A stretch of 64,000 nucleotides of DNA. Origin: Acidimicrobiales bacterium (GTDB lineage: Bacteria > Actinomycetota > Acidimicrobiia > Acidimicrobiales > DATDAH01). The notes beneath the pieces are model-generated. The model worked only from the letters and a program-made list of their open reading frames with translations, made no database searches and was not told the origin of the DNA. Location of the stretch: contig JAEUJM010000018.1 of NCBI GenBank assembly GCA_016794585.1, positions 62,001 through 126,000 on the forward strand. Reading direction: 5' to 3'. Position 1 is the first letter of the stretch. Each line of letters opens with the position of its first letter. The position numbers and the translations under genes are program-made. Below are positions 1 to 64,000 of the stretch, one piece after another.

Positions 1-441
1 GTACCAGAGCGCCTCGCTGGGGCACACCGAGGCGCACATGGGCGCGTACCCCTCGGACGTCCGGTCGGTGCACATGTCGCACTTCATCATCTGGTCGACC
101 TCGGCCACGTACTTGGGCACGCCGAACGGGCAGGCCAGGACGCAGTTGGAGCAGCCGATGCACCGGGGCTTGAGGGCGGACTGCACGACGCCGCCCTCGG
201 TCTGCTTGATGGCGTCGGCGGGGCACACCTGCGCGCAGGTGGGGTCCTCGCAGTGCATGCACACCATGGGCGCGGTCTGGGTGCTGGCGGCCCGATCGAT
301 GCGCTCGAGGTGGATGAGGGACTGGCCCCGGTGGGTGCCGCACTCCATGCAGGCCGACACACAGGCCTCGCAACCGATGCAGCGGCTCTGGTCGATGACG
401 AACACCGGCGTGTCGTCGACGCCGTACCGCGTGGGCCTCAT
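1..441 (-). CDS. 4Fe-4S ferredoxin-type electron-transfer subunit (partial, runs off left edge)
   Basis: The visible 147 residues hold four cysteine clusters: CxxCxxCxxxC at residues 21-31, CxxCxxxxCxxxC near residue 60-75, another CxxCxxCxxxC, and CxxC...CxxxC near the window edge. This is the layout of the NrfC/DmsB/HybA-type Fe-S subunit, which passes electrons between a membrane quinol oxidase and a molybdenum catalytic subunit through four [4Fe-4S] clusters. The ATG overlaps the TGA of the upstream molybdopterin gene by four bases (ATGA), so the two are translationally coupled. The C-terminus lies outside the window. Family assignment is firm; pairing with the upstream reductase is inferred from the overlap. 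Confidence 0.9.
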
Positions 442-2669
442 GCGGATCCCTCGTGCAGGTCGAAGTCGCGCTGGTCGGTCGTGGGGGCTCCCTCGCCGGC
501 CCGCTCGATGCGTACCGCCGCCACCTTGAACTCGGGCATCTTCGAGCGAGGGTCGACGGCGCGGATGGTGAGCTGGTTGGCGGCCTTGGCGCCGGGCCAG
601 TGGTAGGGGATGAACACCGTGTCGGGCCGGATGGTGGTGACCACGTGGGCGGGCAGCGTGATGGTGCCGCGACGGGAGGTGACGGTGACCTGGTCGCCGT
701 CGCCGATCCCGAGCCGCTCGGCCAGTCGGGGGTGCATCTCGCACAAGGGCTCCGGGTACTGCGCCACCAGGCCGGCGATGCGCCGGGTCTGGGTGCCGGA
801 CAGGTACTGGCTGACCACCCGCCCGGTCGTCAGCCACACGGGGTAGTCGTCATCGACGACCTCGGCGGACTCCCGGAAGGGCACCGCATGGAAGCGGGCC
901 TTGCCGTCGGGGTGCGAGAACCGGCCCCCCTCGTGCAAGCGGGGGGTGCCGGGGTGCCCGACCTCGGGGACGGGCCAGAAGAGGCCCTTCTCGGCCTCGA
1001 TGCGCTCCCAGGTGGCGCCGGTGTAGTCGGCGGTACCGCCCGAGGACGCCCGGCACAGCTCCTCGAAGATCTGGTGGGTGTCGTCGTACTGGAAGTGCTC
1101 GCCCCGGCCGAGCCGCTCGGCGATCTCGAGGAGGATCTGCCAGTCCAGTCGGGCCTCGCCGGGTGGCTCCACAGCGGCGTTGATCTTGATGATGCGCCCC
1201 TCGCCGCTGGTGGAGGTGCCCTCGTCCTCCTCGTGCAGCGAGCCGGGCAGCACCACGTCGGCGTGCTGGCCCGACTCGGACAGGAAGAAGTCGATGACCG
1301 CGTAGAACTCCAGCTTGTCGAGGGCTTCGGCGGTGAAGTTCGAGTCCGGCGCCGACACCAGCGGGTTGAAGCAGATCGACAGCAGGCCCTTGATGCTGCC
1401 TTCGTGGATGGCTTCGATGATCGCTTCGGCGGGCAGGCCCTTGCCCGGGATCTCGGACTCGTCGCACTCCCACACCTTCGCCACCGCAGCACGGTGGTCG
1501 GGGTTGGAGATGTCGCGGTTGCCGGGCAGCTGATCGCACTTGTGGCCGTGCTCTCGCCCGCCCTGGCCGTTGCCCTGGCCGGTGATGGTGGACACGCCGC
1601 AGCCGGGCTTGCCGAACTTGCCGGTGGCGAGGCCCAGGTTGATGGCGGCCAGCACGTTGTCGACGCCTTTGGACTGCTGCTCGATGCCCCGGGCGTGCAG
1701 CATCATCCCGGTCGCCGACGTGCCCCATAGCTCGGCCGCCTCCTCGATGCGGGCCGCGGGCACCCCGGTGATCTCGGCCGCCCATGCCGGCGTCATGTCG
1801 GCGGCCGCAGCGGCGGCTTCGTCGAAGTCCACGGTGTGGGCGTCGATGAAGTCGTGGTCGAGCCAGTCGTTGCGGATCAACGTGTGCAGCACGGCACCGA
1901 ACAGGGCAGAGTCGCTGCCGGGTCGGACAGGCAGGAACAGGTCGGCGGTGCGGGCGAGGGGCACCACCCGGGGGTCCTGCACGATGAGCTTGGCGCCGCG
2001 GTCGCGGGCCCGCCAGATGTAGCTGGTGGTGATGGGGAACGTCTCGGCGATGTTCGAGCCCGCCACCCAGACGACGTCGGCCAGCGGGATGTCGCTCCAC
2101 GGGTTGGGCGCGCGGTCGATGCCGAGGGCCAGCTTGTTGCCCACGCCGGCCGACACCATGCAGAAGCGGCCGTTGTAGTCGAGGTTCGCGGTGTGCAGCG
2201 CCAACCGGGCGAACTTGCCGATCAGGTAGCTCTTCTCGTTGGTCAGGGACACCCCTGACAACATGGCGAAGGCGTCGTCGCCGTACTCCTCCTGGATGCG
2301 CTGGATCTCGCTGACCACCCGGCCCAGCGCCTGGTCCCAGCTGATCTCCCGGAAGCCTCCGGGTGCCGACGGGTCGCGCTCCATGGGGTGCAGCAGGCGA
2401 TCGGGGTGGCTGCCCTGGAGGTAGCGCTTGACGCCCTTGGGGCACAGCTTTCCCTCGTTGAACGGGAAGTCGTACCAGGGCTCGAAGCCCACGACCTCGT
2501 TGTCGTGCACCTTCAGCTTGATGCCGCACTGCTGGCCGCAGAAGCAGCAGTGGGTCTCGACGACGCGGTCGATCTCGAGCCCGGCGTCCCAGCCGCCGGG
2601 CGGGGCCTCGTTGAGATGCGGTCCGAAGCGGGCGATGAGCTCATCGTCGCTGAGCGGTGGTCGTGCCAT
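438..2669 (-). CDS. NasA/NarB-type molybdopterin oxidoreductase (probable nitrate reductase catalytic subunit)
   Basis: 743 residues. An N-terminal [4Fe-4S] motif (CCFCGQQC at 41-48 plus LCPKG with Cys 76) precedes the molybdopterin domain. The segment NGRFCM puts Cys 170 where NarB/NasA proteins carry their molybdenum ligand. The central TGQGN...GGRE and [10 protein letters not shown] stretches and the C-terminal dinucleotide-binding domain ending [12 protein letters not shown] match the assimilatory nitrate reductase/formate dehydrogenase branch. No twin-arginine signal is seen, so it should be cytoplasmic. The start shares its A with the stop of the upstream membrane gene (TGATG); a longer reading frame upstream is rejected for that reason. 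Nitrate as substrate is inferred from similarity and context; formate or another oxyanion is possible. Confidence 0.83.
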
Positions 2670-3715
2670 CAGCCGAATCCTCCGACCCGGGCGGACTGGG
2701 CCAGGGTGACGCCGGCCCGCCGGCACCGGGGACACGTGTCCTGGTAGTTGTCCCCGTCCTCCGGGCTGTCGTCGACGCCGTAGTCGAAGCCCACCTGCGG
2801 TAGCACCGCTTTCAGGTCCGTCATCTGCTGGGCACTGGCGAACCCCTCACCGCATCGCCGACACGTCGCCGGCGGACCCTCGGCGTTGGCTTGCTTGTAG
2901 TATGCCACCCCCAGGTTCCCGGGGCGCTGGAAGATGTGGAACAGCTTGCCGAAGGGCAGGTACATGAGGCCCAGGATCACGGTCAGCGCGTGCACGGTGT
3001 TGAGGGCCGAGTAGTAGCGACCCTCCAGCCACACGCTGGACACGGTGAGGAACAGGCCCGTCACCGACACCGCGAAGAGGCCCGCCAGGGCCAGGAAGTC
3101 GTTGCTGCGCTCGACCGCGAGGGCGCCCGGGTCGTGCAGGCGCCGGCGCAGGAAGATGAACACCCCGGCCAGCACCAGCACCGCGGCGATGTCGAGGGCG
3201 TGGAAGATCAGCCAGCCGATGATGCTCTGGGCGTCGAAGCGCAGCGTTCCCACCCGAGACAGGTACACCTGGTAGCGGTCGGCCTCCTGGCCGACGCTCT
3301 CGAAGTGCAACAGGCCGAGCGTCAACGGGAAGGTGACCAGCGCGGCGAGGATGCACCCCCAGAAGACGAACTGGTGGGCCATCCACCGCGAGACCGAGCG
3401 ACGGCGGATGAACCCCTGGGTGACCAGCTGGGTGGTGACCAGCGCCGGGAGCTCGGCCACGTTGCGGCCCTTCCGGGCGCGGAACGCCTCCCACCCCCGG
3501 CGGTTCAACATGGCGGTGGGCGGGCGCCGCAGCCACACGAGGTACCGGTAGGTGATGCCGAACACGGCGAACACGGTGCCGAACAGGTAGCCGACGAGAG
3601 CGGCGTCGAACCACACGAGGCCGTCGCTCCCGATGAAGGTAAGGGCGAGCACGACGGCGACGCCGACCAGCCCCCAGGCGACGCCCCGACGATCCAGTGT
3701 TGCCTGTCGGCTCAT
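2669..3715 (-). CDS. NarI/HdrE-like b-type cytochrome membrane protein with C-terminal CxxC pairs
   Basis: 348 residues with about six hydrophobic segments. Histidines suited to haem b ligation appear in [26 protein letters not shown] and GKLFHIF. The C-terminal cytosolic tail has two CxxC pairs (CRRC and CPRC) that could hold a metal ribbon. It probably transfers electrons from the quinone pool to the Fe-S and molybdenum subunits encoded just downstream. The start at MSRQATLD is chosen because GAGGAG lies about six bases upstream; a longer start (MSDRGVAM) would place that ribosome site inside the gene. The next gene begins on its stop codon. Assignment to the NarI-like family is by pattern of segments and histidines, so substrate is unknown. 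Confidence 0.75.
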
Positions 3716-3737
3716 GGCCACTCCTCGATCCGACACC

Positions 3738-4262
3738 CTAGGACCGGACTCGAGTCGGTGCTGGCGAGCCGACCGTCGCCACCACGGTCACCGCGATGGG
3801 GACGCTGCCTGCGGCACTGACGCCATCCATCAGCCGCTCCAGGGCGTTGGCCATCTTGCGGGCCTTGCCCTTGGCGATGTCGGCGGTGGGGCCGACGAAC
3901 CAGTCGTCCACGGTGTCCTCGAACAGCGCCAGCCAGCGCTGGTAGTGCTCGGGACGGAACGGCGTGTCGGCCTGGAGTGGTCGGTGGGCCTGGAGGGGGT
4001 TGCCCTCGTAGCCGCGCTCACCGAAGAGCTGGCCGGCCCAGAAGTCGACGAGCTTGGGGATGTGGTCCGCCCAGTCGACCTGCGCCGCCTCGAACACGGG
4101 GCCCAGCAGGTCGTCGGTGGCGGCCTGTCGGTAGAAGGACCGCACCAGCACCTCCAGGTCGGACCGGTCGGTCAGGTCCCTCGAGGGCGGCTCGTCCTCG
4201 CCGAGGACGTGGGCCCAGCAGGCCGGGTCGCCGCCCTGCTCGCCGCGCCGATCGTCGGTCAC
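3738..4262 (-). CDS. group III truncated haemoglobin
   Basis: 174 residues. It contains the group III globin pattern: FYRQAATDDLLGPVF in the B/C region, WADHIPKLVDFWAGQL in helix E, and FRPEHYQRWLALFEDTVDD with the proximal histidine in EHYQRW. Such globins bind oxygen and NO and are linked to nitrosative stress in other bacteria. It begins with GTG overlapping the stop of ric by four bases (GTGA) and ends 22 bases before the membrane subunit, so it belongs to the ric-to-nitrate-reductase operon. The C-terminal 25 residues after MDGVSAAG look unstructured and are not part of the globin fold. Confidence 0.87.
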   Translation of the reverse strand: MTDDRRGEQGGDPACWAHVLGEDEPPSRDLTDRSDLEVLVRSFYRQAATDDLLGPVFEAAQVDWADHIPKLVDFWAGQLFGERGYEGNPLQAHRPLQADTPFRPEHYQRWLALFEDTVDDWFVGPTADIAKGKARKMANALERLMDGVSAAGSVPIAVTVVATVGSPAPTRVRS

Positions 4263-4978
4263 GGGCGGGCCGCTGCTCCGTGCTCGAGCTCGATCACCGC
4301 CGGGAACAGCACGTTGTTCTCCTTGTGCACGTGGAGGTGGGTGTCGGCCTCCAGCTCGGCGAGCCCCTCGTAGAGCGCCCGGTAGCTGGCGCAGCCGTCG
4401 TCGGGGACCTCGTACCCGTTCGTGAGCCGGCGCAGTTCGGCGAGCAGCTCGCCGGCGCGGTCGTGCTCCATCATCATCACGCGGATCGGTCCCATCTCGA
4501 GCGACCCGCAGTGGGGCGCCGCGGCGCCGGCCGACGCCACGATCTCCCTGATGAGCGGGAACAGCACGTTCTCCTCCTTCATGAGGTGGGGCTCGAGGTC
4601 GGCGCGGAGCTCGGCGTACGTCGTCTGCACCTCGACGAGCTCCGGATGGCGTTCGCCGTGCACCGACGCCACCTTGTCGGCCAGCGCGGTCAGCCGGCCG
4701 AACTCGGTGTGCAGGTAGGCGTGGTGGGTCGCTTCGAGGTGGTCGACCAGCTCGGCCGGCGCCATCGAGGCCCAGTCGGGGCCGTCCTGAGGTGTGGCAG
4801 CAGTCAGCGCATCGACGACGACGGCCGGGTCCACGCCGGCCTCGGAGCAGGCTTCAGCCAAGGTGCGTCGGCCGCCACAGCAGTAGTCGAGCCCGTGACC
4901 CTCCAGCAGCCGCGCCGAGCGGGGATCGGCGGTGACGAGCTCGGCGAGCGTGCGGTCGGTGGTCGGGGCGGTGGTCAT
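4259..4978 (-). CDS. ric: iron-sulfur cluster repair di-iron protein (RIC; YtfE/ScdA family)
   Basis: 239 residues in two domains. The N-terminal DUF542 domain carries the signature GLDYCCGG, and the C-terminal hemerythrin-like domain carries the expected His/Glu ligands in HLMKEENVLFP, MMMEHDRAGELL and HLHVHKENNVLFP. RIC proteins repair Fe-S clusters damaged by NO and oxidants. The start MTTAPTTD is set by AAGGAG eight bases upstream; an earlier in-frame ATG (MKEPTM) would overlap that site. It is the first gene of a five-gene leftward operon with the globin and the molybdenum reductase. Upstream lies a long hairpin (5003-5041). Confidence 0.92.
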   Translation of the reverse strand: MTTAPTTDRTLAELVTADPRSARLLEGHGLDYCCGGRRTLAEACSEAGVDPAVVVDALTAATPQDGPDWASMAPAELVDHLEATHHAYLHTEFGRLTALADKVASVHGERHPELVEVQTTYAELRADLEPHLMKEENVLFPLIREIVASAGAAAPHCGSLEMGPIRVMMMEHDRAGELLAELRRLTNGYEVPDDGCASYRALYEGLAELEADTHLHVHKENNVLFPAVIELEHGAAARP

Positions 4979-5002
4979 GGTGGGCTCCTTCATCGGTGCA
5001 CG

Positions 5003-5041
5003 GGTATCACGGGCGCCCGCGAAGCGGGCGGGGGTGATGCC
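5003..5041 (-). terminator. long two-part hairpin between the ywiC-like gene and ric
   Basis: Outer arms GGTATCAC and GTGATGCC (one T-G pair) and inner arms CGCCCGC and GCGGGCG enclose a GAA loop, with a symmetric GGG/GGG internal loop. It follows the stop of the YwiC-like gene by about 45 bases and precedes ric by 24. It may end the Rrf2-ywiC transcript, or act as a leader structure for ric. There is no U-run. Confidence 0.5.
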
Positions 5042-5084
5042 AGGACGACTGGCTGGGCGGGGTGGCGAGAGGCCGGCGTGTTGC

Positions 5085-5981
5085 TCATGCGAGGAACGTG
5101 CCGACCGCGGTGATCAGCACCAGGGCGAGGCCGAGCGCGAGCTGGCGCAGGCCGACGACCTTGGGGGCGGGTGTGGGACGTCGGGCGCTCACTCGCTGGA
5201 TCACCACGATGGCGGCGATGGCGAGGGCGCCGGCGAGCAGAGAGGGGTCGAGCGCCACCGCGACGGCGGCGAAGGCGAGGGCGGCGAGGTCACCGGCGGT
5301 GGTGGTCGCGGAGGAGACAGCGCGGCCGTGGAGCGAGGAGATCTGGGCCCGGACCTGCGGGATGGAGGTGGCCCCGCGGGCGCCGAGCACGAGCCAGAGC
5401 CCGAACGCGAGCGGCAGCGGTGCGCCGCCGGCGATGGCGATGGCGGTGGCGGCGGCGCTCACGCCGATGGCGCCGGCGAGCTCGGGCACCAGGCGTCGCC
5501 CTCGTGAACGGACCTCGTACCAGGCTTCGACGGCCACCAGAGGTGCGGCCGCGACCACGGGCATCCAGAGGCGCGGCCCGGCGAGGGCCGTCGCCAGCAC
5601 CGCGAGGCCGACGAGCACGACGGACTCGACGACGGCGATCCGGGTGGCCAGGGCGGTGCGTTCGAGGCGCCGGCCGCGCCGCCGGTCGATCAGGGCCAGC
5701 TTCAGCGGGGTGCGCACGAGGAAGGCGAGGAAGGTGGCGGTCGCCAGGGCGGCACCGGCGATGCTGGGGGCGACGAGCAGCCCGAGCAGGCAGGGTTCGA
5801 GCGTCAGGCCCCACCCGCCGTGCTCGGCGGGGAGGGCGACCGCCTTCCACGGGCGTCGCCCCGACGCCGACCCGGCCGGCGCGGGTGACCGTTCCGCTCC
5901 GGCTGGGTCGGTCGCCGTGGAGCGAGGGGTGTCGGCGACCGCACGCTGCGCCGCGCCGGTCGCGCGGGCCGGGGCGGTCAC
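5085..5981 (-). CDS. YwiC-like integral membrane protein
   Basis: 298 residues. After a polar Ala/Pro-rich N-terminus the motif LPAEHGGWGLTLEP marks the YwiC-like family (PF14256), followed by about eight hydrophobic segments. Family members are of unknown biochemical function; Bacillus ywiC lies near the nitrate respiration genes (narK-fnr-nar), which matches the setting here. The GTG start at 5981 overlaps the Rrf2 stop (GTGA) and is preferred over a longer start that would lie inside the regulator. It is therefore coupled to the Rrf2 regulator gene. Confidence 0.8.
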   Translation of the reverse strand: MTAPARATGAAQRAVADTPRSTATDPAGAERSPAPAGSASGRRPWKAVALPAEHGGWGLTLEPCLLGLLVAPSIAGAALATATFLAFLVRTPLKLALIDRRRGRRLERTALATRIAVVESVVLVGLAVLATALAGPRLWMPVVAAAPLVAVEAWYEVRSRGRRLVPELAGAIGVSAAATAIAIAGGAPLPLAFGLWLVLGARGATSIPQVRAQISSLHGRAVSSATTTAGDLAALAFAAVAVALDPSLLAGALAIAAIVVIQRVSARRPTPAPKVVGLRQLALGLALVLITAVGTFLA

Positions 5982-6388
5982 TTCCGGCTCCGTGTCCGGA
6001 GGCCGGCGAGCGGGGTGTCGGCGAGGCGTCCGAGCAGGTCGCTCCGGGCGTGCACCCATGGCTGGTGCAAGGCGCAGGGGCCTTCGGTGGCGCAGGGGCG
6101 ATCCTCGAGGACGCAGCGCCCGTTGTCGGTCGGGCCTTCGACGGCCTCGATGACGTCGAGGACGCTGACGTCGGACAGGTCGGCCGTCAGCCGGTAGCCG
6201 CCGGCCGGTCCGGGGTCGGAGCGGACCCAGCCCTTCGCCACGAGCGGGGACATGGCCTGCGACAGGAATCCAGGCGTGGTGCCCACGGTCTCGGCCAGCG
6301 CCGACGCCTTCGTGCGCTCGTCGGTGCCCCGCAAGGCGAGGAGTGCCCGGGTGGCGAGGTCGGTGCGCCGCGTGATCTCCAGTCGCAT
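5978..6388 (-). CDS. Rrf2-family transcriptional regulator (NsrR/IscR-like, Fe-S cysteines present)
   Basis: 136 residues: an N-terminal winged helix (ATRALLAL..., recognition region TTPGFLSQAMSPL, wing GPAGGYRL) and three cysteines at 92, 99 and 105 (spacing x6, x5), the place where NsrR and IscR hold an Fe-S cluster. The spacing is one residue longer than the usual x4-5/x5. The neighbouring ric and globin genes favour an NO-sensing NsrR role, but NsrR, IscR and RsrR cannot be told apart from sequence alone. Its ATG sits inside a perfect palindrome (6388-6400), which suggests autoregulation and perhaps a leaderless transcript. Confidence 0.87.
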   Translation of the reverse strand: MRLEITRRTDLATRALLALRGTDERTKASALAETVGTTPGFLSQAMSPLVAKGWVRSDPGPAGGYRLTADLSDVSVLDVIEAVEGPTDNGRCVLEDRPCATEGPCALHQPWVHARSDLLGRLADTPLAGLRTRSRK

Positions 6389-6400
6389 AGTCTCAGACTA
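6388..6400. promoter_or_regulatory. operator-like palindrome TAGTC-TCA-GACTA at the Rrf2 gene start
   Basis: TAGTCTCAGACTA is an inverted repeat with 5-base arms and a 3-base centre; it covers the first base of the regulator's ATG. On the gene's strand the distal half reads TAGTCT, a plausible -10 element (TAnnnT) placed for transcription to begin at the ATG. A near copy lies upstream of nirK at 62274-62286. Confidence 0.65.
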
Positions 6401-6537
6401 AACGATTGGCCGCCGGTACCCCAGGGTCCTTGGTCCCGTCTCCTCGGACCCGGTGCCGGTCCCCGGGTCGGCTGCTCCGACTGCCCGCTCATACCCGGGA
6501 GGGTATTGGACGACCGAGGGTGGCCTACCATGCGCCC

Positions 6538-7008
6538 ATGTACTCGAGGCTCGTCAACCGGTTCTCGGCCACGCGGGCGGGGTCGTGGCTGGTCAAGCAC
6601 TGGGCCGCGAAGGTCGACCCCAAGATCTTCAAGCTCACGAACGGCCGGTTCACCAGCACCGGCAAGCCGACGTTGCCGATGCTCGCAGTGACCGTGATCG
6701 GGCGGAAGTCGGGTGAACCCCGCACCGTGCAGCTGGCCTACCACCGCGATGGCGACGACTACCTCGTGGTGGCGAGCGCGATGGGCCAGGAGCGTCACCC
6801 GGCCTGGCGCTACAACCTCGAGGCCAACCCCGACGTCGAGGTGCAGGTGACGGGTCGTGCGTTCCCTGCCCGCGCCACGGTGCTCAGCGACGAGGAGAAG
6901 GAGCGGCTCTGGCCGGCCATCGCCGAGACCATCCCGCAGATGCACACCTACGTCGAGCGGACCGACCGCAACATCCGGGTCTTCCGCCTCACCGAGACCG
7001 GAGCGTGA
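6538..7008 (+). CDS. F420-dependent nitroreductase family (DDN-like) oxidoreductase
   Basis: 156 residues with the deazaflavin-dependent nitroreductase pattern: VIGRKSGEPRTVQLAY, then YLVVASAMGQERHPAWRYNLEANPDV in the split-barrel fold. These proteins bind cofactor F420 or sometimes FMN and reduce diverse compounds; the physiological substrate is not predictable. The ATG at 6538 gives a protein starting MYSRLVNRF, as in homologues. It lies divergent from the Rrf2 regulator and four bases ahead of ppk2, so the two may be cotranscribed. Confidence 0.85.
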   Translation: MYSRLVNRFSATRAGSWLVKHWAAKVDPKIFKLTNGRFTSTGKPTLPMLAVTVIGRKSGEPRTVQLAYHRDGDDYLVVASAMGQERHPAWRYNLEANPDVEVQVTGRAFPARATVLSDEEKERLWPAIAETIPQMHTYVERTDRNIRVFRLTETGA

Positions 7009-7012
7009 CGCG

Positions 7013-7861
7013 GTGACCAAGAAGCACTCGAAGAAGCACGCGAAGCAGCACGACGCCGGCCGGTCCGCGGCGGTTCCCGCCGAGCGGCCGAAGCTCAAGC
7101 GCAAGGAGTACGAACGGGAGCTGCGCCGCCTCCAGGAAGATCTGGTCCAGGTGCAGCTGTGGGCGGTGCGCACCGGCGCCAAGGTCTGCATCGTGTTCGA
7201 GGGGCGGGACACCGCTGGCAAGGGCGGCGTCATCAAGCGCATCACCGAACGGGTCAGCCCGCGCGTGTTCCGGGTGGTCGCCCTGCCGGCGCCGACCGAG
7301 CGTGAGAAGACCCAGATGTACGTCCAGCGTTATCTGCCCCACTTCCCCGCGGCGGGCGAGATCGTGATCTTCGACCGCAGCTGGTACAACCGCGCCGGCG
7401 TGGAGCGGGTCATGGGCTTCTGCTCGGAGCACGACGTGCGCCACTTCCTCGAGATGGCGCCCGGGGTCGAGAAGGCCATGGTCGACTCGGGGATCATCGT
7501 GCTGAAGTACTGGCTCGACGTCAGCCAGGACGAGCAGACCCGTCGCCTCCACGCTCGTGCCGACGACGGCCGCAAGCTGTGGAAGCTGTCGCCGATGGAC
7601 CTGAAGTCCTATACGCACTGGTACGACTACTCGCGGGCCCGTGACGACATGCTGGCCGCCACGGACACCGCCTGGGCGCCGTGGTTCGTGGTCGACTCCA
7701 ACGACAAGAAGCGTGCGCGCCTGAACGTCATCAGTCACCTGCTCGACCAGATCCCCTACGAGCGGACCCCGCACGAGAAGGTCCGGTTCCCGTCCCGCCA
7801 GAAGCCCGACGGGTACGTCGAGCCCGACCTGCCGCTGCGCCGGGTGCCGGCGCGCTTCTAG
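7013..7861 (+). CDS. ppk2: polyphosphate kinase 2
   Basis: 282 residues. After a Lys/His-rich N-terminus comes the Walker A motif GRDTAGKGG (about 64-72), then the lid region ITERVSPRVFRVVALPAPT and Walker B segment IVIFDRSWYNRAGVERVMGF. All of this is diagnostic of PPK2, which phosphorylates nucleoside diphosphates with polyphosphate. Length and single-domain form point to class I. GTG start, four bases after the F420 gene's stop. The convergent neighbour is a CYTH protein, a fold also tied to inorganic polyphosphates, which hints at a shared phosphate role. Confidence 0.92.
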   Translation: MTKKHSKKHAKQHDAGRSAAVPAERPKLKRKEYERELRRLQEDLVQVQLWAVRTGAKVCIVFEGRDTAGKGGVIKRITERVSPRVFRVVALPAPTEREKTQMYVQRYLPHFPAAGEIVIFDRSWYNRAGVERVMGFCSEHDVRHFLEMAPGVEKAMVDSGIIVLKYWLDVSQDEQTRRLHARADDGRKLWKLSPMDLKSYTHWYDYSRARDDMLAATDTAWAPWFVVDSNDKKRARLNVISHLLDQIPYERTPHEKVRFPSRQKPDGYVEPDLPLRRVPARF

Positions 7862-7880
7862 CGCCGACGCCGACCCGGCC

Positions 7881-7894
7881 CCGGGCCGGCCCGG
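7881..7894. terminator. GC palindrome between convergent genes
   Basis: CCGGGCCGGCCCGG is a perfect 14-base palindrome in the 36-base gap between the ends of ppk2 (+) and the CYTH gene (-). It could serve as a bidirectional terminator, though it is short and lacks a U-run. Confidence 0.3.
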
Positions 7895-7897
7895 TGC

Positions 7898-8392
7898 TCA
7901 GCCCCAGGTGGTGAAGGGCCGCCGGGCGAGCTGGTCGTTGTAGTACCGGTCGTCCTCGGTGACGTCGCGCCCGCACCACGGCCTCGGCGCGAGCAGGCCG
8001 TCGGCGCGGGTCTGTTCGGCCTCGGCGAGCACGAGGCCGTCGTTGGCGCCGTGGAAGACGTCGACCACCCACTCGACGCCGTCGGCCTCGCCGGTGTCGA
8101 GGACGTGGCGGGTCTTGTCGACCACGCGGTCGCCGCACGCCGCGAGCAGCAGGTCGCCCACCTCGGTGGTGACCTCGCATTCCGCCTCGGGCCGGGACGC
8201 GCCGGTGCGGGGGCCCTTCACCGTGAGGACGGCCCGGCCCCCGTCGGGCCAGCACCGGACGCGCACGCTCTGGTCACCGGACTGCTCGAGGTAGCCCTGC
8301 ACCAGGTGCTCGCCGGGCGGGTCTCCGGCGAGCGCGGCGTCGAGGTCGTCCACGAGGTACTTGCGCTCGACTTCGACACCCTGGGAGGCCAC
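7898..8392 (-). CDS. CYTH domain protein (triphosphate tunnel fold)
   Basis: 164 residues. It starts with the ExExK signature of CYTH proteins (VEVERKYLVDD), followed by beta strands rich in alternating charges (VRVRCW, AVLTVKGPRTG, EAECEV, KTRHVL). CYTH enzymes hydrolyse inorganic triphosphate or thiamine triphosphate, or act as class IV cyclases. The start is a GTG; no better one is visible, since the open frame continues into the upstream phosphatase gene. It lies 47 bases downstream of the PAP2 gene on the same strand. Substrate is not determined. Confidence 0.85.
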   Translation of the reverse strand: MASQGVEVERKYLVDDLDAALAGDPPGEHLVQGYLEQSGDQSVRVRCWPDGGRAVLTVKGPRTGASRPEAECEVTTEVGDLLLAACGDRVVDKTRHVLDTGEADGVEWVVDVFHGANDGLVLAEAEQTRADGLLAPRPWCGRDVTEDDRYYNDQLARRPFTTWG

Positions 8393-8439
8393 GACCCCAT
8401 CATCGTGCGCCGGCGCACCGGGCGCACCGCGGGAGCGCT

Positions 8440-9045
8440 TCAGGACAGGTTCAGCGCGAGGCCGACGAGCCCGCCGGCGAGCAGTCCGGCGCCGAGGCCG
8501 GCGGTGACGTCGAGGGGGTTGTGGGCGCCGACGTAGACCCGTCCGACCATGACGGCCAGGGTGAGGAGGGCGGGAAGCCCCAGCCAGGCGATGGCGAGGT
8601 CGTCGGCGATCACCGCCGTGATGGCGGCGACGAGCACGATGTGGCCCGAGGGGAAGCTCATGCCCGATGAGGGCACGTCGTCGCCGCGCAGCGTCGCGCC
8701 CGGCTCGCTGGTGCCCGGGCGTTGCCGTACCGCGAGATAGGGCGCCATCCATCGACGGATGAGTCGCTCGGCCAAGAGCTTGAGCGCGGCGGCCGCGAGC
8801 ACGCCGACGGCCAGGCGCACATCACCCCAGACGAGCGCGAGGAGAAGGCCGGCTGCCGTGCCCACCACGAGGTTGCCGAGCTGCATCGGTAGCCACAGGG
8901 GCCAGTAGCACCAGTCGGGCAGGCCGTTGACCGCCCGGAACACCCGTTGCTCCGTGGGGTGGATCGTCGGGTGGCGGGCGCCGAGGAGCGAGAGCCCGAG
9001 GAGCGAGAGCCCGAGGACGATGGCGCCGAGGGTGGTCACGTTCAC
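8440..9045 (-). CDS. PAP2-superfamily membrane phosphatase
   Basis: 201 residues, five to six hydrophobic segments. The acid phosphatase motifs are present: a degenerate first motif around VRQRPG, the second motif FPSGH, and the third GRVYVGAHNPLDV with catalytic His and Asp. This is the PAP2/undecaprenyl-diphosphatase-like fold, acting on lipid phosphates at the membrane. GTG start, four bases after the stop of the upstream molybdopterin gene. The N-terminal leader repeats Gly-Leu-Ser-Leu-Leu because of a 15-base tandem repeat in the DNA. Confidence 0.85.
   Translation of the reverse strand: MNVTTLGAIVLGLSLLGLSLLGARHPTIHPTEQRVFRAVNGLPDWCYWPLWLPMQLGNLVVGTAAGLLLALVWGDVRLAVGVLAAAALKLLAERLIRRWMAPYLAVRQRPGTSEPGATLRGDDVPSSGMSFPSGHIVLVAAITAVIADDLAIAWLGLPALLTLAVMVGRVYVGAHNPLDVTAGLGAGLLAGGLVGLALNLS
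8981..9017. repeat. 15-base tandem repeat, about 2.5 copies
   Basis: The unit CCGAGGAGCGAGAGC occurs at 8981-8995 and 8996-9010 and partly at 9011-9017. It lies inside the first transmembrane segment of the PAP2 gene and lengthens it by five residues per unit. It could change by slippage. Confidence 0.7.
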
Positions 9046-9049
9046 GTTG

Positions 9050-11266
9050 TCAGGCGCCGGCGGGCGCCACCTCGACGGGGATGCCGTTGACCACCGCGTT
9101 GTTGCTCAACGGGTCGATCAGGTGGCCGGGCGCGAGCAGGTTGTTGTTGACGCCGGCGTGCTCGCGGGCGACCGAGAGACGGGTGCCCGCCTTGTCGTGG
9201 CCCCACCCATGGGGGAGGGAGACCACGCCGCGCATCATCTCGTCGCTCACCTCGACCGCGACCTCGACGGCCCCTGCCTCGGACCGGACGAGAGCCACCT
9301 CGCCGTCGGCCACGCCCGAGGTGGCGGCGTCGTCGGGGTGGATCAGGAGCGTGCAGCGGTCCTTGCCCTTCACCAGCACCTCGACGTTGTGCATCCACGA
9401 GTTGTTCGAGCGCAGGTGGCGGCGGGAGGTCAGCACCAGACCCGTCGCGGGTCGCTCCAGGCGCTCGGCCAGGCGGGGGAGGTCGGCCAGGAAGTAGGGG
9501 TGGGCGATGGGGATGGTGCCCGACGGCGTGTTCAGCAGCTCCCGGAGGCGCGGGACCATCGGGCCCTCGTCGACGCCGTGGGGGCGTGCCTTCACCGCGT
9601 CGAGGGTGAGCCCGTCCGGCACCTCCCCGTAGCGGTCGCCGAACGGCCCGGTGCGGATCTGGAGGTCGAGCAGACGCTCGGGCCCGCCGTGGTCGTAGTG
9701 CGCCATGGCCGCGGCGGCGTCCACGCCCTGGGCCTCGCACAGTGCCGCGAAGAAGCCGTCGTCGAGCATCCCCACGTCGATGTCGTCGGCCGGGAAGCCG
9801 GCGATCATGGCGCCGAGGCGGGTGAGGATCTCCCACTCGGCGGGCCGGTCGTCGGCCGGCGGGAAGACCGCGGGGGAGAAGTTGGCCACCGAGCGCATCG
9901 CCCACATGGTGATGAGGTCGTCGAAGTGGGGCTGCTCGAGGGCGGAGAGCCCCGGGAGGATCACGTCGGCGTGGCGGGTGGTCTCGTTCAGCCAGTTGTC
10001 GACGCAGATCATCGCCTCGAGCTCGGGGAGCGCCTCGTCGAGACGGCCCGCGTCGGGCGCACTGATCACGGGATTGCCGGCGATGGTGACCAGCGCCTTG
10101 ATCTGACCCTCACCAGGGGTGGCGATCTCCTCGGCCATGCAGGAGAGCGGAACCTGCCCCAGCACCTCGGGCGTGCCCCGCACCCGGCTGGACCAGCGCC
10201 CGAAGGTGACACCGTCGGCGAAGTCGGGCAGCGGCAGGGAGTTGACCCCCCACGCCACGGGGTTACCGAACATGAGGCCGCCGGCTCGGTCGAAGTTGCC
10301 CGTGAGCAGGTTGACCACGTCGACCAGCCACGAGGCGAGCGTGCCGAACTCCTGGTTGCACGTGCCGATGCGCCCGTAGACCGCCGCGGTCGGCGCCGCC
10401 GCCACCTCGTGGGCCATGCGCCGGATGGTGGCGGCGTCGATCCCGCAGGTGGCGGCCACGCGCTCGGGCGTCCAGTCCGCCGCCGCGGCGGCCAGGACGT
10501 CGAGGCCCTCGACCAGGTCGGCCAAGCCGCCGAGGTCGACGAGGTCGTCGGCGAAGAGCACCTGGACCATGGCCAGCAGCAGGGCGGCGTCGGTGCCGGG
10601 CACGATGGGCACCCACTCGTCGGCCACGTCGGCGGTGCCGGTGCGGCGGGGATCGACGACCACGACCTTGCCACCGCGGGCCTGGATCGCCTCGATCTCG
10701 CCGAGGACGTCCGGGCAGGCGAGCAGGCTGCCCTGGGATGCCTGAGGGTTGCCGCCGAGGACCACCAAGTGGTCGGTGCGCTGGATGTCGGGGGTCGGGA
10801 TCCACCACATGTGCCCGTAGAGCAGCATCGTGGAGACGTTCTTGGGCCACTGGTCGACGGTGCCCGCCGAGTAGATGACGGGCAGATCGGCCAGGCCCAC
10901 GAACAGCCCGACGTACCGCCCGAGCGAGAAGTTGTGGGCCGTCGGGTTGCCGATGTACGCGGAGACCGCCTGCTTGCCGTGCTCGGCGATGACGCCCGAC
11001 AGCAGCTCGCCGCAGCGGGCGAACGCCTCCTCCCACGTCGCCTCGCGGAAGTCGTCACCGTCACGGATCAGGGGCACCCTCAGGCGGTCGGGGTCCTCGT
11101 GCAGGCGGCCCAGGGTGGTGCCCTTCGGGCAGAGGTAGCCCTTCGACCACACGTCGTCCTTGTCCGCCCGGATGACCGCCACGCGCTCGTTCTCGACGTG
11201 CACCTCGAGCCCGCACATTGCCTCGCAGAGCGGACACGTGCGCAGATGGACCTGTCGTTCCCCCAT
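9050..11266 (-). CDS. molybdopterin oxidoreductase, formate dehydrogenase/DMSO reductase superfamily
   Basis: 738 residues. The N-terminus has CPLCEAMC and GYLCPKG, a complete [4Fe-4S] ligand set, followed by molybdopterin oxidoreductase and C-terminal dinucleotide-binding domains (SNNSWMHNVEVL, HPDDAA, GWGHDKAG). No Tat signal, no adjoining Fe-S or membrane subunit, so it appears to be a stand-alone cytoplasmic enzyme. Similar single-gene proteins are frequent in actinomycetes and are often labelled formate dehydrogenase without proof. The ATG at 11266 (MGERQVHLRTCPLC) is chosen; the frame stays open further upstream into the divergent gene, which is only a shadow. The substrate is unknown. 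Confidence 0.85.
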   Translation of the reverse strand: MGERQVHLRTCPLCEAMCGLEVHVENERVAVIRADKDDVWSKGYLCPKGTTLGRLHEDPDRLRVPLIRDGDDFREATWEEAFARCGELLSGVIAEHGKQAVSAYIGNPTAHNFSLGRYVGLFVGLADLPVIYSAGTVDQWPKNVSTMLLYGHMWWIPTPDIQRTDHLVVLGGNPQASQGSLLACPDVLGEIEAIQARGGKVVVVDPRRTGTADVADEWVPIVPGTDAALLLAMVQVLFADDLVDLGGLADLVEGLDVLAAAAADWTPERVAATCGIDAATIRRMAHEVAAAPTAAVYGRIGTCNQEFGTLASWLVDVVNLLTGNFDRAGGLMFGNPVAWGVNSLPLPDFADGVTFGRWSSRVRGTPEVLGQVPLSCMAEEIATPGEGQIKALVTIAGNPVISAPDAGRLDEALPELEAMICVDNWLNETTRHADVILPGLSALEQPHFDDLITMWAMRSVANFSPAVFPPADDRPAEWEILTRLGAMIAGFPADDIDVGMLDDGFFAALCEAQGVDAAAAMAHYDHGGPERLLDLQIRTGPFGDRYGEVPDGLTLDAVKARPHGVDEGPMVPRLRELLNTPSGTIPIAHPYFLADLPRLAERLERPATGLVLTSRRHLRSNNSWMHNVEVLVKGKDRCTLLIHPDDAATSGVADGEVALVRSEAGAVEVAVEVSDEMMRGVVSLPHGWGHDKAGTRLSVAREHAGVNNNLLAPGHLIDPLSNNAVVNGIPVEVAPAGA

Positions 11267-11362
11267 GGGTCGCAGCCTAGGCAGTGACGGGCGACCGGTC
11301 GGCGGCGGTGATCCGGGCATGCTTGGGCGGCGAATCAACCGGGAGACCCCAGGAGGCCGACG

Positions 11363-12718
11363 ATGAGCACGATCCCCACTCCCGTCCGCAACTACGTCGA
11401 CGGCGCACTGGCGCCGGTGGTCGAGGAGCGGACGGTGGCCGACCTCCCCGTCACCGGGACGCTGCCCGAGGAGCTGGTCGGACGCTACGTGCGCAACGGC
11501 CCGAACCCGATCGACCCCGACCCGCTCACCCAGCACTGGTTCACCGGCGCGGGGATGGTCCACGGTGTCCGCCTCGACGGAGGGCAGGCCCGCTGGTACC
11601 GCAACCGCTACGTCCGCACCGCCAACGTCACCGAGGCGCTCGGCGAGCCCGCCGTCCCGACGCCGCGCCAGGCCGAGGGTGTGAGCGGCTCGGTGAACAC
11701 GAACGTGGTGGCCATCGCCGGTCGGACGTTCGCGCTGGTCGAGGCCGGCAACCCGCCGGTGGAGCTGACCGACGAGCTGGAGACGATCGCCTCGGTCGAC
11801 TTCGACGGCACCCTCTCGGGGGCCTTCAGCGCACACCCGCACCGGGATCCCCGCACCGGCCGCTTCCACGCGGTCACGTACCACTGGCCGGAGGAGGCGA
11901 TCCACCACGTGGTCGTCGGCCCCGACGCCCGGGTCGAGCGAGACGTGGTCGTGCCCATGGACGACCGCATCATGGTCCACGACTGCGCCATCACCGAGCG
12001 CCACGTGCTGCTGTTCGACTTCCCCGTGACCTTCGACCTGGAGGAGGCCATGGCGGGCAAGGACCTCCCCTACGCCTGGAACCCGTCACGGCCGGCGCGC
12101 GTCGGCGTGCTCCCGCTCGACGGGCCGGCCGAGGCGGTGCGGTGGTGCGAGGTCCCGCAGGGCTTCGCCTTCCACGCCTTCAACGCGTTCGAGGTGGGCG
12201 ATGGTCGCATCGTGCTCGACCTCGTGGTCTGGCCCAAGGTGTTCGACGTCGACCGCCTCGGGCCGGGGGAGGGGACCAGTCGCACCGAGCGCTGGACGCT
12301 CGATCCCGCCGCGGGCACGACCGCGGTGGCTGTCCTGACCGACCTCCCGATCGAGTTCCCCCGCATCGACGAGCGCCTCACGGGGACGGCCCATCGGCTC
12401 GGCTACGCCGTCCAGATCGGCACGCCGGGGTCGGTGCACATGCCGCTGCACCGGATCGACGTCGAGCGCGGCACGACCGAGACGCTCGACCTCGGCCCCA
12501 GCTGGGCCTTCGGCGAGGTGGTCTTCGTGCCGCGCGGTGTCGGGGCGTCCGAGTCCGAGGGCTGGCTGGTCGGCTACGCCACCGACCGGGAGGCGGGTCG
12601 CAGCGACCTGGTGGTGGTGGCCGCCGACGATCTGGTCGCCGGTCCCGTCGCCCGGGTGCACCTGCCGGTGCGGGTCCCGGACGGGTTCCACGGCAACTGG
12701 CTGCCCGACGGCGTGTGA
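11363..12718 (+). CDS. carotenoid oxygenase (RPE65/CCD family)
   Basis: 451 residues. It has the family N-terminus (GRYVRNGPNP), a seven-bladed propeller pattern, and the iron-binding histidines in AHPHRDP, MVHDCAITE, FHAFNAFE and the C-terminal GFHGNWLPDG. These non-haem iron enzymes cleave carotenoids, apocarotenoids or stilbenes with O2 to give aldehydes. The full family length is present and all ligand motifs are visible. It starts 17 bases after an AGGAGG-like stretch. No carotenoid synthesis genes are next to it, so the substrate cannot be named. Confidence 0.92.
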   Translation: MSTIPTPVRNYVDGALAPVVEERTVADLPVTGTLPEELVGRYVRNGPNPIDPDPLTQHWFTGAGMVHGVRLDGGQARWYRNRYVRTANVTEALGEPAVPTPRQAEGVSGSVNTNVVAIAGRTFALVEAGNPPVELTDELETIASVDFDGTLSGAFSAHPHRDPRTGRFHAVTYHWPEEAIHHVVVGPDARVERDVVVPMDDRIMVHDCAITERHVLLFDFPVTFDLEEAMAGKDLPYAWNPSRPARVGVLPLDGPAEAVRWCEVPQGFAFHAFNAFEVGDGRIVLDLVVWPKVFDVDRLGPGEGTSRTERWTLDPAAGTTAVAVLTDLPIEFPRIDERLTGTAHRLGYAVQIGTPGSVHMPLHRIDVERGTTETLDLGPSWAFGEVVFVPRGVGASESEGWLVGYATDREAGRSDLVVVAADDLVAGPVARVHLPVRVPDGFHGNWLPDGV

Positions 12719-12777
12719 GCCGCCGGCACCCCGCAGCACCGGAGCGCGGGCGGTGTGGGAGCCGTACCCTCGCGGGG

Positions 12778-13029
12778 ATGTGCCGAAACATCACCACCCT
12801 CCGTGGTCTCGAGCCGCCTGCCACCGAGGAGGAGGTCGAGGCCGCCGCACGCCAGTTCGTGCGCAAGATCAGCGGCATCACCCACCCGAACGCCACGGTG
12901 GAGGAGCGCTTCGAGCAGGCCGTGGCCGAGATCGCCCACATCTCGGCCCACCTGCTCGCCGACCTCCCTCCTCGCAAGCAGCCCCCGAAGAACGACCCAC
13001 CGCTCCGCCGCCTGGCCGCCCGCGCCTAG
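12778..13029 (+). CDS. DUF2277 family small protein
   Basis: 83 residues starting MCRNITTLRGLEPPATEEE, the conserved N-terminus of DUF2277 proteins, which are common in actinomycetes and of unknown function. Rich in short helices, with a basic, proline-containing tail (PPRKQPPKNDPP). It sits between the carotenoid oxygenase and the K+ channel on the same strand, with gaps of 59 and 10 bases. A Cys at position 2 and His residues could bind metal, but that is not shown. Confidence 0.8.
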   Translation: MCRNITTLRGLEPPATEEEVEAAARQFVRKISGITHPNATVEERFEQAVAEIAHISAHLLADLPPRKQPPKNDPPLRRLAARA

Positions 13030-13039
13030 CGTCGGCAAC

Positions 13040-14020
13040 ATGAACCACGGGCGGCGCCTCGCCGGGGCGGTGGCCGCGCTCGTGGTCGTCCTCGCCGTCG
13101 GGACCCTCGGCTACCTCCTGCTCGGGTTCACGGTCCTCGACTCGCTCTACCAGACGGTCACGACGGTCGCGACCGTGGGCTTCCGCGAGGTACAGCCCTT
13201 CGGCGCGGCCGAGCAGATCTTCACGATGGTGCTGATCCTGGTGGGTGCCGGCGCCGTCCTCTACGCCTTCAGCGTCCTCGTGGAGACCATCCTCGAAGGA
13301 CGCCTCAACGAGCTCCTGGGGAGACGCCGCATGGAACAGACCATCGCCTCGATGCAGGACCACGTGATCATCTGCGGCTGGGGTCGCGTGGGCCGGTCCA
13401 TCGGCACCGAGCTGGCGGAGGCGGGCCGTCCCCTCGTCGTGATCGACACCGAGCCCGAGGCGCTCGAGGGCGCCGTGCACGCCGTCGTGGGCGACGCCAC
13501 CGAGGACGACATCTTGCGGCGCGCCGGGATCGACCGGGCGTCGGCGCTGGTGGCCGCGGCCGACAGCGACGCGGCCAACTCGTTCATCACGCTCAGCGCC
13601 CGCGCCCTGAATCCCACCTTGTTCATCGTCGCCCGCACCCGGTCGAGCGACAGCGATTACAAGCTGAGCCGGGCCGGTGCCGACCGTGTCGTCAATCCGC
13701 AGAGCATCGGTGGCGCACGGATGGCGGCGTTCGTGCTGCGGCCGCACGTCGCGGCCTTCCTCGACGTCGTCATGCACGAGCGCACGCTCGAGTTCCGGCT
13801 CGAGGAGGTGCCGATCGGGGCGGCGTCGGTGCTCGTGGGTCGGTCACTGCGGGACGCCTCGATCCGGGACCGCACGGGAGCGCTGGTCCTCGCCCTCCGT
13901 GACGAGCGCGGGAACTTCCTCACCAACCCGGATCCCGACACGGATCTCGAGGCAGGTCAGGTCGTCATCGCCATCGGCACCCAGGACGAGCTGGACGCCT
14001 TGGTGGCGCTGGTCGGCTGA
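13040..14020 (+). CDS. two-TM potassium channel with cytosolic RCK/TrkA domain
   Basis: 326 residues. TM1 (about 8-30), a pore loop TVTTVATVGFREV, TM2 (about 55-80), then a TrkA-N Rossmann domain with the nucleotide motif IICGWGRVGRSIG and a TrkA-C domain. The architecture is that of MthK-like ligand-gated K+ channels. The selectivity filter reads TVGF followed by RE instead of the usual TVGYGD, a notable change. It ends convergent with htpX across a hairpin. Confidence 0.85.
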   Translation: MNHGRRLAGAVAALVVVLAVGTLGYLLLGFTVLDSLYQTVTTVATVGFREVQPFGAAEQIFTMVLILVGAGAVLYAFSVLVETILEGRLNELLGRRRMEQTIASMQDHVIICGWGRVGRSIGTELAEAGRPLVVIDTEPEALEGAVHAVVGDATEDDILRRAGIDRASALVAAADSDAANSFITLSARALNPTLFIVARTRSSDSDYKLSRAGADRVVNPQSIGGARMAAFVLRPHVAAFLDVVMHERTLEFRLEEVPIGAASVLVGRSLRDASIRDRTGALVLALRDERGNFLTNPDPDTDLEAGQVVIAIGTQDELDALVALVG

Positions 14021-14021
14021 T

Positions 14022-14050
14022 CGCCGTCCAGCGCCACCGGTCGGACGGCG
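14022..14050. terminator. hairpin between K+ channel and htpX
   Basis: CGCCGTCC (14022-14029) pairs perfectly with GGACGGCG (14043-14050) around a 13-base loop, in the 36-base space between the two convergent stops. It fits a bidirectional terminator; there is no U-tract. Confidence 0.5.
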
Positions 14051-14056
14051 CCTCGT

Positions 14057-14908
14057 TCAGACGGGCTGGACCGTCTCGCTGCGTAGCCGAGCCACCCGCT
14101 CGGCGGTGGTGGGGTGGGTGCGGAACAGGTTGGCGAAGCGGACCTCGCGCCCGGTCAGCGGGTTGACGATGTAAGCCTGCGCCTGGGAGGGCGCCACGTC
14201 CATCGGGACGCGAGCGGCCGTGACCTCGAGCTTCTCGAGCGCACGGGCGAGGGGCTCACCCGTGCCGATCAGCTCGGCGCCGCTGCGGTCGGCCTCGAAC
14301 TCGCGGTTGCGCGACAGTGCCATCTGGAGCAGGCCGGCGGCGAGCGGCGCGACCAGCGCCGCGATCAGCAGGGCGAACGGGTTGCCGTCCTCGTCGTCGC
14401 CGCCGCCCAGCATGGCCCCCCACATCGCGAGGTTGGCGATGAAGGAGATGCCGGTGGCGACCGCGGCGGCCACCGAGCCGATGAGGATGTCGCGGTTGCG
14501 GACGTGGGCGAGCTCGTGGGCGAGCACGCCCCGCACCTCGTCCCAGGAGCAGACGGCGAGGAGGCCCTCGGTCACCGCGACCGCGGCGTGCTCGGGGTTG
14601 CGCCCGGTGGCGAAGGCGTTCGGCTGCATCTCAGGTGACACGTACAACCGCGGCATCGGGATCCCGGCCCGGTCGGAGAGGTCGCGCATGACGGCGAAGT
14701 ACTCCGGCATCCGGGCCTCGTCGGCGGGCACGGCCCGGGCGGCACGGATGGCGAGGGTGTCGCTCTTCCAGTAGGAGCCGCCGACGATGGCCAGGCCCAG
14801 GAGGGCGCCGATGACGGCGCCGATCGTGCCGAAGAGCGACCCGATGGCGACCAGCAGGCCGCCGAGGCCGGCGAGCAGGATGGTGGTCTTCACGGTGTTG
14901 CGGAACAC
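14057..14908 (-). CDS. htpX: zinc metalloprotease HtpX
   Basis: 283 residues, membrane-bound M48 peptidase. Two N-terminal hydrophobic segments, the zinc site HELAHVRNRD near residue 130, two further hydrophobic segments, and the third ligand in NREFEADRSGAELIG. HtpX degrades misfolded membrane proteins and is usually stress-induced. The start is GTG, with AAAGG eight bases upstream. It lies 49 bases downstream of the CNNM-type transporter gene, with an unusually AT-rich leader that may hold its own promoter. Confidence 0.93.
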   Translation of the reverse strand: MFRNTVKTTILLAGLGGLLVAIGSLFGTIGAVIGALLGLAIVGGSYWKSDTLAIRAARAVPADEARMPEYFAVMRDLSDRAGIPMPRLYVSPEMQPNAFATGRNPEHAAVAVTEGLLAVCSWDEVRGVLAHELAHVRNRDILIGSVAAAVATGISFIANLAMWGAMLGGGDDEDGNPFALLIAALVAPLAAGLLQMALSRNREFEADRSGAELIGTGEPLARALEKLEVTAARVPMDVAPSQAQAYIVNPLTGREVRFANLFRTHPTTAERVARLRSETVQPV

Positions 14909-14957
14909 GGAAAAGGCCTTTCGTAAGAAGTTTTGTTCATGTATCTAGCTACAGGTA
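14909..14957 (-). promoter_or_regulatory. AT-rich leader/promoter region of htpX
   Basis: This 49-base gap is far richer in A and T than its surroundings. On the htpX strand it holds TAGATACAT-like -10 candidates and the near-palindrome GTAGCTAGATAC (one mismatch), then AAAGG before the GTG start. The gene before it ends in TAA, rare in this window. A heat- or stress-regulated promoter is plausible but not proven. Confidence 0.35.
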
Positions 14958-16259
14958 TTAACGCTGCGAGCGGCGCGTGTGTTCCCGCTCGCTCGGTGTC
15001 GCCGCGGATCGGACGAGCACCTGGGTGATGGCCCGATGCTCGGTGGCCGTCACCTCGAAGGCGGTGCCGTCGACCACGATCACGTCGCCGGGAGAGCGGG
15101 GGATGCGGCCGAGGCGGTCGAGGACGAGGCCGGCGACGGTCACGTACGGGCCGTCGGGGATCCCGGTGACCCCCACGTCGGGAAGGTCGTGCACCGGGAA
15201 GGTGCCCGGCAGGACGAGGCTGCCGTCGGCTCGGGGGTGCACGGCGAGCACGTCGGGATCGGACTCGTCGTAGATCTCCCCGACCAGCTCCTCGATCAGG
15301 TCCTCGACGGTGACGATGCCCGCCGTGGCCCCGTGCTCGTTGACGACGACGGCGAGCTGCTGGTGGCGGACCTGGAGCTCGTGGAGCGCGTCCAGGACGG
15401 CGGCGGACTCGGGGAGCGCGAAGACCTCCGATGCGACCTCACCCACGGTCTCGTGGTCGAGCAGGAGGAGATCGCGGAGGTGGACGACCCCGAGCACCTC
15501 GTCGAGGGAGCCTCCCGCCACCACCGGTGCCCGGGAGTGGCCGGACGCGGCCAGCCGCGCCAGGGCGCGCTCGGCCGGCTCGGACGCGTCGAGCACGAAC
15601 ACGTCCCGACGCGGCCGCAGCACGCGACGCAGGGTCCGGTCGGAGACCTCGAAGGCCCCGTCGATGATGTCGCGCTGCTTGGCGGTGAAGCTCGGCTGCG
15701 CCGCCACGAGCTCGCGGAGCTCCTCCTCGGTCACCTCCTCGCGCTGGCGGGACGGGTCCCCGCCGAGCACCCGCACGACGAGGTCCGTCGACCGCGAGAG
15801 CAACCACACCACGGGACGGGTGATGACGGTCATCGCCGAGAGCGGACGTGCGGCGACGAGGCCCCACCGCTCGGCGCGCTGCATGGCGAGCCGCTTGGGG
15901 GCGAGCTCGCCCAGGACGAGGGTCACGTAGGCGAGCACGAGCGTGACGAGGGTGACCGCCACCGGCTCGGCGAAGCTGCCGAGGAAGGACAGCGGTGCCT
16001 CGAGCGGGACCGCGAGCGACACCGCTGCGGCTGCCGAGGCCAGGAGCCCGGCAAGGGTGATGCCGACCTGGATCGTGGCCAGGAACCGGTTCGGCTCCCG
16101 CGCGAGTCCGGCCAGCACGGCGCCGGCGCCCCTCTGCGCCTCCAGGCGCTGGAGCTGGCCTTCACGTAGGGACACGAGGGCCATCTCGGTGCCGGCGAAC
16201 GCGGCGTTCAGCGCGACCAGGACGGCGACCAGGCCCAGTTGGGGCAGGAGATCGTTCAA
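14958..16259 (-). CDS. CNNM/HlyC-type transporter: DUF21, CBS pair, CorC/HlyC domain
   Basis: 433 residues. The N-terminal DUF21 domain has four hydrophobic segments (LVAVLVALNAAFAGTEMAL and following); two CBS motifs come next (DVFVLDASEPAERAL, VGEVASEVF), and a C-terminal CorC_HlyC domain (FEVTATEHRAITQVLV). Family members export Mg2+ or Co2+ or act in membrane ion homeostasis. The start is taken as TTG at 16259 because GAGGAGG stands six bases upstream and the protein then begins directly with the first membrane segment. It lies upstream of htpX. Confidence 0.87.
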   Translation of the reverse strand: MNDLLPQLGLVAVLVALNAAFAGTEMALVSLREGQLQRLEAQRGAGAVLAGLAREPNRFLATIQVGITLAGLLASAAAAVSLAVPLEAPLSFLGSFAEPVAVTLVTLVLAYVTLVLGELAPKRLAMQRAERWGLVAARPLSAMTVITRPVVWLLSRSTDLVVRVLGGDPSRQREEVTEEELRELVAAQPSFTAKQRDIIDGAFEVSDRTLRRVLRPRRDVFVLDASEPAERALARLAASGHSRAPVVAGGSLDEVLGVVHLRDLLLLDHETVGEVASEVFALPESAAVLDALHELQVRHQQLAVVVNEHGATAGIVTVEDLIEELVGEIYDESDPDVLAVHPRADGSLVLPGTFPVHDLPDVGVTGIPDGPYVTVAGLVLDRLGRIPRSPGDVIVVDGTAFEVTATEHRAITQVLVRSAATPSEREHTRRSQR

Positions 16260-16372
16260 GGGATGCCTCCTCGGACATCGACTCGGCGGCGCGGGCGCGC
16301 CATGCGCCCGCTCAGGCGGAGGTGGGGAGGAGGGGTGGACCGCGTCGGGGAGGGCTCGACCAGCGCGCCGCT

Positions 16373-16680
16373 TCAGGAGGGCAGGCGGCACCAGGCGACC
16401 GCGGCCAGCGCCGAGTCGTCCGGTCGGAGGCGATCAGTGCTCCGTGCTGGCCTGTCCGGATGTGGTGGCACCGGGCTCGGGTCGATCGACGGCGACGGCG
16501 GCGGAGCCTGGACGGCTCGTTCAGCCGCACCTCCTCGACGACGGTGCCCGTGGAGGCCAGGGCGGTGGTCGCCGCTGGTGCGATCATCGCACCGGCTCCC
16601 GCCACCAGCAGCACGAGCAGCGCCAAGACCGCGAGCAGCGGGTTGGCGGAGCGTGCGGGTGGTTCTCGGTGCGGGGGCAT
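16373..16680 (-). pseudogene. possible small membrane/exported protein with an apparent frameshift
   Basis: In the 471-base space 16260-16730 nothing is certain. From an ATG at 16680 the frame gives a hydrophobic anchor (NPLLAVLALLVLLVAGAGAM) and then TVVEEVRLNE, after which it becomes arginine-rich and looks non-coding. The neighbouring frame from that point reads a Pro-rich stretch ending RPDDSALAAVAWCRLPS and stops at 16373, with mainly G/C third positions. One indel near 16510 would join them into a protein of about 100 residues. It may be a decayed gene, a sequencing error, or chance. Confidence 0.3.
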
Positions 16681-16730
16681 CGGTCGATTCGAGCGTACCG
16701 GTCACCGCCGCGGGCCCGACGGGCGACGCC

Positions 16731-17942
16731 TCACCCGGCGACGGTCACCCGTGACGCCCCGAGGAAGGTGCAGATGTAGAAGTCTCCGCTCGGCCCGGGG
16801 CACGGGAAGAGGACGGATTGGATGCCCATCCCGTTGTCGGCGCGGGCGAGCTCGTCGCCGGTGACGACGTCGCGCACCACGACGTCGGCATGGTCCCCGG
16901 TGACCAACTCACCGGTCCCCGCGTAGAGCAGGAGGTGGCCGCCGTGGTCCTGGTCGTGGCGCCACCGGCGCTCGAGGGTCGTGAGGTCGAAGCCCGCCAG
17001 CACCCCGTTACCGCTGTCGTAACCCACCACCACGCCGCGGGCCTCGTCGACCACCGGGGGGTTGGCGACGAGACCACCCGGCCGACCGCACACCTCGACC
17101 ATCGCCACCTCGGCCGTCGTGAGGTCGACGCGCACGAGGTGCAGCGGTGCGGTGGACACGCCGTGGCCGCGGAGCGTGCCGGTGTAGTGCTCACTGCCCT
17201 CGCCGTCGTCGAGGAACCAGGCGGCGCCGGCGGCGAGGACGCAGTCCCAGCCGTAGGTCTGACCAGCCAGCGTCCGGTACCGGGCCCTGAACCCTTCATC
17301 CAGGCGCAGGTGACCCCCGATCCAGTCGACCCGGAGCAGGTGCGTGTCGCCGACGACGTAGACCGTGTGGCCGTCGGCCGAGAGACGGGCGATCGAGGCC
17401 TCGGGCAGCACGAGGCGGTCGACGACGGTGAGGTCGTCGGGGTCGAGGGCGATCAGCTCGCAGGGCTCGCGCTCGGCGGCGGGAACGTGCCGGCCAGGGA
17501 GCGACCCACCGAAGTCCTTCGTCACGAGGTGGCCGTCGGCCAGCGCCACGAAGCTGTTGTACGGCCGGTCGCGGGGGAGTTCCGCGGCGTGGGTCGGCTG
17601 TAGCTCGGCGTCCAGGCGGTGGGCGTGGTTGCCGAACACCACGTGGACCGCGCCGTCGGGGGCGACGCCGATTCCCCCGGGCCACACCGGCCCGCCGGCG
17701 AGCTCAGGCGACTCGGCGACCGGTTCGAGGCTGACCGGGTCGATGCGTTCGACCAGGGCGACTGCGCCGTCGCCGGCCGTGTGGCGCAGCAGGAAGTAGG
17801 CGCCCGCCTCGTCGGTCACGACCATCGTCGCCGCCGGGGCGACGCGGGTCGCGACCTCGAGGCCGCGCCCCGGGCCCAGGTGGAGCCCGCCGTCCACCAC
17901 CTGGCGGCGCTGCGGTCCGCCGTCCTCGTAACGCCAGCTCAT
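16731..17942 (-). CDS. beta-propeller protein of unknown function
   Basis: 403 residues, no signal peptide. Repeated short blades such as PGGIGVAPDGAVHVVFG, IARLSADGHTVYVVG and GELVTGDHADVVVRD suggest a PQQ/WD-like or SMP-30-like propeller. No catalytic residues can be assigned. The ATG at 17942 (MSWRYEDGG) is preferred to a longer frame. It is transcribed away from the haem-binding barrel gene with an 82-base divergent gap. I do not recognise a named family. Confidence 0.6.
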   Translation of the reverse strand: MSWRYEDGGPQRRQVVDGGLHLGPGRGLEVATRVAPAATMVVTDEAGAYFLLRHTAGDGAVALVERIDPVSLEPVAESPELAGGPVWPGGIGVAPDGAVHVVFGNHAHRLDAELQPTHAAELPRDRPYNSFVALADGHLVTKDFGGSLPGRHVPAAEREPCELIALDPDDLTVVDRLVLPEASIARLSADGHTVYVVGDTHLLRVDWIGGHLRLDEGFRARYRTLAGQTYGWDCVLAAGAAWFLDDGEGSEHYTGTLRGHGVSTAPLHLVRVDLTTAEVAMVEVCGRPGGLVANPPVVDEARGVVVGYDSGNGVLAGFDLTTLERRWRHDQDHGGHLLLYAGTGELVTGDHADVVVRDVVTGDELARADNGMGIQSVLFPCPGPSGDFYICTFLGASRVTVAG

Positions 17943-18024
17943 GCCCCGCAGTCTGGTGCCTGGTCGGCCGACCACGTGACCTTCGCCCCTGCCCCCGGGC
18001 GTTCCCACGGGTTACGTTCCGGCC

Positions 18025-18591
18025 ATGACACTTCTCGGACCGCTCGAGGCATTGGCCGGCGAGTGGGAGGGCGACCAGGGGCTGGACGTCTCCTTCCACC
18101 ACGACATCGGGGAGGTGGCCGAGACGCCCTACCGGGAGAAGGCCACCTTCAAGCCCTTCGGTCCCGTGGAGAACGGTCGGCAGGTGCTCTACGGCCTCGA
18201 CTACAAGTCGGCCATGTGGCGTGGTGACGAGGTCAACCCGTTCCACACGGAGCTGGGCTACTGGCTGTGGGACGCCGAGCTCGGCCACGTGATGCGGGCC
18301 TTCATCATCCCCCGGGGCTCGGCCATCCTGGCCGGCGGGGCGGCGGCGGCCGACGCCACCACCTTCACGCTCGTGGCCGACGCCGACGGCACCGACTACG
18401 GCATGGCCACCAACCCGTACCTCGACGCCAACGCCAAGTGCGTCCACTACGAGGTGACCGTCACGGTGGGGGACGGCGAGATGACCTACGAGGAGGACTC
18501 GGTGCTGAAGATGAGCAACCTGCCCGACCTCCTGCACCACACCGACCGCAACACGATGCAGCGCACGGTGGCCTACGCGCTAGAGGTCTGA
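18025..18591 (+). CDS. FABP-like/nitrobindin-type heme-binding beta-barrel protein
   Basis: 188 residues. The opening LLGPLEALAGEWEGDQGLDVS resembles the GxWxGxG start of the DUF1794/THAP4-type barrel proteins, and the rest is alternating beta strands without membrane segments. Homologues bind ferric haem or fatty acids; some isomerise peroxynitrite. The distal His pattern is not clear enough to claim haem binding. Its last 19 bases overlap the end of the convergent ClC gene. Confidence 0.7.
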   Translation: MTLLGPLEALAGEWEGDQGLDVSFHHDIGEVAETPYREKATFKPFGPVENGRQVLYGLDYKSAMWRGDEVNPFHTELGYWLWDAELGHVMRAFIIPRGSAILAGGAAAADATTFTLVADADGTDYGMATNPYLDANAKCVHYEVTVTVGDGEMTYEEDSVLKMSNLPDLLHHTDRNTMQRTVAYALEV

Positions 18592-20402
18592 GCAACAGCG
18601 GCGGCCTCCCGTCGTCGGAGACGACGGGCCCACCCGTCCGCCGGCCGCTCGTGCGCGCTGGCGGCGGCTCGCAGGCGCAACAGGTCGACGCGGGTCACGA
18701 TGCCCACGCAACGGTCGTCGCCATCGAGGACCGGGACGTGGTCGGCCCCGTCGTCCACGAACGCGTGCAGGACGGCGAGGGCGGTGTCGTCGGGCGCGAC
18801 GGCGGTGAGGGGCCCGGCCAGGGTGCGCGCGGCCGTCGCGGCGTCGACGCCCTCATCGCTGCCGCCGTCGCCGAGGAGGTCGGCGGCCGACACGACGCCG
18901 ACGCACCGTCCGTCGTCGTCGACGAGAGGCAGGGCGTCGTGGCCGGTGGCCCGCAACGCGGCCTCTGCCTCCGTGAGGGTCACGTCGACCGGCAAGGTGT
19001 CCACCGGGGTGGCCATCACCGAGCGCACCGAGGTGGCCCGGAACACGTCCGGCTCGTACTCGCGGTGGACCCGCAGCCCGCGCCGTTGCAGCTTCTCGGT
19101 CATGAGCCGGTCGCGCAGCAGACTGCCGCCGACGAGGTCGGCCAGGACGGTGGCGACCATCAGCGGCAGGATCACGTCGTAGTCCCCGGTCAGCTCGAAC
19201 ACGAACACGATGGAGGCGAAGGCCGCACCCGTGCTGGCCCCGAAGGTCGCGGCCATGGCCACGAGGGCGAACACCTCCGGGGCCAGGCCGGCGCCGGGAA
19301 CGAGGTGGTCGAAGCCGGCACCCACGAGGTAGCCGAAGCCACTGCTCACCAGGAGGACGGGTGCGAGGGTGCCGCCCGAGGTCCCCGAGCCCAGGGCGAG
19401 CCACCAGGCCACCAACTTGGCGAGGGCGATGGCGGCCACCACGCCGACGGCGAGACGGCCGTTGAGGATGTCGTCGATGACGCCGTAGCCGACGCCGAGG
19501 GCCCGCGGCACCAGGAGCCCGACGAGTCCGAAGGCGAGCCCGCCGATCACGGGGTGCCAGAAGTCGCCGACGGGCAGGCGGCGGTAGCCGGCCTCGACCA
19601 GGAACAGCCCCTGGCAGATCACCACGGCCAGGAGGCCGCAGGCGAGGCCGAGGAGGACGAAGTAGGGCAGTTGACCGAGTCCCGAGAAGGCGTGGTGGGG
19701 CACGGCGAAGAGGGGACCGTCGCCCAGGAGCAGCGAGTGCATGCCAGCGGCCACGGCGCTGGCCACCACCAGGGGGATGAGGGCGCGCGACGACAGCTCG
19801 AACAACAGCAGCTCGATGGCGAGGACCACGGCCGCCAGCGGGGTGCCGAAGGTTGCGGCCATGCCTGCGGCGGCGCCGGCGGTGAGCAGGACCTTGCGTT
19901 CGGCGGCGCTCATGGAGAGGACCTGGCCCATCAGGGAGCCCAGGGCGCCTCCGGTGACGATGATGGGCCCCTCCGCCCCGAAGGGGCCGCCCGTGCCGAT
20001 GGCGACGGCGGCGGAGAGCGGCTTGGCCACGGCGGTGCGGGGCTGGATGCGGCTCTCTCGGGTGAGGACCGCCTCCATGGCCTCGGGGATGCCGTGGCCG
20101 CGGATGACCGGGGCCCAGCGCGCGAGGAGGGCCACGACGAGGCCACCCGCCATCGGCACGATCACGAGGCGGGGGCTGCGGGACAGGTCGGCGAAGTCGG
20201 GCAAGTCCCAGCCCCACTGGCCGAAGAGGGCGACGTTGGTGATCGCGCCGATGAGGTGCACGAGCACCCAGGCGGCGGCGCCGCCGAGCAGGCCGAGCAC
20301 GGTGGCCAGCAGGGTCAGGAAGGCGAGGCGGGCCGGCGGCGTACGTTGATCGCCGTGATGACGGGCGAGCGCGCGCCGGTGACGGACGAGAGCAGAGTGC
20401 AC
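18573..20402 (-). CDS. ClC-family chloride channel/transporter with C-terminal CBS pair
   Basis: About 609 residues. ClC signatures are present: GGPFGAEGPIIVTGG (GxEGP with the external gating Glu), SGGTLAPVLLVSSGFG (GxFxP-like), and a third pore region near GASTGAAFASIVFVFEL. Two cytosolic CBS domains follow (ATPVDTLPVDVTL; AGPLTAVAPDDTAL), which usually bind adenine nucleotides. A GTG at 20423 is also in frame, but it lies inside the palindrome shared with the MarR gene, so the GTG at 20402 is preferred. It is divergent from marR-like, a probable regulator. Confidence 0.9.
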   Translation of the reverse strand: MHSALVRHRRALARHHGDQRTPPARLAFLTLLATVLGLLGGAAAWVLVHLIGAITNVALFGQWGWDLPDFADLSRSPRLVIVPMAGGLVVALLARWAPVIRGHGIPEAMEAVLTRESRIQPRTAVAKPLSAAVAIGTGGPFGAEGPIIVTGGALGSLMGQVLSMSAAERKVLLTAGAAAGMAATFGTPLAAVVLAIELLLFELSSRALIPLVVASAVAAGMHSLLLGDGPLFAVPHHAFSGLGQLPYFVLLGLACGLLAVVICQGLFLVEAGYRRLPVGDFWHPVIGGLAFGLVGLLVPRALGVGYGVIDDILNGRLAVGVVAAIALAKLVAWWLALGSGTSGGTLAPVLLVSSGFGYLVGAGFDHLVPGAGLAPEVFALVAMAATFGASTGAAFASIVFVFELTGDYDVILPLMVATVLADLVGGSLLRDRLMTEKLQRRGLRVHREYEPDVFRATSVRSVMATPVDTLPVDVTLTEAEAALRATGHDALPLVDDDGRCVGVVSAADLLGDGGSDEGVDAATAARTLAGPLTAVAPDDTALAVLHAFVDDGADHVPVLDGDDRCVGIVTRVDLLRLRAAASAHERPADGWARRLRRREAAAVAQTSSA

Positions 20403-20412
20403 GGCCAAAACA

Positions 20413-20427
20413 TATCGTGGCACGATA
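20413..20427. promoter_or_regulatory. perfect palindrome in the ClC/MarR divergent promoter
   Basis: TATCGTGGCACGATA has perfect 7-base arms around one central base. It stands in the short divergent space between the ClC gene and the MarR gene, the usual place for a MarR-type autoregulatory operator. The surrounding AT-rich stretch (20405-20435) could hold both promoters. Confidence 0.65.
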
Positions 20428-20473
20428 GAAATAGCTCGTGGAACGAGGTTTCGTGCAATCGACCGGTGATGGG

Positions 20474-20890
20474 ATGACCGTTCCCGACGATGTCACCGAC
20501 GAGCAGTACGAGCGCCTGCTCGGGCTACGCACGGGCCTGCGCCGCTTCCTGGCTTGGAGTGAGGCGCAGGCCAGGAACGAGGGGATCACCCCGGCCCAGC
20601 ACCAGCTCCTGCTCGCGGTGCGGGGTCATCCCGGGGGCGAGCCGCCGACGGTCGGCGACGTGGCGGAGTACCTGCTGCTGCGGCCGCACAGCGCCGGTGA
20701 GCTCGTGGACCGGGCGGCGGCGGCGGGCCTGGTCGAGCGGGTGGCGGACGAGGAGGACGCCCGGGTCGTCCGGGTGGGTCTCACCGACGAGGGTGCCCGA
20801 CGCCTGGCCGCGCTGGCTGCCGCTCACCATGAGGAGCTGGCCCGTCTGGCGCCGCGGATGCGATCGCTCTGGGAGGGGCTCGGGACCTGA
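20474..20890 (+). CDS. MarR-family transcriptional regulator
   Basis: 138 residues from the ATG at 20474 (MTVPDDVTDEQYERLL); an in-frame GTG at 20438 would add 12 residues. The winged helix shows ITPAQHQLLLAVRGH, VGDVAEYLLLRPHSAGELVDRAAAAGLVER and the wing DEEDARVVRVGLTDEGARRL, all typical of MarR. It probably binds the palindrome at 20413-20427 and controls itself and the divergent ClC gene. The ligand is unknown. Confidence 0.87.
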   Translation: MTVPDDVTDEQYERLLGLRTGLRRFLAWSEAQARNEGITPAQHQLLLAVRGHPGGEPPTVGDVAEYLLLRPHSAGELVDRAAAAGLVERVADEEDARVVRVGLTDEGARRLAALAAAHHEELARLAPRMRSLWEGLGT

Positions 20891-20940
20891 GCGGGCCCCG
20901 GTCGCTTCTCCCTGGGGTCCTCAGCGGGTAGCGGTCGGGC

Positions 20941-21552
20941 ATGGAGCTCACCGCCACTTACCTGAACTGCACCCTCAAGCGCTCGCCGGCGCCGTCGAGC
21001 ACCGACAAGATGCTCGACCTCGTCCGCGCCCAGCTGCTGGACGCGGGAGTGACCGGCGGCCCGGGCGTGCGCATCGTCGACCACCAGGTCGCCACGGGGG
21101 TCAGCCACGACGAGGGGGACGGTGACGCCTGGCCCGCAATCCGCGAGCAGATCCTGGGGGCGCAGATCCTCGTGTTCGGCACGCCCATCTGGATGGGCCA
21201 CCCCGCCAGCCCCGCCCAGCGGGTGCTCGAGCGTCTCGACGCCTTCATCTCCGAGACCGACGACCGCGGCCAGATGCCGACCGTCGACCGGGTGGCGCTG
21301 GTGGCGGTGGTGGGCAACGAGGACGGCGCCCACCACGTCGGCGCCCAGCTCTACCAGGGTCTCGCCGACATCGGCTTCACCGTGCCCGCCAACGGCATGG
21401 CGTACTGGGTGGGCGAGGCCATGGGCTCGACCGACTTCGCCGACCTCGACGAGGTGCCCGAGAAGGTCCAGGCCACGGTCCAGACCGCGACCGCCAATGC
21501 CGTGCACCTCGCCCGCCTGCTGGCCGGCGACCCCTATCCCTCGGTCGGCTGA
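20941..21552 (+). CDS. flavodoxin-fold NAD(P)H-dependent FMN reductase
   Basis: 203 residues. It starts with the beta1-loop of flavodoxin-like oxidoreductases (YLNCTLKRSPAPSSTDKML), followed by ILVFGTPIWMGHPASPAQRVLERLD, the FMN-binding segment of the NADPH-dependent FMN reductase family, and VGNEDGAHHVGAQLY. It likely reduces quinones or other small electrophiles in the cytosol. It lies 50 bases after the MarR gene on the same strand, and its last 19 bases overlap the convergent DUF72 gene. Confidence 0.82.
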   Translation: MELTATYLNCTLKRSPAPSSTDKMLDLVRAQLLDAGVTGGPGVRIVDHQVATGVSHDEGDGDAWPAIREQILGAQILVFGTPIWMGHPASPAQRVLERLDAFISETDDRGQMPTVDRVALVAVVGNEDGAHHVGAQLYQGLADIGFTVPANGMAYWVGEAMGSTDFADLDEVPEKVQATVQTATANAVHLARLLAGDPYPSVG

Positions 21553-22307
21553 ACAGCGTCGACCCGCGCAGAGCGGTGCGAGAGGCGATCGGCCAGCCAG
21601 GCGGCGTCGTGCCAGGCGTGGCCGTCGAAGTCGTTGTTGAAGTAGGCGTAGACGTCGGTGCCCTCGTCCAGCCATCCGGCCAGTCGGTCGGCGGTCCGCC
21701 ACAGGCGACGCCCGCCGTAACGGCCGACGTACTTCTCGGTCAGGGCGTGGGGGCCGTGGAAGCGCACGTACGCCCAGTCGGTGGTGCGCAGCCACGGGTG
21801 GTCGGGGAGCAGGTCGTGGAGGCACAGGGCCGCACCATGGCGCTCGAGCGTGGCGAAGACGTCGTCGTGCAGCCACGAGGGGTCGCGCACCTCCACCGCC
21901 CACCGCAGGCGGCGGGGTGCGGCGGCCAGGAACTCGTCGAGGCGGGCGACGTCACGGCCCCAATGCGGAGGGAGCTGCAGCAGATTGGGGCCGAGGTGCC
22001 CACCGAGCAGGTCGACCCGCTCGAGGTGGTGGGCCAGCCACACGGGAGCGTCGCGCAGCTTGCGGCGGTGGCTGCCGTACTGGCCCACCTTGAGGGCGTA
22101 GAGGAACCCGGGCGGCGCCTGCTCCGCCCAATGCTCGACGGTGGACGCCGGGGGGAGCCGGTAGAAGGTGTTGTTGATCTCGACGGTGTCGAAGTGGTCG
22201 GCGTAGTGGGCGAACCACTGTCGCTGGGGGAGCCCCGCCGGGTAGATCACGCCCCGCCAGTCCTTGTACACCCACCCGGAGCACCCGATGCGGGCCCGCC
22301 CCGTCAT
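21534..22307 (-). CDS. DUF72 family TIM-barrel protein
   Basis: 257 residues. The signature IGCSGWVYKDWRG and YPAGLPQRQWFAHYADHFDTVEIN region, then EVRDPSWL and a C-terminal YAYFNNDFDGHAWHDA, identify the DUF72 (YecE-like) family, a TIM-barrel of unproven function sometimes linked to DNA or endonuclease-like folds. The ATG at 22307 is used; a GTG four codons upstream is possible. It ends convergent with the FMN reductase gene with a 19-base overlap. Confidence 0.9.
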   Translation of the reverse strand: MTGRARIGCSGWVYKDWRGVIYPAGLPQRQWFAHYADHFDTVEINNTFYRLPPASTVEHWAEQAPPGFLYALKVGQYGSHRRKLRDAPVWLAHHLERVDLLGGHLGPNLLQLPPHWGRDVARLDEFLAAAPRRLRWAVEVRDPSWLHDDVFATLERHGAALCLHDLLPDHPWLRTTDWAYVRFHGPHALTEKYVGRYGGRRLWRTADRLAGWLDEGTDVYAYFNNDFDGHAWHDAAWLADRLSHRSARVDAVQPTEG

Positions 22308-22387
22308 CGATGTGGTCACGTCCTGAGGAGACCACGTCGGATCGACGCCGACCATGGCCGTCGGTCCCGATCTGCGCCGCGCCGGCC

Positions 22388-23335
22388 TCAGAGCCGGGGG
22401 GCGACCTCGCGGCGGTAGAAGTCGAGGAAGCCGGTCAGGTCCGGACCGACCTGCTGCACGTGCACCGCGGTGAACCCCGCCTTGTCGTACTCCTGGATCT
22501 TCGCCACGTAGCGCTCGGGGTCCGGGCCGCACACGATGCTCTCGGCCACGTGGTCCTCGGTCACGAGCTCGGCGGCCTGCTCGAAGTGGGCCGGCATGGG
22601 CAGCTCCTGGTTGAGCTCACCCGGGACCCCGGCTTGCGCCCAGAGCTCGTGGGCGACCTTGCGGGCGGCGGCTTCGTCCTCGCCCCAGCAGACCTTGAAG
22701 CCGCCTTCGACGGCCTTGCCGGCGCCTCCCGCCTCCTGGAAGGTGCTCACCAGATCGGCGTCGGGCCCCGTCACGGCGTAGCCGTCGCCGATCCGGCCCG
22801 CGAGCGCGGCCGATTTCGGGCCGAATCCCGAGACGATGACCTCGACGGGCTCGTCGGGGAGGTCGTAGAGGCGGGCATTTTGGACCGTGTAGTGCCGCCC
22901 ACGGTGGCTCTGGACGCCTCCCTCCCACAAGAGGCGCATGACCTCGACCGCCTCCTCGAGCATCTCCATGCGCACCTCGGCCTCGGGCCAGGCGTCGCCG
23001 AGGACGTGCTCGTTGAGGTTCTCGCCGGTGCCGACCCCGAGGCGGAAACGGCCCCCGGAGAGCACGGCGGTGGTGGCCGCGGCGTGGGCCACGACCGCCG
23101 GGTGGATGCGGATGGTCGGGCAGGTCACCGCGGTGGTGAGGGTCAGATTGGTCGTGGTGGCCAACGCACCGAGCACCGACCACACGAACGGGCTGTGGCC
23201 CTGACGGTCGGACCACGGGTGGAAGTGGTCCGAGATCCACACCCGCTCGAAGCCCGCTTCCTCGACCTGGCGGCCCATGGCCACCAGATCCCGCGGGCCG
23301 TGCTCTTCGGACGAGAGGAAGGAACCGATCTCCAT
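22388..23335 (-). CDS. F420-dependent LLM-class oxidoreductase (TIGR03557/FGD-like)
   Basis: 315 residues, bacterial luciferase-like TIM barrel. MEIGSFLSSEEHGPRDLV, WISDHFHPW, TAVTCPTIRIHPAVVAHAAAT and GRFRLGVGTGENLNEHVLG are the pattern of the F420-dependent glucose-6-phosphate dehydrogenase-like group, including the GTGENLNEH loop seen in FGD relatives. It should use coenzyme F420 to oxidise or reduce a small alcohol or sugar; substrate not determined. It starts 125 bases downstream of the SHOCT gene, past a strong hairpin. Confidence 0.88.
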   Translation of the reverse strand: MEIGSFLSSEEHGPRDLVAMGRQVEEAGFERVWISDHFHPWSDRQGHSPFVWSVLGALATTTNLTLTTAVTCPTIRIHPAVVAHAAATTAVLSGGRFRLGVGTGENLNEHVLGDAWPEAEVRMEMLEEAVEVMRLLWEGGVQSHRGRHYTVQNARLYDLPDEPVEVIVSGFGPKSAALAGRIGDGYAVTGPDADLVSTFQEAGGAGKAVEGGFKVCWGEDEAAARKVAHELWAQAGVPGELNQELPMPAHFEQAAELVTEDHVAESIVCGPDPERYVAKIQEYDKAGFTAVHVQQVGPDLTGFLDFYRREVAPRL

Positions 23336-23405
23336 TCCCGCCGTCTACCCGGCAGGCGGCGGCGGGCAGAACCCCGGCGGTCGTCGGCGAGCGAAAACGA
23401 CACGA

Positions 23406-23438
23406 GGCGACGGCGGCCGGGATACGGCCACCGTCGCC
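23406..23438 (-). terminator. strong hairpin after the SHOCT/DUF6325 operon
   Basis: GGCGACGG (23406-23413) and CCGTCGCC (23431-23438) pair perfectly; after one mismatch GGCC pairs with GGCC around a 7-base loop. It lies 22 bases past the SHOCT gene stop and ahead of the LLM gene, so it probably ends the SHOCT transcript. Confidence 0.6.
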
Positions 23439-23460
23439 CCGGGTCAGGCGTGGGGTGGGC

Positions 23461-23787
23461 TCAGATGCCGAGGACCTTGGCCTTGGCGGCCGCGAACTCC
23501 TCGTCGGTGAGCAGGCCCTGGGCCTTCAGCTCGCCCAGGCGGGCGATCTGGTCGGCCGGCGTCTCGTCGGCGGCCGCGGCGGCGGGGGCCGGCGGGGGCG
23601 GGGGCGGGGCGGCCTGCGCCTGCTGCTGGTAGACGTCCTGTTGGTACGCGGCGTTGCGGTCCGCATAGATCTGGGCGTCACGGCTGGCGTACTTCTCGGC
23701 CTGGCGGCGCTGCACCCGGCCGCTCACGGCGGTGGCGGTGCCGGCCACGACGGCGGTGCGGGCGACGCCTCGAAGCAGTCCTGGCAT
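23461..23787 (-). CDS. SHOCT domain protein
   Basis: 108 residues. A hydrophobic Ala-rich N-terminus (LLRGVARTAVVAGTATAVSG), a Gln-rich and Pro-rich linker, and a C-terminal SHOCT domain (DQIARLGELKAQGLLTDEEF...KAKVLGI). SHOCT is a short oligomerisation helix pair found at the ends of many actinomycete proteins. It follows the DUF6325 gene by 52 bases; these two families are often neighbours in actinomycetes, suggesting a joint envelope role of unknown kind. Confidence 0.82.
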   Translation of the reverse strand: MPGLLRGVARTAVVAGTATAVSGRVQRRQAEKYASRDAQIYADRNAAYQQDVYQQQAQAAPPPPPPAPAAAAADETPADQIARLGELKAQGLLTDEEFAAAKAKVLGI

Positions 23788-23839
23788 GTCGTTCTCCTCT
23801 GGGTCTCGTGCGTGCGGTTCTGTCGGTCTGGTTGGTCGC

Positions 23840-24283
23840 TCAGTCGGCGGCTTCGAGCGCGTCGAGCGCGTCGAGCACGTCGGCGGCGTTGATGCGGGCG
23901 GAGGCGACGAGCTCGCCACCGGCCCGGCGGACGGCGCCCACGAAGGGGGCGGCCCAGGCGTTCTCGTAGACCAGCAGGGCGCCCAGCTTGCCCGGCTCGA
24001 GAGCCTCGCCGGCGGCGACGATGTCCTCGTCGTCGAGGATGCCCGACTGGGCCCCGGCGATGGCGCTGAAGTCACCCGCGGCCTCCGCGGCGACGTCGGC
24101 CAGGTCGACGGCGGCGACGTTGCCGTCGAGGTCCTTGGCCAGCAGGGCCACGTCGAAGAGGCGGATGATGCCGCTCTCCACGAGGTCGAGGACGGCGGCC
24201 GCGGCCTCGCCGCGCACCTTGTCGGGGTCGAGTTCGATGAGGATGAAGTCGATCGGCCCGATCGCTTCGGCGTCCGTGGTCAC
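23840..24283 (-). CDS. DUF6325 family protein
   Basis: 147 residues, GTG start. The sequence GPIDFILIELDPDKVRGEAA, LVESGIIRLFDVALLAKDLDG and LVYENAWAAPFVGAVRRAGGEL matches the DUF6325 (DUF1269-like) proteins, small ferredoxin-like or transmembrane-associated proteins of unknown function. Upstream partner of the SHOCT protein. No signal peptide and no clear catalytic residues are visible. Confidence 0.77.
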   Translation of the reverse strand: MTTDAEAIGPIDFILIELDPDKVRGEAAAAVLDLVESGIIRLFDVALLAKDLDGNVAAVDLADVAAEAAGDFSAIAGAQSGILDDEDIVAAGEALEPGKLGALLVYENAWAAPFVGAVRRAGGELVASARINAADVLDALDALEAAD

Positions 24284-24400
24284 CAGCGGCTCCTTGTTGT
24301 CGCGGCCATGAGGTTGGCGTCGAGCCGAGGGTATCCCAGCGATTACAGCGGGTCACCACCCGGAATGGACGAGACGCCCGCACGGCGCCCGAGGGCCAGC

Positions 24401-25039
24401 TCAGCCCGGGAGCGCCGCTCGCACCTCGGCCAGGAAGGGGCCGAGGACGGTGCTGACCTGCTCGGCCGCCACGGCCGGTGGCACCGTCGGGACGGTGGCA
24501 TGGCTGATGGCGAGTCGGACGAGCAACTCGCACACGAGCCGGGTCTCGGTGACCGGGAGCTCGGGCCAGTTGCCGAGCACGAACTCGGTGAGACGGTCGG
24601 TGCTCGTGAGCAGGACGGGCAGCCCGGCGGAGCTGGCGACGAGGGCGTGGAGGCCCTCTGCGCCGGTCGCGGCCTCGAGGGCACGGACGAGGGGATGCTC
24701 GGCGGCCAGTTCGAGGAACACCCGGAAGGCGTCCTCGAGCGCACCGCCGAGGTCGTCGGAGCGGGCGCCGACGACGCGCTGGATCTCGTCGAGGAACTGC
24801 TCGGACGCCCACAGGACGTAGGCCTGGGCGAGCTCGTCGCGGGAGCCGAATTCGTTGTAGAGCGTCTGGCGGCTCACGCCGGCGGCGCGTGCGACCTCGG
24901 CCATCGTGATCGACCCCCAGGGCCGGTCGGCGGCCAGGTCGTCCATGGCACCGAACACCGTGCTGCGCAGCAGGAGCCTCGACGCGTCGGCGAAGCGCCG
25001 GGGGCCGCCCGCCTCGTCGCCGCCCTCGATCGTGCTCAC
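24401..25039 (-). CDS. TetR-family transcriptional regulator of the alkB operon
   Basis: 212 residues. The N-terminal helix-turn-helix SITMAEVARAAGVSRQTLYNEFGSRDELAQAYV is the TetR signature; the C-terminal half is the helical ligand domain. It begins 10 bases after the stop of alkB on the same strand, the position of the alkane-sensing TetR gene (alkU/alkX) in other actinomycete alk operons. It probably represses alkB and itself, perhaps from the palindrome near 26259. The inducer is likely a fatty acid or alkane product, by analogy. Confidence 0.88.
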   Translation of the reverse strand: MSTIEGGDEAGGPRRFADASRLLLRSTVFGAMDDLAADRPWGSITMAEVARAAGVSRQTLYNEFGSRDELAQAYVLWASEQFLDEIQRVVGARSDDLGGALEDAFRVFLELAAEHPLVRALEAATGAEGLHALVASSAGLPVLLTSTDRLTEFVLGNWPELPVTETRLVCELLVRLAISHATVPTVPPAVAAEQVSTVLGPFLAEVRAALPG

Positions 25040-25049
25040 GGGGTCGACC

Positions 25050-26249
25050 CTACGCCTCGGCCCCGTGGGCGGCGAGGAGTCGCGCCCGCCGGCGAGGGTG
25101 GACGTTGACCCGGGTCAGGTCGCCGTCGTAGAAGGCCAGGACCCGGGGGTCCATGACCTTGCGCCACAGCGGCGGGACCGTGGCCAGCACGACCATCCCC
25201 GCGTAGCCCGTGGGCAGCTGCGGCACGTCGTCGAAGTGGCGCAGCGTCTGGAAGCGGCGGGTGGGGTACGCGTGGTGGTCGCTGTGGCGCTGCAGTTGGT
25301 ACAGCAGCACGTTCGAGGCCACGTTGCTGGCGTTCCAGGAGTGCTCGGGCCGGCAGCGCTCGTAACGGCCGTTCTCCTTGCGCTCGCGCAGCAGGCCGTA
25401 GTGCTCGATGTAGTTGACGACCTCGAGCAGCAGGAACCCGAGCACCGCCTGCACGACCAGCCAGGGCGCCACGGCCCAGCCGAACACGGCGATGAGGCCG
25501 CCGAAGAGGACCGCGGTCATGGCCCAGGCGTTGAGCACGTCGTTGCGGGGGGACCAGAAGCGCTCACCGGCGCGTCGTCGTCGGTCACGCTCGATCTCGA
25601 GGGCCGAGCGGACGGCGCCCACGACGGTCCGGGGCACGAAGGCGTAGAAGCTCTCGCCGAAGCGCGAGGACGCCGGGTCCTCGGGGGTGGACACCCGCTG
25701 GTGGTGGCCCCGGTTGTGCTCGACGTAGAAGTGGCCGTACGCGGACTGGGCGAGGGCGACCTTGGCCAGCCACCGCTCGAGGGTGGGGTGCTTGTGGCCG
25801 AGCTCGTGGGCGGTGTTGATGGCGATGCCGGCCACGCAGCCGACGGTGACGGCGAGTCCCAGGGCGGCGAAGGTGGACAGCTCGCCCGAGGCCCACATCG
25901 AGCACGCCCACACCAGCGAGGCGAACTGGAGGGGAAGGTAGGCGTAGGTGAGGCGGCGGTAGTAGCGGTCGGCGTCGAGGGCGGCGGTCGCGTCCTCGGG
26001 AGGGTTGAGGGTGTCGAGGCCGAGTGCCTGATCCAACAGGGGCATCAGCCCGAAGACGAGCACCGGGCCGATCCACCAGAAGCCGCTCCAGCCGGTGAGC
26101 GCGACCAGACCGCCGGCCACGAAGGGCAGGAGGGGCACCACGAGGGCGAGCGGCCAGAACGCTCGGCGAGGGTCGCGCCAGGAGCGCGGGGCGGGGGTGT
26201 CGTCGTCGTCGGTCAGGGGGCCGGATGCGTGGACATCGGAGAGCGCCAT
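25050..26249 (-). CDS. alkB: membrane alkane 1-monooxygenase AlkB
   Basis: 399 residues with about six membrane segments and all AlkB histidine boxes: HELGHK, EHNRGHH, LQRHSDHH, and the HYG motif NYIEHYGLLRE. AlkB hydroxylates n-alkanes at the terminal carbon using a di-iron site with electrons from rubredoxin. No rubredoxin is fused and none is encoded next to it, unlike many actinomycete alkB genes, so electrons must come from elsewhere in the genome. ATG start with AAGGTG about six bases upstream. First gene of an alkB-tetR operon. Confidence 0.94.
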   Translation of the reverse strand: MALSDVHASGPLTDDDDTPAPRSWRDPRRAFWPLALVVPLLPFVAGGLVALTGWSGFWWIGPVLVFGLMPLLDQALGLDTLNPPEDATAALDADRYYRRLTYAYLPLQFASLVWACSMWASGELSTFAALGLAVTVGCVAGIAINTAHELGHKHPTLERWLAKVALAQSAYGHFYVEHNRGHHQRVSTPEDPASSRFGESFYAFVPRTVVGAVRSALEIERDRRRRAGERFWSPRNDVLNAWAMTAVLFGGLIAVFGWAVAPWLVVQAVLGFLLLEVVNYIEHYGLLRERKENGRYERCRPEHSWNASNVASNVLLYQLQRHSDHHAYPTRRFQTLRHFDDVPQLPTGYAGMVVLATVPPLWRKVMDPRVLAFYDGDLTRVNVHPRRRARLLAAHGAEA

Positions 26250-26255
26250 GTCCGC

Positions 26256-26287
26256 ACCTTGTACAAATCAGACCCATATGTCAAGAT
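26256..26287. promoter_or_regulatory. divergent alkB / ferritin-like gene promoter with TTGTACAA palindrome
   Basis: On the alkB strand a perfect -35 hexamer TTGACA (26284-26279) stands 15 bases from a TACAAG-like -10. On the other strand TTGTAC (26259-26264), 17 bases, then CAAGAT could serve the divergent gene. The 8-base palindrome TTGTACAA (26259-26266) lies across both, a sensible site for the TetR repressor. Element choice is tentative. Confidence 0.4.
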
Positions 26288-26351
26288 GCTTTGCATCCGA
26301 CCGACCTACGTCCAGGTCCGGCTGCACGGCCCGGACGGGAAAGGCCCACCC

Positions 26352-27422
26352 ATGCACCCCGTCGCCGCCGAGACCGACAACCTCCTCGTCGAGGCCGAGT
26401 CCGTCACCCAGTTCACCTGGGACTACGAGCCGTCGAACGTCCAGCTCACCCGCCTCTACGAGAAGGGCAAGGTGTCCCAGTGGAACGCGACGACTGACGT
26501 CGACTGGTCACCCGACGTCTGCTGGGGTGAGCCTGATCCGTCGCTGAGCGAGGAGGAGCGCGCCATGATCGGCAGCTTCCTCAACCTCGACGCGCCGGAC
26601 TCGCCGTTCGCGGGCATGACCGAGGAACAGCGCGCCGTCGTGGGCTGGGAGCTCCAGGCCTGGATGGTCAGCCAGTTCATGCACGGCGAACAGGGCGCGC
26701 TGGTGGCCACCGCCCGCCTCGTCGAGACGGTGCCCGACATCGAGTCGAAGTACTACGCCGCCAACCAGGTGAACGACGAGGCCCGCCACGTCGAGGCCTA
26801 CGCCACCTACCTGAACACCAAGCTGCCCGGGCACGAGTACGAGATCTCGAAGCCTCTCGAGGCGCTGCTGGTCGACATCATGACCGAGAAGCGCTGGGAC
26901 ATCACCTACCTCGGCATGCAGATCATGGTGGAGGGCCTCGCCCTCGCCGCGTTCGGCATGGGCAACGTGATGTTCAACGACCCGGTCATCAAGCAGATCA
27001 CCGATCTGGTCATGCGCGACGAGGCCCGTCACGTGGCCTTCGGGGTGCTGGCCCTCAAGGAGGTCGTCCCGCAGCTGTCGTCGGCCGAGCTGGCCGACCG
27101 AGAGGAGTTCCTGCTCGAGGCCACCGACCTGATGTACCGCCGCTTCCTGCTCGAGCAGTTGTGGGAGCGCCTCGAGGTCGACGTCGAGGAGGGCAAGGCC
27201 TTCGCTGCCACCAATCCCCTCATGATCATGTTCCGCCAGGTGCTGTTCTCGAAGATCGTCCCCAACGTCAACAAGCTCGGCTTGATGACCCCGCGGGTCC
27301 GCCAGTGCTTCGAGGACCTCCAGGTCGCCCAGTTCGCCGACCACCTCGACACCGCCAGCGAGGAGCTGGCGTCGATCGCCGGCGCCGAGTCCCTCGCCGA
27401 CGTCGCCCGCACCGCCGGCTGA
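26352..27422 (+). CDS. ferritin-like di-iron oxygenase (AurF/R2-like fold)
   Basis: 356 residues. Four metal-ligand helices are visible: an early Glu in FMHGEQGALVATA, NDEARHVEAY, a Glu in MVEGLALAAFG, and MRDEARHVAFGVLAL. Two DEARH motifs are the hallmark of ferritin-like di-iron carboxylate proteins such as AurF-type N-oxygenases and R2-like oxidases. The ATG at 26352 follows GGGAAAGG and gives MHPVAAETDN. It is divergent from alkB and shares its promoter region, which suggests a common inducer and a role in alkane or fatty-acid oxidation; that is inference. Confidence 0.82.
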   Translation: MHPVAAETDNLLVEAESVTQFTWDYEPSNVQLTRLYEKGKVSQWNATTDVDWSPDVCWGEPDPSLSEEERAMIGSFLNLDAPDSPFAGMTEEQRAVVGWELQAWMVSQFMHGEQGALVATARLVETVPDIESKYYAANQVNDEARHVEAYATYLNTKLPGHEYEISKPLEALLVDIMTEKRWDITYLGMQIMVEGLALAAFGMGNVMFNDPVIKQITDLVMRDEARHVAFGVLALKEVVPQLSSAELADREEFLLEATDLMYRRFLLEQLWERLEVDVEEGKAFAATNPLMIMFRQVLFSKIVPNVNKLGLMTPRVRQCFEDLQVAQFADHLDTASEELASIAGAESLADVARTAG

Positions 27423-27439
27423 CCCTCGAACCCCGCCCA

Positions 27440-27485
27440 TCTGGTACACGGCTCGCCACGCTGGCGTAGCCAGGTAGGTACCAGA
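27440..27485. repeat. CTGGTAC...GTACCAG inverted-repeat element, copy 1
   Basis: TCTGGTAC (27440-27447) pairs with GTACCAGA (27478-27485), followed by ACG as in the other copies. Inside, CGCCA/TGGCG and GGCT/AGCC form a nested hairpin. It lies between the stops of the ferritin-like gene (+) and the MmyB-type gene (-), so it may act as a bidirectional terminator. Confidence 0.6.
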
Positions 27486-27503
27486 ACGGTCAGGGTGGTG
27501 GGA

Positions 27504-28316
27504 TCAGGTGACGCCGGCGGCCCAGGCTCGGGTGCCCTCGTCGGCGGGGAGCTGCACGACGAGGCGGGCGTCGGGGGTTCCCGCGGCGATGAGCACCTGG
27601 TAGGCGAACGTGAGCACGGCGCCGTCGGGACCGTGGAAGCGCCGCCGCCTCGAGGTGAGTCCGGCCACGTCGTGGCTCGGCCACCAGGCGTCGAACTCGG
27701 GGCTGGCGGCCCGCAGGCGCTCGACCAGTGCGACGGTGGCGGGGTCGTCGCGATGCGGGGTGATGTCGGCCCGGAACTGCGAGAGCACCCGTCGGGCCTC
27801 GTCCTCCCAGTCGACGATGAGGGCGCGACCCTCGGGGCGGGCGAACACCGACCAGACCAGGGTGCGCTCGTCGTCGGGCAGGGCGTCGATGGCCGGGTAG
27901 AGCCGGGCCTGCGCGCGGTTCCACGCCAGGTACTCCCAGCGGGGGCCGAGGACGTAGGCAGGGGCGGGCTCCAGCGCGTCGAGCAGTGCGTCGAGATCCT
28001 CGGGGACGGTGACGTCGGCCGTCGTGGCGGTCACGCCGTGGGTGGTGTGGCCGGCGAGCTCGAAGAGGTGGTCGCGCTCGACCGGGTCGAGGCGCAGCAC
28101 CCGGGCCACCGCGTCGAGCACGTCGGCCGAGGCGTTGATGGGCCGACCCTGCTCCAGCCACGTGTACCAGCTGACCGAGACGCCCGCGAGCAACGCCACC
28201 TCCTCCCGGCGCAGGCCTGGGGTGCGTCGGCGCCCACCCGTGGGCAGGCCGGCATCCTCGGGTGAGACCGCGGCCCGGCGCGCCTTGAGGAACTCGGCGA
28301 GGTCGCTGCGGCGCAT
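27504..28316 (-). CDS. XRE-type regulator with MmyB-like ligand-binding domain
   Basis: 270 residues. The N-terminal helix-turn-helix includes GRRRTPGLRREEVALLAGVS and WYTWLEQGRPINASADVLDAVARVL, the standard MmyB-family opening; the C-terminal PAS-like domain (YLAWNRAQARLYP, WWPSHDVAGLTSRRRRF) may bind fatty acids. Such regulators usually control the adjacent divergent gene; here that is the aminotransferase, 100 bases away. ATG start at 28316. Confidence 0.9.
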   Translation of the reverse strand: MRRSDLAEFLKARRAAVSPEDAGLPTGGRRRTPGLRREEVALLAGVSVSWYTWLEQGRPINASADVLDAVARVLRLDPVERDHLFELAGHTTHGVTATTADVTVPEDLDALLDALEPAPAYVLGPRWEYLAWNRAQARLYPAIDALPDDERTLVWSVFARPEGRALIVDWEDEARRVLSQFRADITPHRDDPATVALVERLRAASPEFDAWWPSHDVAGLTSRRRRFHGPDGAVLTFAYQVLIAAGTPDARLVVQLPADEGTRAWAAGVT

Positions 28317-28416
28317 CCCGCCAGTGGACCACAGGTGGCGTCGGCGAGGGTGGTGGTGGCGGTCCCTGGATGGACGCGCCCTTCCCTCGGCGCGAGCGGC
28401 GGCGCACCCTTCCCCG

Positions 28417-29760
28417 ATGACGCTCCTGGGGGACCTGAACGCATCCGCACCGCCCGCACACGCGCCCGATCCGACGGCTTCGGCTCTGGCGGCTCTGGCG
28501 GTCGATTCGGGAGCCAGAGGCCGGGAGCCGATCGACCCGACCGCCGCCGACCCGCTCGGGCTGTTGAGCCGCCACGGGCGGGAGGCCACCTCGTCGGTGA
28601 TCCGCGACCTGCTCGACTGGACCCGTCGGCCGGGGATGCTGTCGCTGGCCGGCGGCATCCCCGCCGCTGAGCGGCTGCCGGTCGAGCGGGTGGGCCGGGC
28701 GGTCGACCGGGTGCTCGCCGGGCATGGCGCCGCCGCTCTCCAGTACGGGCCGACCGACGGCGAGGCGGCGCTGCGGGCGCTCGTGGCGCCGACGCCCGAT
28801 CGGGCCGACGACGTCGTCGTCACCACCGGCTCGCAGCAGAGCCTCGACCTGCTGGCCCGCGTGCTCGTGGACCGGGGCGACGTCGTGGTGGTCGAGGGCC
28901 CCTCCTACCTCGGCGCGCTGAGCGCGTTCCGGGCCGCCGGCGCCCGTCTGGTCGAGGTCCCGGGCGACGCCGCCGGTCTCGACACCGAGGTGCTGGCCGG
29001 CGCGCTCGCCGCCGGTCTGCGCCCGAAGGCGGTCTACGTCGTGCCCGAGTTCGCCAACCCGACCGGCGCCACCCTGTCGGCCGAGCGGCGGCGCCACCTC
29101 GTCGAGCTGGCCGAGGGGCACGGGTTCGTGATCGTCGAGGACGACCCCTACGGCGCCTTGCGCTTCGACGGGCCGGCCCTGGCCCCGCTGGCCGATCGCA
29201 CCGACCTCGCCGTCCGCCTCGGCACGGCGTCGAAGACCCTCGCCCCCGGCCTGCGGGTCGGATGGGCGTCGTTGCCGGCGTGGCTGCGCGGTCCCGTGAT
29301 CCGGGCCAAGCAGGCGGTCGACCTCCACACCTCGACCCTCGACCAGCTCGTCGTCGCCGACGTCCTGGCCGACGGTGCCTTCGTCGCCGCCCACCTGGCC
29401 GAGCTGCGGGCGGTCTACGGCCGACGGTGCCGGGCCCTCGTCGGCGCCCTGGCACGACTCGGCGGCGGTCGCTTCGAGGTGGCCCCGCCCGCTGGTGGGA
29501 TGTTCGCCTGGGCGGCGCTGCATCCATCGCTCGGCCTCACCGCCGACGCCCTGCTGGCGTCCGCGCTCGCCGCCCACGTCGCCTTCGTCCCCGGGTCGGC
29601 CTTCGGGTTGGCCGCCGGAGAAGGTGAGCGGATCGGTCCCGCCGGCGACGGTGGGCGCCGGTTACGGCTGTGCTTCGCGACCCTGGACGAGGACCGGTTG
29701 ACCGAGGCCGTCCGGCGCCTCGTCGCCGCCGTCGATGGCCCGGCCGGCGAGGCCGGCTGA
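28417..29760 (+). CDS. PLP-dependent aminotransferase (MocR/AspC-like, class I/II)
   Basis: 447 residues. The PLP fold is clear: LQYGPTDGEAALR, VTTGSQQSLDLLARVL, FANPTGATLSAERR, IVEDDPYGALRF and the Schiff-base lysine in GTASKTLAPGLRVGW. It lacks the winged-helix domain of true MocR regulators, so it is a metabolic enzyme of the 2-aminoadipate/aromatic aminotransferase kind. An N-terminal stretch of about 45 residues is not conserved-looking. Its last 99 bases overlap, in antisense, the end of the PAP2 gene. Confidence 0.87.
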   Translation: MTLLGDLNASAPPAHAPDPTASALAALAVDSGARGREPIDPTAADPLGLLSRHGREATSSVIRDLLDWTRRPGMLSLAGGIPAAERLPVERVGRAVDRVLAGHGAAALQYGPTDGEAALRALVAPTPDRADDVVVTTGSQQSLDLLARVLVDRGDVVVVEGPSYLGALSAFRAAGARLVEVPGDAAGLDTEVLAGALAAGLRPKAVYVVPEFANPTGATLSAERRRHLVELAEGHGFVIVEDDPYGALRFDGPALAPLADRTDLAVRLGTASKTLAPGLRVGWASLPAWLRGPVIRAKQAVDLHTSTLDQLVVADVLADGAFVAAHLAELRAVYGRRCRALVGALARLGGGRFEVAPPAGGMFAWAALHPSLGLTADALLASALAAHVAFVPGSAFGLAAGEGERIGPAGDGGRRLRLCFATLDEDRLTEAVRRLVAAVDGPAGEAG

Positions 29761-30600
29761 GTCCCCACCGGGACGAAGGTCGCGGGGGCCGAGGGGCGAC
29801 ACGAGCGCGGCCGGCGGCCGCCATCGCACGGTGCTGAGGGCCTGGCGGGCACGTGCCTCGACCGCGACCGCGACGGCGAGGATCCCCACGGCGACGATGC
29901 CGTCGAGCCACCAGTGGTTGGCGGTGACCACCACCGCCCAGCAGGTGAGGGCGGGGTGGGCCAGCACCAGCCAGCGCCAGCGGCTGCGGCTGGCCACGAT
30001 GGCGGCGAAGGCCACGAGCGCCGCCCAGCCGACGTGCAGCGACGGCATGGCCGACATCTGGTTGTTCACGCCCGTACCCACCTGCGGGTACACCGACTGC
30101 CCGAACTGGTGGGCCGTGTCGACGAACCCCAGCTCGGGCAGGAAGCGGGGTGGCGCCACGGCCAGGAGCTGGATGACGAGGCAGGCGCCGGTGAGCAGGG
30201 CGAGCACGTTGCGGATGGCCGGGTAGTCCTCGCGGTGGCGGACGAACAGCCACAGCAGGACGATGATCACCGCGGGGACGTGGGCGATCGCGTAGTAGAG
30301 GTTGGCGAACTGCACGATGAGCGGGTGGTCGATGATGGCCTGCTGCCAGGCCAACTCGCTGGGCAGGTGCAGCCACGCCTGGGCGTCGAAGATCCACACC
30401 GCCCGGTCCACGGCCCCCTCGGCATGGCGCACCGAGAGCTTCCCGGCGATGCGCCACAGGGAGTACAGCGAGCACACGAGGGCGGCCTCGAGCGCGAAGG
30501 GTCGCAGGGCGGTGCCCCACCGGCTCTTCGGTCGCACCAGCCAGGCGGCCGTCGCCAGCACCACGGCGGCCACCATCGTGTACGGCCAGGGCACCCACAT
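29662..30600 (-). CDS. PAP2-like membrane phosphatase/phosphotransferase
   Basis: 312 residues, about seven hydrophobic segments. The motifs AMPSLHVGWA and NHWWLDG correspond to the second and third PAP2 motifs, as in inositol phosphorylceramide-synthase-like and DUF5933/PAP2_3 membrane proteins. The first motif is around PPRFLPELG. It probably moves or removes a lipid-linked phosphate. The ATG at 30600 (MWVPWPYTM) is preferred; an upstream extension would be arginine-rich and unlikely. The C-terminal tail, past LVSPLGPRD, lies antisense to the aminotransferase gene. Confidence 0.8.
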   Translation of the reverse strand: MWVPWPYTMVAAVVLATAAWLVRPKSRWGTALRPFALEAALVCSLYSLWRIAGKLSVRHAEGAVDRAVWIFDAQAWLHLPSELAWQQAIIDHPLIVQFANLYYAIAHVPAVIIVLLWLFVRHREDYPAIRNVLALLTGACLVIQLLAVAPPRFLPELGFVDTAHQFGQSVYPQVGTGVNNQMSAMPSLHVGWAALVAFAAIVASRSRWRWLVLAHPALTCWAVVVTANHWWLDGIVAVGILAVAVAVEARARQALSTVRWRPPAALVSPLGPRDLRPGGDSAGLAGRAIDGGDEAPDGLGQPVLVQGREAQP

Positions 30601-30698
30601 CCCCGCCGACGCTACTCCCGCCTCGGGGACGGCGGACCAGCGGGGTTGCCGGCGCCGCACGGGATGGTCACGGTCGGTGGCGACGTGGCTCCGGAGGA

Positions 30699-30751
30699 CC
30701 GAGGTGGAGGCGACAGCATCCGGAATCCGGTCGCTCTCGCCTCCACCTCGG
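30699..30751. repeat. 15-base perfect inverted repeat in a divergent gap
   Basis: CCGAGGTGGAGGCGA (30699-30713) pairs perfectly with TCGCCTCCACCTCGG (30737-30751); the 23-base loop contains CCGGAATCCGG, itself able to fold. It sits between two divergent genes (PAP2 at 30600 and the reductase at 30836) and so is not a normal terminator position. The rest of the 235-base gap shows nothing else clear. Confidence 0.65.
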
Positions 30752-30835
30752 ATCGCTGCGGCGCCGACCACCACGACGAGCGATCGCCACCAGCTGAACA
30801 CCCACCGAGCCCGGGCCGGCCCGTAGGGTCACGCC

Positions 30836-31912
30836 ATGGGACGACGTGTGGTGGTGTGGGGGACGGGCAACGTGGGGCGGCCGGCCATCCGGGCGGTGGC
30901 GGCGCACGAGGACCTGGACCTGGTGGGCGTGATCGTGGCCAACCCGGACAAGGTCGGGAAGGACGCCGGCGAGCTGGCCTTCATCGAGCCGCTCGGCGTG
31001 GCCGCGACGGACGACCGGTCGATCGCCTTGAGCGGCGACGTCGACGCCGTGGTCTACGCGGCCACGGCCGACACCCGGCCGGAGGAGGCCTACGCCGACC
31101 TGCTCGACTGCCTTCGCAGCGGCGCCAACGTGGTGTCGACGGCGTTCTATCCGCTGCTGCACCCGGCCAGCGCGCCGCGTGAGCTGCTCGACGTAGTCGA
31201 GCCGGCGTGTGCCGAGGGCGACACCTCCGTGTTCGTCTCGGGCATCGACCCGGGGTGGGCCCTCGACATCCTGCCTGGCCTCATCAGCGGCGTCGGCGCC
31301 GGCATCACCGAGGTGCGCGTGCAGGAGCTGTTCAACTACGCCCTCTACGACCAGCCCGACGTGGTGCGCGAGGTCATCGGCTTCGGTGGCCCGATGGACG
31401 AGCTGCCCCTCATGCTCCTCGACTTCTCCCTCGACATGGTGTGGTCGCCGATGCTGCGCATCCTCGCCGACCAGCTCGAGGTGACCCTCGACGACATCGC
31501 CATCTCTGTGGAGCGCCGGCCCCTCGAGCGCACCATCGAGGTCGACGGCATGGGGACCTTCGAGGCCGGCACGCAGGGCGCGTTCCGCTTCGAGGTGCAG
31601 GGGATGGTCGGCGGCCGGCCGCTGTTGGTGGTCGAGCACATCACCCGCATCGACGACGATTGCGCGCCCGACTGGCCCTCCTCGTCGTCACCCGGTGGCG
31701 AGCACCGGGTGGTGCTTTCGGGTCACCCGAACCTCGTGGTCTCGGTGCACGGGACCGAGCCGGGCGAGCCCGGGGCCGCCGGCGGCGGCAACGCCAGCGC
31801 CGCCAACCGCTGCGTGAACGCCATCCCCGCCGTGTGCGCGGCGCCGTCCGGCCCCCTGAGCCCGCTCGACCTCCCCCTCATCACCGGCGCCCGCCAGCTC
31901 CACCTCGGCTGA
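30836..31912 (+). CDS. dihydrodipicolinate-reductase-like NAD(P)-binding protein
   Basis: 358 residues. The N-terminal Rossmann motif VVVWGTGNVGRPAIRAV and the order of later strands (AVVYAATADTRPEEAYADL, VVSTAFYPLLHP, DTSVFVSGIDPGWALDILP) match DapB-like and 2,4-diaminopentanoate dehydrogenase-like proteins that actinomycetes carry in many copies. They are thought to act as NAD(P)H dehydrogenases on unknown substrates. The true DapB catalytic motif is not present, so it is not lysine biosynthesis. No operon partner. Confidence 0.72.
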   Translation: MGRRVVVWGTGNVGRPAIRAVAAHEDLDLVGVIVANPDKVGKDAGELAFIEPLGVAATDDRSIALSGDVDAVVYAATADTRPEEAYADLLDCLRSGANVVSTAFYPLLHPASAPRELLDVVEPACAEGDTSVFVSGIDPGWALDILPGLISGVGAGITEVRVQELFNYALYDQPDVVREVIGFGGPMDELPLMLLDFSLDMVWSPMLRILADQLEVTLDDIAISVERRPLERTIEVDGMGTFEAGTQGAFRFEVQGMVGGRPLLVVEHITRIDDDCAPDWPSSSSPGGEHRVVLSGHPNLVVSVHGTEPGEPGAAGGGNASAANRCVNAIPAVCAAPSGPLSPLDLPLITGARQLHLG

Positions 31913-31945
31913 TCGCCTCCGGTCGGCGGCGGGCAGGCCCGCTTC

Positions 31946-31987
31946 TGGCTCCCGATTCGATCGTCCTGGCGATCGAGTCGGGAGCCA
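31946..31987. terminator. 18-base-pair bidirectional hairpin
   Basis: Left arm 31946-31963 (starting TGGCTCCCGA) pairs with 31970-31987 (ending TCGGGAGCCA) over 18 pairs with a single T-G wobble and a TCCTGG loop. It lies 33 bases past one stop and 60 before the other of two convergent genes. It is probably a terminator for both. Confidence 0.7.
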
Positions 31988-32047
31988 GTTCGCAGCAGGT
32001 CAGTCGTCGCTCGTCGCCTCGGGGGCGGCGCGCCGCCGCCAGCGGCG

Positions 32048-33784
32048 TCAGTAGGAGCCGCGTAGGAGGCGGCCGTAGCCGCCGGCCTTGCCGAGGTCGG
32101 GCGCCGCCTCGTGGCCGTCCCAGGCCAGCTTCCCGTTCACCAGCACGGCCCGGACGGCGTCGTCGTTGCGGCGCACCAGGCGGTCGAGGCCGGGGAAGCC
32201 GGGCATCGGCACCTCGTGGAACTCGTCGAGCTGCGCATCGAGGCCCACCGGGTCGACCACTACGACGTCGGCGCGACTGCCTTCACGCAGGTGGCCGGCG
32301 TCGACGCCCAGGTAGTCGGCGATCTCGCCGGTGACCCGGTGCACGGCCTGGCCGGTGCTCAGGAACGGGCGGCCGCGGCGGTCCGCGTCGCGGGCCAGGC
32401 GCAGCATCTGGAGGGCGAAGTTGTAGAAGCCCATGTTGCGCAGGTGGGCGCCGGCGTCGGAGAAGCCGATCAGCACCTGGGGGTGGGCGGCGATCCACTC
32501 GAGCTCCCGGAGGCGGTCGTTGCCGATGACCGTGTACCAGCGAAGGTCGGTGCCGTACTCGGCGATGAGGTCCATGAAGCAGTCGAGCGGGTCGACGCCG
32601 CGCTCGGCGGCCACGTCGGCGAAGGTGCGGCCGACCAGGGCCTCGTCGGGGGCGCCGACGATGCGGGCCTCGCGGAGGTCGCGGTGGTAGACCCGGCCCT
32701 TCACCTTGTTGGACCACTGGGCCCGGAAGCGCTGGCGCCAACCGGGCTCGGTCATCAGCTCGCCGCGGTGGTCGCGGTCGAGGTGGAGGGCCTCGGTGCC
32801 GGCGCCGAGCTCTTCGATGACCGGGTTCTCGAGGCCGTCGATCCACATGTCGAACACCATGGGCAGCGACTGCATGCGCAGGTCGGCGCCGAGGAAGCGC
32901 CGGCCGAGGGTGAGGAAGGCGCCGACGGCACGGTGGGTGCCGCGGGCGACCTTCACGTCGACCATCGAGATCAGCATCGTGCGCAGTGGTGCGTGGCGGA
33001 CCTTCGAGGCGAGGCCCAGGAAGAGGGCGAGGTTCCACCGGGTCTGGATGTTGGGCACGGCCTGGAAGACGGCGTCGCGGCGGCGGACCGGCTCGACCAG
33101 CGTCCGGTACTCCTTCCACTTGGCGAACACCGACGGGGTGGGCCGGCTGCGGTAGCGGTCGCCGTCGCACTTGTCCCAGGGAAGGGTGTTGATGGAGAGG
33201 CCCAGATAGCCGGCGTCGAGGGCCTGGTCGACCATGGCCCGCATGGTGGCGATCTCGCCGGCGGTGGGAATGACGTGGTCGTCGACCGAGCGCCCGAAGC
33301 CCATGACGTGGGCCCGGATGGCCGAGTGGCCGAGGAGCGAGACCACGTTGGGCCCGAGGGGCAGGTCCTCGAGGTGGTCGAGGTACCCGGCGGGGGAGTC
33401 CCAGTCGACGATCTGGCGGAGCTTGGGCAGCACGTCGGCCCGGGGGATGCCCTCGACGCGGCAGAACATGTCGGCGAGGTCCTCGGGCTCGCCCACGGCG
33501 AACGACAGGCCGCACGAGCCCACGAGCACGGTGGTGATGCCGTGGCGCACGGACTCAGTGAGGTCCGGCGCGAACTCGACCTCGGCGTCGTAGTGCGTGT
33601 GGAGGTCGAGGAACCCCGGGGTGACCCAGCAGCCGGTGGCATCGATGACCTCGGCGCCGGCCGGGGCCTCGATGGACGGGGCGATGAAGCGCACGACGCC
33701 GTCCTCGACGAGCACGTCGGCCCGACGCCCGTCGGCGCCACTTCCGTCGAAGACCGTGCCGCCCGTGATCACCGTCGCTTCCAC
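32048..33784 (-). CDS. N-acyl-D-amino-acid deacylase / amidohydrolase family
   Basis: 578 residues. It begins as amidohydrolases do (VITGGTVFDGSGADGRRADVLVEDG), with the metal motif PGFLDLHTHYDAEV, later histidines in HSAIRAHVMGFG, and a final FSDAGAHLRNMGFYN then a C-terminal composite barrel GSRADVVVVDP. The length is that of D-aminoacylases and related dihydroorotase-like enzymes. The GTG at 33784 is taken as start; a GTG four codons in is also possible. Substrate preference (D-amino-acid or other N-acyl compound) cannot be told. Confidence 0.85.
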   Translation of the reverse strand: MEATVITGGTVFDGSGADGRRADVLVEDGVVRFIAPSIEAPAGAEVIDATGCWVTPGFLDLHTHYDAEVEFAPDLTESVRHGITTVLVGSCGLSFAVGEPEDLADMFCRVEGIPRADVLPKLRQIVDWDSPAGYLDHLEDLPLGPNVVSLLGHSAIRAHVMGFGRSVDDHVIPTAGEIATMRAMVDQALDAGYLGLSINTLPWDKCDGDRYRSRPTPSVFAKWKEYRTLVEPVRRRDAVFQAVPNIQTRWNLALFLGLASKVRHAPLRTMLISMVDVKVARGTHRAVGAFLTLGRRFLGADLRMQSLPMVFDMWIDGLENPVIEELGAGTEALHLDRDHRGELMTEPGWRQRFRAQWSNKVKGRVYHRDLREARIVGAPDEALVGRTFADVAAERGVDPLDCFMDLIAEYGTDLRWYTVIGNDRLRELEWIAAHPQVLIGFSDAGAHLRNMGFYNFALQMLRLARDADRRGRPFLSTGQAVHRVTGEIADYLGVDAGHLREGSRADVVVVDPVGLDAQLDEFHEVPMPGFPGLDRLVRRNDDAVRAVLVNGKLAWDGHEAAPDLGKAGGYGRLLRGSY

Positions 33785-33828
33785 ACCGAGAAGCTACCGC
33801 CCGCCCGACGCCGTACCGTCGGTGGGCC

Positions 33829-35037
33829 ATGGCCCGACCGGACACCCGCCGCCTGGAAACCCTGCGCGCCGACCAGGCCCGCCGCATCCACCTCGCGGCG
33901 CAGGGCTTCGCCGCGCCCCGACCGTCGGGTCGGGTCGATCGCCGTCACGTGCGCCGGATGTTCGATCGCCTCGGGCTGCTCCAGATCGACTCGGTCAACG
34001 TCCTGGTGCGTAGCCACTACCTGCCGCTGTTCTCGCGCCTCGGCCCGTACGACCGCTCGTTGCTCGACCGCTTCGCCTACCGCCAGCACGAGGCCTTCGA
34101 GTACTGGGGCCACGAGGCATCGCTGATCCGCTCCGATCTCCAGCCCCTGCTGCGGTGGCGCATGGCCCGTGAACACCAGGGGTCGGGGATGCGCGAGTTC
34201 GGCCGGGAGAACGGCGACCTCATCGAGACGGTGTGGCGCGACGTGCTGGACCGTGGGCCCGTCAGCGCCGGCGAGCTCGACGAGGCCGAGCGCAAGAAGG
34301 GGCCGTGGTGGGGCTGGGGGGACACGAAGCGGGCCCTCGAGCACCTCTTCTACACGGGGCGCGTCGGGGCCCTCCGGCGAGCCAGCTTCGAGCGGGTCTA
34401 CTGCGACCCCCGGCTGGTCCTCCCCGCCGCCGTCGCCGACGCTCCGACCCCGGACGAGCGCGATGCACTCGTCGCCCTGCTGGAGCAGTCCGCCCGTGGT
34501 CACGGCATCGGCACCGCCCGGGACCTCGCCGACTACTTCCGCCTGCCCATCACCGAGGTGCGGCCGCTCCTGCACGAGATGGCCGGCGCCGGCCTCCTGC
34601 ACGAGGTGACGGTGGAGGGCTGGAAGCACCCGGCCTACCTCCATCCTGCGGCCGCCGTGCCCCGCAAGGTGGACGCCTGCGCCCTCGTGTCGCCCTTCGA
34701 CTCGGTGATGTGGGAGCGCGACCGCGTCGAGCGCGTCTTCGGCTTCCGCTACCGCATCGAGATCTACGTCCCGAAGCCGAAGCGCACCTTCGGCTACTAC
34801 GTGCTGCCGTTCCTGTTGGGCGACCGCTACGTCGCCCGGGTCGACCTCAAGGCCGATCGGGCCGACTCCTGCCTGCTCGTCCAGTCCGCGCACGCCGAGG
34901 AAGGGGTCGATCATGATGAGGTGACCGAGCGCCTGGCGGTCGAGCTCCGCACCCTGGCGGGTTGGCTGGGGCTCGACGACGTGACCGTCGTGGATCGGGG
35001 CGACCTGGCCCCCGCGCTCCGCTCCGCCTCGCCCTAG
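33829..35037 (+). CDS. YcaQ/AlkZ-family winged-helix DNA glycosylase
   Basis: 402 residues. The HTH_42 (DUF1006) family features are present: GLLQIDSVNVLVRSHYLPLFSRLGPYD, EYWGHEASLI, ERKKGPWWGWGDTKRALEHLF and the C-terminal FGYYVLPFLLGDRYVARVDLKADR. The catalytic loop reads Q-I-D, the QxD form found in the YcaQ branch that unhooks interstrand crosslinks, and not the QxQ of AlkZ. First gene of a four-gene rightward run with LtrA, a methyltransferase and DUF2237. Confidence 0.9.
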   Translation: MARPDTRRLETLRADQARRIHLAAQGFAAPRPSGRVDRRHVRRMFDRLGLLQIDSVNVLVRSHYLPLFSRLGPYDRSLLDRFAYRQHEAFEYWGHEASLIRSDLQPLLRWRMAREHQGSGMREFGRENGDLIETVWRDVLDRGPVSAGELDEAERKKGPWWGWGDTKRALEHLFYTGRVGALRRASFERVYCDPRLVLPAAVADAPTPDERDALVALLEQSARGHGIGTARDLADYFRLPITEVRPLLHEMAGAGLLHEVTVEGWKHPAYLHPAAAVPRKVDACALVSPFDSVMWERDRVERVFGFRYRIEIYVPKPKRTFGYYVLPFLLGDRYVARVDLKADRADSCLLVQSAHAEEGVDHDEVTERLAVELRTLAGWLGLDDVTVVDRGDLAPALRSASP

Positions 35038-35047
35038 GGTCGTCGAC

Positions 35048-36316
35048 ATGGGTGGGAGCGGGGACGCGACGGTGGGGCCCGAGCCGGCGGAGCACGACGA
35101 CGGCATCCCGCGGGACGAGGTCGAGGAGGCCGTCGAGGAGGCGGTCGTAGAGGCCGTCGAGGAGGTCGAGCAGCGGGTGGCCGAAGGGCGCCACGCCACC
35201 AACCTCGAGCTCTTCCTCGATCTCGTCTTCGTGTTCGCGGTCACCGAGGTGGCTGCGGTGTTGGCCGGGGACCTGCACTGGGCGGGGTTCGGCCGGGGTC
35301 TGCTCCTGGCGTGGTTGGTGTGGTGGCTGTGGTCGCAGTTCACCTGGCTGGGATCGGCGGTCGACCTCGGTCGGGGGTCGCTCTCCCAGTACCTCGTGCT
35401 GCTGGCCGTCCCTCCCGCGCTGCTCATGGCGGTGGCCCTGCCCGACGCCTACGGCGCCACCGGCACGAAGTTCGCGGCGGCCTACCTCGTGGTGAACCTG
35501 TGGTGCCTCGCCATCCAGGGCCGCAACGTCTGGGCCGACGCGGCGTCCCGTTCGGCGTGGCTGCAGTACATCCCGCTGGCCGCGCTGGCGCCGCTGGCTC
35601 TGTTCGCCGGCTCGTTCCTCGACGGCGACGCCCGGGTCGCGGTCTGGGCGCTCGTCGCCGCGTTCAACGTGGGCAGCGCCCTCGCGGCCGGGCGCCAGGA
35701 CGAGGCCGGTGGTCGGGAGTGGAACATCGAGCCCACCCACTTCGCCGAGCGCCACGCGCTGTTCGTCATCATCTCCCTGGGCGAGGTGCTCGTGGCCGTC
35801 GGCGCCACCGCCGCCGAGGCGGAGCTGACCACCACCATCGGAGTAGGCCTCGTCACCGCCGTCGGCCTGGCCTGCGTGTTCTGGTGGGCCTACTTCGCCT
35901 ACATCCCCGGCGTGGTCGAAGGCCGTCTGGCGAGCGCGGCACCCCGTGACCGTGGGCGGGTGGCCCGGGACCTCTTCACCTTCGGCCACTTCCCGGTCGT
36001 GTTCGGGCTCGTGCTCTACGCCGTGGTCGCGAAGCACGTCGTGGCCCACCCGACCGACCCGCTCGGCACGGCCGACCTCGTCGCCCTCGCCGGCTCGGTC
36101 GCGTTCTTCGTGGGCGGCCTCGCCGCCCTCCAGTGGCAGTGCGTGCATCGGATCTCCCGGGAGCGGATGCTGCTGGTCGCCGCGGTGGCGGCGCTGTGCG
36201 CCCTCGTCGGCCCGCACGTCGACGCCGTGGCGATCGTCGCCCTGGTCGGCCTCACCGTGCCGGCGCAGCAGGTCCACACGTATCGGACGTTCCGGCGCGC
36301 GACCATGGCGTCGTGA
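35048..36316 (+). CDS. low temperature requirement protein A (LtrA) family membrane protein
   Basis: 422 residues. After a charged, Glu/Val/Ala-rich N-terminal helix of about 45 residues comes the LtrA signature LELFLDLVFVFAVTEVA, about ten membrane segments, and the second signature FAERHALFVIISLGEVLVA. LtrA was named from a Listeria mutant that failed to grow in the cold; its biochemical role is unknown. It begins 10 bases after the glycosylase stop and its own stop overlaps the methyltransferase start (GTGA). Confidence 0.88.
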   Translation: MGGSGDATVGPEPAEHDDGIPRDEVEEAVEEAVVEAVEEVEQRVAEGRHATNLELFLDLVFVFAVTEVAAVLAGDLHWAGFGRGLLLAWLVWWLWSQFTWLGSAVDLGRGSLSQYLVLLAVPPALLMAVALPDAYGATGTKFAAAYLVVNLWCLAIQGRNVWADAASRSAWLQYIPLAALAPLALFAGSFLDGDARVAVWALVAAFNVGSALAAGRQDEAGGREWNIEPTHFAERHALFVIISLGEVLVAVGATAAEAELTTTIGVGLVTAVGLACVFWWAYFAYIPGVVEGRLASAAPRDRGRVARDLFTFGHFPVVFGLVLYAVVAKHVVAHPTDPLGTADLVALAGSVAFFVGGLAALQWQCVHRISRERMLLVAAVAALCALVGPHVDAVAIVALVGLTVPAQQVHTYRTFRRATMAS

Positions 36317-37143
36317 CCGAACGCGCCCACGACCAGCTGCCGGAGACCTGGGGCTCGGTGGCGGCCGGGTACGACGCCTCCTTCGCGGGGTACACCGGGG
36401 CCTACGCCGACGCCCTCCTCGACATCGTGGCCATCGACGCGAACGAGCAGGTGCTCGACGTGGCTGCGGGCTCGGGGGCTTTCAGCCTGCGTGCGGCCCG
36501 GCTCGGGGCCGAGGTCACCGCGACCGACTTCGCTCCCGGCATGGTCGAGCTGCTGCGGGAGCGCTTCGTCGCACAGGGCCACCACCACTGCAGCGCCGCG
36601 GTCATGGACGGGCAGGCCCTCGACCTCCCCGACCACACCTTCGACCTCAGCGTGTCGATGTTCGGCGTCATCTTCTTCCCCGACATCGATGCCGGGCTGC
36701 GCGAGCTGACCCGCGTCACCCGTCCAGGAGGCCGCGTGGCCGTGGCCACCTGGGATCTCGGCGGCTTCCGCCTCGTCGACCTGGTCCGCGAGGCGCTGCG
36801 TCAGGCGCTGCCCGATCTCGACCTCCCCACGGCCGAGCCGGTCTGGGCCCGCATCGGCGACGCCGAAGGCCTGGGCGCGGCCCTGCGGGGCGCCGGGCTC
36901 GTCGACGTCGCCGTCCACCCCGTCACCCACGCCTGGACCTGGGACGACCCGGGTGGGTTCTTCCGGGAGCTCCCGGCCTGGTCGCCACCGGTCCAGCCGC
37001 TCTTCCAGATCCTCGACGAGGCACAGATCGCGGCCGGAGCGGCGGCGTTCGCCGAGCTCGTGAGCCACGCCGGCGGCACCCGCAGCGGCATCGACGTGAC
37101 CGCCCTCCTCGGCCTGGGCACCCCGCCGCCGGCCGGTTCCTGA
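36313..37143 (+). CDS. class I SAM-dependent methyltransferase
   Basis: 276 residues. Motif I is VLDVAAGSGAFSLRAARLG, followed by VTATDFAPGMVELL and the acidic motif DLSVSMFGVIFFPD and RVTRPGGRVAVATW. It resembles UbiE/Methyltransf_11 proteins; the methyl acceptor is unknown. The GTG start overlaps the LtrA stop by four bases, and its stop overlaps the DUF2237 start (TGATG), so the three genes are translationally coupled. Confidence 0.87.
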   Translation: MTERAHDQLPETWGSVAAGYDASFAGYTGAYADALLDIVAIDANEQVLDVAAGSGAFSLRAARLGAEVTATDFAPGMVELLRERFVAQGHHHCSAAVMDGQALDLPDHTFDLSVSMFGVIFFPDIDAGLRELTRVTRPGGRVAVATWDLGGFRLVDLVREALRQALPDLDLPTAEPVWARIGDAEGLGAALRGAGLVDVAVHPVTHAWTWDDPGGFFRELPAWSPPVQPLFQILDEAQIAAGAAAFAELVSHAGGTRSGIDVTALLGLGTPPPAGS

Positions 37144-37505
37144 TGGCCCGCAACGTCCTCGGTGGCGAGCTCGCCTCGTGCAGCGAGTCGCCCCGCACCG
37201 GCTACTACCGCAACGGCTGCTGTGACACGGGCCCCGGCGACCTGGGCGTCCACACCGTCTGCGCCCGCGTGACGGCCGAGTTCCTCGAGTTCTCACGGGC
37301 GCAGGGCAACGACCTCACCACCCCGCACCCCGAGCTGGAGTTCCCGGGCCTGCAACCGGGGGACCAGTGGTGCCTCTGTGCACCGCGCTGGCAGGAGGCG
37401 TTCGAGGCCGGGGTCGCGCCGCCCGTGGTGCTCGAGGCGACCCACGTCGGCACCCTCGAGTGGTGCGACCTCGCCGCCCTCCAGGCGCACGCCGTCACCG
37501 ACTGA
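37143..37505 (+). CDS. DUF2237 family protein
   Basis: 120 residues. NVLGGELASCSESPRTGYYRNGCC, HTVCARVTAEFLEFSRAQGNDL and GDQWCLCAPRWQEAFEAG are the conserved blocks of DUF2237, a small cysteine-rich family of unknown function. Conserved Cys and His suggest a metal site. Last gene of the coupled run from 33829. Confidence 0.87.
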   Translation: MARNVLGGELASCSESPRTGYYRNGCCDTGPGDLGVHTVCARVTAEFLEFSRAQGNDLTTPHPELEFPGLQPGDQWCLCAPRWQEAFEAGVAPPVVLEATHVGTLEWCDLAALQAHAVTD

Positions 37506-37521
37506 ACGGCGCCCGCGCCGT
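37506..37521. terminator. small hairpin between DUF2237 and tag
   Basis: ACGGCG and CGCCGT flank a CCCG loop immediately after the DUF2237 stop and before the convergent tag stop at 37521. The whole gap is 15 bases, so this would be a compact shared terminator. Confidence 0.4.
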
Positions 37522-38171
37522 CAGCTGACGGTGGGCAGGGCCGGCACCGCGGCGCCCTTGCGGTCACGGTCGCACGCGGTGCGGACGTGGCAGCCCTGGA
37601 GGTGGTCGTTGACCAGGCCGAGGGACTGCATCGCGGCGTAGGCGGTGGTCGGCCCCACGAAGCGGAAGCCGTGACGCTTCAGCTCCTTCGACAGCGCGGT
37701 GGACTCGGGGGTGCTCGCCGCGATGTCGCCGAGGCCGGCGGGCACGGGGCGGCCACGGCGCGGCGGCTCGAACGACCACACCAGCGCGGCCAGCGAGCCG
37801 AAGCGCTCCTGCACGTCGAGCACGGCGCCGGCGTTGTCGATGGCGGCCTCGATCTTGCCCCGGTGGCGCACGATGCCGGCGTCGCCGAGGAGGCGTTCGA
37901 CATCGGCGTCGCCGAAGCCCGCCACCACGGCAGGGTCGAAGCCGGCGAAGGCCCGGCGGAAGCCCTCACGCTTGCGCAGGATGGTGAGCCACGAGAGGCC
38001 GGACTGGAAGCCCTCGAGGCAGAGCTTCTCGTACAGGCGCACGTCGTCGACGACGGGGCGTCCCCACTCGTCGTCGTGGTAGGCGGCGTAGTCCTCGGTG
38101 CCGGTGGACCACCAGCAGCGGCGCTTGCCGTCGGCGCCCCGCTCGACGCCCGGTCGCTCGTCGCTCACCAC
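37521..38171 (-). CDS. tag: DNA-3-methyladenine glycosylase I
   Basis: 216 residues. RCWWSTGTEDYAAYHDDEWG, LYEKLCLEGFQSGLSWLTIL, FRFVGPTTAYAAMQSLGLVNDH and a C-terminal HVRTACD region are diagnostic of Tag. The zinc-binding Cys and His residues (Cys near the start, CHVRTAC at the end) are present. It removes 3-methyladenine from alkylated DNA. GTG start (two in a row) overlapping the end of the DUF2804 gene by seven bases. Confidence 0.94.
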   Translation of the reverse strand: MVSDERPGVERGADGKRRCWWSTGTEDYAAYHDDEWGRPVVDDVRLYEKLCLEGFQSGLSWLTILRKREGFRRAFAGFDPAVVAGFGDADVERLLGDAGIVRHRGKIEAAIDNAGAVLDVQERFGSLAALVWSFEPPRRGRPVPAGLGDIAASTPESTALSKELKRHGFRFVGPTTAYAAMQSLGLVNDHLQGCHVRTACDRDRKGAAVPALPTVS

Positions 38172-39232
38172 CGGTTGCGGGCCTCCTCCGCCCAGCCGAC
38201 GACGCCGTCGAAGGCGAGCTCCTCACCGGCCTCCGTGCGCAGCGTGCCCGCCCAGGTGCCGAACACCTGGTGGACCTCCATCGAGAGCACGCCGAGGCTG
38301 GTGCGCGAGTGCTTGTCGTGCACGGGGGTGAGGGTGGCGTCGACGAGCCCGCCGGCGGTGTCGCGCACGCGCCAGTGCTCGAGGGGTCGGTCCCAGTCGT
38401 AGGTCCACTCGAGCTCGTCGTGGATCTTCGTGAGCCGCCCGTCCACGCACAGCCCGTTCTCGGTGTGGCCGGTGCCCTCGGTCCACTTGCCGCCGAATTG
38501 GAGCCCCACGGTCCGACCGTCGGCGGCCCGCCCGGAGGCGGTGCCCCAGTTCCAGCGGATGGAGTAGGGCCAGAGGCCGCGCCCGAGGTCGAGCGTGCCG
38601 AAGGCCTCGTCGGCGGATCCTGGGGCCCCACCGACCGCCACGACCTGATCACCCAGGCGGACCTCGCCGTGGGCGGGGCGGGTGTTCTGCTTGCTCGTGT
38701 ACTGGAAGCGCTTGGGCGACCACGGGATGACGACGTTGAGGGTCTCGTGGTCGGCGGGCCGCTCGACGGTGAGGTCGATGCTGACGGCGCCGACCGTCGC
38801 GTCCTTCGTCCAGGCCGTGAGTCGGGTGTGGTCGGCCTGCTCGTCGATCGTGACCGACAGCCCGCCTCCTTCGACGGCCATCCGACCGGTGCACGGCTGG
38901 TCGGGCAGGGCGACGCCTCGGCCGAGCGGGATGACCCGTGCGACGTCGATCACGAGCCCGTCGGCGGGCCGGCAGATCCACAGGCCGGCGATGCCGACGT
39001 AGTCGACGTCGGCGTAGGTGAGCGAGACGTACAGGTGGGGCGTGGTGACGCACCAGTACTCCCACCGCTTGCGCCGGCCCCACGGGCCCTTCAGGTTGGC
39101 CCGGTGCAGGGGGCGCCGTGACCAGCCCGCGGCCCCCGCGGCGAGGCGGCCGCCCTCGTCGCAGAGGTCCACCGGCGTGATGATCTCGCGCTCGGTGGCG
39201 GCGCCGTCCGCCGCCGGGTCAGCGGTCATCAT
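38165..39232 (-). CDS. DUF2804 domain protein
   Basis: 355 residues. WGRRKRWEYWCVTTPHLYVSLTYADVDY, then VIPWSPKRFQYTSKQNT and WNWGTASGRAADGRTVGLQFGGKWTEGTG are typical DUF2804 blocks: beta-rich proteins of unknown function, often near lipid metabolism genes in actinomycetes. The start is a double ATG (39232/39229) overlapping the stop of the coiled-coil gene. It is coupled to tag downstream, although a functional link is not obvious. Confidence 0.82.
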   Translation of the reverse strand: MMTADPAADGAATEREIITPVDLCDEGGRLAAGAAGWSRRPLHRANLKGPWGRRKRWEYWCVTTPHLYVSLTYADVDYVGIAGLWICRPADGLVIDVARVIPLGRGVALPDQPCTGRMAVEGGGLSVTIDEQADHTRLTAWTKDATVGAVSIDLTVERPADHETLNVVIPWSPKRFQYTSKQNTRPAHGEVRLGDQVVAVGGAPGSADEAFGTLDLGRGLWPYSIRWNWGTASGRAADGRTVGLQFGGKWTEGTGHTENGLCVDGRLTKIHDELEWTYDWDRPLEHWRVRDTAGGLVDATLTPVHDKHSRTSLGVLSMEVHQVFGTWAGTLRTEAGEELAFDGVVGWAEEARNRW

Positions 39233-39647
39233 CGACCGGCCCGTCGTCGGTGCCCGCGGCGTCGGCGACTTCGGCGACGTCTCCGGGTGCACCTTCGTGC
39301 TCCGGGTCGCGGCCACCGCGCAGACCGATGCGCCGGAGGGCGTCGTTGGCCCAGAGGGCGGGCCCGGCGGTCACCTCCAGTGCGTCGACGAGACGGCCGA
39401 CCTGGTGGGTCAGCTCGCCGACGTCGCCGATGGTGTCGGCCATGCCGCTGCGCAGGTCGTCCACCCCCACCACCACCTGGCTGAAGCGGTCGATGGCGGC
39501 GTCGAGCTTGGCGATGGTGCCGTCGAGGCTGCTGAGGGTGGCGTGCATGTGGTCGACGGTGGCGTTGAGGGCCTCGAGGGTCTCGTCGACCGAAAGGACG
39601 GCGTCCGCCATGCGCCGGGCCCGGGAGGCCGGCCGCTCGCTGCTCAT
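39219..39647 (-). CDS. hypothetical coiled-coil protein
   Basis: 142 residues. From about residue 13 to 95 there is a heptad pattern (LSVDETLEALNATVDHMHATL, LDGTIAKLDAAIDRFSQVV) followed by an acidic, disordered tail. It resembles actinomycete proteins labelled hypothetical and, loosely, the helical part of apolipoprotein-like or methyl-accepting proteins. No catalytic residues. It is the first gene of a leftward unit with DUF2804 and tag. Confidence 0.62.
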   Translation of the reverse strand: MSSERPASRARRMADAVLSVDETLEALNATVDHMHATLSSLDGTIAKLDAAIDRFSQVVVGVDDLRSGMADTIGDVGELTHQVGRLVDALEVTAGPALWANDALRRIGLRGGRDPEHEGAPGDVAEVADAAGTDDGPVDDDR

Positions 39648-39714
39648 GGGCGCCGACGGTACCCGCGCCGCGGCCCCTGTGAGCGGGCGGCGCGGGTGGC
39701 TCGGGCTGGCTGGG

Positions 39715-40305
39715 TCAGGCCGTGACGGTGAAGCCGGTGATCATGCCCTCTTCCACGTGGCTCTCGACGGTGCCGTCGTCCTCGGTCTCCACGATGTTGC
39801 AGAAGAGGGTGTAGTCGCCCTCGGTCAACTCGAACGTCCCGGTGCAGGACGTCCCGCCCGGGAAGGGCTCGATCTCGCCGATGAGGGCGCCGTCGGGCAG
39901 CGCCTCCTCGTCGACCTGGCCGTCGACGATCTCGAGCTCGTCTTCGGTGGCCTTGACCACCACCAACTCGTGGGGCTCCTCGCCGTCGTTCTTGGCCACG
40001 AAGGAGACGACGCCGGCCGGCGCCTCGGTCGGATCGGTGACGATGGAGAACTCGTCGAGGGTGACATCCACGTCGGTGTCGGCGTCGAGGTCCTCGCCGA
40101 CGGGCACGCACTCGGCCTCGGCGGTGCTGCCCGAGCCGCTACCCGATCCGCTGCCGGCGCCGCTGGCCGACGCACCGGAGCCGCTGCCCGAGCCGCTCCC
40201 GCTCGAGCGGACGTCGCCGCCGTCATCGGTGCACGCCGCACCCAGCAGGGCCAGTGCCAGGACGAGGGCGAAGGGCAACGAGACGAGGCGGGCGGTGCGG
40301 CGCAT
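39715..40305 (-). CDS. secreted lipoprotein with Gly-Ser linker and cupredoxin-like domain
   Basis: 196 residues. A signal peptide with lipobox LLGAAC (Cys near residue 25) is followed by about 30 residues of Gly-Ser repeats, then a beta-rich domain (VDVTLDEFSIVTDPTEAPAGVVSFVAKN, HELVVVKA, FELTEGDYTLFCNI). That order resembles cupredoxin-like copper proteins, with His and Cys in the right places, but a final Met/His ligand is unclear. GGAGG stands four bases before the ATG. It faces outward at the membrane. Confidence 0.77.
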   Translation of the reverse strand: MRRTARLVSLPFALVLALALLGAACTDDGGDVRSSGSGSGSGSGASASGAGSGSGSGSGSTAEAECVPVGEDLDADTDVDVTLDEFSIVTDPTEAPAGVVSFVAKNDGEEPHELVVVKATEDELEIVDGQVDEEALPDGALIGEIEPFPGGTSCTGTFELTEGDYTLFCNIVETEDDGTVESHVEEGMITGFTVTA

Positions 40306-40430
40306 GGGTCCTCCGGGGACGAGGCGGTCGGAGGCAGCGTAGTCGCCGCCCGACCCTCGGTGTGAAGTGCTCCTTACACGCTTCGTCCGACAACCCGTCG
40401 TCGGCCCGTGCGGGCGGGTGGCCCGTCGGC

Positions 40431-41564
40431 TCAGGGGCGCACCTCGTAGTAGAGGTTGGCCGGGTCCTCGAAGTCGTGGACGGTGAACCGGGTGAAGCCG
40501 GCGTCGCGCACCATCGCCTCGGCCACCCCGGTGCTGAAGCCGACCGTGCCGAGGCCGGCGCCGCCGGGCTCGGACAGGGCCGACGACATGCACGAGGTGA
40601 TGGAGAAGCCGTACATCATCGCCAGCATCGGGTTGTGGCGGTCCGCCGACCACGAGCCGGTGCAGCGGATGTCCTTGATGAGCCACGTGCCGTCGTCGGC
40701 GATGGCCCCGCGTATGGCCGAGATGGCGTCGGCGGGGCGGGTCATGTCGTGCAGGCAGTCGAAGGTGAGCACGAGCCCGAAGCGACCGTCGTCGGGGAGC
40801 TCCTCGGCGCGGCGCTCGTGCAGTTCGACGTTGTCGAGGCCGAGGCCGGCGACGCGGGCGGCGGCCCGCTCGAGCGCGTGGTGGGAGAGCTCGTAGCCGT
40901 GGAAGCGGGAGCTCGGGTAGGCCTCGGCGAGGGCGGTGAGCGCCACCCCGGCGCCGCAGCCGACGTCGGCCACCTCGATGCCCGCTTCGAGTCGGTCCAC
41001 GAGCCCGTCGAGGGCCGGGATGATGCGGGGCACGAGGGCGATGCGGGCCCAGGGGCCGAGGGACCGCTCGGTCTGGTGGGCACCCGCCGGGCCGAGCTGG
41101 TCGTACGAGAGGCCGATGCCGGTGCGGAAGGCCTCGGCGATGCCATCGACCACCTCGGCGTCCACCGGCGCGGTGAAGGCGCCGGCGGCGAACGCCAGGC
41201 TGGTGTCCTCGGCCACGAGCACCTCGACGCCCTCCGGGGTGAGCTCGAAGGTCTCGCCGTCCTCGGACGCCAGCAGCTCCGCGGCGGCGTTGCCCCGCAG
41301 CCACTCACGCAGCCAGCGCTCGTGCAGGCCGGTGCGTTCGGCGAGGTCCGCCGGGGTGATCGGGCCGGCGCCGGCCATGGCCCGGTAGAGGCCGAGGCGG
41401 TCGCCGAGGTGGATCAGCACCGAGACCTGCTCGCCCTGCTTGTAGCCCCAGACCCGGAAGGCGAAGAGGCCGACGGCCTCTGGGTCGGCGGCGCCCGTGT
41501 TGGCGGCCGCCGCCGCGGTCCGGGTGGTGCCCGCCTCGGTGGATGCGTCGTCGTGCTCGGCCAT
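40431..41564 (-). CDS. class I SAM-dependent methyltransferase with winged-helix N-terminus
   Basis: 377 residues. The N-terminal part (YKQGEQVSVLIHLGDRLGLYRAM, TPADLAERTGLHERWLREWLRG) is a winged helix of the O-methyltransferase dimerisation type; the C-terminal part has VADVGCGAGVALTALAEAYP and FDCLHDMTRPADAISAIR. Similar Mycobacterium proteins have unknown substrates. The ATG at 41564 follows GGAGGGGGA. It is divergent from the GerMN lipoprotein gene across about 160 bases with nothing else obvious. Confidence 0.86.
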   Translation of the reverse strand: MAEHDDASTEAGTTRTAAAAANTGAADPEAVGLFAFRVWGYKQGEQVSVLIHLGDRLGLYRAMAGAGPITPADLAERTGLHERWLREWLRGNAAAELLASEDGETFELTPEGVEVLVAEDTSLAFAAGAFTAPVDAEVVDGIAEAFRTGIGLSYDQLGPAGAHQTERSLGPWARIALVPRIIPALDGLVDRLEAGIEVADVGCGAGVALTALAEAYPSSRFHGYELSHHALERAAARVAGLGLDNVELHERRAEELPDDGRFGLVLTFDCLHDMTRPADAISAIRGAIADDGTWLIKDIRCTGSWSADRHNPMLAMMYGFSITSCMSSALSEPGGAGLGTVGFSTGVAEAMVRDAGFTRFTVHDFEDPANLYYEVRP

Positions 41565-41725
41565 GTCGTCCCCCTCCGTGCCCCGTGCGGGCCTCACCAT
41601 CATCGTCCAGGTTCGGTCGTCACCACGCCGGGATACCGCCGCGGCCCTTCGGCGCTGTCCGCGGGCGGCCGCCACCCGTACCATCGGGACGGGTCGATGG
41701 ACCGAGGACCCGCGAGGAGGAGCAC

Positions 41726-42607
41726 ATGCGAGGACACCGCGGACCCTGGGCCCTGGTCACGGCCTTCCTGCTCGTCGGGGTGCTGGCCGCCTGTGGCAGC
41801 GACGGCGGCGGTGACGCCGCCTCGACCACCGCCGCTCCGCCCACGTCGGCGCCGACCAGCACCAGCGCGCCTTCGGGCACCTCCACGACCGCCGCCGGTG
41901 GCGAGGCCGACGTGCTGGTGTACTTCGCCCGCGACGAGGGCGTGGCCACGGCCGGCGCCACCGTGCCCACCCCCGCCGTGGCCGGCGGTGCCCTGGTCGC
42001 GCTCCTGGCCGGTCCCGACGACGTGGCCAGTGGCGCCGGCATGAGCACCGAGATCCCCGACGGCACCCGCTTCAACAGCGTCGTCATCGACCAAGGCACC
42101 GCCACGGTGGACCTCTCGGCGCAGTTCGCCTCAGGCGGAGGCAGCCTCTCGATGCAGCTGCGGGTGGCACAGGTGGTGTTCACCCTGACGCAGTTCGACA
42201 CCGTCGCCGAGGTCGACATCCACCTCGACGGTGAAGCGGTCGACGGCATCGGCGGCGAGGGCGTTCCCGCCGAGGACCTCACCCGCGCCGACTTCGAGGA
42301 CGTGACGCCGCTCATCCTGGTCGAGTCCCCCGTGCCCGGTGAGGCCGTCACCTCACCCATCGACCTCGGTGGGCTCTCGAACACCTTCGAGGCCAACGTC
42401 CGGTACACCGTGACCGCGGCCGACGGCACCGTCCTGGCTGACGGCTTCACCACCGCCACCGCGGGGACCGGGACGTGGGGCACCTTCTCGGAGTCGGTCG
42501 CCCTCGACGGTTCGCCGACGGGCGCCGGCACCGTCACGGCGTTCGAGGAGAGCGCCGAGGACGGGTCCCGCGTCAACGTCTACGAGGTCCCGGTCACCTT
42601 CGGGTGA
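41726..42607 (+). CDS. GerMN/Gmad2 domain lipoprotein
   Basis: 293 residues. Lipobox VLAACG (Cys near residue 23), a Thr/Ser/Pro-rich linker, a GerMN-type domain (ADVLVYFARDE, PDGTRFNSVVIDQGTATVDLSAQF, QVVFTLTQFDTVAEVDIHLDG) and a C-terminal Ig-like Gmad2 domain (VESPVPGEAVTSPIDLGG). Actinomycete relatives sit in the envelope, some with two-component systems; here it stands alone. GAGGAGG stands six bases before the ATG. Anchoring outside the cell is expected. Confidence 0.82.
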   Translation: MRGHRGPWALVTAFLLVGVLAACGSDGGGDAASTTAAPPTSAPTSTSAPSGTSTTAAGGEADVLVYFARDEGVATAGATVPTPAVAGGALVALLAGPDDVASGAGMSTEIPDGTRFNSVVIDQGTATVDLSAQFASGGGSLSMQLRVAQVVFTLTQFDTVAEVDIHLDGEAVDGIGGEGVPAEDLTRADFEDVTPLILVESPVPGEAVTSPIDLGGLSNTFEANVRYTVTAADGTVLADGFTTATAGTGTWGTFSESVALDGSPTGAGTVTAFEESAEDGSRVNVYEVPVTFG

Positions 42608-42643
42608 CCGGCGGACGCGTCGGACCGAGCGGAGGGCCGGGTC

Positions 42644-43648
42644 GTGCGGGCATGGGTGGTCGACACGCCGGGGCCGGTCGACAGCCGCCCGTTGCGCCTG
42701 GTGGAGCGGGAGGCGCCGACGCCGGGTCCTGGTGAGGTGCGGGTCGCGGTCTCGGTCTGCGGGGTCTGTCGGACGGACCTGCACCTCGCGGAGGGGGACC
42801 TGGCGCCCCATACGCCGGCGACGGTCCCCGGTCACGAGGTGGTCGGGGTGGTCGACGCCCTCGGCCCCGGGGCCACGCGCTTCGCCGTTGGCGAGCGCAT
42901 CGGCATCGCCTGGTTGCGCCACACGTGCGGTGTCTGCCGGTTCTGCGTCCGCGGTGACGAGAACCTGTGCCTCGCGCCCCGTTTCACGGGATGGGACGCC
43001 GACGGCGGCTACGCCGAGCGCGCCGTCGTCGACGAGCGCTTCGCCTACCGGTTGCCCGAGCGCTTCGGGGACGAGGAGGTGGCGCCGCTGCTGTGCGCCG
43101 GGATCATCGGCTACCGCGCCCTGAAGCGGGCGGCCCTGCCGGAGGGGGGACGGCTCGGCATCTACGGCTTCGGGGGCTCGGCCCACCTGGCCGCCCAGGT
43201 GGCGCTGGCCCAGGGCGCCACCGTCCACGTGCTCACCCGCTCGGCCGACGCCCGGCGCCTCGCCCTCGAGCTCGGCGCCGCCTCGGCGGGCGACACCTAT
43301 GACGTCCCGCCCGAGCCCCTCGACTCGACCATCGTCTTCGCCCCCGTCGGCGACGTCGTGCCCGTCGCCCTCGAGGCGCTGGACCGCGGCGGCACCTGCG
43401 CCATCGCCGGCATTCACCTGAGCGACGTGCCCGCCCTCGACTACCAGCGCCACCTCTTCCAGGAACGCCAGGTCCGGTCCGTGACCGCCAACACCCGCGC
43501 CGACGGCGAGGAGTTCCTGGCCGTCGCCGAGCGCATCGGCATCACCGTGCACACCGAGGCATACCCCCTCGACCGCGCCGACGAGGCCCTCGCCGACCTG
43601 GCCCACGACCGGGTCACCGGCGCCGCCGTCCTCCACGTCGCCTCCTGA
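42644..43648 (+). CDS. zinc-dependent alcohol dehydrogenase
   Basis: 334 residues. [16 protein letters not shown] and [12 protein letters not shown] form the catalytic zinc site, [16 protein letters not shown] holds the structural zinc cysteines, and [15 protein letters not shown] the nucleotide site. It resembles propanol-preferring AdhA/AdhP proteins. GTG start with GGAGG eight bases before. The acyl-CoA synthetase 94 bases downstream suggests a shared alcohol-to-acyl-CoA route, which is inference. Confidence 0.9.
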
Positions 43649-43741
43649 CCACTGCTCGCCCTCGTTCGTCCTGGGTCCACGCGCTCGTCGTGGGGGGCGA
43701 CCGGGTGGTCGCGGAATCCTGGGGGGTAGGGTCGCCGCCCG

Positions 43742-45418
43742 ATGGACTACGCCGCCGCCGTTGCCGCCGTCACCGCCCCGGGGGCGCCGTTCGAGACGAC
43801 GTCGCTGGAGGTCGACGACCAGCAGGTCACGGCGTTCCGGCACGCACCGCGGACGCTGCGGACCATGGTGGCCACGACCGCGGCCCGGGGCGACGCCACC
43901 TTCCTCGTCTATGAGGACGAGCGGTGGAGCTTCGCCCGGTTCCACGACGAGGTGGCGGCGCTGGCCACCGCGCTGATCGAGCGGTACGGCGTGACCAAGG
44001 GCGACCGGGTGGCCGTGGCCATGCGCAACTACCCCGAGTGGGTGGTGTCGTTCGCCGCCGTCACGTCGATCGGCGCGGTCTCGGTGTCCTTCAACGCCTG
44101 GTGGACCGAGGAGGAGGTCGACTACGCGCTCGGCGACTGCGCCCCCGAGGTCCTGATCGCCGACCTCGAGCGGGTCGAGCGGGCCCGGTCGTCGTGCGCG
44201 TCGCGGGGGATCCGGATCATCGGGGTCCGCTGCCCCGATGGGACCGCCGGAATCCACCCATGGGACGACGTCGTGGTGCGGGGCGTCCCGTTCCCCGAGG
44301 TCGACGTGGACGGCGAGGACGACGCCACCATCCTGTACACGTCGGGCACCACCGGGCACCCCAAGGGGGCGGTGTCGACCAACCGGGCCATCGGTCAGGC
44401 GCTCTTCGGCTTCGCCTGCCGTTCCGCGGTGGATCGTCTGCGGGCCGACGATGCCCCCAAGGACCCGGACGCGCCGCCGTCGCTGCCGCCCACGTTCATC
44501 CTGGTGGTGCCGCTCTTCCACGTCACCGGCTGCGTGCCCGTCATGCTCAGCTGCCTGCTCGGCGGGCTGAAGCTCGTGATGATGCACAAGTGGGACCCCG
44601 AGCGCGCCCTCGAGCTGATCGAGCGCGAGCAGGTGACCAACTTCGTGGGCGTTCCCACCCAGAGCTGGGACCTGCTGGCCTCGCCGCGGTTCGCCGAGTT
44701 CGACACGTCCAGCCTGCGGGGTGTCGGGGGCGGCGGGGCGCCGGCGCCGCCCGAGCTCGTGAAGCGGGTGGCCAAGGGCTTCCCGTCGGCCAGCCCGGGC
44801 ATCGGCTACGGCATGACCGAGACCAACGCCTACGGCCCCCAGAACGGCGGCGCCGACTACCTCACCCACCCGACCAGCACCGGCCGGGCCACACCCATCC
44901 TCCAGGTGGAGGTGCGCGACCCGGAGGATCGGCCGCTCCCCGTCGGCGAGCGGGGTGAGATCTGGTTCCGGGGCCCCCACCTCATCCGGGGGTACTGGAA
45001 CAACCCCGAGGCCACCGCCGAGGTGCTCGTCGACGGTTGGCTGCGCAGCGGCGACATCGGCCGCGTCGACGACGAGGGCTTCGTCTACGTCGAGGACCGG
45101 GCCAAGGACATGGTGCTGCGGGCCGGCGAGAACGTGTACTGCGCCGAGGTCGAGGCCGTCCTGTACGAGCATCCCGCGGTGCACGAGGCCGCGGTGTTCG
45201 GCATCCCCCACGACCGCCTCGGCGAGGAGGTCGCCGCCGCGGTCATGTTGCGGGCCGACGCCGACGCCACGGTCGAGGAGCTCCAGGCCCATGTCGCCGA
45301 ACACCTCGCCGCGTTCAAGGTGCCCACCCGCATGGTGCTGTGGGCCGAGCCGCTGCCCCGCAACGCGAGCGGCAAGATCCTGAAGCGCGAGCTGCGCGAC
45401 CTCGTCGCCGACGCATGA
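43742..45418 (+). CDS. AMP-dependent acyl-CoA synthetase/ligase
   Basis: 558 residues. The adenylate-forming motifs are complete: ILYTSGTTGHPKGAV, the A5 region GYGMTETNAYGP, the A7 SGDIGRVDDEGFVYVEDRAKD, and the catalytic lysine in NASGKILKREL. It activates a fatty or other carboxylic acid with ATP and CoA. Its stop overlaps the GNAT start by four bases (ATGA). Confidence 0.92.
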   Translation: MDYAAAVAAVTAPGAPFETTSLEVDDQQVTAFRHAPRTLRTMVATTAARGDATFLVYEDERWSFARFHDEVAALATALIERYGVTKGDRVAVAMRNYPEWVVSFAAVTSIGAVSVSFNAWWTEEEVDYALGDCAPEVLIADLERVERARSSCASRGIRIIGVRCPDGTAGIHPWDDVVVRGVPFPEVDVDGEDDATILYTSGTTGHPKGAVSTNRAIGQALFGFACRSAVDRLRADDAPKDPDAPPSLPPTFILVVPLFHVTGCVPVMLSCLLGGLKLVMMHKWDPERALELIEREQVTNFVGVPTQSWDLLASPRFAEFDTSSLRGVGGGGAPAPPELVKRVAKGFPSASPGIGYGMTETNAYGPQNGGADYLTHPTSTGRATPILQVEVRDPEDRPLPVGERGEIWFRGPHLIRGYWNNPEATAEVLVDGWLRSGDIGRVDDEGFVYVEDRAKDMVLRAGENVYCAEVEAVLYEHPAVHEAAVFGIPHDRLGEEVAAAVMLRADADATVEELQAHVAEHLAAFKVPTRMVLWAEPLPRNASGKILKRELRDLVADA

Positions 45419-45951
45419 GCGCTCCGCTGATGATCCGGCCGCCGCGACCGGCCGAGTTGAAGGCGGTGCAACAGGTGGAGATCGCGGCCGGGCGGCTGTT
45501 CGCCGACGTGGGTATGGATCTCGTGGCCCGGCACGACCCGTTCTCGCTGTTCGAGCTCCAGGGCTTCCTCGACCGGGGGTCGTTCTGGGTCGCGACGCCC
45601 GTCGGCGGCGACCCGGTGGCGTACCTGTTGGTGGAGGAGGTCGACGGCTGCGCCCATGTCGAGCAGGTCTCGGTCCACCCGGACCACGCCGGCCAGGGCG
45701 TCGGCGCCCGCCTCATCGACACCGCCGAGGGCTGGGCCGCGGCCCGTGGCCTGCCCGCCCTCACCCTGACGACCTTCGCCGAGGTCGCCTGGAACCGGCC
45801 GTACTACGAGCGACTGGGCTTCCGGGTCCTCGCCGACGCCGAGATCACCCCCGGCCTCGCCGCCATCCGCACCTACGAGGCCTCGATCGGCATCGACGCC
45901 TGGCCCCGGGTGTGCATGCGCCGCGAGGTCGGCGCCCCCCGCCCCGCCTGA
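45415..45951 (+). CDS. GNAT-family N-acetyltransferase
   Basis: 178 residues. The acetyl-CoA pyrophosphate loop is VEQVSVHPDHAGQGVGARLIDTAEGWAAA (Q/RxxGxG/A form QGVGA) followed by LTLTTFAEVAWNRPYYERLGF, both GNAT hallmarks. The acceptor is unknown. It is translationally coupled to the acyl-CoA synthetase, and its end is followed by two palindromic repeats shared with the convergent pirin gene. Confidence 0.88.
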   Translation: MSAPLMIRPPRPAELKAVQQVEIAAGRLFADVGMDLVARHDPFSLFELQGFLDRGSFWVATPVGGDPVAYLLVEEVDGCAHVEQVSVHPDHAGQGVGARLIDTAEGWAAARGLPALTLTTFAEVAWNRPYYERLGFRVLADAEITPGLAAIRTYEASIGIDAWPRVCMRREVGAPRPA

Positions 45952-45970
45952 CTCCTACCCCGGCACACGG

Positions 45971-46026
45971 CTCGTTCTGGTGCGTCGTTGGCGACGCAGG
46001 TGTTGCCGGGTCGCTACCAGAACGAG
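45971..46026. repeat. CGTTCTGG...CCAGAACG inverted-repeat element, copy 2
   Basis: CTCGTTCTGGT (45971-45981) pairs perfectly with ACCAGAACGAG (46016-46026). An inner hairpin is GCGTCG-TTGG-CGACGC. It begins 19 bases after the GNAT stop and is followed at once by copy 3. Both lie before the convergent pirin stop. Confidence 0.75.
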
Positions 46027-46034
46027 AAATGGTT

Positions 46035-46086
46035 CGTTCTGGTGTGTCGTCGGCGACGCAGGTGTTGCCAGGTCGCTACCAGAACG
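46035..46086. repeat. CGTTCTGG...CCAGAACG inverted-repeat element, copy 3
   Basis: CGTTCTGGT (46035-46043) pairs with ACCAGAACG (46078-46086). Its right two thirds repeat copy 2 almost exactly (GCGACGCAGGTGTTGCC then GTCGCTACCAGAACGAG), so copies 2 and 3 arose by duplication. Confidence 0.75.
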
Positions 46087-46099
46087 AGGGGTTGGCCTG

Positions 46100-47131
46100 T
46101 CAGCGGGTGGGGGTTTCGGTGATGAGCTCGACCCGGCCGTCGGGGTGCTTGGCGAAGCGGCCCTGCTCGCGGTGGTGGACGGGTCCGTCGTCGGGCCAGG
46201 GCCAGCCACCGAACGCGGTCTGCTGGTAGTCGACCATGGCCTGGCGGATGCCGGCCTCGTCGTTCATCACGAACGGCCCGTACTGCGCCACCGGCTCGGC
46301 GATGGGCCGGCCCTGGAGCACCATGATCTCGGCGCCGCCGGCACCGGCGGTGAGGGTCACGGCCAGGTCGGCGTCGAGCACGGCGCCGGTCTGTCCCTCG
46401 AGGGCCACGCCGTCGACGACCAGCTCGTCGCCCTCGTAGAAGTAGAGGACCCGGGCGGTCTCCGGGCCGGCGGTGGGCAGGGTCCAGGACGCCCCTTCGT
46501 CGAGCGACGCATGCCAGATGCCGACGTCGGCCTCCGGACGCGAGGCCCACGAGCTCGGCGGCGGGGCCGGGGCCCGGTGGCCGTCGATCTCGCCGGCGAT
46601 GACCGTGACGCGGGTGTGGCCGCCGGCGTCGTCGACGTGGTCGAGGTGGGGGACGTCGCCGTCCCACATCATGGAGAAGCAGGGCTCGGCCATCTTGTCG
46701 GCGGCGGGGAGGTTCAGCCAGATCTGGAAGAGCTCGAGGGGGTTGGGCCGGTCCTTCTCGAGCAGAGGGAACATCTCGCAGTGGACGATGCCGGCGCCGG
46801 CGGTGATCCACTGGGTGTCGCCGGCGCCGAAGCGGGCGGTGGCCCCGAGCGAGTCCGAGTGGTCGATGAAGCCCTCGCGCACGAAGGTCACCGTCTCGAA
46901 GCCGCGGTGGGGGTGCTGGGGGAACCCGGGGACGTGGTCGCCGTGGTACATGTTCCAGCCGTCCACGCCGGCGAAGTCGGCACCGATCTCGCGGCCCGCG
47001 AGCGACGCCTGCGGCCCGAGCTCGTCGTCGCCCTCGGGGTAGGCGTCGTGGTGGTGGGCGCAGAAGAGGAACGGGTCGAGGGTGGGCCAGTGCATGCCCA
47101 GCGGGACCGTCTGGAGGATGGCGTCGCTCAT
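46100..47131 (-). CDS. pirin family protein
   Basis: 343 residues, two cupin domains. The N-terminal pirin block (DGWNMYHGDHVPGFPQHPHRGFETVTFVREG, FIDHSDSLG, WITAGAGIVHCEMF) holds the iron-binding His and Glu; the C-terminal block includes MVLQGRPIAEPVAQYGPFVMN. Some pirins act as quercetinases or as transcription cofactors. The ATG at 47131 gives MSDAILQTVPLG; the frame remains open far upstream but opposite the LLM gene. Confidence 0.92.
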   Translation of the reverse strand: MSDAILQTVPLGMHWPTLDPFLFCAHHHDAYPEGDDELGPQASLAGREIGADFAGVDGWNMYHGDHVPGFPQHPHRGFETVTFVREGFIDHSDSLGATARFGAGDTQWITAGAGIVHCEMFPLLEKDRPNPLELFQIWLNLPAADKMAEPCFSMMWDGDVPHLDHVDDAGGHTRVTVIAGEIDGHRAPAPPPSSWASRPEADVGIWHASLDEGASWTLPTAGPETARVLYFYEGDELVVDGVALEGQTGAVLDADLAVTLTAGAGGAEIMVLQGRPIAEPVAQYGPFVMNDEAGIRQAMVDYQQTAFGGWPWPDDGPVHHREQGRFAKHPDGRVELITETPTR

Positions 47132-47260
47132 GGCTCCAAGGCTAGGTGCGTGCACACGCAAGTGAACCGCCGGCTCGGGGAGCACACCACGGCGCCGTGT
47201 CACGCCACCGTGGTCCCGGAAGGAGCTCCGGGCCGCACCGCGGGCGGTCAAGATGGCGGC

Positions 47261-48133
47261 GTGCGGCTCGGAATCGTGACCCCGGTGCTCACCCTGCTGC
47301 CGAAGGGCCACGCCCGTTGGGAGCGTGAGGCGGGCTGGGAGGAGGTGGTCGCCATCGCCCGGGCCGCCGACCGCCTCGGGTACCACCACCTGACGTGCAG
47401 CGAGCACGTCGCCGTCCCCGTCGAGGTGGCCGCCACCCGGGGCGCCCGGTACTTCGATCCACTGGCCACCTTCGGCTACCTGGCCGCGGTCACCGAGCGC
47501 ATCCGGTTGGCCACCTTCGTGGTCGTGCTCGGCTACCACCACCCCCTCGAGCTGGCCAAGCGCTACGGCACCCTCGACGTCGTGTCCGGCGGTCGCCTCC
47601 TGCTCGGTGTCGGTGTGGGATCGCTGGAGGAGGAGTTCGACCTGCTCGGCGCGCCGTTCGCCGACCGGGGTGAGCGGGCCGACGACGCCCTGCGCGCCGT
47701 GCGGGCGTCGTGGGGCCGGGCCGAGCCCGAGTACGACGGCCCCCACCACCGCTTCGGGGGTGTCGTGGTCGACCCCCACGGTGTGCGCGAGGACGTGCCC
47801 GTCTGGGTGGGCGGCCGGACGGGTCGCTCGCTGCGACGGGCCCTGTCGCTCGGCGACGGATGGGCGCCCTTCGGCTTGTCCCTCGACGAGGTGCGGGCCC
47901 TGCTCGACCGCCACGCCGGCGAGACCCGCACGGATCCCTTCGACGTCGTGTTGCAGCCCGTCCCGCCCCTCGACCCCGTCGACCACCCCGTCGAGGCGGC
48001 GGCCGCGTTGGAGGCCATGGCGGACGCGGGCGCCACCATCGTCAGCGCCCGGGTGATGCACCACTCGGCCGCCCACTACGTCGAGCAGCTGGAGGCGGCC
48101 ATGGAACTGCCGGGCGTCGAGGCGCTCCGGTGA
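47261..48133 (+). CDS. F420-dependent LLM-class oxidoreductase (TIGR03619-like)
   Basis: 290 residues. The luciferase-like TIM barrel is shown by LGYHHLTCSEHVAVP, LATFVVVLGYHHPLELAKRYGTLDVVSGGRLLLGVGVGSLEEEF and VPVWVGGRTGRSLRRAL. It is expected to use F420H2. GTG start at 47261. Its stop overlaps the next gene's GTG (GTGA), which suggests they act together. Substrate unknown. Confidence 0.87.
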   Translation: MRLGIVTPVLTLLPKGHARWEREAGWEEVVAIARAADRLGYHHLTCSEHVAVPVEVAATRGARYFDPLATFGYLAAVTERIRLATFVVVLGYHHPLELAKRYGTLDVVSGGRLLLGVGVGSLEEEFDLLGAPFADRGERADDALRAVRASWGRAEPEYDGPHHRFGGVVVDPHGVREDVPVWVGGRTGRSLRRALSLGDGWAPFGLSLDEVRALLDRHAGETRTDPFDVVLQPVPPLDPVDHPVEAAAALEAMADAGATIVSARVMHHSAAHYVEQLEAAMELPGVEALR

Positions 48134-48885
48134 GCGGACCCGGTACCGAGCCCCTCGCCGACACGACGGCGGCGCCGCTGCGGGCCGAGGCGGGTTTCTT
48201 CTCCTTCACCGAGGTGGAGGCCGGCGCCCACCGCTCCTACAACGAGTGGCACCTGTTCGACCACCTGCCCGAGCAGTATGCGCTGCCCGGGATCGTCGGA
48301 GGGCAGCGGTGGGTGTTGACGCCGGCGCTCGCGGCGTCTGCGGGCGCCAAGGCGACCGCCCCGCTGAACCGGGTCCACTACGTGACGCTCTACCTGCTGG
48401 CCGAGCCCCTCGACGTCACCCTCACCGACTTCTTCCACCACGGCATCGCCCTGGCCAAGGCCGACCGCTTCCACCAGCAGCGGACGTCACACCTGGCCGG
48501 CGCGCTGCGGGTCGAGTCCGCCCATGCCGCGCCGGCGGCGCTGGTGCAGCCGGGGGTCGTGCCCTTCCGACCCGGCACCGGGGTGCACGTGCGCCTCGAG
48601 GACGCCGGCGCCGGGCCGGCGCCGTCCGACCTCGCGGACGCCGTGCTCGGCGTCGCCGGGGTGGCCGGCGTGTGGACCTTCGCCGGCGCCGTCCCCGACG
48701 ACGGCCCCACCGCGGGGCTCCGCCTGACCTGCGCCTGGCTCGATGGGGACCCGTCGACCGTCGACGCGGCGCTGACCGCCGCCCTCCCGCCGCCGGCGCC
48801 GGACCAGGGCGGGACGTCCGGCCCCACCTTCGCCGGCACCCTCGCCGCCATCGACCCCCACGCCCCCTTCGGCTGGTTCGACTGA
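48130..48885 (+). CDS. hypothetical protein, possible dimeric alpha/beta-barrel type
   Basis: 251 residues, GTG start coupled to the LLM gene. The N-terminal part has FSFTEVEAGAHRSYNEWHLF and DHLPEQYALPGIVGGQRWV, a pattern like EthD/stress-responsive dabb proteins; a second half (VHVRLEDAG..., VAGVWTFAGA) looks like a repeat of the same fold. I do not recognise the exact family. A role with the LLM enzyme upstream is likely from the overlap. Confidence 0.6.
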   Translation: MSGPGTEPLADTTAAPLRAEAGFFSFTEVEAGAHRSYNEWHLFDHLPEQYALPGIVGGQRWVLTPALAASAGAKATAPLNRVHYVTLYLLAEPLDVTLTDFFHHGIALAKADRFHQQRTSHLAGALRVESAHAAPAALVQPGVVPFRPGTGVHVRLEDAGAGPAPSDLADAVLGVAGVAGVWTFAGAVPDDGPTAGLRLTCAWLDGDPSTVDAALTAALPPPAPDQGGTSGPTFAGTLAAIDPHAPFGWFD

Positions 48886-48909
48886 CCGGACCGCTCGCCC
48901 CACGACGCT

Positions 48910-48961
48910 CGTTCTGGGTACACGCTCGAGGCGCCGGTGACGCGGGGGTGGTCCCAGAACG
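48910..48961. repeat. CGTTCTGGG...CCCAGAACG inverted-repeat element, copy 4
   Basis: CGTTCTGGG (48910-48918) pairs with CCCAGAACG (48953-48961); the interior reads GAGGCGCCGGTGACGCGGGG. It begins 25 bases after a stop codon, between two rightward genes. Copy 5 follows 11 bases later. Confidence 0.72.
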
Positions 48962-48972
48962 CAGTGGACGCT

Positions 48973-49023
48973 CGTTCTGGGTACATGCCCGAGGCGCCGG
49001 TGACGCGGGGTGGTCCCAGAACG
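48973..49023. repeat. CGTTCTGGG...CCCAGAACG inverted-repeat element, copy 5
   Basis: CGTTCTGGG (48973-48981) pairs with CCCAGAACG (49015-49023). The interior is nearly that of copy 4 (a few substitutions and one G fewer), so this is a tandem duplicate. Confidence 0.72.
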
Positions 49024-49115
49024 GGTCGGGCGGCGCCGGCGGGGAGATCGCCCGGTAGCGTCACGACACCGACGGCAGCGGCGCCGCACCGAGGGGGCGG
49101 CGCAGAGGGGGCACC

Positions 49116-50036
49116 ATGCGCATCACCATCAACGCTTCGGGCCAGACGCTCTTCGCCACGCCCATCGCAGAGTTCGAGGAGCACGCCCGCACCGCCGAGG
49201 CCGACGGCTTCGACGGCTACTGGGTCAACCAGCTGAGCGGCACCGACACCATGACCGTCCTGGCCCTGCTCGGCCGCGTCACCGAGCGCATGGAGCTCGG
49301 CACCGCGGTGATCCCCACCTGGGGCCACTCGCCCGACACCCTCGCCGGCCAGGTCCTCACCGCGCAGGCGGCGTCGGGCGACCGCATCGCCCTCGGCATC
49401 GGCCTGGCCCACAAGCCGGGTGTGGAGGCCAAGTACCACGTGCCCTTCGAGCGGCCCGTGCGGCACATGACCGAGTACCTCGACGTCCTCCTGCCGCTGC
49501 TGCACGAGCGCAAGGTCGACGCCGTCGGCGACATCTGGTCGTGCACCACCGAGTTCGTGGTGCCGCCCGCCGCCGCGCCGGCGGTCATCGTGGCCGCCCT
49601 CGGGCCGCAGATGCTCGACCTCGCCGGCCGGCGCACCGACGGCACCATCCTCTGGCTGGTGGGCCCCAACACGGTGCGGGACCACATCGCCCCGTCCATC
49701 GCCGCGGCCGCCGAGGCGGCCGGTCGGGCCGCGCCCCGGGTGATCGCCAGCCTGCCCGTCTGCGTCACCGACGACGCCCAGGGCGTGCGCGACACGGTCG
49801 CCATGATCCTCGCCAACTACAACGACCTCCCGAGCTACCGCGCCATGCTCGACCGCGAGGGCGCCGCCGGCCCCGCCGACGTGGCCATCATCGGCAACGA
49901 GGACGAGGTCACCGAGGGCCTCGCCGCGTTCGCTGCGGCGGGCGCCACCGAGTTCGCGGCGGTGGAGTTCACCCTGAACGACGAGGACGCCGCCCGCACC
50001 CGTGCCCTGCTGAAGTCGGTCCGCGCCGCCTTCTGA
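49116..50036 (+). CDS. F420-dependent LLM-class oxidoreductase (TIGR03564-like)
   Basis: 306 residues. MRITINASGQTLFATPIAEFEEHARTAE, ELGTAVIPTWGHSPDTLAGQVLTAQ, RIALGIGLAHKPGVE and the later RTDGTILWLVGP match the F420-dependent LLM group common in mycobacteria. It is separate from the upstream LLM operon by the two repeat elements and 230 bases. Substrate unknown. Confidence 0.88.
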   Translation: MRITINASGQTLFATPIAEFEEHARTAEADGFDGYWVNQLSGTDTMTVLALLGRVTERMELGTAVIPTWGHSPDTLAGQVLTAQAASGDRIALGIGLAHKPGVEAKYHVPFERPVRHMTEYLDVLLPLLHERKVDAVGDIWSCTTEFVVPPAAAPAVIVAALGPQMLDLAGRRTDGTILWLVGPNTVRDHIAPSIAAAAEAAGRAAPRVIASLPVCVTDDAQGVRDTVAMILANYNDLPSYRAMLDREGAAGPADVAIIGNEDEVTEGLAAFAAAGATEFAAVEFTLNDEDAARTRALLKSVRAAF

Positions 50037-50071
50037 CCCGCCTCGTCTCGCCGCGTCCCCGCCCGTTGCCC

Positions 50072-50123
50072 CGTTCTGGTAGCTCGCGTGCAACACCCTT
50101 GTTGCACGCGAGCTACCAGAACG
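50072..50123. repeat. CGTTCTGG...CCAGAACG element, copy 6: perfect 24-base-pair hairpin
   Basis: Arms 50072-50095 and 50100-50123 are perfectly complementary over 24 bases around a CCCT loop. The outer ends are CGTTCTGGTAGC and GCTACCAGAACG, as in copies 1-3. It starts 36 bases after the LLM stop, between two rightward genes, so it could terminate the LLM transcript. Confidence 0.85.
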
Positions 50124-50176
50124 AAGGTGGTGGGGGGTTGACCTCGAGTGTGCTTGAGGTCTTAGGGTCCGAGGGC

Positions 50177-51202
50177 ATGACCCGCGCACCGCTGTCGTAC
50201 GTCCCCTACGCGGAGCTCGCCGGCCGGCCAAACGTGATCGTCGACGGCTCGGCCGCCGAAGGCACCGTGCTGTGCCTCTCGCACTGGCCGGGCACGCCGA
50301 CGCCGGCCGACCTCCGGGCCGACCTGAGCGCGCAGATGGCGTTCCGCTACCTGCGGTCGTTCGATCGCCACGGCGACGCCCGCCTGGTGTCCAACAACCA
50401 CTTCGACCAGGACGGCCTGGTGTCGGTGTTCGCCCTGGCCGACCCGGCAGCCGCGTTGGCCCACGAGGACCTGCTCACCGACGTCGCCGCCGCCGGCGAC
50501 TTCGGGACCTACCGCTTCCGGGACGCCGCCCGTGCCTCGATGATCATCGCCGCATACGCCGACGAGGCCCGCTCACCGCTCCGGGAGGCGCTGGCGGGGT
50601 CGGCGGATCCGAGCGGTCTGCTCTACCGGACCATGCTCCCGATGCTGCTCGAGGTGGCGGCCGCGCCCGAGCGTCACGAGGACCTGTGGGCCGAGGAGGA
50701 CGCTTGCCTCACCGACAGCGAGCGCTGCGTGGTCGACGAGGTGGGCCTCGAGGAGGTGCCCGAGCTGGACCTTGCGGTGTTCGTGGTCCCCGAGGGGGCG
50801 CCCGACGCCGGCGGCCACCGTTTCGGCGGCCGGTGGTCGGCCGGCCTGCACCCGATGGCCGTCCACAACGCCACCCGGCGGGGGGCGTTGCTGATCGCCC
50901 GGGGTCGCCGCTACGAACTGGTGTACCGCTACGAGAGCTGGGTGCAGGTCTGGTCGCGCCCGGTGCGGCCACGGGTGGACCTCGCCCCGTTGGCGCGGCG
51001 TCTCGACGAGCTCGAGGCCCGTGGGGCCACCTGGGAGGCCGACGCCCCGAGTGGCCTCACCGCCGGCGTGCGCCTCGCCGGAGGGGCCGAGAGCAGCCTG
51101 GACCTCCAGGCGTTCCGCGCTCTGGCGGAGGAGCACCTCGGCACCGCACCGCCGGCGTGGGACCCGTTCCCCTCCGACGACCACGCCCCGACGCCCGCCT
51201 GA
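50177..51202 (+). CDS. DUF6687 family protein (DHH-like motif)
   Basis: 341 residues. The centre of the N-terminal half reads SNNHFDQDGLVSVFALADP, which looks like the HxDxDG...S metal motif of DHH phosphoesterases. The rest (CLSHWPGTPTP, WSAGLHPMAVHNATRRGALLI) is conserved in DUF6687 proteins of actinomycetes, of unknown function. No membrane segment. DHH-type hydrolase activity is an inference from the motif only. Confidence 0.75.
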   Translation: MTRAPLSYVPYAELAGRPNVIVDGSAAEGTVLCLSHWPGTPTPADLRADLSAQMAFRYLRSFDRHGDARLVSNNHFDQDGLVSVFALADPAAALAHEDLLTDVAAAGDFGTYRFRDAARASMIIAAYADEARSPLREALAGSADPSGLLYRTMLPMLLEVAAAPERHEDLWAEEDACLTDSERCVVDEVGLEEVPELDLAVFVVPEGAPDAGGHRFGGRWSAGLHPMAVHNATRRGALLIARGRRYELVYRYESWVQVWSRPVRPRVDLAPLARRLDELEARGATWEADAPSGLTAGVRLAGGAESSLDLQAFRALAEEHLGTAPPAWDPFPSDDHAPTPA

Positions 51203-51271
51203 GGTCGTCCGTCACGCCTCCTCGGCGCTCCGGGTGCGCTCCGGGTGCGCTCGGTGGGCTCGCCCCGTCAC

Positions 51272-51345
51272 GATCCTGCGGCCGGAACCAGCCGCCGCTC
51301 CGGCCCCCGGATCCCTACGCAGACGTCAGGATCCCGCGACCGGAA
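51272..51345. repeat. three related GATCC-GCG-CCGGAA repeats between convergent genes
   Basis: GATCCTGCGGCCGGAA (51272-51287) and GATCCCGCGACCGGAA (51330-51345) are direct repeats with two differences. CTCCGGCCCCCGGATC (51298-51313) is an inverted copy with three differences, able to form a hairpin with the first. The gap 51203-51361 also holds a tandem GCTCCGGGTGC duplication near 51230. A terminator role is possible. Confidence 0.5.
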
Positions 51346-51361
51346 TGGCCGGCGGGGAGGG

Positions 51362-52141
51362 TCAGACGGCGTCGGGGCGCAGGAGGGCGTCGGTGCCCCC
51401 GTCCACGAACAGCACCTGGCCGTGCACGAAGGTGGCGTCGGGTCCCAGCAGGAAGCACACCGCGCCGGCCACGTCGTCGGCCGAGCCGCTGGCCCGCACC
51501 CCGGAGGGCAGGGTGTCGATGCCGGCGGCGATGAGCGGGTCGGCGAGCAGCCCGTCGAGCATCGGGGTCTCCATGCGGCCGGGGGCGACGGCGTTGAGCC
51601 GCACACCGGCGTCGCCCCACGCCCGGGCCCGCTCGCGCACCCCCTGGGCCACCACGCGTTTGGCGCTCGAATACGCGATGGCGGACCGGTAGGCGGTGCC
51701 GTCGACGGCCGCCGCCCGCGCCGCTTCCTCGTCGCCGGCGCGGAGGACCGCGACGAGCGCCTCGTCGGCGGAGCCGTCGACCGCGCCGATGCTCGAGATC
51801 GCGACCGCGGCCGGGTCGGCGCCGCGGGCGAGCAGGGGCAGGAGCCCGTCGAGCACGGCCAAGGCACCGAAGGCGTTGACGCTGACCACCGTCGCCGGGT
51901 CCGGGTGGATGGGGGAGACCGCGGCGCACGACACGAGGCCGTCGAGGGCGTCGGTCGCCTCGGCGACGGCCGCCAGTGCGGTCGCCCGACCCTCGGCGGT
52001 GCCGAGGTCGGCGAGCAGGTCGACCAGCTCACCCCCTTGGACGTCGATGCCGATGGTCGTCCGGCCCGCGGCGCGGAGGCGGCGGACGACCGCGGCGCCG
52101 AGGCCGGACGCGCTGCCGGTGACGACGATCGGGTGGCTCAT
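51362..52141 (-). CDS. short-chain dehydrogenase/reductase
   Basis: 259 residues. The cofactor motif TGSASGLGAAVV, DGLVSCAAVSP (NNAG position), the catalytic Ser and YSSAK (YxxxK), and VAPGRMETPMLDG are the classical SDR set, similar to 3-alpha-hydroxysteroid dehydrogenase-like proteins. The insertion around DGSADEALVAVLRAGDEEAARAAAVDG before the tyrosine is also seen in that subgroup. Substrate unknown. Upstream 25 bases away is a secreted protein gene on the same strand. Confidence 0.9.
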   Translation of the reverse strand: MSHPIVVTGSASGLGAAVVRRLRAAGRTTIGIDVQGGELVDLLADLGTAEGRATALAAVAEATDALDGLVSCAAVSPIHPDPATVVSVNAFGALAVLDGLLPLLARGADPAAVAISSIGAVDGSADEALVAVLRAGDEEAARAAAVDGTAYRSAIAYSSAKRVVAQGVRERARAWGDAGVRLNAVAPGRMETPMLDGLLADPLIAAGIDTLPSGVRASGSADDVAGAVCFLLGPDATFVHGQVLFVDGGTDALLRPDAV

Positions 52142-52166
52142 GTCAACGGCTCGATCGAGCGCGGCG

Positions 52167-52955
52167 TCAGCCGGTGAAGCCGGGCTGCTGCTGGACCGCC
52201 ACGGCGGGCTGGGCGGCCGCCGCGAAAACGTTGGTGATGGTCTGGGTGCAGTCGGTGGGATCGATGATCGCGAAGCCGCCGTCCGGCCCTGCCGCCTCGG
52301 CCGACCGCACGGTGGGCCCGTCGTCGTCGCAGTCGGCGAGGTCGATCGTCGCGCTCTGGGCGCCGGCGTCATCGACCTCGCTGATCGAGCAGCTCTGCGG
52401 GGTGTAGGCGACGAGGTACTTGCTGCCGCCGTCGGCACCGAAGCTGAACGCGGTGTCGAGGAGGAAGCCCCCGCTGCCCTCGGAGAACTCGCTCGACACG
52501 CCGCCCCCCGCTGCCCTGTTACAGGTGACGGTGACGGGGAAGGTCGCATCGGCGGGGGCGTCGCCCTCGACCACCTTGGTGACGGTGACGGCGGCGATGC
52601 TGAGGGTCAACGAGCCGCTGACCACACCCTTGCCGGTGTCGCAGTCGAAGGTGGCGGTGTACACGCCGCCGGGCGTGCCCACGGGGAAGGCGATGCTGCC
52701 CGTGTTCGGGTCGTTCTGGGTGATGGTGGCGTCGACGCCGTCGACGGTGACCGTGGCGTCGGTGCAGGTGAAATTGTTGATCGAGTAGTCGAACACGGCC
52801 TGATCCGGGTTGCCGGACGCGTCGGCGGTGACCGCCAGGGCGTCGGCGCCTTCGTCGGTGGCCTGCGAGGGCGCCGCCAGCGCGGCGCCGGTCGCCGAGA
52901 GCGAAGCGGCGGCGAGCGCGGCGAGGGCCAGGAGAAGGCGATGGCGAGAACGCAT
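52167..52955 (-). CDS. secreted beta-rich protein (DUF5979-like)
   Basis: 262 residues. A clear signal peptide (RLLLALAALAAASLSATGAALA, cleavage near residue 28) leads into extracellular beta strands with cysteine pairs (FTCTDATVTV, FDCDTGKG; TCNRAAGG, SCSISEVDD; LADCDDD, TDCTQTITN). The second part, VTVTKVVEGDAPADATFPVTVTC, resembles the DUF5979-type repeats of actinomycete surface proteins. No sortase motif or anchor is visible, so it should be released. Function unknown. Confidence 0.68.
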   Translation of the reverse strand: MRSRHRLLLALAALAAASLSATGAALAAPSQATDEGADALAVTADASGNPDQAVFDYSINNFTCTDATVTVDGVDATITQNDPNTGSIAFPVGTPGGVYTATFDCDTGKGVVSGSLTLSIAAVTVTKVVEGDAPADATFPVTVTCNRAAGGGVSSEFSEGSGGFLLDTAFSFGADGGSKYLVAYTPQSCSISEVDDAGAQSATIDLADCDDDGPTVRSAEAAGPDGGFAIIDPTDCTQTITNVFAAAAQPAVAVQQQPGFTG

Positions 52956-53158
52956 GCCGGCAACCTAGTGCCTCGCCAGGGGCCCCTCGGGGTGGCGCAT
53001 CGCCGGGTCGGGGCGCTCCGGCCGGCGCGGCGAGCGACGTTCCCCGACGAGCGCGGATCGGCGGGCGCCGCCGGACCGCTGAGCGCGGGAGCCAAGGGGT
53101 TCGACGAGGGGACCTCCGGCTCTGGCGCCGGCCCGACCGCGCCTGCTTGCCTGTCGCC

Positions 53159-54277
53159 ATGACGACCACACCCCTCGACGCCGCCCGCGAGCTGTTCGAG
53201 GTCCTCGACACCAACGCCGCCACCACGCCGCCCGGCGAGCCCATGGCGAAGGCGTCGCTCGACGCCATCGAAGCCGCCGGGCTCTACGGGCCCATGGTCC
53301 CGAAGGCCGTCGGCGGCCTCGAGCTGCCGCTCGCCGACGTGGTGGACGTCTACGAGGAGATCTCGCGTGCCGACGGCTCGACGGGCTGGTGCTACTTCGC
53401 GGCCGACGTCGCCGCAGCGTTCTTCGGCGCCTACCTGCCCGACGCCGGCGCCGACGAGGTCTTCGCCGACGGGGTGCCCGTCGTGGCCGGCCAGTTCGCC
53501 CCCAACGGCACCGCCGTGGTCGAGGGCGACGAGCTCGTGCTCAGCGGCGACTACCAGTTCGGCAGCGGCATCGCCCACGCCGCGTGGGCCGGCGCCGGCA
53601 TGCTCACGGTGGAGGCGGACGGCGGCGACAGCAGCTACCTGATGGGGTGCCTGCCCGTCGAGGCCATCGAGCTGAAGGGCAACTGGGACGTCCTCGGCCT
53701 CCAGGCCACCGCCAGCTACGACTACACCGTCCGTGAGCAGCGCCTACCCCGCCACCGCACCTTCGACTTCTTCGCTCCCGTCGTGCACCGCGGCTCGGCG
53801 ATGCACGCCCTCGGGGTGCTGCCCCTCACCGCCGCCGGCCACGCCGGCTGGGCCCTCGGGGTCACCCGCCGGGTGCTCGACGAGGTGCTGGCCAAGGCCA
53901 AGGACACCACCCGCATGGGGGCGGCGACCTCCCTGGCGGACTCCGAGCGGTTCCTCTTCGAGTACGCCGGCCTCGAGGGCCGCTACCGGGCGGGGCGGGC
54001 CTGGGTGCGCGAGGTGTGCGAGGAGGCCGAAGCCGAGTCGGCCCGCGGCGGAGCGGTGTCCGCGCTCACCGCCAACCTGGTCCGCGAGGCCTGCCGCCAG
54101 GTGAACCAGGGCGGCGCCGAGATCGCCCGTCAGGCCTACCTGCTGGCGGGCACCAAGGGCCTCCGCGCCGGCCCCATCGAGCGAGGCTTCCGCGACCTGC
54201 ACGCCGGCGCCCAGCACTTCTTCGCCAGCCCCTCGGCGGCGGTCGACCTCACCCGCTCGTTGCTCGACGCCGGCTGA
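53159..54277 (+). CDS. acyl-CoA dehydrogenase-like flavoprotein (HsaA/DszC-type)
   Basis: 372 residues. GLYGPMVPKAVGGLELPLADVVDVYEEISRADGSTGW, then WDVLGLQATASYDY and the C-terminal helical domain ending FRDLHAGAQHFFAS are the pattern of flavin-dependent group D monooxygenases (HsaA, DszC, and phenol-type hydroxylases) that share the acyl-CoA dehydrogenase fold. The acyl-CoA dehydrogenase catalytic Glu is not evident, which supports a monooxygenase. ATG at 53159. Confidence 0.85.
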   Translation: MTTTPLDAARELFEVLDTNAATTPPGEPMAKASLDAIEAAGLYGPMVPKAVGGLELPLADVVDVYEEISRADGSTGWCYFAADVAAAFFGAYLPDAGADEVFADGVPVVAGQFAPNGTAVVEGDELVLSGDYQFGSGIAHAAWAGAGMLTVEADGGDSSYLMGCLPVEAIELKGNWDVLGLQATASYDYTVREQRLPRHRTFDFFAPVVHRGSAMHALGVLPLTAAGHAGWALGVTRRVLDEVLAKAKDTTRMGAATSLADSERFLFEYAGLEGRYRAGRAWVREVCEEAEAESARGGAVSALTANLVREACRQVNQGGAEIARQAYLLAGTKGLRAGPIERGFRDLHAGAQHFFASPSAAVDLTRSLLDAG

Positions 54278-54308
54278 GGCGCCGGTTGGCCGGCGGCGCG
54301 CCGAAAGG

Positions 54309-54875
54309 TCAGCGCGCCAGCGAGACGAGCAGCGGGACGTAGTCCTCGATGGTCTTCGCCGCCGGCTCGGTGCTCTTGGCCCCGTCGTCCCAGCGCCGCA
54401 GCTGCACGGCGGCCTCCCAGCCTGGACGGGACTCGAACTCGGCCACCTCGTCGGCGCTCATGGGTCCGCCCTGGATGGCCAGGCTGCGAACCGAGACCGG
54501 TGAGAGGGTCTCGGCGTAGGCGGGCTCGACCGCACAGAGGTAGCGCTTGGCGTCGACGTGCATGCCGACCGGCGCGCTGACCTCGGGGCCGAACCACCGG
54601 CCGAGCAGGCGCTCACCCACGGCGTCGTGGGCGCGGTCTGCGGCCACGAAGGCGCCCTCGGCGGAGTCCCAGGCGATGGTGAGGCGCCCGACGTCGTGGA
54701 GGAGGGCGGCGGCCACGGTGGCGGGCGGCGCGCCGGCGGCCTCGGCCAGCGCCGCCGCCTGGAGGGCGTGCTCGCGCTCGGTGACCACCTCGTCGTACAT
54801 GGCCGTGGCCTTGTCGCTGCGGTAGAGCTCGACGAGCTCGTCGAGCCCGTCCAGGGAGCCGCGGGCCTCGCTCAC
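54309..54875 (-). CDS. HD-domain mixed-valent di-iron oxygenase, PhnZ/TmpB-like
   Basis: 188 residues. The sequence matches PhnZ blocks: EREHALQAAALAEAAGA, ALLHDVGRL, MHVDAKRYLC, SLAIQGGPMSADEVAEFE and LRRWDDGAK. All metal ligands fit (His36, His60-Asp61, His83, His106, Asp163). PhnZ cleaves the hydroxylated phosphonate made by PhnY, giving glycine and phosphate; TmpB acts on trimethylated analogues. Here the substrate-gating Tyr is one residue nearer the His than in PhnZ (Tyr27 with Glu29), and QLEH is EREH. GTG start overlaps the dioxygenase stop by four bases. Substrate is inferred. Confidence 0.86.
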   Translation of the reverse strand: MSEARGSLDGLDELVELYRSDKATAMYDEVVTEREHALQAAALAEAAGAPPATVAAALLHDVGRLTIAWDSAEGAFVAADRAHDAVGERLLGRWFGPEVSAPVGMHVDAKRYLCAVEPAYAETLSPVSVRSLAIQGGPMSADEVAEFESRPGWEAAVQLRRWDDGAKSTEPAAKTIEDYVPLLVSLAR

Positions 54876-55648
54876 GACGCCGGGGCCTCGACCGGCCGGC
54901 CGAGGAAGTCGTCGGTGATGCTGAGGCGCACCCGGTCGGCATCGCCGTCGAGCGCGTCGAACTCGGCCACCTTGTCCTCGTAGTAGGTGGTGCGGAAGTC
55001 GCCCGCCGACGCCGCGTTGTAGGTGAGGTACAGGGCCCGCCGGGCCCGGTCGGTGGTGTTGGTGTCGCTGCGGTGGGGGGCGTACGAGTCGAACCAGAGC
55101 AGGTCGCCGGGCTCCAGCTCGACGGGCTGCCAGTCCAGCTCGGCCACCACGTCGTCCCGCAGGCCGCGGAGGCCTTCCATGGGCAGCAGGCCGCGCTCGT
55201 GTCCCTGGGCCACCCACAGGCACCCGCTGGCGACCGTGGCCGGGTCGAGCGGCACCATCACGCTGATGTGGTGGTCCACGAAGCGATAGGCCGGAGCGTC
55301 CTGGTGGGGGGCGAAGCCGCCGCCGCCGGGCTGCTTGTAGTTGACCTTCTCCTTGTACAGCAGGGCGGGCTCGCCGAAGAGCTGCCCGGTGACCTCGACC
55401 AGGAGACCCTCGGTCAACAGTGCCCGCAGCCCGGCGTGGTGGCCGATGAGGTCCTCGCTGCGGGCGATGGTCGGCCCACCGTCGGTCTGCTCGAAGTGGT
55501 GCAGGCCGGGGCCGCCGCCGGTCGCCCAGCCCTCCACCTCGTCGACCCAGGCGGCGATCTCCGCCACGCGGGCCTCGTCGAGCGCTCCTCGCAGGACGAG
55601 GTAGCCGTCCCGCCGCCAGGCCTCACGCTGCTCGTCGTCCAACTGCAT
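54872..55648 (-). CDS. phytanoyl-CoA-dioxygenase-like Fe(II)/2-oxoglutarate enzyme (PhnY/TmpA-like)
   Basis: 258 residues. The iron-binding HxD is in GFAPHQDAPAYRF and the distal His in DSYAPHRSDTNTTDRARRALYLTYN, with Arg for 2-oxoglutarate. Phytanoyl-CoA dioxygenase family enzymes hydroxylate an alpha carbon. The coupled HD-domain oxygenase downstream makes the PhnY-PhnZ pathway the likely setting: hydroxylation of a 2-aminoethylphosphonate-like compound, then C-P cleavage. No phosphonate transporter or PhnW is nearby. The family is certain; the substrate is inferred. Confidence 0.87.
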   Translation of the reverse strand: MQLDDEQREAWRRDGYLVLRGALDEARVAEIAAWVDEVEGWATGGGPGLHHFEQTDGGPTIARSEDLIGHHAGLRALLTEGLLVEVTGQLFGEPALLYKEKVNYKQPGGGGFAPHQDAPAYRFVDHHISVMVPLDPATVASGCLWVAQGHERGLLPMEGLRGLRDDVVAELDWQPVELEPGDLLWFDSYAPHRSDTNTTDRARRALYLTYNAASAGDFRTTYYEDKVAEFDALDGDADRVRLSITDDFLGRPVEAPAS

Positions 55649-55701
55649 CGTCGTGCCTCCTCACCGTTCGCACGCTCGCCCGGCCACCCTACCGAGCACC
55701 C

Positions 55702-55728
55702 CCCGGGGCCTTCCAAGGCCGTCCCGGG
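55702..55728 (-). terminator. GC hairpin downstream of the methyltransferase gene
   Basis: CCCGG-GGCCT-TCCA-AGGCC then CCGGG forms a 10-base-pair stem with a 3-base bulge. It lies between the methyltransferase stop (55822) and the dioxygenase start (55648) on the minus strand. CGGAG/CTCCG near 55735 adds a second small hairpin. Confidence 0.45.
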
Positions 55729-55821
55729 TGGCACGGAGGGTTCTCCGTCCGTTCGCCAGCGCGTCGCCGCCGGTTCGCCGGTGGCTCGGTTCGCGGGGTG
55801 GCTGCAGGCCGTCCCCGCCAC

Positions 55822-56646
55822 TCAGGGCCGGGCCAGCACCTCGCCGTGGAGGACGGCGAAGAAGCCGTCGGGCGCAGCCGCCCAGGCCCGGAACGCGTCG
55901 GCGAGATCGGTGAGCTCGGCCTCGTCGGCGAGGCCGTGCTCGAGGGCCTGCGTCGCGTAGGAGGACTCGGTGACGCGGTCGGCCCAGAGCGAGCCCCACC
56001 ACGACCGGGTCTCGGGGTCGGCGAAGGTCCAGGTGGACGTGGTGGCCGTCACCTCGCGGAAGCCGGCGGCCTGGGCCCATCCCAGGAGGAACCGTCCGGC
56101 GTCGGCCTCGGCCCCGTTGCGGCGGGTGAGGTCGTGGTAGATCGCCAGCCACCGGTCGAGGCGGGGATCGAGCGGTGCCCAGATCATGGCGGCGTAGTCG
56201 CTGTCGCGGATGGCCACGAGTCCGTCGGGGCGCACCACCCGGCGTAGCTCCCGCAGGGCGGCGACCGGATCCGCGAGGTGCTGCAGCACCTGATGGGCGT
56301 GGACCACGTCGAACGAGGCGTCCTCGACGTCGAGGGCGTAGACGTCGCCGACGGCGAACTCGACCGGCGGGTCCCCGCCCTCGGCCGACCCATCGGCGCG
56401 GGCCGCGTCGACAGCGTCGGACGCAGCGTCGAGGCCGAGCACGCGACCGGGTGCGACGCGCCGGGCCAGGTCCCGGGTGAGGTTGCCCGGACCGCATCCG
56501 ACGTCGAGCAGATCGAGGCCGGGCCGGAGGTGGGGGAGGAGGTAGGCGGCGGAGTTCTCGGCGGTGCGCCACCGGTGGCTGCGCAGGACGCTCTCGTGGT
56601 GGCCGTGGGTGTACGGGTCGGGAGGCTGCTCGGGCACGAGGGTCAT
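55822..56646 (-). CDS. class I SAM-dependent methyltransferase
   Basis: 274 residues. It opens HGHHESVLRSHRWRTAENSAAYLL, then motif I LDLLDVGCGPGNLTRDLARRV, DLEVEDASFDVVHAHQVLQHL-like region and RVVRPDGLVAIRDSDYAAMIW, as in UbiE/Methyltransf_11 enzymes. ATG at 56646 (MTLVPEQPPDP). The frame stays open upstream for more than 1 kb across the divergent genes, which is only high-GC shadow. The acceptor is unknown. Confidence 0.88.
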   Translation of the reverse strand: MTLVPEQPPDPYTHGHHESVLRSHRWRTAENSAAYLLPHLRPGLDLLDVGCGPGNLTRDLARRVAPGRVLGLDAASDAVDAARADGSAEGGDPPVEFAVGDVYALDVEDASFDVVHAHQVLQHLADPVAALRELRRVVRPDGLVAIRDSDYAAMIWAPLDPRLDRWLAIYHDLTRRNGAEADAGRFLLGWAQAAGFREVTATTSTWTFADPETRSWWGSLWADRVTESSYATQALEHGLADEAELTDLADAFRAWAAAPDGFFAVLHGEVLARP

Positions 56647-56716
56647 GGTCGCAGCTCCCAGGGAATTCCCAGGGTCCTTTACCCCTCCTTTGAGGGGTGA
56701 CGCCCACCCTGGACCC

Positions 56717-57196
56717 GTGACCGACCTCACCCCCGCCCCCGCCCCCGATCCGTACCCCGCCCCCGGGGCCATGCCCGCCCCGGCTCCTGGTGCCGAGGAC
56801 GGTCCCGCCCGGACCCCCGCCCACCGTGGTCGCATGATCGCCGCTGCCGTGAGCGCCGGCGCCTTCGTCGGGATCGGCATCGGCCTGGTGGCCACCAACC
56901 AGGGCGACACCGCCGACCCCGCGCCCGTCAGCGCCGACGGCGGCACCCAGCAGCCGTTCGGCTCGAACGGCCAGAGCGACCCCTTCGGCGACGCCGACGG
57001 CGACGGCCGCCTGGGCGACCCGGGCGACCAGTTCGGCGGAAGCGAGCAGTTCACCCCGCCTGGGGACCAGTTCGGCGGCGGCGAGGAGTTCACCCCGCCG
57101 AGCGACCAGTTCTCCACCCCGGACAGCGACGCCGGGGCCACGCCGTCGCCCTTCGGCGGCCAGACCGCACCCGACACGAACAGCGGAGGATCGTGA
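56717..57196 (+). CDS. membrane-anchored low-complexity protein with 13-residue repeats
   Basis: 159 residues, GTG start. Pro/Ala-rich N-terminus, one membrane segment (MIAAAVSAGAFVGIGIGLVA), then an outside tail with Asp/Gly stretches (SDPFGDADGDGRLGDPGDQF) and repeats of the form DQFGGxExFTPP. No known domain. Its stop shares bases with the ATG of the next membrane gene (TGATG), so the two proteins are made together. Confidence 0.55.
   Translation: MTDLTPAPAPDPYPAPGAMPAPAPGAEDGPARTPAHRGRMIAAAVSAGAFVGIGIGLVATNQGDTADPAPVSADGGTQQPFGSNGQSDPFGDADGDGRLGDPGDQFGGSEQFTPPGDQFGGGEEFTPPSDQFSTPDSDAGATPSPFGGQTAPDTNSGGS
57023..57121 (+). repeat. 39-base in-frame tandem repeat, about 2.5 copies
   Basis: GACCAGTTCGGCGG recurs at 57026 and 57065, and GACCAGTTC again at 57104, exactly 39 bases apart each time. 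The repeat encodes 13 residues (GDQFGGSEQFTPP and a close copy). Confidence 0.8.
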
Positions 57197-58008
57197 TGGA
57201 ACAGCTCTGGTGGTACACCGCCCGCGCCGGCGGCATCGTCTCGTGGGCCCTGCTCTCGGCCAGCGTGCTGTGGGGCCTCGCCCTCTCGACGAAGGTCTTC
57301 GGCAAGCGGCCCCGTCCCAACTGGCTGCTCGACATGCACCAGTGGTTGGGCGCTCTCACCATGATCTTCCTCGGGGTGCACGTCGTCGCCCTGATGTTCG
57401 ACAGCTACGTCGACTTCGGTCTCACCGACGTCCTCGTGCCCTTCGCCTCGGACTGGGACCCGTCCGCCGTGGCCTGGGGCATCGTGGCCTTCTACCTGCT
57501 GCTGGCCGTCGAGCTGACCGCCCTGGGGCGGCGCTGGATGCCGAAGAAGGTGTGGCGCAGCGTGCACTACCTGAGCTTCCCGGTGTTCGTGCTGGCCACG
57601 GTCCACGGCGTCGCCGCCGGCACCGACGCCACCACGACGATGGCGATCGCCCTGGTGGTGGTCGTGGTCGCCCTGGTGTCCCTGCTGTCGTTCGTCCGCC
57701 TCGACCAGGCCGCCCGCCAGGCCAAGCTGAACGCCGAGGCCGGCCCGTCGGTCCGGCCGGCTCCCCGCTCGCCTCGCCCGGCGGCGCCGGTCTCGGCCGC
57801 TCCCGAGGCCGCTCCTGTGGCCGCTCCCGCAACGGCTCCGGTGGCCCCTCCCGCCTACCGACCCCCCGCCGGCGCCGCGGCTCCCCGCCCCGCGGCGCCG
57901 GCTTCTCCGCCACCACCCGCCCGTCGACCGGCCGCCCCCGCCCCGGTCCCGGCGTCGCCTCCGGTCACGGCCCCCGCACCCGTGACCGCCGGCCGCACGG
58001 TTTACTGA
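57196..58008 (+). CDS. ferric reductase-like transmembrane protein with Pro/Ala-rich tail
   Basis: 270 residues. Five to six membrane segments with paired histidines (DMHQWLGALTMIFLGVHVVAL; VHYLSFPVFVLATVHGVAAG) match the ferric-reductase-like domain, a haem b electron carrier. The C-terminal 90 residues are Pro/Ala-rich and probably disordered. It resembles MsrQ-like or cytochrome b561-like proteins that pass electrons across the membrane. Coupled to the repeat protein upstream; no FMN-binding partner is seen. Confidence 0.77.
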   Translation: MEQLWWYTARAGGIVSWALLSASVLWGLALSTKVFGKRPRPNWLLDMHQWLGALTMIFLGVHVVALMFDSYVDFGLTDVLVPFASDWDPSAVAWGIVAFYLLLAVELTALGRRWMPKKVWRSVHYLSFPVFVLATVHGVAAGTDATTTMAIALVVVVVALVSLLSFVRLDQAARQAKLNAEAGPSVRPAPRSPRPAAPVSAAPEAAPVAAPATAPVAPPAYRPPAGAAAPRPAAPASPPPPARRPAAPAPVPASPPVTAPAPVTAGRTVY

Positions 58009-58012
58009 CGGG

Positions 58013-58912
58013 ATGGCACCCGGTCCCCGAGCCCCCCTCGGCGACCGGGTGCGGGTGGTGGACGGCGGCCTCGGCTCCACCCTCGAGGCCGCCGGCGCCG
58101 ACCTCGCCGCTCCTCTCTGGTCGGCCAAGGCGCTCGTCGAGCAGCCCGGACTCGTGCAGCAGGTGCACGAGTCCTTCTTCCGTGCCGGCGCCGACGTGGC
58201 CGTCACCGCCTCCTACCAGGTCAGCGAGGAGGGCTTCGAGGCCGCCGGGCGGGACGGGGCCGACGCCCGCCGGGCCCTCGCCCGTTCGGTCGAGGTGGCC
58301 CGAGCCGCCGCCGAAGCCACCGGCGGCGACCGTCTCGTGGCGGCCTCGGTCGGCCCCTACGGCGCGGTGCTGGCCGACGGGTCGGAGTACCACGGCCGCT
58401 ACGGCCTCAGCGCCGCCGAACTCACCGCCTTCCACCGCCGGCGCCTCACCGTCCTGGAGGCGTCCGGCCCCGACCTGCTCGCCATCGAGACCCAGCCGAC
58501 CCTCGCCGAGGCCGAGGCCGTGCTCGAGGCCCTCGACCATCAGGGCCCGCCGCTGTGGCTCACCTTCACCTGTGTCGCTGGCGCCCGCACGGCCGGCGGC
58601 GACGACCTCGTCGAGGCCGGTGGGCGGGTGGCGTCACACCCCCGGGTCGCGGCCGTCGGCGTGAACTGCACCGCCGCGGACGACGTCGCCGACGCGCTGG
58701 TGGCCCTGGCCGACACCGGCCTGCCCCTCGTGGCCTGCCCCAACGCCGGCGGCTCGTGGGACGCCGAGGCCCGGGTGTGGCGCTACGCCGGCACCGGTGC
58801 GCTCGACCCCGTGCGGGTCGCGGGCTGGGTGGCGCAGGGCGCCCGCCTGGTCGGCGGGTGCTGCGGCGTGGGACCCGACGACATCGCCGCCCTCCGCCGC
58901 TCTCTCATCTGA
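58013..58912 (+). CDS. mmuM: homocysteine S-methyltransferase
   Basis: 299 residues. VVDGGLGSTLEAAGADL, ADVAVTASYQVSEEGFEAAG, VGVNCTAADDV and the C-terminal zinc site GGCCGVGPDDIAAL are the family hallmarks; the first zinc cysteine is in VNC. It makes methionine from homocysteine using S-methylmethionine or S-adenosylmethionine. It starts four bases after the ferric reductase-like gene, likely the same transcript, without an evident link. Another methyl donor is possible. Confidence 0.88.
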   Translation: MAPGPRAPLGDRVRVVDGGLGSTLEAAGADLAAPLWSAKALVEQPGLVQQVHESFFRAGADVAVTASYQVSEEGFEAAGRDGADARRALARSVEVARAAAEATGGDRLVAASVGPYGAVLADGSEYHGRYGLSAAELTAFHRRRLTVLEASGPDLLAIETQPTLAEAEAVLEALDHQGPPLWLTFTCVAGARTAGGDDLVEAGGRVASHPRVAAVGVNCTAADDVADALVALADTGLPLVACPNAGGSWDAEARVWRYAGTGALDPVRVAGWVAQGARLVGGCCGVGPDDIAALRRSLI

Positions 58913-58958
58913 CTCCCGATGCCTCGGTCCATCGACCCCAGAACGGTCGCGGCGGGGG

Positions 58959-59984
58959 TCAGCCGGGGCTCGCCTCCGGGTCGAAGACCCGCACCAGGAG
59001 CTTGCCGAGGTTCTCGCCGGTGAAGAGCATGTTCAGCGCCTCGGGGGCGCGCTCGAGGCCCTCGAGCACGTGCTCGCGGTGGCGGATGCGCCCGTCGGCG
59101 ATCCACCCGGCCAGCTCGTCGGTGATGGCACCGAAGCGGTCCCAGTGGTCGAAGGTGTTGAACCCGGTCATCGTGGCCCGTTGGGTGATGAGCTCGAGGT
59201 AGTTGGCCGGACCCGGCTGCTTCTCCTCGGCGTTGTAGACCGCGATGGCGCCGCACAGCACCACCCGGGCGTGGCCGGCCAGGCGCTTGAGTACGGCGTC
59301 GAGCACGGCGCCGCCGACGTTGTCGAAGTACACGTCGACGCGCTGTGGGGTGGCCGCCTTGAGCTGCTCGTAGAAGTCCGGGGCCCGGTGGTCGAGGCAG
59401 GCGTCGAAGCCGAGCTCGTCGACCACCCAGGCGCATTTGTCGGCTCGCCCGGCGATGCCGACCACCCGGGCGCCGTGCAGCTTCGCGAGCTGCCCTGCGA
59501 TCGAGCCCGTGGCGCCCGCGGCGGCCGACACCACGACGGTCTCGCCCTCCTGAGGTCGGCCGATGTCCAGCATGCCGATGTAGGCGGTGATGCCGTTGTT
59601 GCCCAGTGCGCCGAGCGCGGCGGCGAGGGACATGCCGTCGGGGAGCCGGGTGGCGAAGCCGTCGTCGCGGATCACGGCGTAGTCCTGCCAGCCGGTGAGG
59701 GTGTAGACGGGGTCGCCCACGGCGAAGGCGTCGCACGCCGAGGCCACCACGTGGCCGGCGCCCGGGCACCGGACCGGCTCACCGATGGCGACGGGCGGGA
59801 AGTAGCTGCGGGCGTCGGAGATCCAGGTGCGCACGGTCGGGTCGATGGACAGGAGCTCGGTGCGGACCACGGCCTCGCCTTCGGCCGGCTCGGGCACGGG
59901 GCCCTCCACCATCGCGAAGTCCTCGGGGCGCACCAGGCCGTCGGGCCGGCGCGCGAGTGTCAGCTGTCGGTTCACGTCCCCCAT
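58959..59984 (-). CDS. MDR-family NADP-dependent oxidoreductase (CurA/prostaglandin reductase-like)
   Basis: 341 residues. RQLTLARRPDGLVRPEDFAMVEG, SIDPTVRTWIS, VVVSAAAGATGSIAGQLAKLHGARVVGIAG and VYFDNVGGAVLDAVLKRL match the zinc-free medium-chain reductases that reduce alpha,beta-unsaturated ketones with NADPH. ATG at 59984. Its end faces the homocysteine methyltransferase gene; the gap contains a single CCAGAACG half-site near 58932. It is 23 bases downstream of the PIG-L gene. Confidence 0.9.
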   Translation of the reverse strand: MGDVNRQLTLARRPDGLVRPEDFAMVEGPVPEPAEGEAVVRTELLSIDPTVRTWISDARSYFPPVAIGEPVRCPGAGHVVASACDAFAVGDPVYTLTGWQDYAVIRDDGFATRLPDGMSLAAALGALGNNGITAYIGMLDIGRPQEGETVVVSAAAGATGSIAGQLAKLHGARVVGIAGRADKCAWVVDELGFDACLDHRAPDFYEQLKAATPQRVDVYFDNVGGAVLDAVLKRLAGHARVVLCGAIAVYNAEEKQPGPANYLELITQRATMTGFNTFDHWDRFGAITDELAGWIADGRIRHREHVLEGLERAPEALNMLFTGENLGKLLVRVFDPEASPG

Positions 59985-60007
59985 GGCGCCAGCATCGCGC
60001 CGACGCG

Positions 60008-60748
60008 CTATCCGGTGAGACAGGTGTAGAAGGCCTCGGCCCGTGATCCGTCCGGCAGGCCGCCCTCCTTGGCCGTCGCCTCCGTCCAGCCGACGATGAG
60101 CGCGTCGAGGTCGACGTGGCTGGTCTGGCTGGCGTGGGCGCGCAGTGCGGCGAGCTTGGCGTCGTAGGTGTCGGTGACGTCGACGTATCGGTTGGCCTGC
60201 GGGTGGGCCATGACCCACACCTCCTTGACCGCGTGCGGGCCGAGGCCGCGGCCCGCGAGCTCGGGGTGCGCGTAGGGGTTGCGGGCGTCCGGGTAGACGG
60301 CCTGGAGGGTGGCCTCGCCGGCGGCGAGGTGGTCGGGGTGGCTGGCGAAGACGCGGTCCCAGCGCCGCTCGGGGGACTGGCAGATCACGACCTCGGGCTC
60401 GACCTCGCGGATCACCTGGGAGAGGTCGCGCCGCAGGTCGAGGGACACCACGAGGCGGCCGTCGGGGTACCCGAGGAAGCGCACCTCGTCGACGCCGACC
60501 GCGGCGGCGGCCGCCCGCTGCTCGGCCTGGCGCAGCGCGCCGACGTCGGCACGGGCCACGCCCTCGGGGGCCTCGCCGGCGTCGCCGTCGGTCACCATGC
60601 AGTAGTGCACCTCGGTGCCGGCCCGGGTGAGGCGGGCGACCGTCCCGGCCGCGCCGAAGTCCACGTCGTCGGGGTGGGCCGAGACCACGAGCGCCCGCTT
60701 CGGCACCGTCGGTGTCGCGCTGACGTCCATGCCCGTGATGGTGATCAT
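60008..60748 (-). CDS. PIG-L family deacetylase (MshB/Mca-like)
   Basis: 246 residues. ALVVSAHPDDVDFGAAGTVARL contains the AHPDD zinc motif, and FASHPDHLAAGEATLQAV has the third ligand and catalytic His. Actinomycete members deacetylate mycothiol precursors (MshB) or mycothiol conjugates (Mca); Mca-like is more likely here because the gene is isolated. A start at MDVSATPTV is possible 6 codons in. Its substrate is not settled. Confidence 0.87.
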   Translation of the reverse strand: MITITGMDVSATPTVPKRALVVSAHPDDVDFGAAGTVARLTRAGTEVHYCMVTDGDAGEAPEGVARADVGALRQAEQRAAAAAVGVDEVRFLGYPDGRLVVSLDLRRDLSQVIREVEPEVVICQSPERRWDRVFASHPDHLAAGEATLQAVYPDARNPYAHPELAGRGLGPHAVKEVWVMAHPQANRYVDVTDTYDAKLAALRAHASQTSHVDLDALIVGWTEATAKEGGLPDGSRAEAFYTCLTG

Positions 60749-60777
60749 GGCCAGCAGGCTATGGACCGGGCATGCGA

Positions 60778-60840
60778 ATCGGGCCGGCCACCGTGGTGGC
60801 CGGCCCGATCGCCCCCTGGCGGGTGTGGGCCGTCAGGCCC
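60778..60840 (-). terminator. nirK terminator: perfect 14-base-pair hairpin followed by a second stem
   Basis: ATCGGGCCGGCCAC (60778-60791) pairs perfectly with its complement at 60796-60809 around CGTG; GGGCC-GTCA-GGCCC (60827-60840) is a second stem closer to the gene. Both lie just after the nirK stop at 60846 on the minus strand. Confidence 0.7.
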
Positions 60841-60845
60841 GTGGG

Positions 60846-62246
60846 TCAGTGGCCGGCGCCGCCCGGCATCTCGACGTCGCCGGCCTGGAAGAGGCCGAGG
60901 GCGCCGCGTCCCACGTTGGCGAACTTGTGGGTGACCATCGGGTAGAAGCCCTCCTCGGCGAAGCTGAACTCGACGAACCCGCCCTGTGCGGGCTGGAGGT
61001 CGAGCACCTGCGAGCCACCCTGGCGCTCGTCGGGCTGGAGGAGGTAGCTGCCCTCCTTCCACACCGTGTCGAAGACGGTGCCGACGATGTGGAACGCCGA
61101 GTTCTCGGACGGGCCGTCGTCGATCACCCAGACCCGGATGCGCTCGTCGGCCTCGACCCGGATGGGGGCGTGCTTGTACTGGTCGTAGTAGCCGTTGAAG
61201 ACCACGGCGTCCCAGTCCGCCTCGACCATCTTGTCGAGGCTGCCGGGCTGGCCCTGCTCGCCCAGGTACAGCTCGGACTGGACCACCACGAACTCCCGGT
61301 CGACCGGAGCGAGCTCGGGCGGGTCGATGATGATGGCGCCGTACATGCCGTTGCCGATGTGGTGCAGGGCCGGCGCGGTGCCGCAGTGGTACATGAAGGC
61401 GCCGGCGTGCTCGGCGCGGAACTGGTAGACGAGCGACTCACCGGGGCCGATGGAGCGCATCTCGTCGTCCCAGGCGACGCGGCTGGCGTGGAAGTCGATC
61501 GAGTGGTCCACCTCGCCGTCGTTGACCAGGGTGACGGTGAAGAGGTCGCCGACGTGGCCGCGGAGCACCGGGCCACCCATGCGGGGCTCACCGCCGTCGT
61601 CGTCGACGAACGTCCAGGCCTGCTGCGTGACGCCCGGGGCGACCTCGACCTCGGCCTCGACGGCGTGCAGGGTGATCTCGTGCTCGGTGGCGCCGGGCGC
61701 GGGCTCGAGGCTGGGGTCGAAGGGCTCCCAGTCCGCCTCCGGGGCGGCGGCGGGGTCGATGGTGGCCCCCGTCGGCGTCGCCGACTCGGCCGCGGCGGCG
61801 TGCTCCGCGTCGCTGTGGGCCTCGCCGGTGACGTTCACCGCCATCTCCATGCCGGACTCGCGGTGGCCGGGGACGGTGCACCAGGCCACGCTCGACTCGT
61901 CGAAGGTGCCGAGGCTGACGCCCTCGACCGACTCGCCGGGCGCGAGCATCTCGGTGCCGGTGGTGCCGTCGGCCTTCAGGTCGTGCTCCATCTCGCCGGC
62001 GTTGGTGACGTTGACGATCACCTCGGTGCCGGGTGCGACGTCGATGCTCGCGGGATCGACCGCGAACTCGGTGAGGGTGACGTCGACGGTCACCGTGTCG
62101 CCGCCCGCTGCGGCGGTGCCACCACCGCCGTCGGCGGCCACGACGGCGATGAGGCCCACCGCCAGGGCGAGGGCGGCCACGACGGTCAGCACCGCGATGG
62201 CGGCGGCGTTGGATCGAGGGGGTGGACGGTCGTTCGTGGATGTCAT
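60846..62246 (-). CDS. nirK: copper nitrite reductase (NirK) with an extra N-terminal cupredoxin domain
   Basis: 466 residues. An N-terminal membrane segment (about 20-45) precedes a cupredoxin domain with a type 1 site (EHDLK, then WCTVPGHRESGM), then two NirK domains. Catalytic elements are all there: HSIDFH (T1 His, Asp, T2 His), YHCGTAPALHHIGNGM (T2 His, T1 Cys, T1 His, T1 Met), FHIV (His255-equivalent) and VTHKF (third T2 His). It reduces nitrite to NO. The ATG at 62246 has AGGAG seven bases before it. The promoter carries the palindrome found at the Rrf2 gene. Confidence 0.94.
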   Translation of the reverse strand: MTSTNDRPPPRSNAAAIAVLTVVAALALAVGLIAVVAADGGGGTAAAGGDTVTVDVTLTEFAVDPASIDVAPGTEVIVNVTNAGEMEHDLKADGTTGTEMLAPGESVEGVSLGTFDESSVAWCTVPGHRESGMEMAVNVTGEAHSDAEHAAAAESATPTGATIDPAAAPEADWEPFDPSLEPAPGATEHEITLHAVEAEVEVAPGVTQQAWTFVDDDGGEPRMGGPVLRGHVGDLFTVTLVNDGEVDHSIDFHASRVAWDDEMRSIGPGESLVYQFRAEHAGAFMYHCGTAPALHHIGNGMYGAIIIDPPELAPVDREFVVVQSELYLGEQGQPGSLDKMVEADWDAVVFNGYYDQYKHAPIRVEADERIRVWVIDDGPSENSAFHIVGTVFDTVWKEGSYLLQPDERQGGSQVLDLQPAQGGFVEFSFAEEGFYPMVTHKFANVGRGALGLFQAGDVEMPGGAGH

Positions 62247-62273
62247 TGGGATCTCCTCATTCACCAAGTCCTA

Positions 62274-62286
62274 TAGTCAGAGACTA
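62274..62286. promoter_or_regulatory. operator-like palindrome TAGTC-AGA-GACTA upstream of nirK
   Basis: TAGTCAGAGACTA lies 28 bases before the nirK ATG. Read on the nirK strand it is TAGTCTCTGACTA, one base different from TAGTCTCAGACTA at the Rrf2 gene (6388-6400). It offers the same TAGTCT -10-like element. Control by the Rrf2 regulator is inferred. Confidence 0.65.
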
Positions 62287-62372
62287 AAGAACCTTCGGAC
62301 GGGCACCTAGGGCCGTTGGTCCCAACGAAATCCGGCATCGCCGCCCCCCGGCGTTGCGACAGACTTCCCGGT

Positions 62373-62891
62373 GTGGAGCGTACCGACCCCGATCTCACCG
62401 GCGACGAGCTGACGCTGCTGTCGCAGTTCCTCGACTACTACCGCGCCACGATCGTGGAGAAGGTCCGGGGTCTCGATCGTGCCCAGCTGGCGGTCACGTT
62501 GGCACCCTCCGACCTCACCTTGGCCGGACTGGTGAAGCACCTTGCGCTCGTGGAGTACGGATGGTTCCAGGAGGATCTGCTCGGGCGCGGCCTGCCGGAG
62601 CCCTTCGCCAGCGCACCGTGGGACGAGGACCGGGACTGGGAGTTCCACACCGCGGTCGACGACGACCCGGCCGATCTCCTCGCCCTCTACGAGGACGCGT
62701 GCGAGCGGAGCCGGGCGGCCGTCGCAGAGGTGGGTGACCTCGAGGCGCGGTCGGTGCGCGCCAGCCGGCGGCGACCGGGCGAGCACTACTCCCTGCGCTG
62801 GATCATGCTCCACATGATCGAGGAGACGGCCCGCCATGCCGGCCACGCGGACTTCCTGCGCCAGGCCGCCGACGGCACCGTCGGCGACTGA
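62373..62891 (+). CDS. DinB/DUF664-type four-helix protein
   Basis: 172 residues, GTG start. LLSQFLDYYRATIVEKVRGLDRAQL, LTLAGLVKHLALVEYGWFQED and SLRWIMLHMIEETARHAGHADFLRQ are typical of actinomycete DinB (DUF664) proteins, many of which are thiol (mycothiol)-dependent transferases. The metal His positions (KHL..., HMIEETARHAGH) are present. Divergent from nirK, convergent with soxR. Confidence 0.83.
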   Translation: MERTDPDLTGDELTLLSQFLDYYRATIVEKVRGLDRAQLAVTLAPSDLTLAGLVKHLALVEYGWFQEDLLGRGLPEPFASAPWDEDRDWEFHTAVDDDPADLLALYEDACERSRAAVAEVGDLEARSVRASRRRPGEHYSLRWIMLHMIEETARHAGHADFLRQAADGTVGD

Positions 62892-62921
62892 CGTCGCCGC
62901 TCGCGGCCGGGGCCCGATCCG

Positions 62922-63386
62922 TCAGGAATCCGGGTCGAGGGACGGATCACCCAGGAGGTAGCGGGGGCCGGCGCCGAAGGCTCGGGCGCGGTCGTCGGGG
63001 TTGTAGAGCGCACAGCGGTCGAGGGAGAGGCACCCGCAGCCGATGCAGGAGTCGAGGTCGTCGCGCAGGCCTTCGAGCAGGCGGATGCGCTCGTCGAGCA
63101 TCGGCCGCCACGACGCGGAGAGCCGGGCCCACTCCTCGCCCATCGGGCTGGCGTTCTCGGGTAGCTCGGCCAGGGCCGCGCCGATCTCCTCGAGGCGCAG
63201 GCCCACCCGCTGGGCCACGCCGATGAAAGCGAGGCGTCGCAGCACGTCCCGGTGGTAGCGGCGCTGGCCCCCTTCGGTGCGCTCCGCGGTGATGAGGCCT
63301 TTGTCCTCGTAGAAGCGCAGCGCCGAGACGGCGAGGCCGCTGCGCTCGGCCACGGCGCCGATGGTCAACTCCTCGGTGGCACCCAC
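62922..63386 (-). CDS. soxR: redox-sensing MerR-family activator SoxR
   Basis: 154 residues. The MerR helix-turn-helix TIGAVAERSGLAVSALRFYEDKGLI and the C-terminal [2Fe-2S] motif CIGCGCLSLDRCALYNPDD (CxxCxCxxxxxC) identify SoxR. It senses redox-cycling compounds through oxidation of its cluster. GTG start at 63386; the frame is open upstream but without start signals. A candidate sox box lies just upstream, suggesting autoregulation. No divergent soxS-like gene is present, as usual outside enterobacteria. Confidence 0.92.
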   Translation of the reverse strand: MGATEELTIGAVAERSGLAVSALRFYEDKGLITAERTEGGQRRYHRDVLRRLAFIGVAQRVGLRLEEIGAALAELPENASPMGEEWARLSASWRPMLDERIRLLEGLRDDLDSCIGCGCLSLDRCALYNPDDRARAFGAGPRYLLGDPSLDPDS

Positions 63387-63389
63387 GAA

Positions 63390-63407
63390 CCTCGATATTA
63401 CTTCAGG
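63390..63407. promoter_or_regulatory. candidate SoxR box
   Basis: On the soxR strand CCTGAAGTAATATCGAGG matches 13 of 18 positions of the classical SoxR site CCTCAAGTTAACTTGAGG, including both CCT/AGG ends. It stands three bases before the GTG, so it may repress or tune soxR itself. Confidence 0.5.
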
Positions 63408-63442
63408 TCGCCGGGTACTGGGTGAGGTTGCCGCTACCCCGC

Positions 63443-64000
63443 CTAGCGGAGCGGGTGTCGCCGCTCCCGCCCCCGCCGGCGCCGGGGCCCGAAGGTCATC
63501 TCGATGCCGCCGACCAGGCCGCTGATCTGGTTGTAGATGCAGGCCGAGGCCACGGCGAGGAAGGTCGCGGTGGCCACGAGGATGCCGGCCGCGGTGACCG
63601 ACGCCCGGAACAGGGTGGTGCCGTCGACCGCGGCGTCGGTGAAGCCGATGTCCACGAGGAAGCCGGTCCAGCCGGTGACCCAGCCTTCGCGGTTGGCGAG
63701 GTGCCAGAGGATGACCCCGGCCAGGAGCAGCACCGCGAACAGGCAGACGAACGAGGCGAGGGCCACCTTCAGCACGGACCACAGCCGGAACCGGCGGACG
63801 ACGAGGTCGCCGACGTAGAAGCGGCGGCGCTCCACCCGTGCGGCCGTGTCGGCGGCAGTTGCGGTGGTGGTGGTCGTGGTGGTGGTCGTGGTCGCGGTCG
63901 TGGGCGTCGTCTCCTCGGCCAGCGGCTCCGCTGGGGTCGCGCCCTGGGTGGCACTGCGGTCCTCCCTCGCGTCCGGGCCGACCGGGCCGACCGGGTCGAC
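63443..64000 (-). CDS. DUF3566 transmembrane protein (5' end outside the window)
   Basis: At least 185 residues, open to the right edge. The conserved part has RRFRLWSVLKVALASFVCL (first membrane segment), a second segment near SVTAAGILVATATFLAVASA, and IYNQISGLVGGIEMTF, the DUF3566 signature. The N-terminal part is Pro/Thr-rich with a run of ten threonines (63863-63892). In many actinomycetes this family lies beside gyrA near the origin, so that may be the setting beyond the edge. A GTG at 63835 is an alternative start that would drop the Thr-rich part. Confidence 0.82.
   Translation of the reverse strand, partial: VDPVGPVGPDAREDRSATQGATPAEPLAEETTPTTATTTTTTTTTTATAADTAARVERRRFYVGDLVVRRFRLWSVLKVALASFVCLFAVLLLAGVILWHLANREGWVTGWTGFLVDIGFTDAAVDGTTLFRASVTAAGILVATATFLAVASACIYNQISGLVGGIEMTFGPRRRRGRERRHPLR

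What the first reader, a model, noticed from the sequence alone, without database searches (positions are those of the whole stretch)
25050..27422. alkB-tetR operon divergent from a ferritin-like di-iron enzyme, without rubredoxin
AlkB usually needs rubredoxin, often encoded next door in actinomycetes. Here the neighbours are a TetR regulator and, divergently, a protein with two DEARH motifs. A TTGACA box and the palindrome TTGTACAA lie in the 102-base shared gap. The di-iron protein may act on alkane or alcohol products, or serve a different electron route.
Basis: partly seen in the sequence, partly recalled or inferred. Interest (0 to 1): 0.5.

Follow-up and report, generated by a model that had tools for sequence, protein, structure and literature searches.

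The report
Alkane oxidase without its rubredoxin partner
This bacterium, like nearly all sampled relatives that have the gene, carries a normal-looking alkane-oxidising enzyme but no detectable rubredoxin, the small iron protein thought to power it, so another electron carrier (probably a ferredoxin) must do the job; the neighbouring di-iron enzyme sits next to the same predicted switch but is not its usual partner.

Summary
In detail: alkB (25050-26249, -), tetR (24401-25039, -) and a divergent 356-aa di-iron protein (26352-27422, +), with no rubredoxin. The missing rubredoxin is the real finding. None was found in this 98.4%-complete genome, in 297 of 298 sampled genomes of its order, or in 18 of the 19 of those that carry alkB. 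It is present in 41 of 47 other alkB genomes searched. The window operon is an AlkX-type alkB-rubA-tetR operon without rubA: Solirubrobacterales loci have rubredoxin between the two genes, the window has 10 nt. The di-iron protein has an R2/R2lox fold. Elsewhere its family usually has its own upstream tetR (40 of 57 loci) and it is not generally linked to alkB. Best reading: a fatty-acid-responsive AlkX repressor controls alkB and probably the divergent oxidase, and AlkB takes electrons from a ferredoxin. Donor and co-regulation are inferred. New variant of a known kind.

The parts
25050..26249 (-). alkB, alkane 1-monooxygenase, 399 aa, no fused rubredoxin or ferredoxin
   Evidence: the only match in the genome
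25040..25049 (-). 10-nt junction alkB/tetR, where Solirubrobacterales loci carry a rubredoxin gene
24401..25039 (-). tetR of AlkX/AlkU type, probable repressor of its own operon
   Evidence: 5ydp E 3e-29; 5d1w = Rv3249c E 1.5e-28; in a set of 29 AlkX-type TetRs, 99/98
26259..26285 (.). predicted AlkX operator, inverted repeat TTGTACA-N13-TGTCAAG in the divergent gap
26279..26284 (-). TTGACA, likely -35 box of alkB, inside the operator
   Evidence: sequence; the consensus promoter scan found no full promoter
26352..27422 (+). R2/R2lox-fold dimetal (di-iron type) protein, 356 aa; ligands by motif E113, E143/H146, E194, E224/H227

Best explanation
An AlkX-controlled alkane hydroxylase operon (alkB-alkX) whose rubredoxin gene is missing, in an order that has almost no rubredoxin. 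AlkX (TetR) binds the inverted repeat 26259-26285 over the alkB promoter and is released by long-chain fatty acids, the products of alkane oxidation. AlkB keeps most of the rubredoxin docking surface but is reduced by a small 3Fe-4S/4Fe-4S-type ferredoxin (Fer4_15/Fer4_13) fed by an AlkT-like NAD(P)H reductase; a ferredoxin-reductase pair on contig C14 is the best candidate. The divergent gene encodes an R2/R2lox-like dimetal oxidase, probably acting on a fatty or hydrophobic substrate, which lacks its family's usual own tetR and would be co-controlled by AlkX through the shared operator. Shown: gene identities, absence of detectable rubredoxin, operator class by sequence, predicted fold, ligand conservation. 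Inferred: repression and fatty-acid induction, ferredoxin as donor, co-regulation, substrate.
For: Rubredoxin PF00301: 0 in this genome, 1 of 298 in the order, 1 of 19 alkB genomes of the order against 41 of 47 others (Fisher p 3e-10, not corrected for kinship). The single positive, G096, carries alkB-rubA-rubA-reductase, so the method sees rubredoxin in this order. Fourteen rubredoxin-less AlkBs from 13 genomes form one clade (SH-aLRT 98, quick tree). Solirubrobacterales operons have rubredoxin between alkB and a TetR 43-48% identical to the window's. Operator: ACA-N13-TGT repeats with at least 6 of 7 paired arm bases in 23 of 102 alkB upstream regions against 0.2 in shuffles; a matrix from those 23 puts 26259-26285 at 25.8 bits, next 6.3; 3 palindromic sites in 5.49 Mb, reversed control 0. 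Ferredoxin: in G140 a Fer4_15 ferredoxin starts 3 nt after the alkB stop; Fer4_15 in 19 of 19 alkB genomes; 10 of 78 wider loci carry such a ferredoxin just downstream of a rubredoxin-fused alkB (9, L190 by motif). Docking residues: 5 of the 6 Arg equivalents kept, the sixth His. Di-iron protein: VIA-align Z 23.1 to R2lox 7qbp; own tetR upstream in 40 of 57 loci of its family, none at the window.
Against: No ferredoxin lies beside the window alkB, and the C14 pair is on another contig; Fer4_15 ferredoxins are common and one here sits beside a P450-like gene (by eye), so 19 of 19 discriminates little. The G140 ferredoxin itself is closer to other genome ferredoxins than to C14. The operator form was first noticed by eye in 11 upstream regions, the window among them, and only then counted; the window's right arm is imperfect (4 of 7 pairs, so it is not among the 38 sites listed), and no consensus promoter was found. 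Docking arginines may be kept for other reasons: Arg226 is R/K in only 13 of 25 rubredoxin-negative AlkBs against 77 of 79 others. The alkB/di-iron pairing is not conserved, and no operator of this class stands upstream of orthologues in G010, G094 or G090. The window AlkB's place on its tree is unresolved and its TetR is a long branch. Six of 47 genomes outside the order also lack rubredoxin, so the absence is not unique to the order.
Confidence: 0.55

Rival explanations
1. A rubredoxin exists but was missed: it lies in an assembly gap or is too divergent for PF00301.
For: 51 contigs, 98.4% complete; many relatives are drafts in tens to hundreds of contigs; a weak sub-threshold match at E 0.197.
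Against: 297 of 298 genomes of the order lack it, 226 of the 227 good-quality ones; the same search finds it in G096 and in 41 of 47 other alkB genomes; in the window the rubA position itself is only 10 nt long.
Confidence: 0.1
2. The alkB/di-iron neighbourhood is a chance juxtaposition; AlkX controls only alkB-alkX, and the di-iron gene has an unrelated task.
For: 0 of 80 wider alkB loci and only 1 other of 20 order loci have a relative nearby; five orthologues are not on a contig with a listed alkB; no AlkX-type operator upstream of three of four tested orthologues, and a weak 6.8-bit site in the fourth.
Against: A 102-nt divergent gap with one predicted operator ending 66 nt before the oxidase ATG; the oxidase lacks the own tetR that 40 of 57 loci of the family, and its three closest full-length orthologues, have.
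Confidence: 0.4
3. AlkB here is not an alkane hydroxylase in use: a relic, or an enzyme for another lipid substrate that takes electrons from a different partner.
For: No rubredoxin; no alcohol or aldehyde dehydrogenase was noticed beside it (neighbouring ORFs read by eye only, no family scan).
Against: Intact frame, nine His ligands, 373 ungapped aligned positions to FtAlkB; an operator and an AlkX-type regulator kept.
Confidence: 0.1
4. The di-iron protein itself is the electron donor or an essential subunit of AlkB.
For: Only adjacency.
Against: An R2/R2lox oxidase fold with an oxygen-activating type of ligand set, not a one-electron carrier; the other 17 rubredoxin-negative alkB genomes of the order show no such arrangement in the flanks read, apart from the looser case in G249.
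Confidence: 0.03

Closest known systems
alkB-rubA-rubB-alkX/alkU operon of Mycobacteriales (M. tuberculosis Rv3249c = AlkX, PMC9430723 abstract; Dietzia alkW1-alkX, PMC8784404 passages)
   Same: alkB and a TetR of the AlkX family; in the window the TetR follows alkB on the same strand, as in many of these operons; an inverted-repeat operator upstream of alkB
   Different: rubredoxin and reductase genes are absent; a dimetal oxidase faces alkB across the operator
AlkBS ('single') alkane monooxygenases of Rhodococcus (PMC11854999, passages)
   Same: alkB without a neighbouring rubredoxin gene
   Different: that class is defined by the neighbourhood; here rubredoxin is missing from the whole genome, whereas 41 of 47 wider alkB genomes searched have it
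Alkane degraders reported to lack rubredoxin (Alphaproteobacteria and Dokdonia MAGs, PMC10654063, passages)
   Same: alkB without rubredoxin; an alternative carrier is needed
   Different: other phyla; a disulfide-isomerase-like CXXCG protein was proposed there; here the absence spans a sampled order and the lead is a ferredoxin
Rhodobacteraceae MAGs with alkB but no annotated rubredoxin reductase (PMC8941889, passages)
   Different: Alphaproteobacteria; the passages concern the reductase, with no order-wide survey
Ferredoxin-reductase-AlkB fusions (PMC8918992, parts 1-3 of 5 read)
   Same: an AlkB driven by a ferredoxin
   Different: here the parts are separate genes and the candidate ferredoxin is of the small Fer4 kind (the fusion's cluster type was not checked)
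R2-like ligand-binding oxidase (R2lox) and R2 proteins
   Same: predicted fold (Z 23.1, 254 residues, 3.1 A) and a four-carboxylate two-histidine ligand pattern
   Different: below R2lox and R2 family cut-offs; about 15% identity; an own family, usually in a tetR operon

Membership tests
AlkB alkane 1-monooxygenase (protein family) | Nine-His motif set and full-length similarity to solved AlkBs | tested here: met
AlkB alkane 1-monooxygenase (protein family) | Terminal alkane hydroxylation | not testable with these tools
AlkBGT (rubredoxin-dependent) system | Rubredoxin encoded in the genome | tested here: not met
   (PF00301, draft assembly)
AlkBGT (rubredoxin-dependent) system | Arg patch for rubredoxin docking (FtAlkB R143, R148, R169, R215, R284, R287) | tested here: inconclusive
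   5 of 6 kept in the window (numbering mapped by me); position 226 relaxed in other rubredoxin-negative AlkBs
AlkX/AlkU TetR repressors | Nearest solved relatives and tree position | tested here: met
   (long branch)
AlkX/AlkU TetR repressors | Operator of the alkB-upstream class | tested here: met
   (by sequence only)
AlkX/AlkU TetR repressors | Release by C10-C24 fatty acids | not testable with these tools
   reported for Dietzia AlkX in PMC8784404 (passages)
R2-like ligand-binding oxidase (R2lox) | Family sequence cut-off | tested here: not met
   NF006200 38.3 bits against 194
R2-like ligand-binding oxidase (R2lox) | Fold and six metal ligands | tested here: met
   ligands assigned by motif on a predicted model, metal not tested
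Ribonucleotide reductase small chain (R2) | Family cut-off | tested here: not met
   PF00268 23.8 of 33.6 bits
Aldehyde-deformylating oxygenase (ADO/CADO) | Family cut-off | tested here: not met
   TIGR04059 21.2 of 222.65 bits; PF11266 22 of 28
AurF N-oxygenases | Family cut-off | tested here: not met
   PF11583 24.9 of 29.6 bits

The most novel reading that the evidence does not exclude
The order (Acidimicrobiales, by two record titles) holds a lineage of free-standing AlkBs that abandoned rubredoxin and are driven by small Fer4-type ferredoxins shared with P450s; in the window an R2lox-like dimetal oxidase has been recruited into the AlkX regulon, exchanging its own TetR for the alkB operator, to act on a product of alkane oxidation.
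Probability: 0.3. Interest if true: 0.68.

Novelty: new variant of a known kind. Interest (0 to 1): 0.5.

Why it matters
AlkB is the marker enzyme for environmental alkane oxidation and is usually described as rubredoxin-dependent. An order in which rubredoxin is almost absent while alkB persists makes the electron-donor question directly testable, and warns against scoring such genomes as incomplete alkane degraders. The comparative operator model gives a search pattern for AlkX regulons across Actinomycetota, and the window gives one candidate new regulon member, from a dimetal oxidase family that no Pfam or NCBIfam model reached here.

Tried and rejected
Conserved alkB/di-iron pair: rejected. 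L090 (G249) looked like a second case, but there two tetR genes lie between the paralogue and alkB, one of them the paralogue's own (L060). Consensus sigma-70 promoter scan of 26200-26400 found nothing. Whether AlkX-type operators precede orthologues of the di-iron gene: not in L035, L110, L111; only 6.8 bits in L109, just above its shuffles (5.6); a 10.8-bit site upstream of the paralogue L036 (shuffles 4.5). Residue differences between rubredoxin-positive and -negative AlkBs follow the tree too closely to interpret. The other two genome sites of the operator pattern lie upstream of a Rieske-oxygenase-like gene and an FAH-like gene (named from sequence by eye, no family scan) and may belong to other TetRs. 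No PHROG family for the window di-iron protein. ADO/CADO chains appear in Foldseek's list (rank 17) but not among the 50 rows shown by VIA-align, which excludes nothing.

Selection told: the 50 loci given to one search were 50 of 80, chosen by me to include all wider loci without an adjacent rubredoxin motif (a bias against the result); 2 were not held and 2 shared a genome, leaving 47 genomes. In one search rows not searched genome-wide were labelled positive because a rubredoxin motif lay beside alkB; L173 was labelled positive without such evidence; L181 (contains L096) was dropped. L149 equals L097 and was dropped from trees and upstream counts. The shuffles permute two-base blocks. The TetR profile was built from 16 TetRs, two of them (L035, L036) from upstream of this family; its 57 loci are those fetched as best matches, the window's own included, and one (L069) has only 135 nt of upstream sequence. 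L202 and L255 were left out of A3 for a stop near the end of the match. My simple gene caller missed alkB in L083 and L088, which were read by hand.
Full report
1. What is there. Minus strand: alkB 26249-25050 and tetR 25039-24401, 10 nt apart. Plus strand: a 356-aa protein 26352-27422. The divergent gap is 102 nt. AlkB matches the solved AlkBs 8f6t (E 8.8e-141, 373 positions without a gap) and 8sbb (E 7.3e-118), keeps all nine His ligands, and is the only match in the genome. The window is G000:C18:62001-126000 of a 5.49-Mb, 98.4%-complete assembly in 51 contigs.

2. No rubredoxin, and not only here. PF00301 finds none in this genome. Of 298 sampled genomes of the order, 19 carry alkB; of those 19 only G096 has rubredoxin, in an alkB-rubA-rubA-reductase cluster. 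Of all 298, again only G096 has any (1 of 298; 1 of 227 good-quality genomes). Outside the order, 41 of 47 alkB genomes searched have it. The six without are Williamsia CHRR-6, two Micromonospora, Actinoplanes sandaracinus, Nocardia CDC159 and one MAG. On an AlkB tree of 104 rows, 14 rubredoxin-negative AlkBs of the order (13 genomes) form one clade (SH-aLRT 98; quick tree) and the label needs 7 changes against 22.6 in shuffles. The window's own place is unresolved. The order is Acidimicrobiales by inference: L097 (G140) is identical to a record titled 'Acidimicrobiales bacterium', and L096 (G018) lies within one titled 'Microthrixaceae bacterium'.

3. An AlkX operon that lacks its rubredoxin gene. 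The TetR's nearest solved relatives are 5ydp and 5d1w (Rv3249c). Rv3249c is named AlkX, a direct repressor of alkB-rubA-rubB (PMC9430723, abstract). Dietzia AlkX is reported to be released by C10-C24 fatty acids (PMC8784404, passages); that 5ydp is Dietzia AlkX is recalled, not tested. On a tree of 68 TetRs the window protein falls in a set of 29 (99/98), 26 of which lie downstream of alkB, apart from the 13 TetRs upstream of alkB in its own order (100/100); it is a long branch. Solirubrobacterales loci L117, L118 and L120, with TetRs 43-48% identical, carry rubredoxin between alkB and tetR: by motif in L117 and L118, by ORF and Pfam in L120. The window has 10 nt there. Loss of rubA is the simplest reading; the alternative is that the ancestor never had it.

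4. The operator. The form ACA-N13-TGT was first noticed by eye in 11 upstream regions, the window included. Counted over 102 alkB upstream regions, inverted repeats with that core and at least 6 of 7 paired arm bases occur 23 times at spacer 13 (shuffled mean 0.2) and at most 3 times at any other spacer from 8 to 19. A matrix from those 23 sites, the window not among them, scores 26259-26285 at 25.8 bits; training sites score 15.9-33.7 and the next window site 6.3. With composition-matched matrices, 15 of 20 loci (window plus 19 order loci) exceed all 50 shuffles, the window among them; L083, L089, L097, L099 and L100 do not. In the tetR-alkB loci the best site lies about 650-950 nt before alkB, which places it near the start of tetR (inference). 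The degenerate pattern occurs at 3 places in the whole genome, control 0. The window's right arm is imperfect (4 of 7 pairs). The alkB ATG lies 10 nt from the repeat, so its mRNA may be nearly leaderless (inference); no consensus promoter was found.

5. The divergent protein. No Pfam or NCBIfam model reaches its cut-off. A profile search of PDB sequences gives R2-like oxidases (about 1e-5) and, more weakly, aldehyde-deformylating oxygenases; the first-ranked designed helical bundle matches only the repeated DE-RH helix. The AlphaFold2 model (pLDDT 79.8, pTM 0.80) aligns best to R2lox 7qbp (Z 23.1, 254 residues, 3.1 A), with R2 proteins tied within one Z unit. E113, E143, H146, E194, E224 and H227 are invariant in 22 and in 45 aligned sequences. 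The family is common: 190 of 298 genomes of the order (E <= 1e-60). In 40 of 57 fetched loci a TetR gene precedes it on the same strand, including its closest full-length orthologues in G010, G264 and G094 (3-27 nt); the window, one of the other 17, has none. Plasmid relatives sit beside fdxA in Rhodococcus opacus and among carrier-protein and AMP-binding genes in Streptomyces. It reads as an oxidase whose regulation, not its enzymology, may be tied to alkB here.

6. Who feeds AlkB. The reviewed donor arrangements are rubredoxin, fused rubredoxin and fused ferredoxin-reductase (PMC8918992, parts 1-3 of 5). AlkG docks on six Arg of FtAlkB (PMC10113152, passages); five of the six equivalents are Arg in the window, the sixth is His (numbering mapped by me). 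In G140 a 65-aa Fer4_15 ferredoxin starts 3 nt after the alkB stop. Ten of 78 wider loci have a small ferredoxin just downstream of alkB (9; L190 by motif; L122's hit is not a credible ferredoxin), and all ten AlkBs have a fused C-terminal rubredoxin motif. Fer4_15 ferredoxins occur in 19 of 19 alkB genomes, 7 matches in this one. The best local candidate is the C14 pair: a 63-aa Fer4_15 ferredoxin about 60 nt ahead of a Pyr_redox_2/Reductase_C reductase that is 36% identical to the reductase beside the G096 rubredoxins. Among 5 of the genome's 7 matches compared, C14 is the top hit for 7 of 10 alkB-adjacent ferredoxins; two go to C13b, and the G140 one to C9. This is a lead, not a demonstration.

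7. Prior art. Alkane oxidation without rubredoxin was reported for Alphaproteobacteria and Dokdonia (PMC10654063, passages). That ferredoxin and its reductase might replace rubredoxin and its reductase is already stated for Rhodobacteraceae MAGs (PMC8941889, passages). AlkBs without a neighbouring rubredoxin are classed as AlkBS in Rhodococcus (PMC11854999, passages). Searches for Acidimicrobi + alkB + alkane (19 papers), Acidimicrobi + rubredoxin (5 papers) and rubredoxin-absence phrases (none, 5 papers) showed, from listings and the passages read, none that reports the order-wide absence. Only the open-licence PMC library was searched.

8. Verdict. The di-iron protein is not a conserved partner. 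The window is best read as an AlkX regulon with a replaced electron donor and one local addition.

Noticed in passing
L249:2911-3984 and other viral-contig loci L200-L279: 175 relatives of the di-iron protein were confirmed on IMG/VR contigs, 80 of them fetched; in L249 (250-kb contig) it sits next to genes matching tail-fibre and pre-neck-appendage PHROGs, while the di-iron proteins of L249, L208 and L230 match no PHROG, so phages seem to carry it.
   Followed up: partly
L002, L006, L057, L058 and 36 other loci: A widespread tetR-(di-iron oxidase) operon in the order; the window protein reaches no Pfam or NCBIfam cut-off.
   Followed up: partly
L129, L140, L142, L144, L152, L157, L171, L174, L190, L193: A small Fer4-type ferredoxin gene lies just downstream of alkB with a fused rubredoxin motif, mostly ahead of a tetR (L190; none found for L193), two electron carriers side by side.
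   Followed up: partly
L131, L143, L176, L184, L191: Williamsia, Micromonospora, Nocardia and Actinoplanes genomes also carry alkB without any PF00301 match.
   Followed up: no
L292 site 6936 and L293 site 6164 (G000 C26:66935, C32:105163): The only two other genome sites of the operator pattern lie 67-77 nt upstream of a Rieske-oxygenase-like gene and an FAH-like gene (named by eye).
   Followed up: partly
upstream regions of 21 of 104 alkB genes, e.g. L126, L135, L193: The palindrome GTCTAGAC stands in 21 of 104 alkB upstream regions and occurs only 22 times in all loci then held, often about 18 nt after a TACAAA-like arm, perhaps part of a longer AlkX operator.
   Followed up: no

What the first reader, a model, noticed from the sequence alone, without database searches (positions are those of the whole stretch)
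54309..55648. PhnY-PhnZ-like phosphonate oxidation pair with an altered gating tyrosine
A phytanoyl-CoA-dioxygenase-like enzyme overlaps by four bases an HD-domain protein with every metal ligand of PhnZ/TmpB. In PhnZ a Tyr stands ten and a Glu seven residues before the first ligand His; here Met stands at -10, Tyr at -9 and Glu at -7, and the usual QLEH is EREH. This active-site change suggests a substrate other than 2-aminoethylphosphonate. No transporter or PhnW is near.
Basis: partly seen in the sequence, partly recalled or inferred. Interest (0 to 1): 0.7.

Follow-up and report, generated by a model that had tools for sequence, protein, structure and literature searches.

The report
Methylphosphonate-type PhnY–PhnZ oxidation pair

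Summary
The pair is real: a PhyH-type oxygenase (55648-54872, -) overlaps by 4 nt (GTGA) an HD protein (54875-54309, -) with all six PhnZ/TmpB metal ligands. Met at -10, Tyr at -9, Glu at -7 and EREH are all in the sequence. The shift is not an artefact, but it is not peculiar to this protein. Tyr is kept and the loop is one residue shorter (YxE instead of YxxE). True Gimesia-type methylphosphonate PhnZ1 orthologs have the same loop, as do all 24 non-redundant HD proteins found beside a GmPhnY-like gene. The partner oxygenase is closest to methylphosphonate hydroxylase (46% identity; subfamily-invariant residues kept). Related Acidimicrobiia pairs lie beside phosphonate transporter genes phnDCE, and some beside phnM. 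So this is a diverged member of the known oxidative phosphonate pathway, most likely for methylphosphonate, although it scores below NCBI's equivalog cut-offs. What is unusual is Arg64 at the position of PhnZ His62, which contacts the substrate's hydroxyl; His is nearly universal there. The genome lacks recognisable PhnD, PhnE, PhnJ, PhnW or PepM, so substrate and uptake remain open.

The parts
54872..55648 (-). PhyH-family Fe(II)/2-oxoglutarate oxygenase, PhnY-like (closest to methylphosphonate hydroxylase GmPhnY); ligands H115, D117, H192 and 2OG-binding R203 (assigned from the family pattern)
   Evidence: Pfam PF05721 98 bits; NCBIfam NF052437 260 bits, cut-off 500; 46% identity to GmPhnY orthologs, subfamily-invariant residues kept
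54309..54875 (-). HD-domain diiron oxygenase, PhnZ/TmpB-like
   Evidence: TIGR03276 190 bits, NF052439 161 bits, TmpB model 141 bits; TmpB and PhnZ chains by phmmer; predicted fold TmpB Z 26.3, PhnZ 25.8
54789..54800 (-). M26-Y27-D28-E29: gating loop, YxE (one residue shorter than YxxE of PhnZ/TmpB)
54684..54686 (-). Codon CGC, Arg64 at the position of PhnZ His62 (substrate-hydroxyl contact)
   Evidence: role of His62 from PMC7916636
54872..54875 (-). 4-nt start/stop overlap GTGA joining the two genes (translational coupling inferred)

Best explanation
A two-gene phosphonate-oxidation module of the GmPhnY/GmPhnZ1 type. The PhyH enzyme uses Fe(II), O2 and 2-oxoglutarate to hydroxylate the alpha carbon of a phosphonate, most likely methylphosphonate, giving hydroxymethylphosphonate. 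The HD enzyme then uses a mixed-valent diiron centre and O2 to split the C-P bond, releasing phosphate and formate, with Tyr27 gating the O2-binding iron until substrate enters and Glu29 moves. Shown here: gene pair, ligands, fold, closest relatives, shared YxE loop, phosphonate-gene neighbours in relatives. Inferred: activity, substrate, products, gating by Tyr27, and P-scavenging as the role.
For: P0002 hits methylphosphonate hydroxylase (260 bits, E 1.9e-77) far above any other named family, is 46% identical to GmPhnY orthologs, and keeps nearly all residues that are invariant in the GmPhnY-like group but not in other PhyH proteins (R63, E65, K99, E100, K101, N103, Y121, T209, N211). P0001 has PhnZ/TmpB as its closest solved structures by sequence and by predicted fold (pLDDT 91.9; TmpB Z 26.3, PhnZ 25.8, MIOX 11.6). 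True GmPhnZ1 orthologs (over the NF052439 cut-off) share the YxE loop and an overlapping PhyH gene. 24 of 24 non-redundant HD proteins beside a GmPhnY-like gene have Tyr at -9, against 55 of 73 others with YxxE, and 11 further pairs agree (at least two of these, L189 and L190, repeat species already counted). Related HD genes lie beside PhnD, PhnC and PhnE in L147, L148, L150, L152, L158 and L178, and near PhnD and PhnC in L151; PhnC and PhnE are over NCBI cut-offs in L150 and L152; PhnM is beside L147 and L158. Several relatives fuse PhyH and HD into one ORF (L034, L049, L145, L150).
Against: Both proteins score below NCBI's equivalog cut-offs for the methylphosphonate pair (260/500, 161/300) and P0001 is below TIGR03276's (190/214.6). 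P0001's nearest tree neighbour, L149, has YxxE and no GmPhnY-like gene in its 15-kb locus. Arg64 replaces a nearly universal active-site His. No PhnD/PhnE over cut-off in the genome, so the uptake route is unknown. The link between YxE and a GmPhnY partner is not significant once kinship is allowed for. Prochlorococcus PhnZ-like proteins have YxxE although a Prochlorococcus strain grows on methylphosphonate (PMC6581173).
Confidence: 0.6

Rival explanations
1. Same chemistry but a different substrate: the pair oxidises 2-aminoethylphosphonate or an N-methylated form, as PhnY/PhnZ and TmpA/TmpB do, giving glycine or a glycine derivative and phosphate.
For: Glu29, equivalent to the PhnZ/TmpB Glu that contacts the substrate amino group, is kept (role from PMC8177086). 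The sister L149 carries a TmpB-like YLGE loop. GmPhnZ also cleaves the hydroxy-2-AEP made by PhnY (PMC10574752).
Against: P0002 belongs to the methylphosphonate-hydroxylase group and matched no 2-AEP hydroxylase or TmpA model. GmPhnY is reported as specific for methylphosphonate (PMC10574752). No PhnW or 2-AEP gene is near.
Confidence: 0.15
2. Same chemistry on an as yet unassigned phosphonate; Arg64 in place of His62 adapts the hydroxyl/phosphonate site to a different 1-hydroxyphosphonate, perhaps one bearing a negative group.
For: Arg64 is unique among the 129 distinct homologues aligned; His is otherwise universal except Gln in two Gluconacetobacter and Tyr in L191. His62 orients the substrate hydroxyl in PhnZ (PMC7916636). 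The phosphonate transporter is absent. R161 replaces a 97% conserved Gly in P0002.
Against: Other subfamily-invariant residues of P0002 and P0001 are kept. One substitution in one genome may be neutral or an assembly error.
Confidence: 0.15
3. The HD protein is impaired or inactive: Arg64 is a degenerative change or a sequence error (a single G/A difference, CGC for CAC).
For: The position is nearly invariant. Modifying the enzyme residues that orient the substrate lowers PhnZ activity substantially (PMC7916636).
Against: The gene is intact, keeps every ligand and all other invariant residues, and stays coupled to an intact partner.
Confidence: 0.08
4. The HD protein is an ordinary HD phosphohydrolase that happens to lie beside a PhyH gene.
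For: Weak hits to generic HD, HD_4 and HDOD models.
Against: Best matches by far are PhnZ/TmpB by sequence and fold; oxygenase ligand set and YxE loop; conserved pairing, overlap and fusion with PhyH in many genomes.
Confidence: 0.02

Closest known systems
GmPhnY/GmPhnZ1 of Gimesia maris (methylphosphonate hydroxylase / hydroxymethylphosphonate dioxygenase; NCBIfam NF052437, NF052439)
   Same: PhyH followed by an overlapping HD gene; 46% and 44% identity to close orthologs; YxE gating loop; same ligands; subfamily-invariant PhyH residues
   Different: Scores below both equivalog cut-offs (260/500, 161/300); Arg64 instead of His; R161 instead of Gly in PhyH; different phylum
PhnY/PhnZ of HF130_AEPn_1 (2-aminoethylphosphonate)
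   Same: Chemistry type, fold (Z 25.8), metal ligands, Lys108, Ser126 and Arg158 equivalents
   Different: About 30% identity; YxxE loop; His62; PhnY partner for 2-AEP
TmpA/TmpB of Leisingera caerulea (trimethyl-2-AEP)
   Same: HD oxygenase fold (Z 26.3, 33% identity), ligands
   Different: YxxE loop; NF049941 141 bits against a cut-off of 300; P0002 hits no TmpA model
myo-Inositol oxygenase (MIOX)
   Same: HD mixed-valent diiron oxygenase fold (Z 11.6)
   Different: No YxxE/YxE loop (PMC8177086); 14% identity; C-C bond cleavage

Membership tests
PhnZ/TmpB group of HD-domain diiron oxygenases | H...HD...H...H...D metal ligand set | tested here: met
   H36, H60/D61, H83, H106, D163
PhnZ/TmpB group of HD-domain diiron oxygenases | Gating Tyr and substrate Glu before the first His (YxxE, PMC8177086) | tested here: inconclusive
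   Tyr27 and Glu29 present but as YxE, one residue shorter; the same holds for GmPhnZ1 orthologs
PhnZ/TmpB group of HD-domain diiron oxygenases | Fold nearest to PhnZ/TmpB | tested here: met
   TmpB Z 26.3, PhnZ 25.8, then MIOX 11.6
TIGR03276 phosphonate degradation HD-domain oxygenase | Score over curated cut-off 214.6 bits | tested here: not met
   189.9 bits
NF052439 hydroxymethylphosphonate dioxygenase PhnZ1 (equivalog) | Score over curated cut-off 300 bits | tested here: not met
   161.3 bits
NF052437 methylphosphonate hydroxylase (equivalog) | Score over curated cut-off 500 bits | tested here: not met
   260.3 bits over positions 5-258 of 260
GmPhnY-like PhyH group | Residues invariant in 34 group members (including this one) | tested here: met
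   All fully invariant residues kept, which is partly by construction since the window protein is one of the 34; only R161 departs from a 97% Gly
GmPhnY/GmPhnZ1-type pathway | Activity on methylphosphonate and hydroxymethylphosphonate | not testable with these tools
   Needs enzyme assays
NF049941 TmpB (equivalog) | Score over curated cut-off 300 bits | tested here: not met
   141 bits

The most novel reading that the evidence does not exclude
The Arg64 enzyme, in a genome with no recognisable PhnCDE-type phosphonate importer, has shifted to a new 1-hydroxyphosphonate (or to a phosphonate released inside the cell), making it a further substrate type of the PhnY/PhnZ pathway.
Probability: 0.15. 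Interest if true: 0.5.

Novelty: new member of a known kind. Interest (0 to 1): 0.25.

Why it matters
It suggests that methylphosphonate-type oxidative C-P cleavage, described in planctomycetes and Prochlorococcus, is widespread in Acidimicrobiia: 74 of 397 sampled genomes of the order hold a strong HD homologue. This route would yield formate rather than methane from methylphosphonate, which bears on oxic methane budgets. It also gives a sequence sign (YxE loop beside a GmPhnY-like gene) for annotating this type, and a natural His62 variant to test.

Tried and rejected
A local gap artefact as the cause of the Tyr shift was rejected: the shorter loop recurs in many rows. Uniqueness of the shift was rejected. 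Using YxE as a strict marker of a GmPhnY partner was rejected: 15 HD proteins have YxE without one, the loop changed at least 9 times on the tree, and the independent-pair test was not significant. A search for PhnD, PhnE, PhnJ, PhnW and PEP mutase in the genome found nothing over cut-off. The single-sequence structure model was poor (pLDDT 50) and was replaced by an alignment-based one. The papers on GmPhnYZ, TmpAB and the PhnZ-substrate structure are not in the library. One family scan failed on wrong coordinates and was not repeated.

Full report
Observation. The window holds, on the minus strand, a 258-aa PhyH-type oxygenase (55648-54872) and a 188-aa HD protein (54875-54309) that share the bases GTGA. 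The PhyH gene has GGAGG just before its ATG. The HD protein has ligands H36, H60/D61, H83, H106 and D163, and M26-Y27-D28-E29 before EREH.

What the genes are. NCBIfam gives, for the PhyH protein, methylphosphonate hydroxylase of the Gimesia type (260 bits, E 1.9e-77, cut-off 500). For the HD protein it gives phosphonate-degradation HD oxygenase (190, cut-off 214.6), hydroxymethylphosphonate dioxygenase (161, cut-off 300) and TmpB (141, cut-off 300). Among solved structures the HD protein finds only TmpB and PhnZ with confidence. An alignment-based AlphaFold model (pLDDT 91.9) matches TmpB (Z 26.3) and PhnZ (25.8) far above MIOX (11.6) and the HD hydrolases.

The gating loop. In PhnZ and TmpB the loop is YxxE; the Tyr binds the second iron until substrate enters and the Glu contacts the substrate amino group (PMC8177086). 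In an alignment of relatives the window protein keeps both residues but has one residue less between them (YxE). Eight planctomycete proteins over the curated GmPhnZ1 cut-off carry the same loop (YYDE or FYDE) and overlap a GmPhnY-type gene. Of 97 HD proteins under 80% identical, all 24 beside a GmPhnY-like gene have Tyr at -9 (two have Tyr at -10 as well), while 55 of the other 73 have YxxE. Eleven more Acidimicrobiia pairs agree, though at least two of them repeat species already counted. On the tree the loop type changes at least nine times, and the sister of the window protein (L149) has YxxE; a test on independent pairs is in the same direction but not significant. So the shift is real, recurrent and typical of the methylphosphonate-type enzymes, not an anomaly. 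It is not a strict marker, since Prochlorococcus PhnZ-like proteins have YxxE and a Prochlorococcus strain uses methylphosphonate (PMC6581173).

The partner. The PhyH protein is 46% identical to GmPhnY orthologs. It keeps every residue that is fully invariant in 34 GmPhnY-like proteins (itself included), among them several (R63, E65, K99, E100, K101, N103, Y121, T209, N211) that other PhyH proteins mostly lack; one 97% Gly is Arg161.

Neighbourhoods. In the window the pair stands alone between an acyl-CoA dehydrogenase-like gene and a methyltransferase. In other genomes of the order the HD gene lies beside phnD, phnC and phnE (L147, L148, L150, L152, L158, L178) or near phnD and phnC (L151), and in L147 and L158 beside phnM. 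L152 has HD-phnE-phnC-phnD with a GmPhnY-like gene beyond. In L034, L049, L145 and L150 PhyH and HD are one ORF. This ties the family to phosphonate use. The window's own genome has no PhnD, PhnE, PhnJ, PhnW or PEP mutase over cut-off, so uptake is unexplained.

The odd residue. At the position of PhnZ His62, which orients the substrate hydroxyl (PMC7916636), the window protein has Arg64 (HDVGR). Among 129 distinct homologues His is otherwise universal except Gln in two Gluconacetobacter; a further relative, L191, has Tyr. This could alter substrate choice, lower activity, or be a sequence error of one base. From memory, not tested here: MIOX has Lys at the matching place.

Verdict. A diverged member of the known oxidative phosphonate pathway, most likely acting on methylphosphonate. 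It does not pass the NCBI equivalog cut-offs, so it should be called GmPhnY/GmPhnZ1-like, not an equivalog. The finding is ordinary in kind, with one residue worth testing.

Noticed in passing
window 45969-46026, 46031-46088, 48906-48963, 48967-49010, 50068-50125 (and 27433-27490, diverged): Dispersed palindromic element of about 52 nt with ends CGTTCTGG...CCAGAACG, often in tandem pairs in gaps between genes. The strict pattern occurs 24 times in the 5.5-Mb genome and 0 times for the reversed control; at least two sequence types (TGGTAC... and GGCCGCG...).
   Followed up: partly
L145:8801-9847 and L049:8558-9607: A type I phosphodiesterase-family gene (PF01663, weak similarity to phosphonoacetate hydrolase) directly follows the fused PhnY-PhnZ-like gene in two relatives; in L145 a glycine-betaine-type ABC transporter follows. 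It could release phosphonates from esters.
   Followed up: partly
L034:7125-8501, L049:7140-8549, L145:6878-8794, L150:8272-9819: PhyH and HD domains read as a single ORF in Acidimicrobiia, which resembles the fungal PhoF fusion described in PMC10574752.
   Followed up: partly
L147:3483-8957 and L151: A YxE-type HD gene sits directly after phnM and a PhnL-like gene in what looks like a C-P lyase operon, next to phnDCE.
   Followed up: partly
L191 and L040/L053: Other natural variants at the PhnZ His62 position: Tyr (L191) and Gln (Gluconacetobacter).
   Followed up: no
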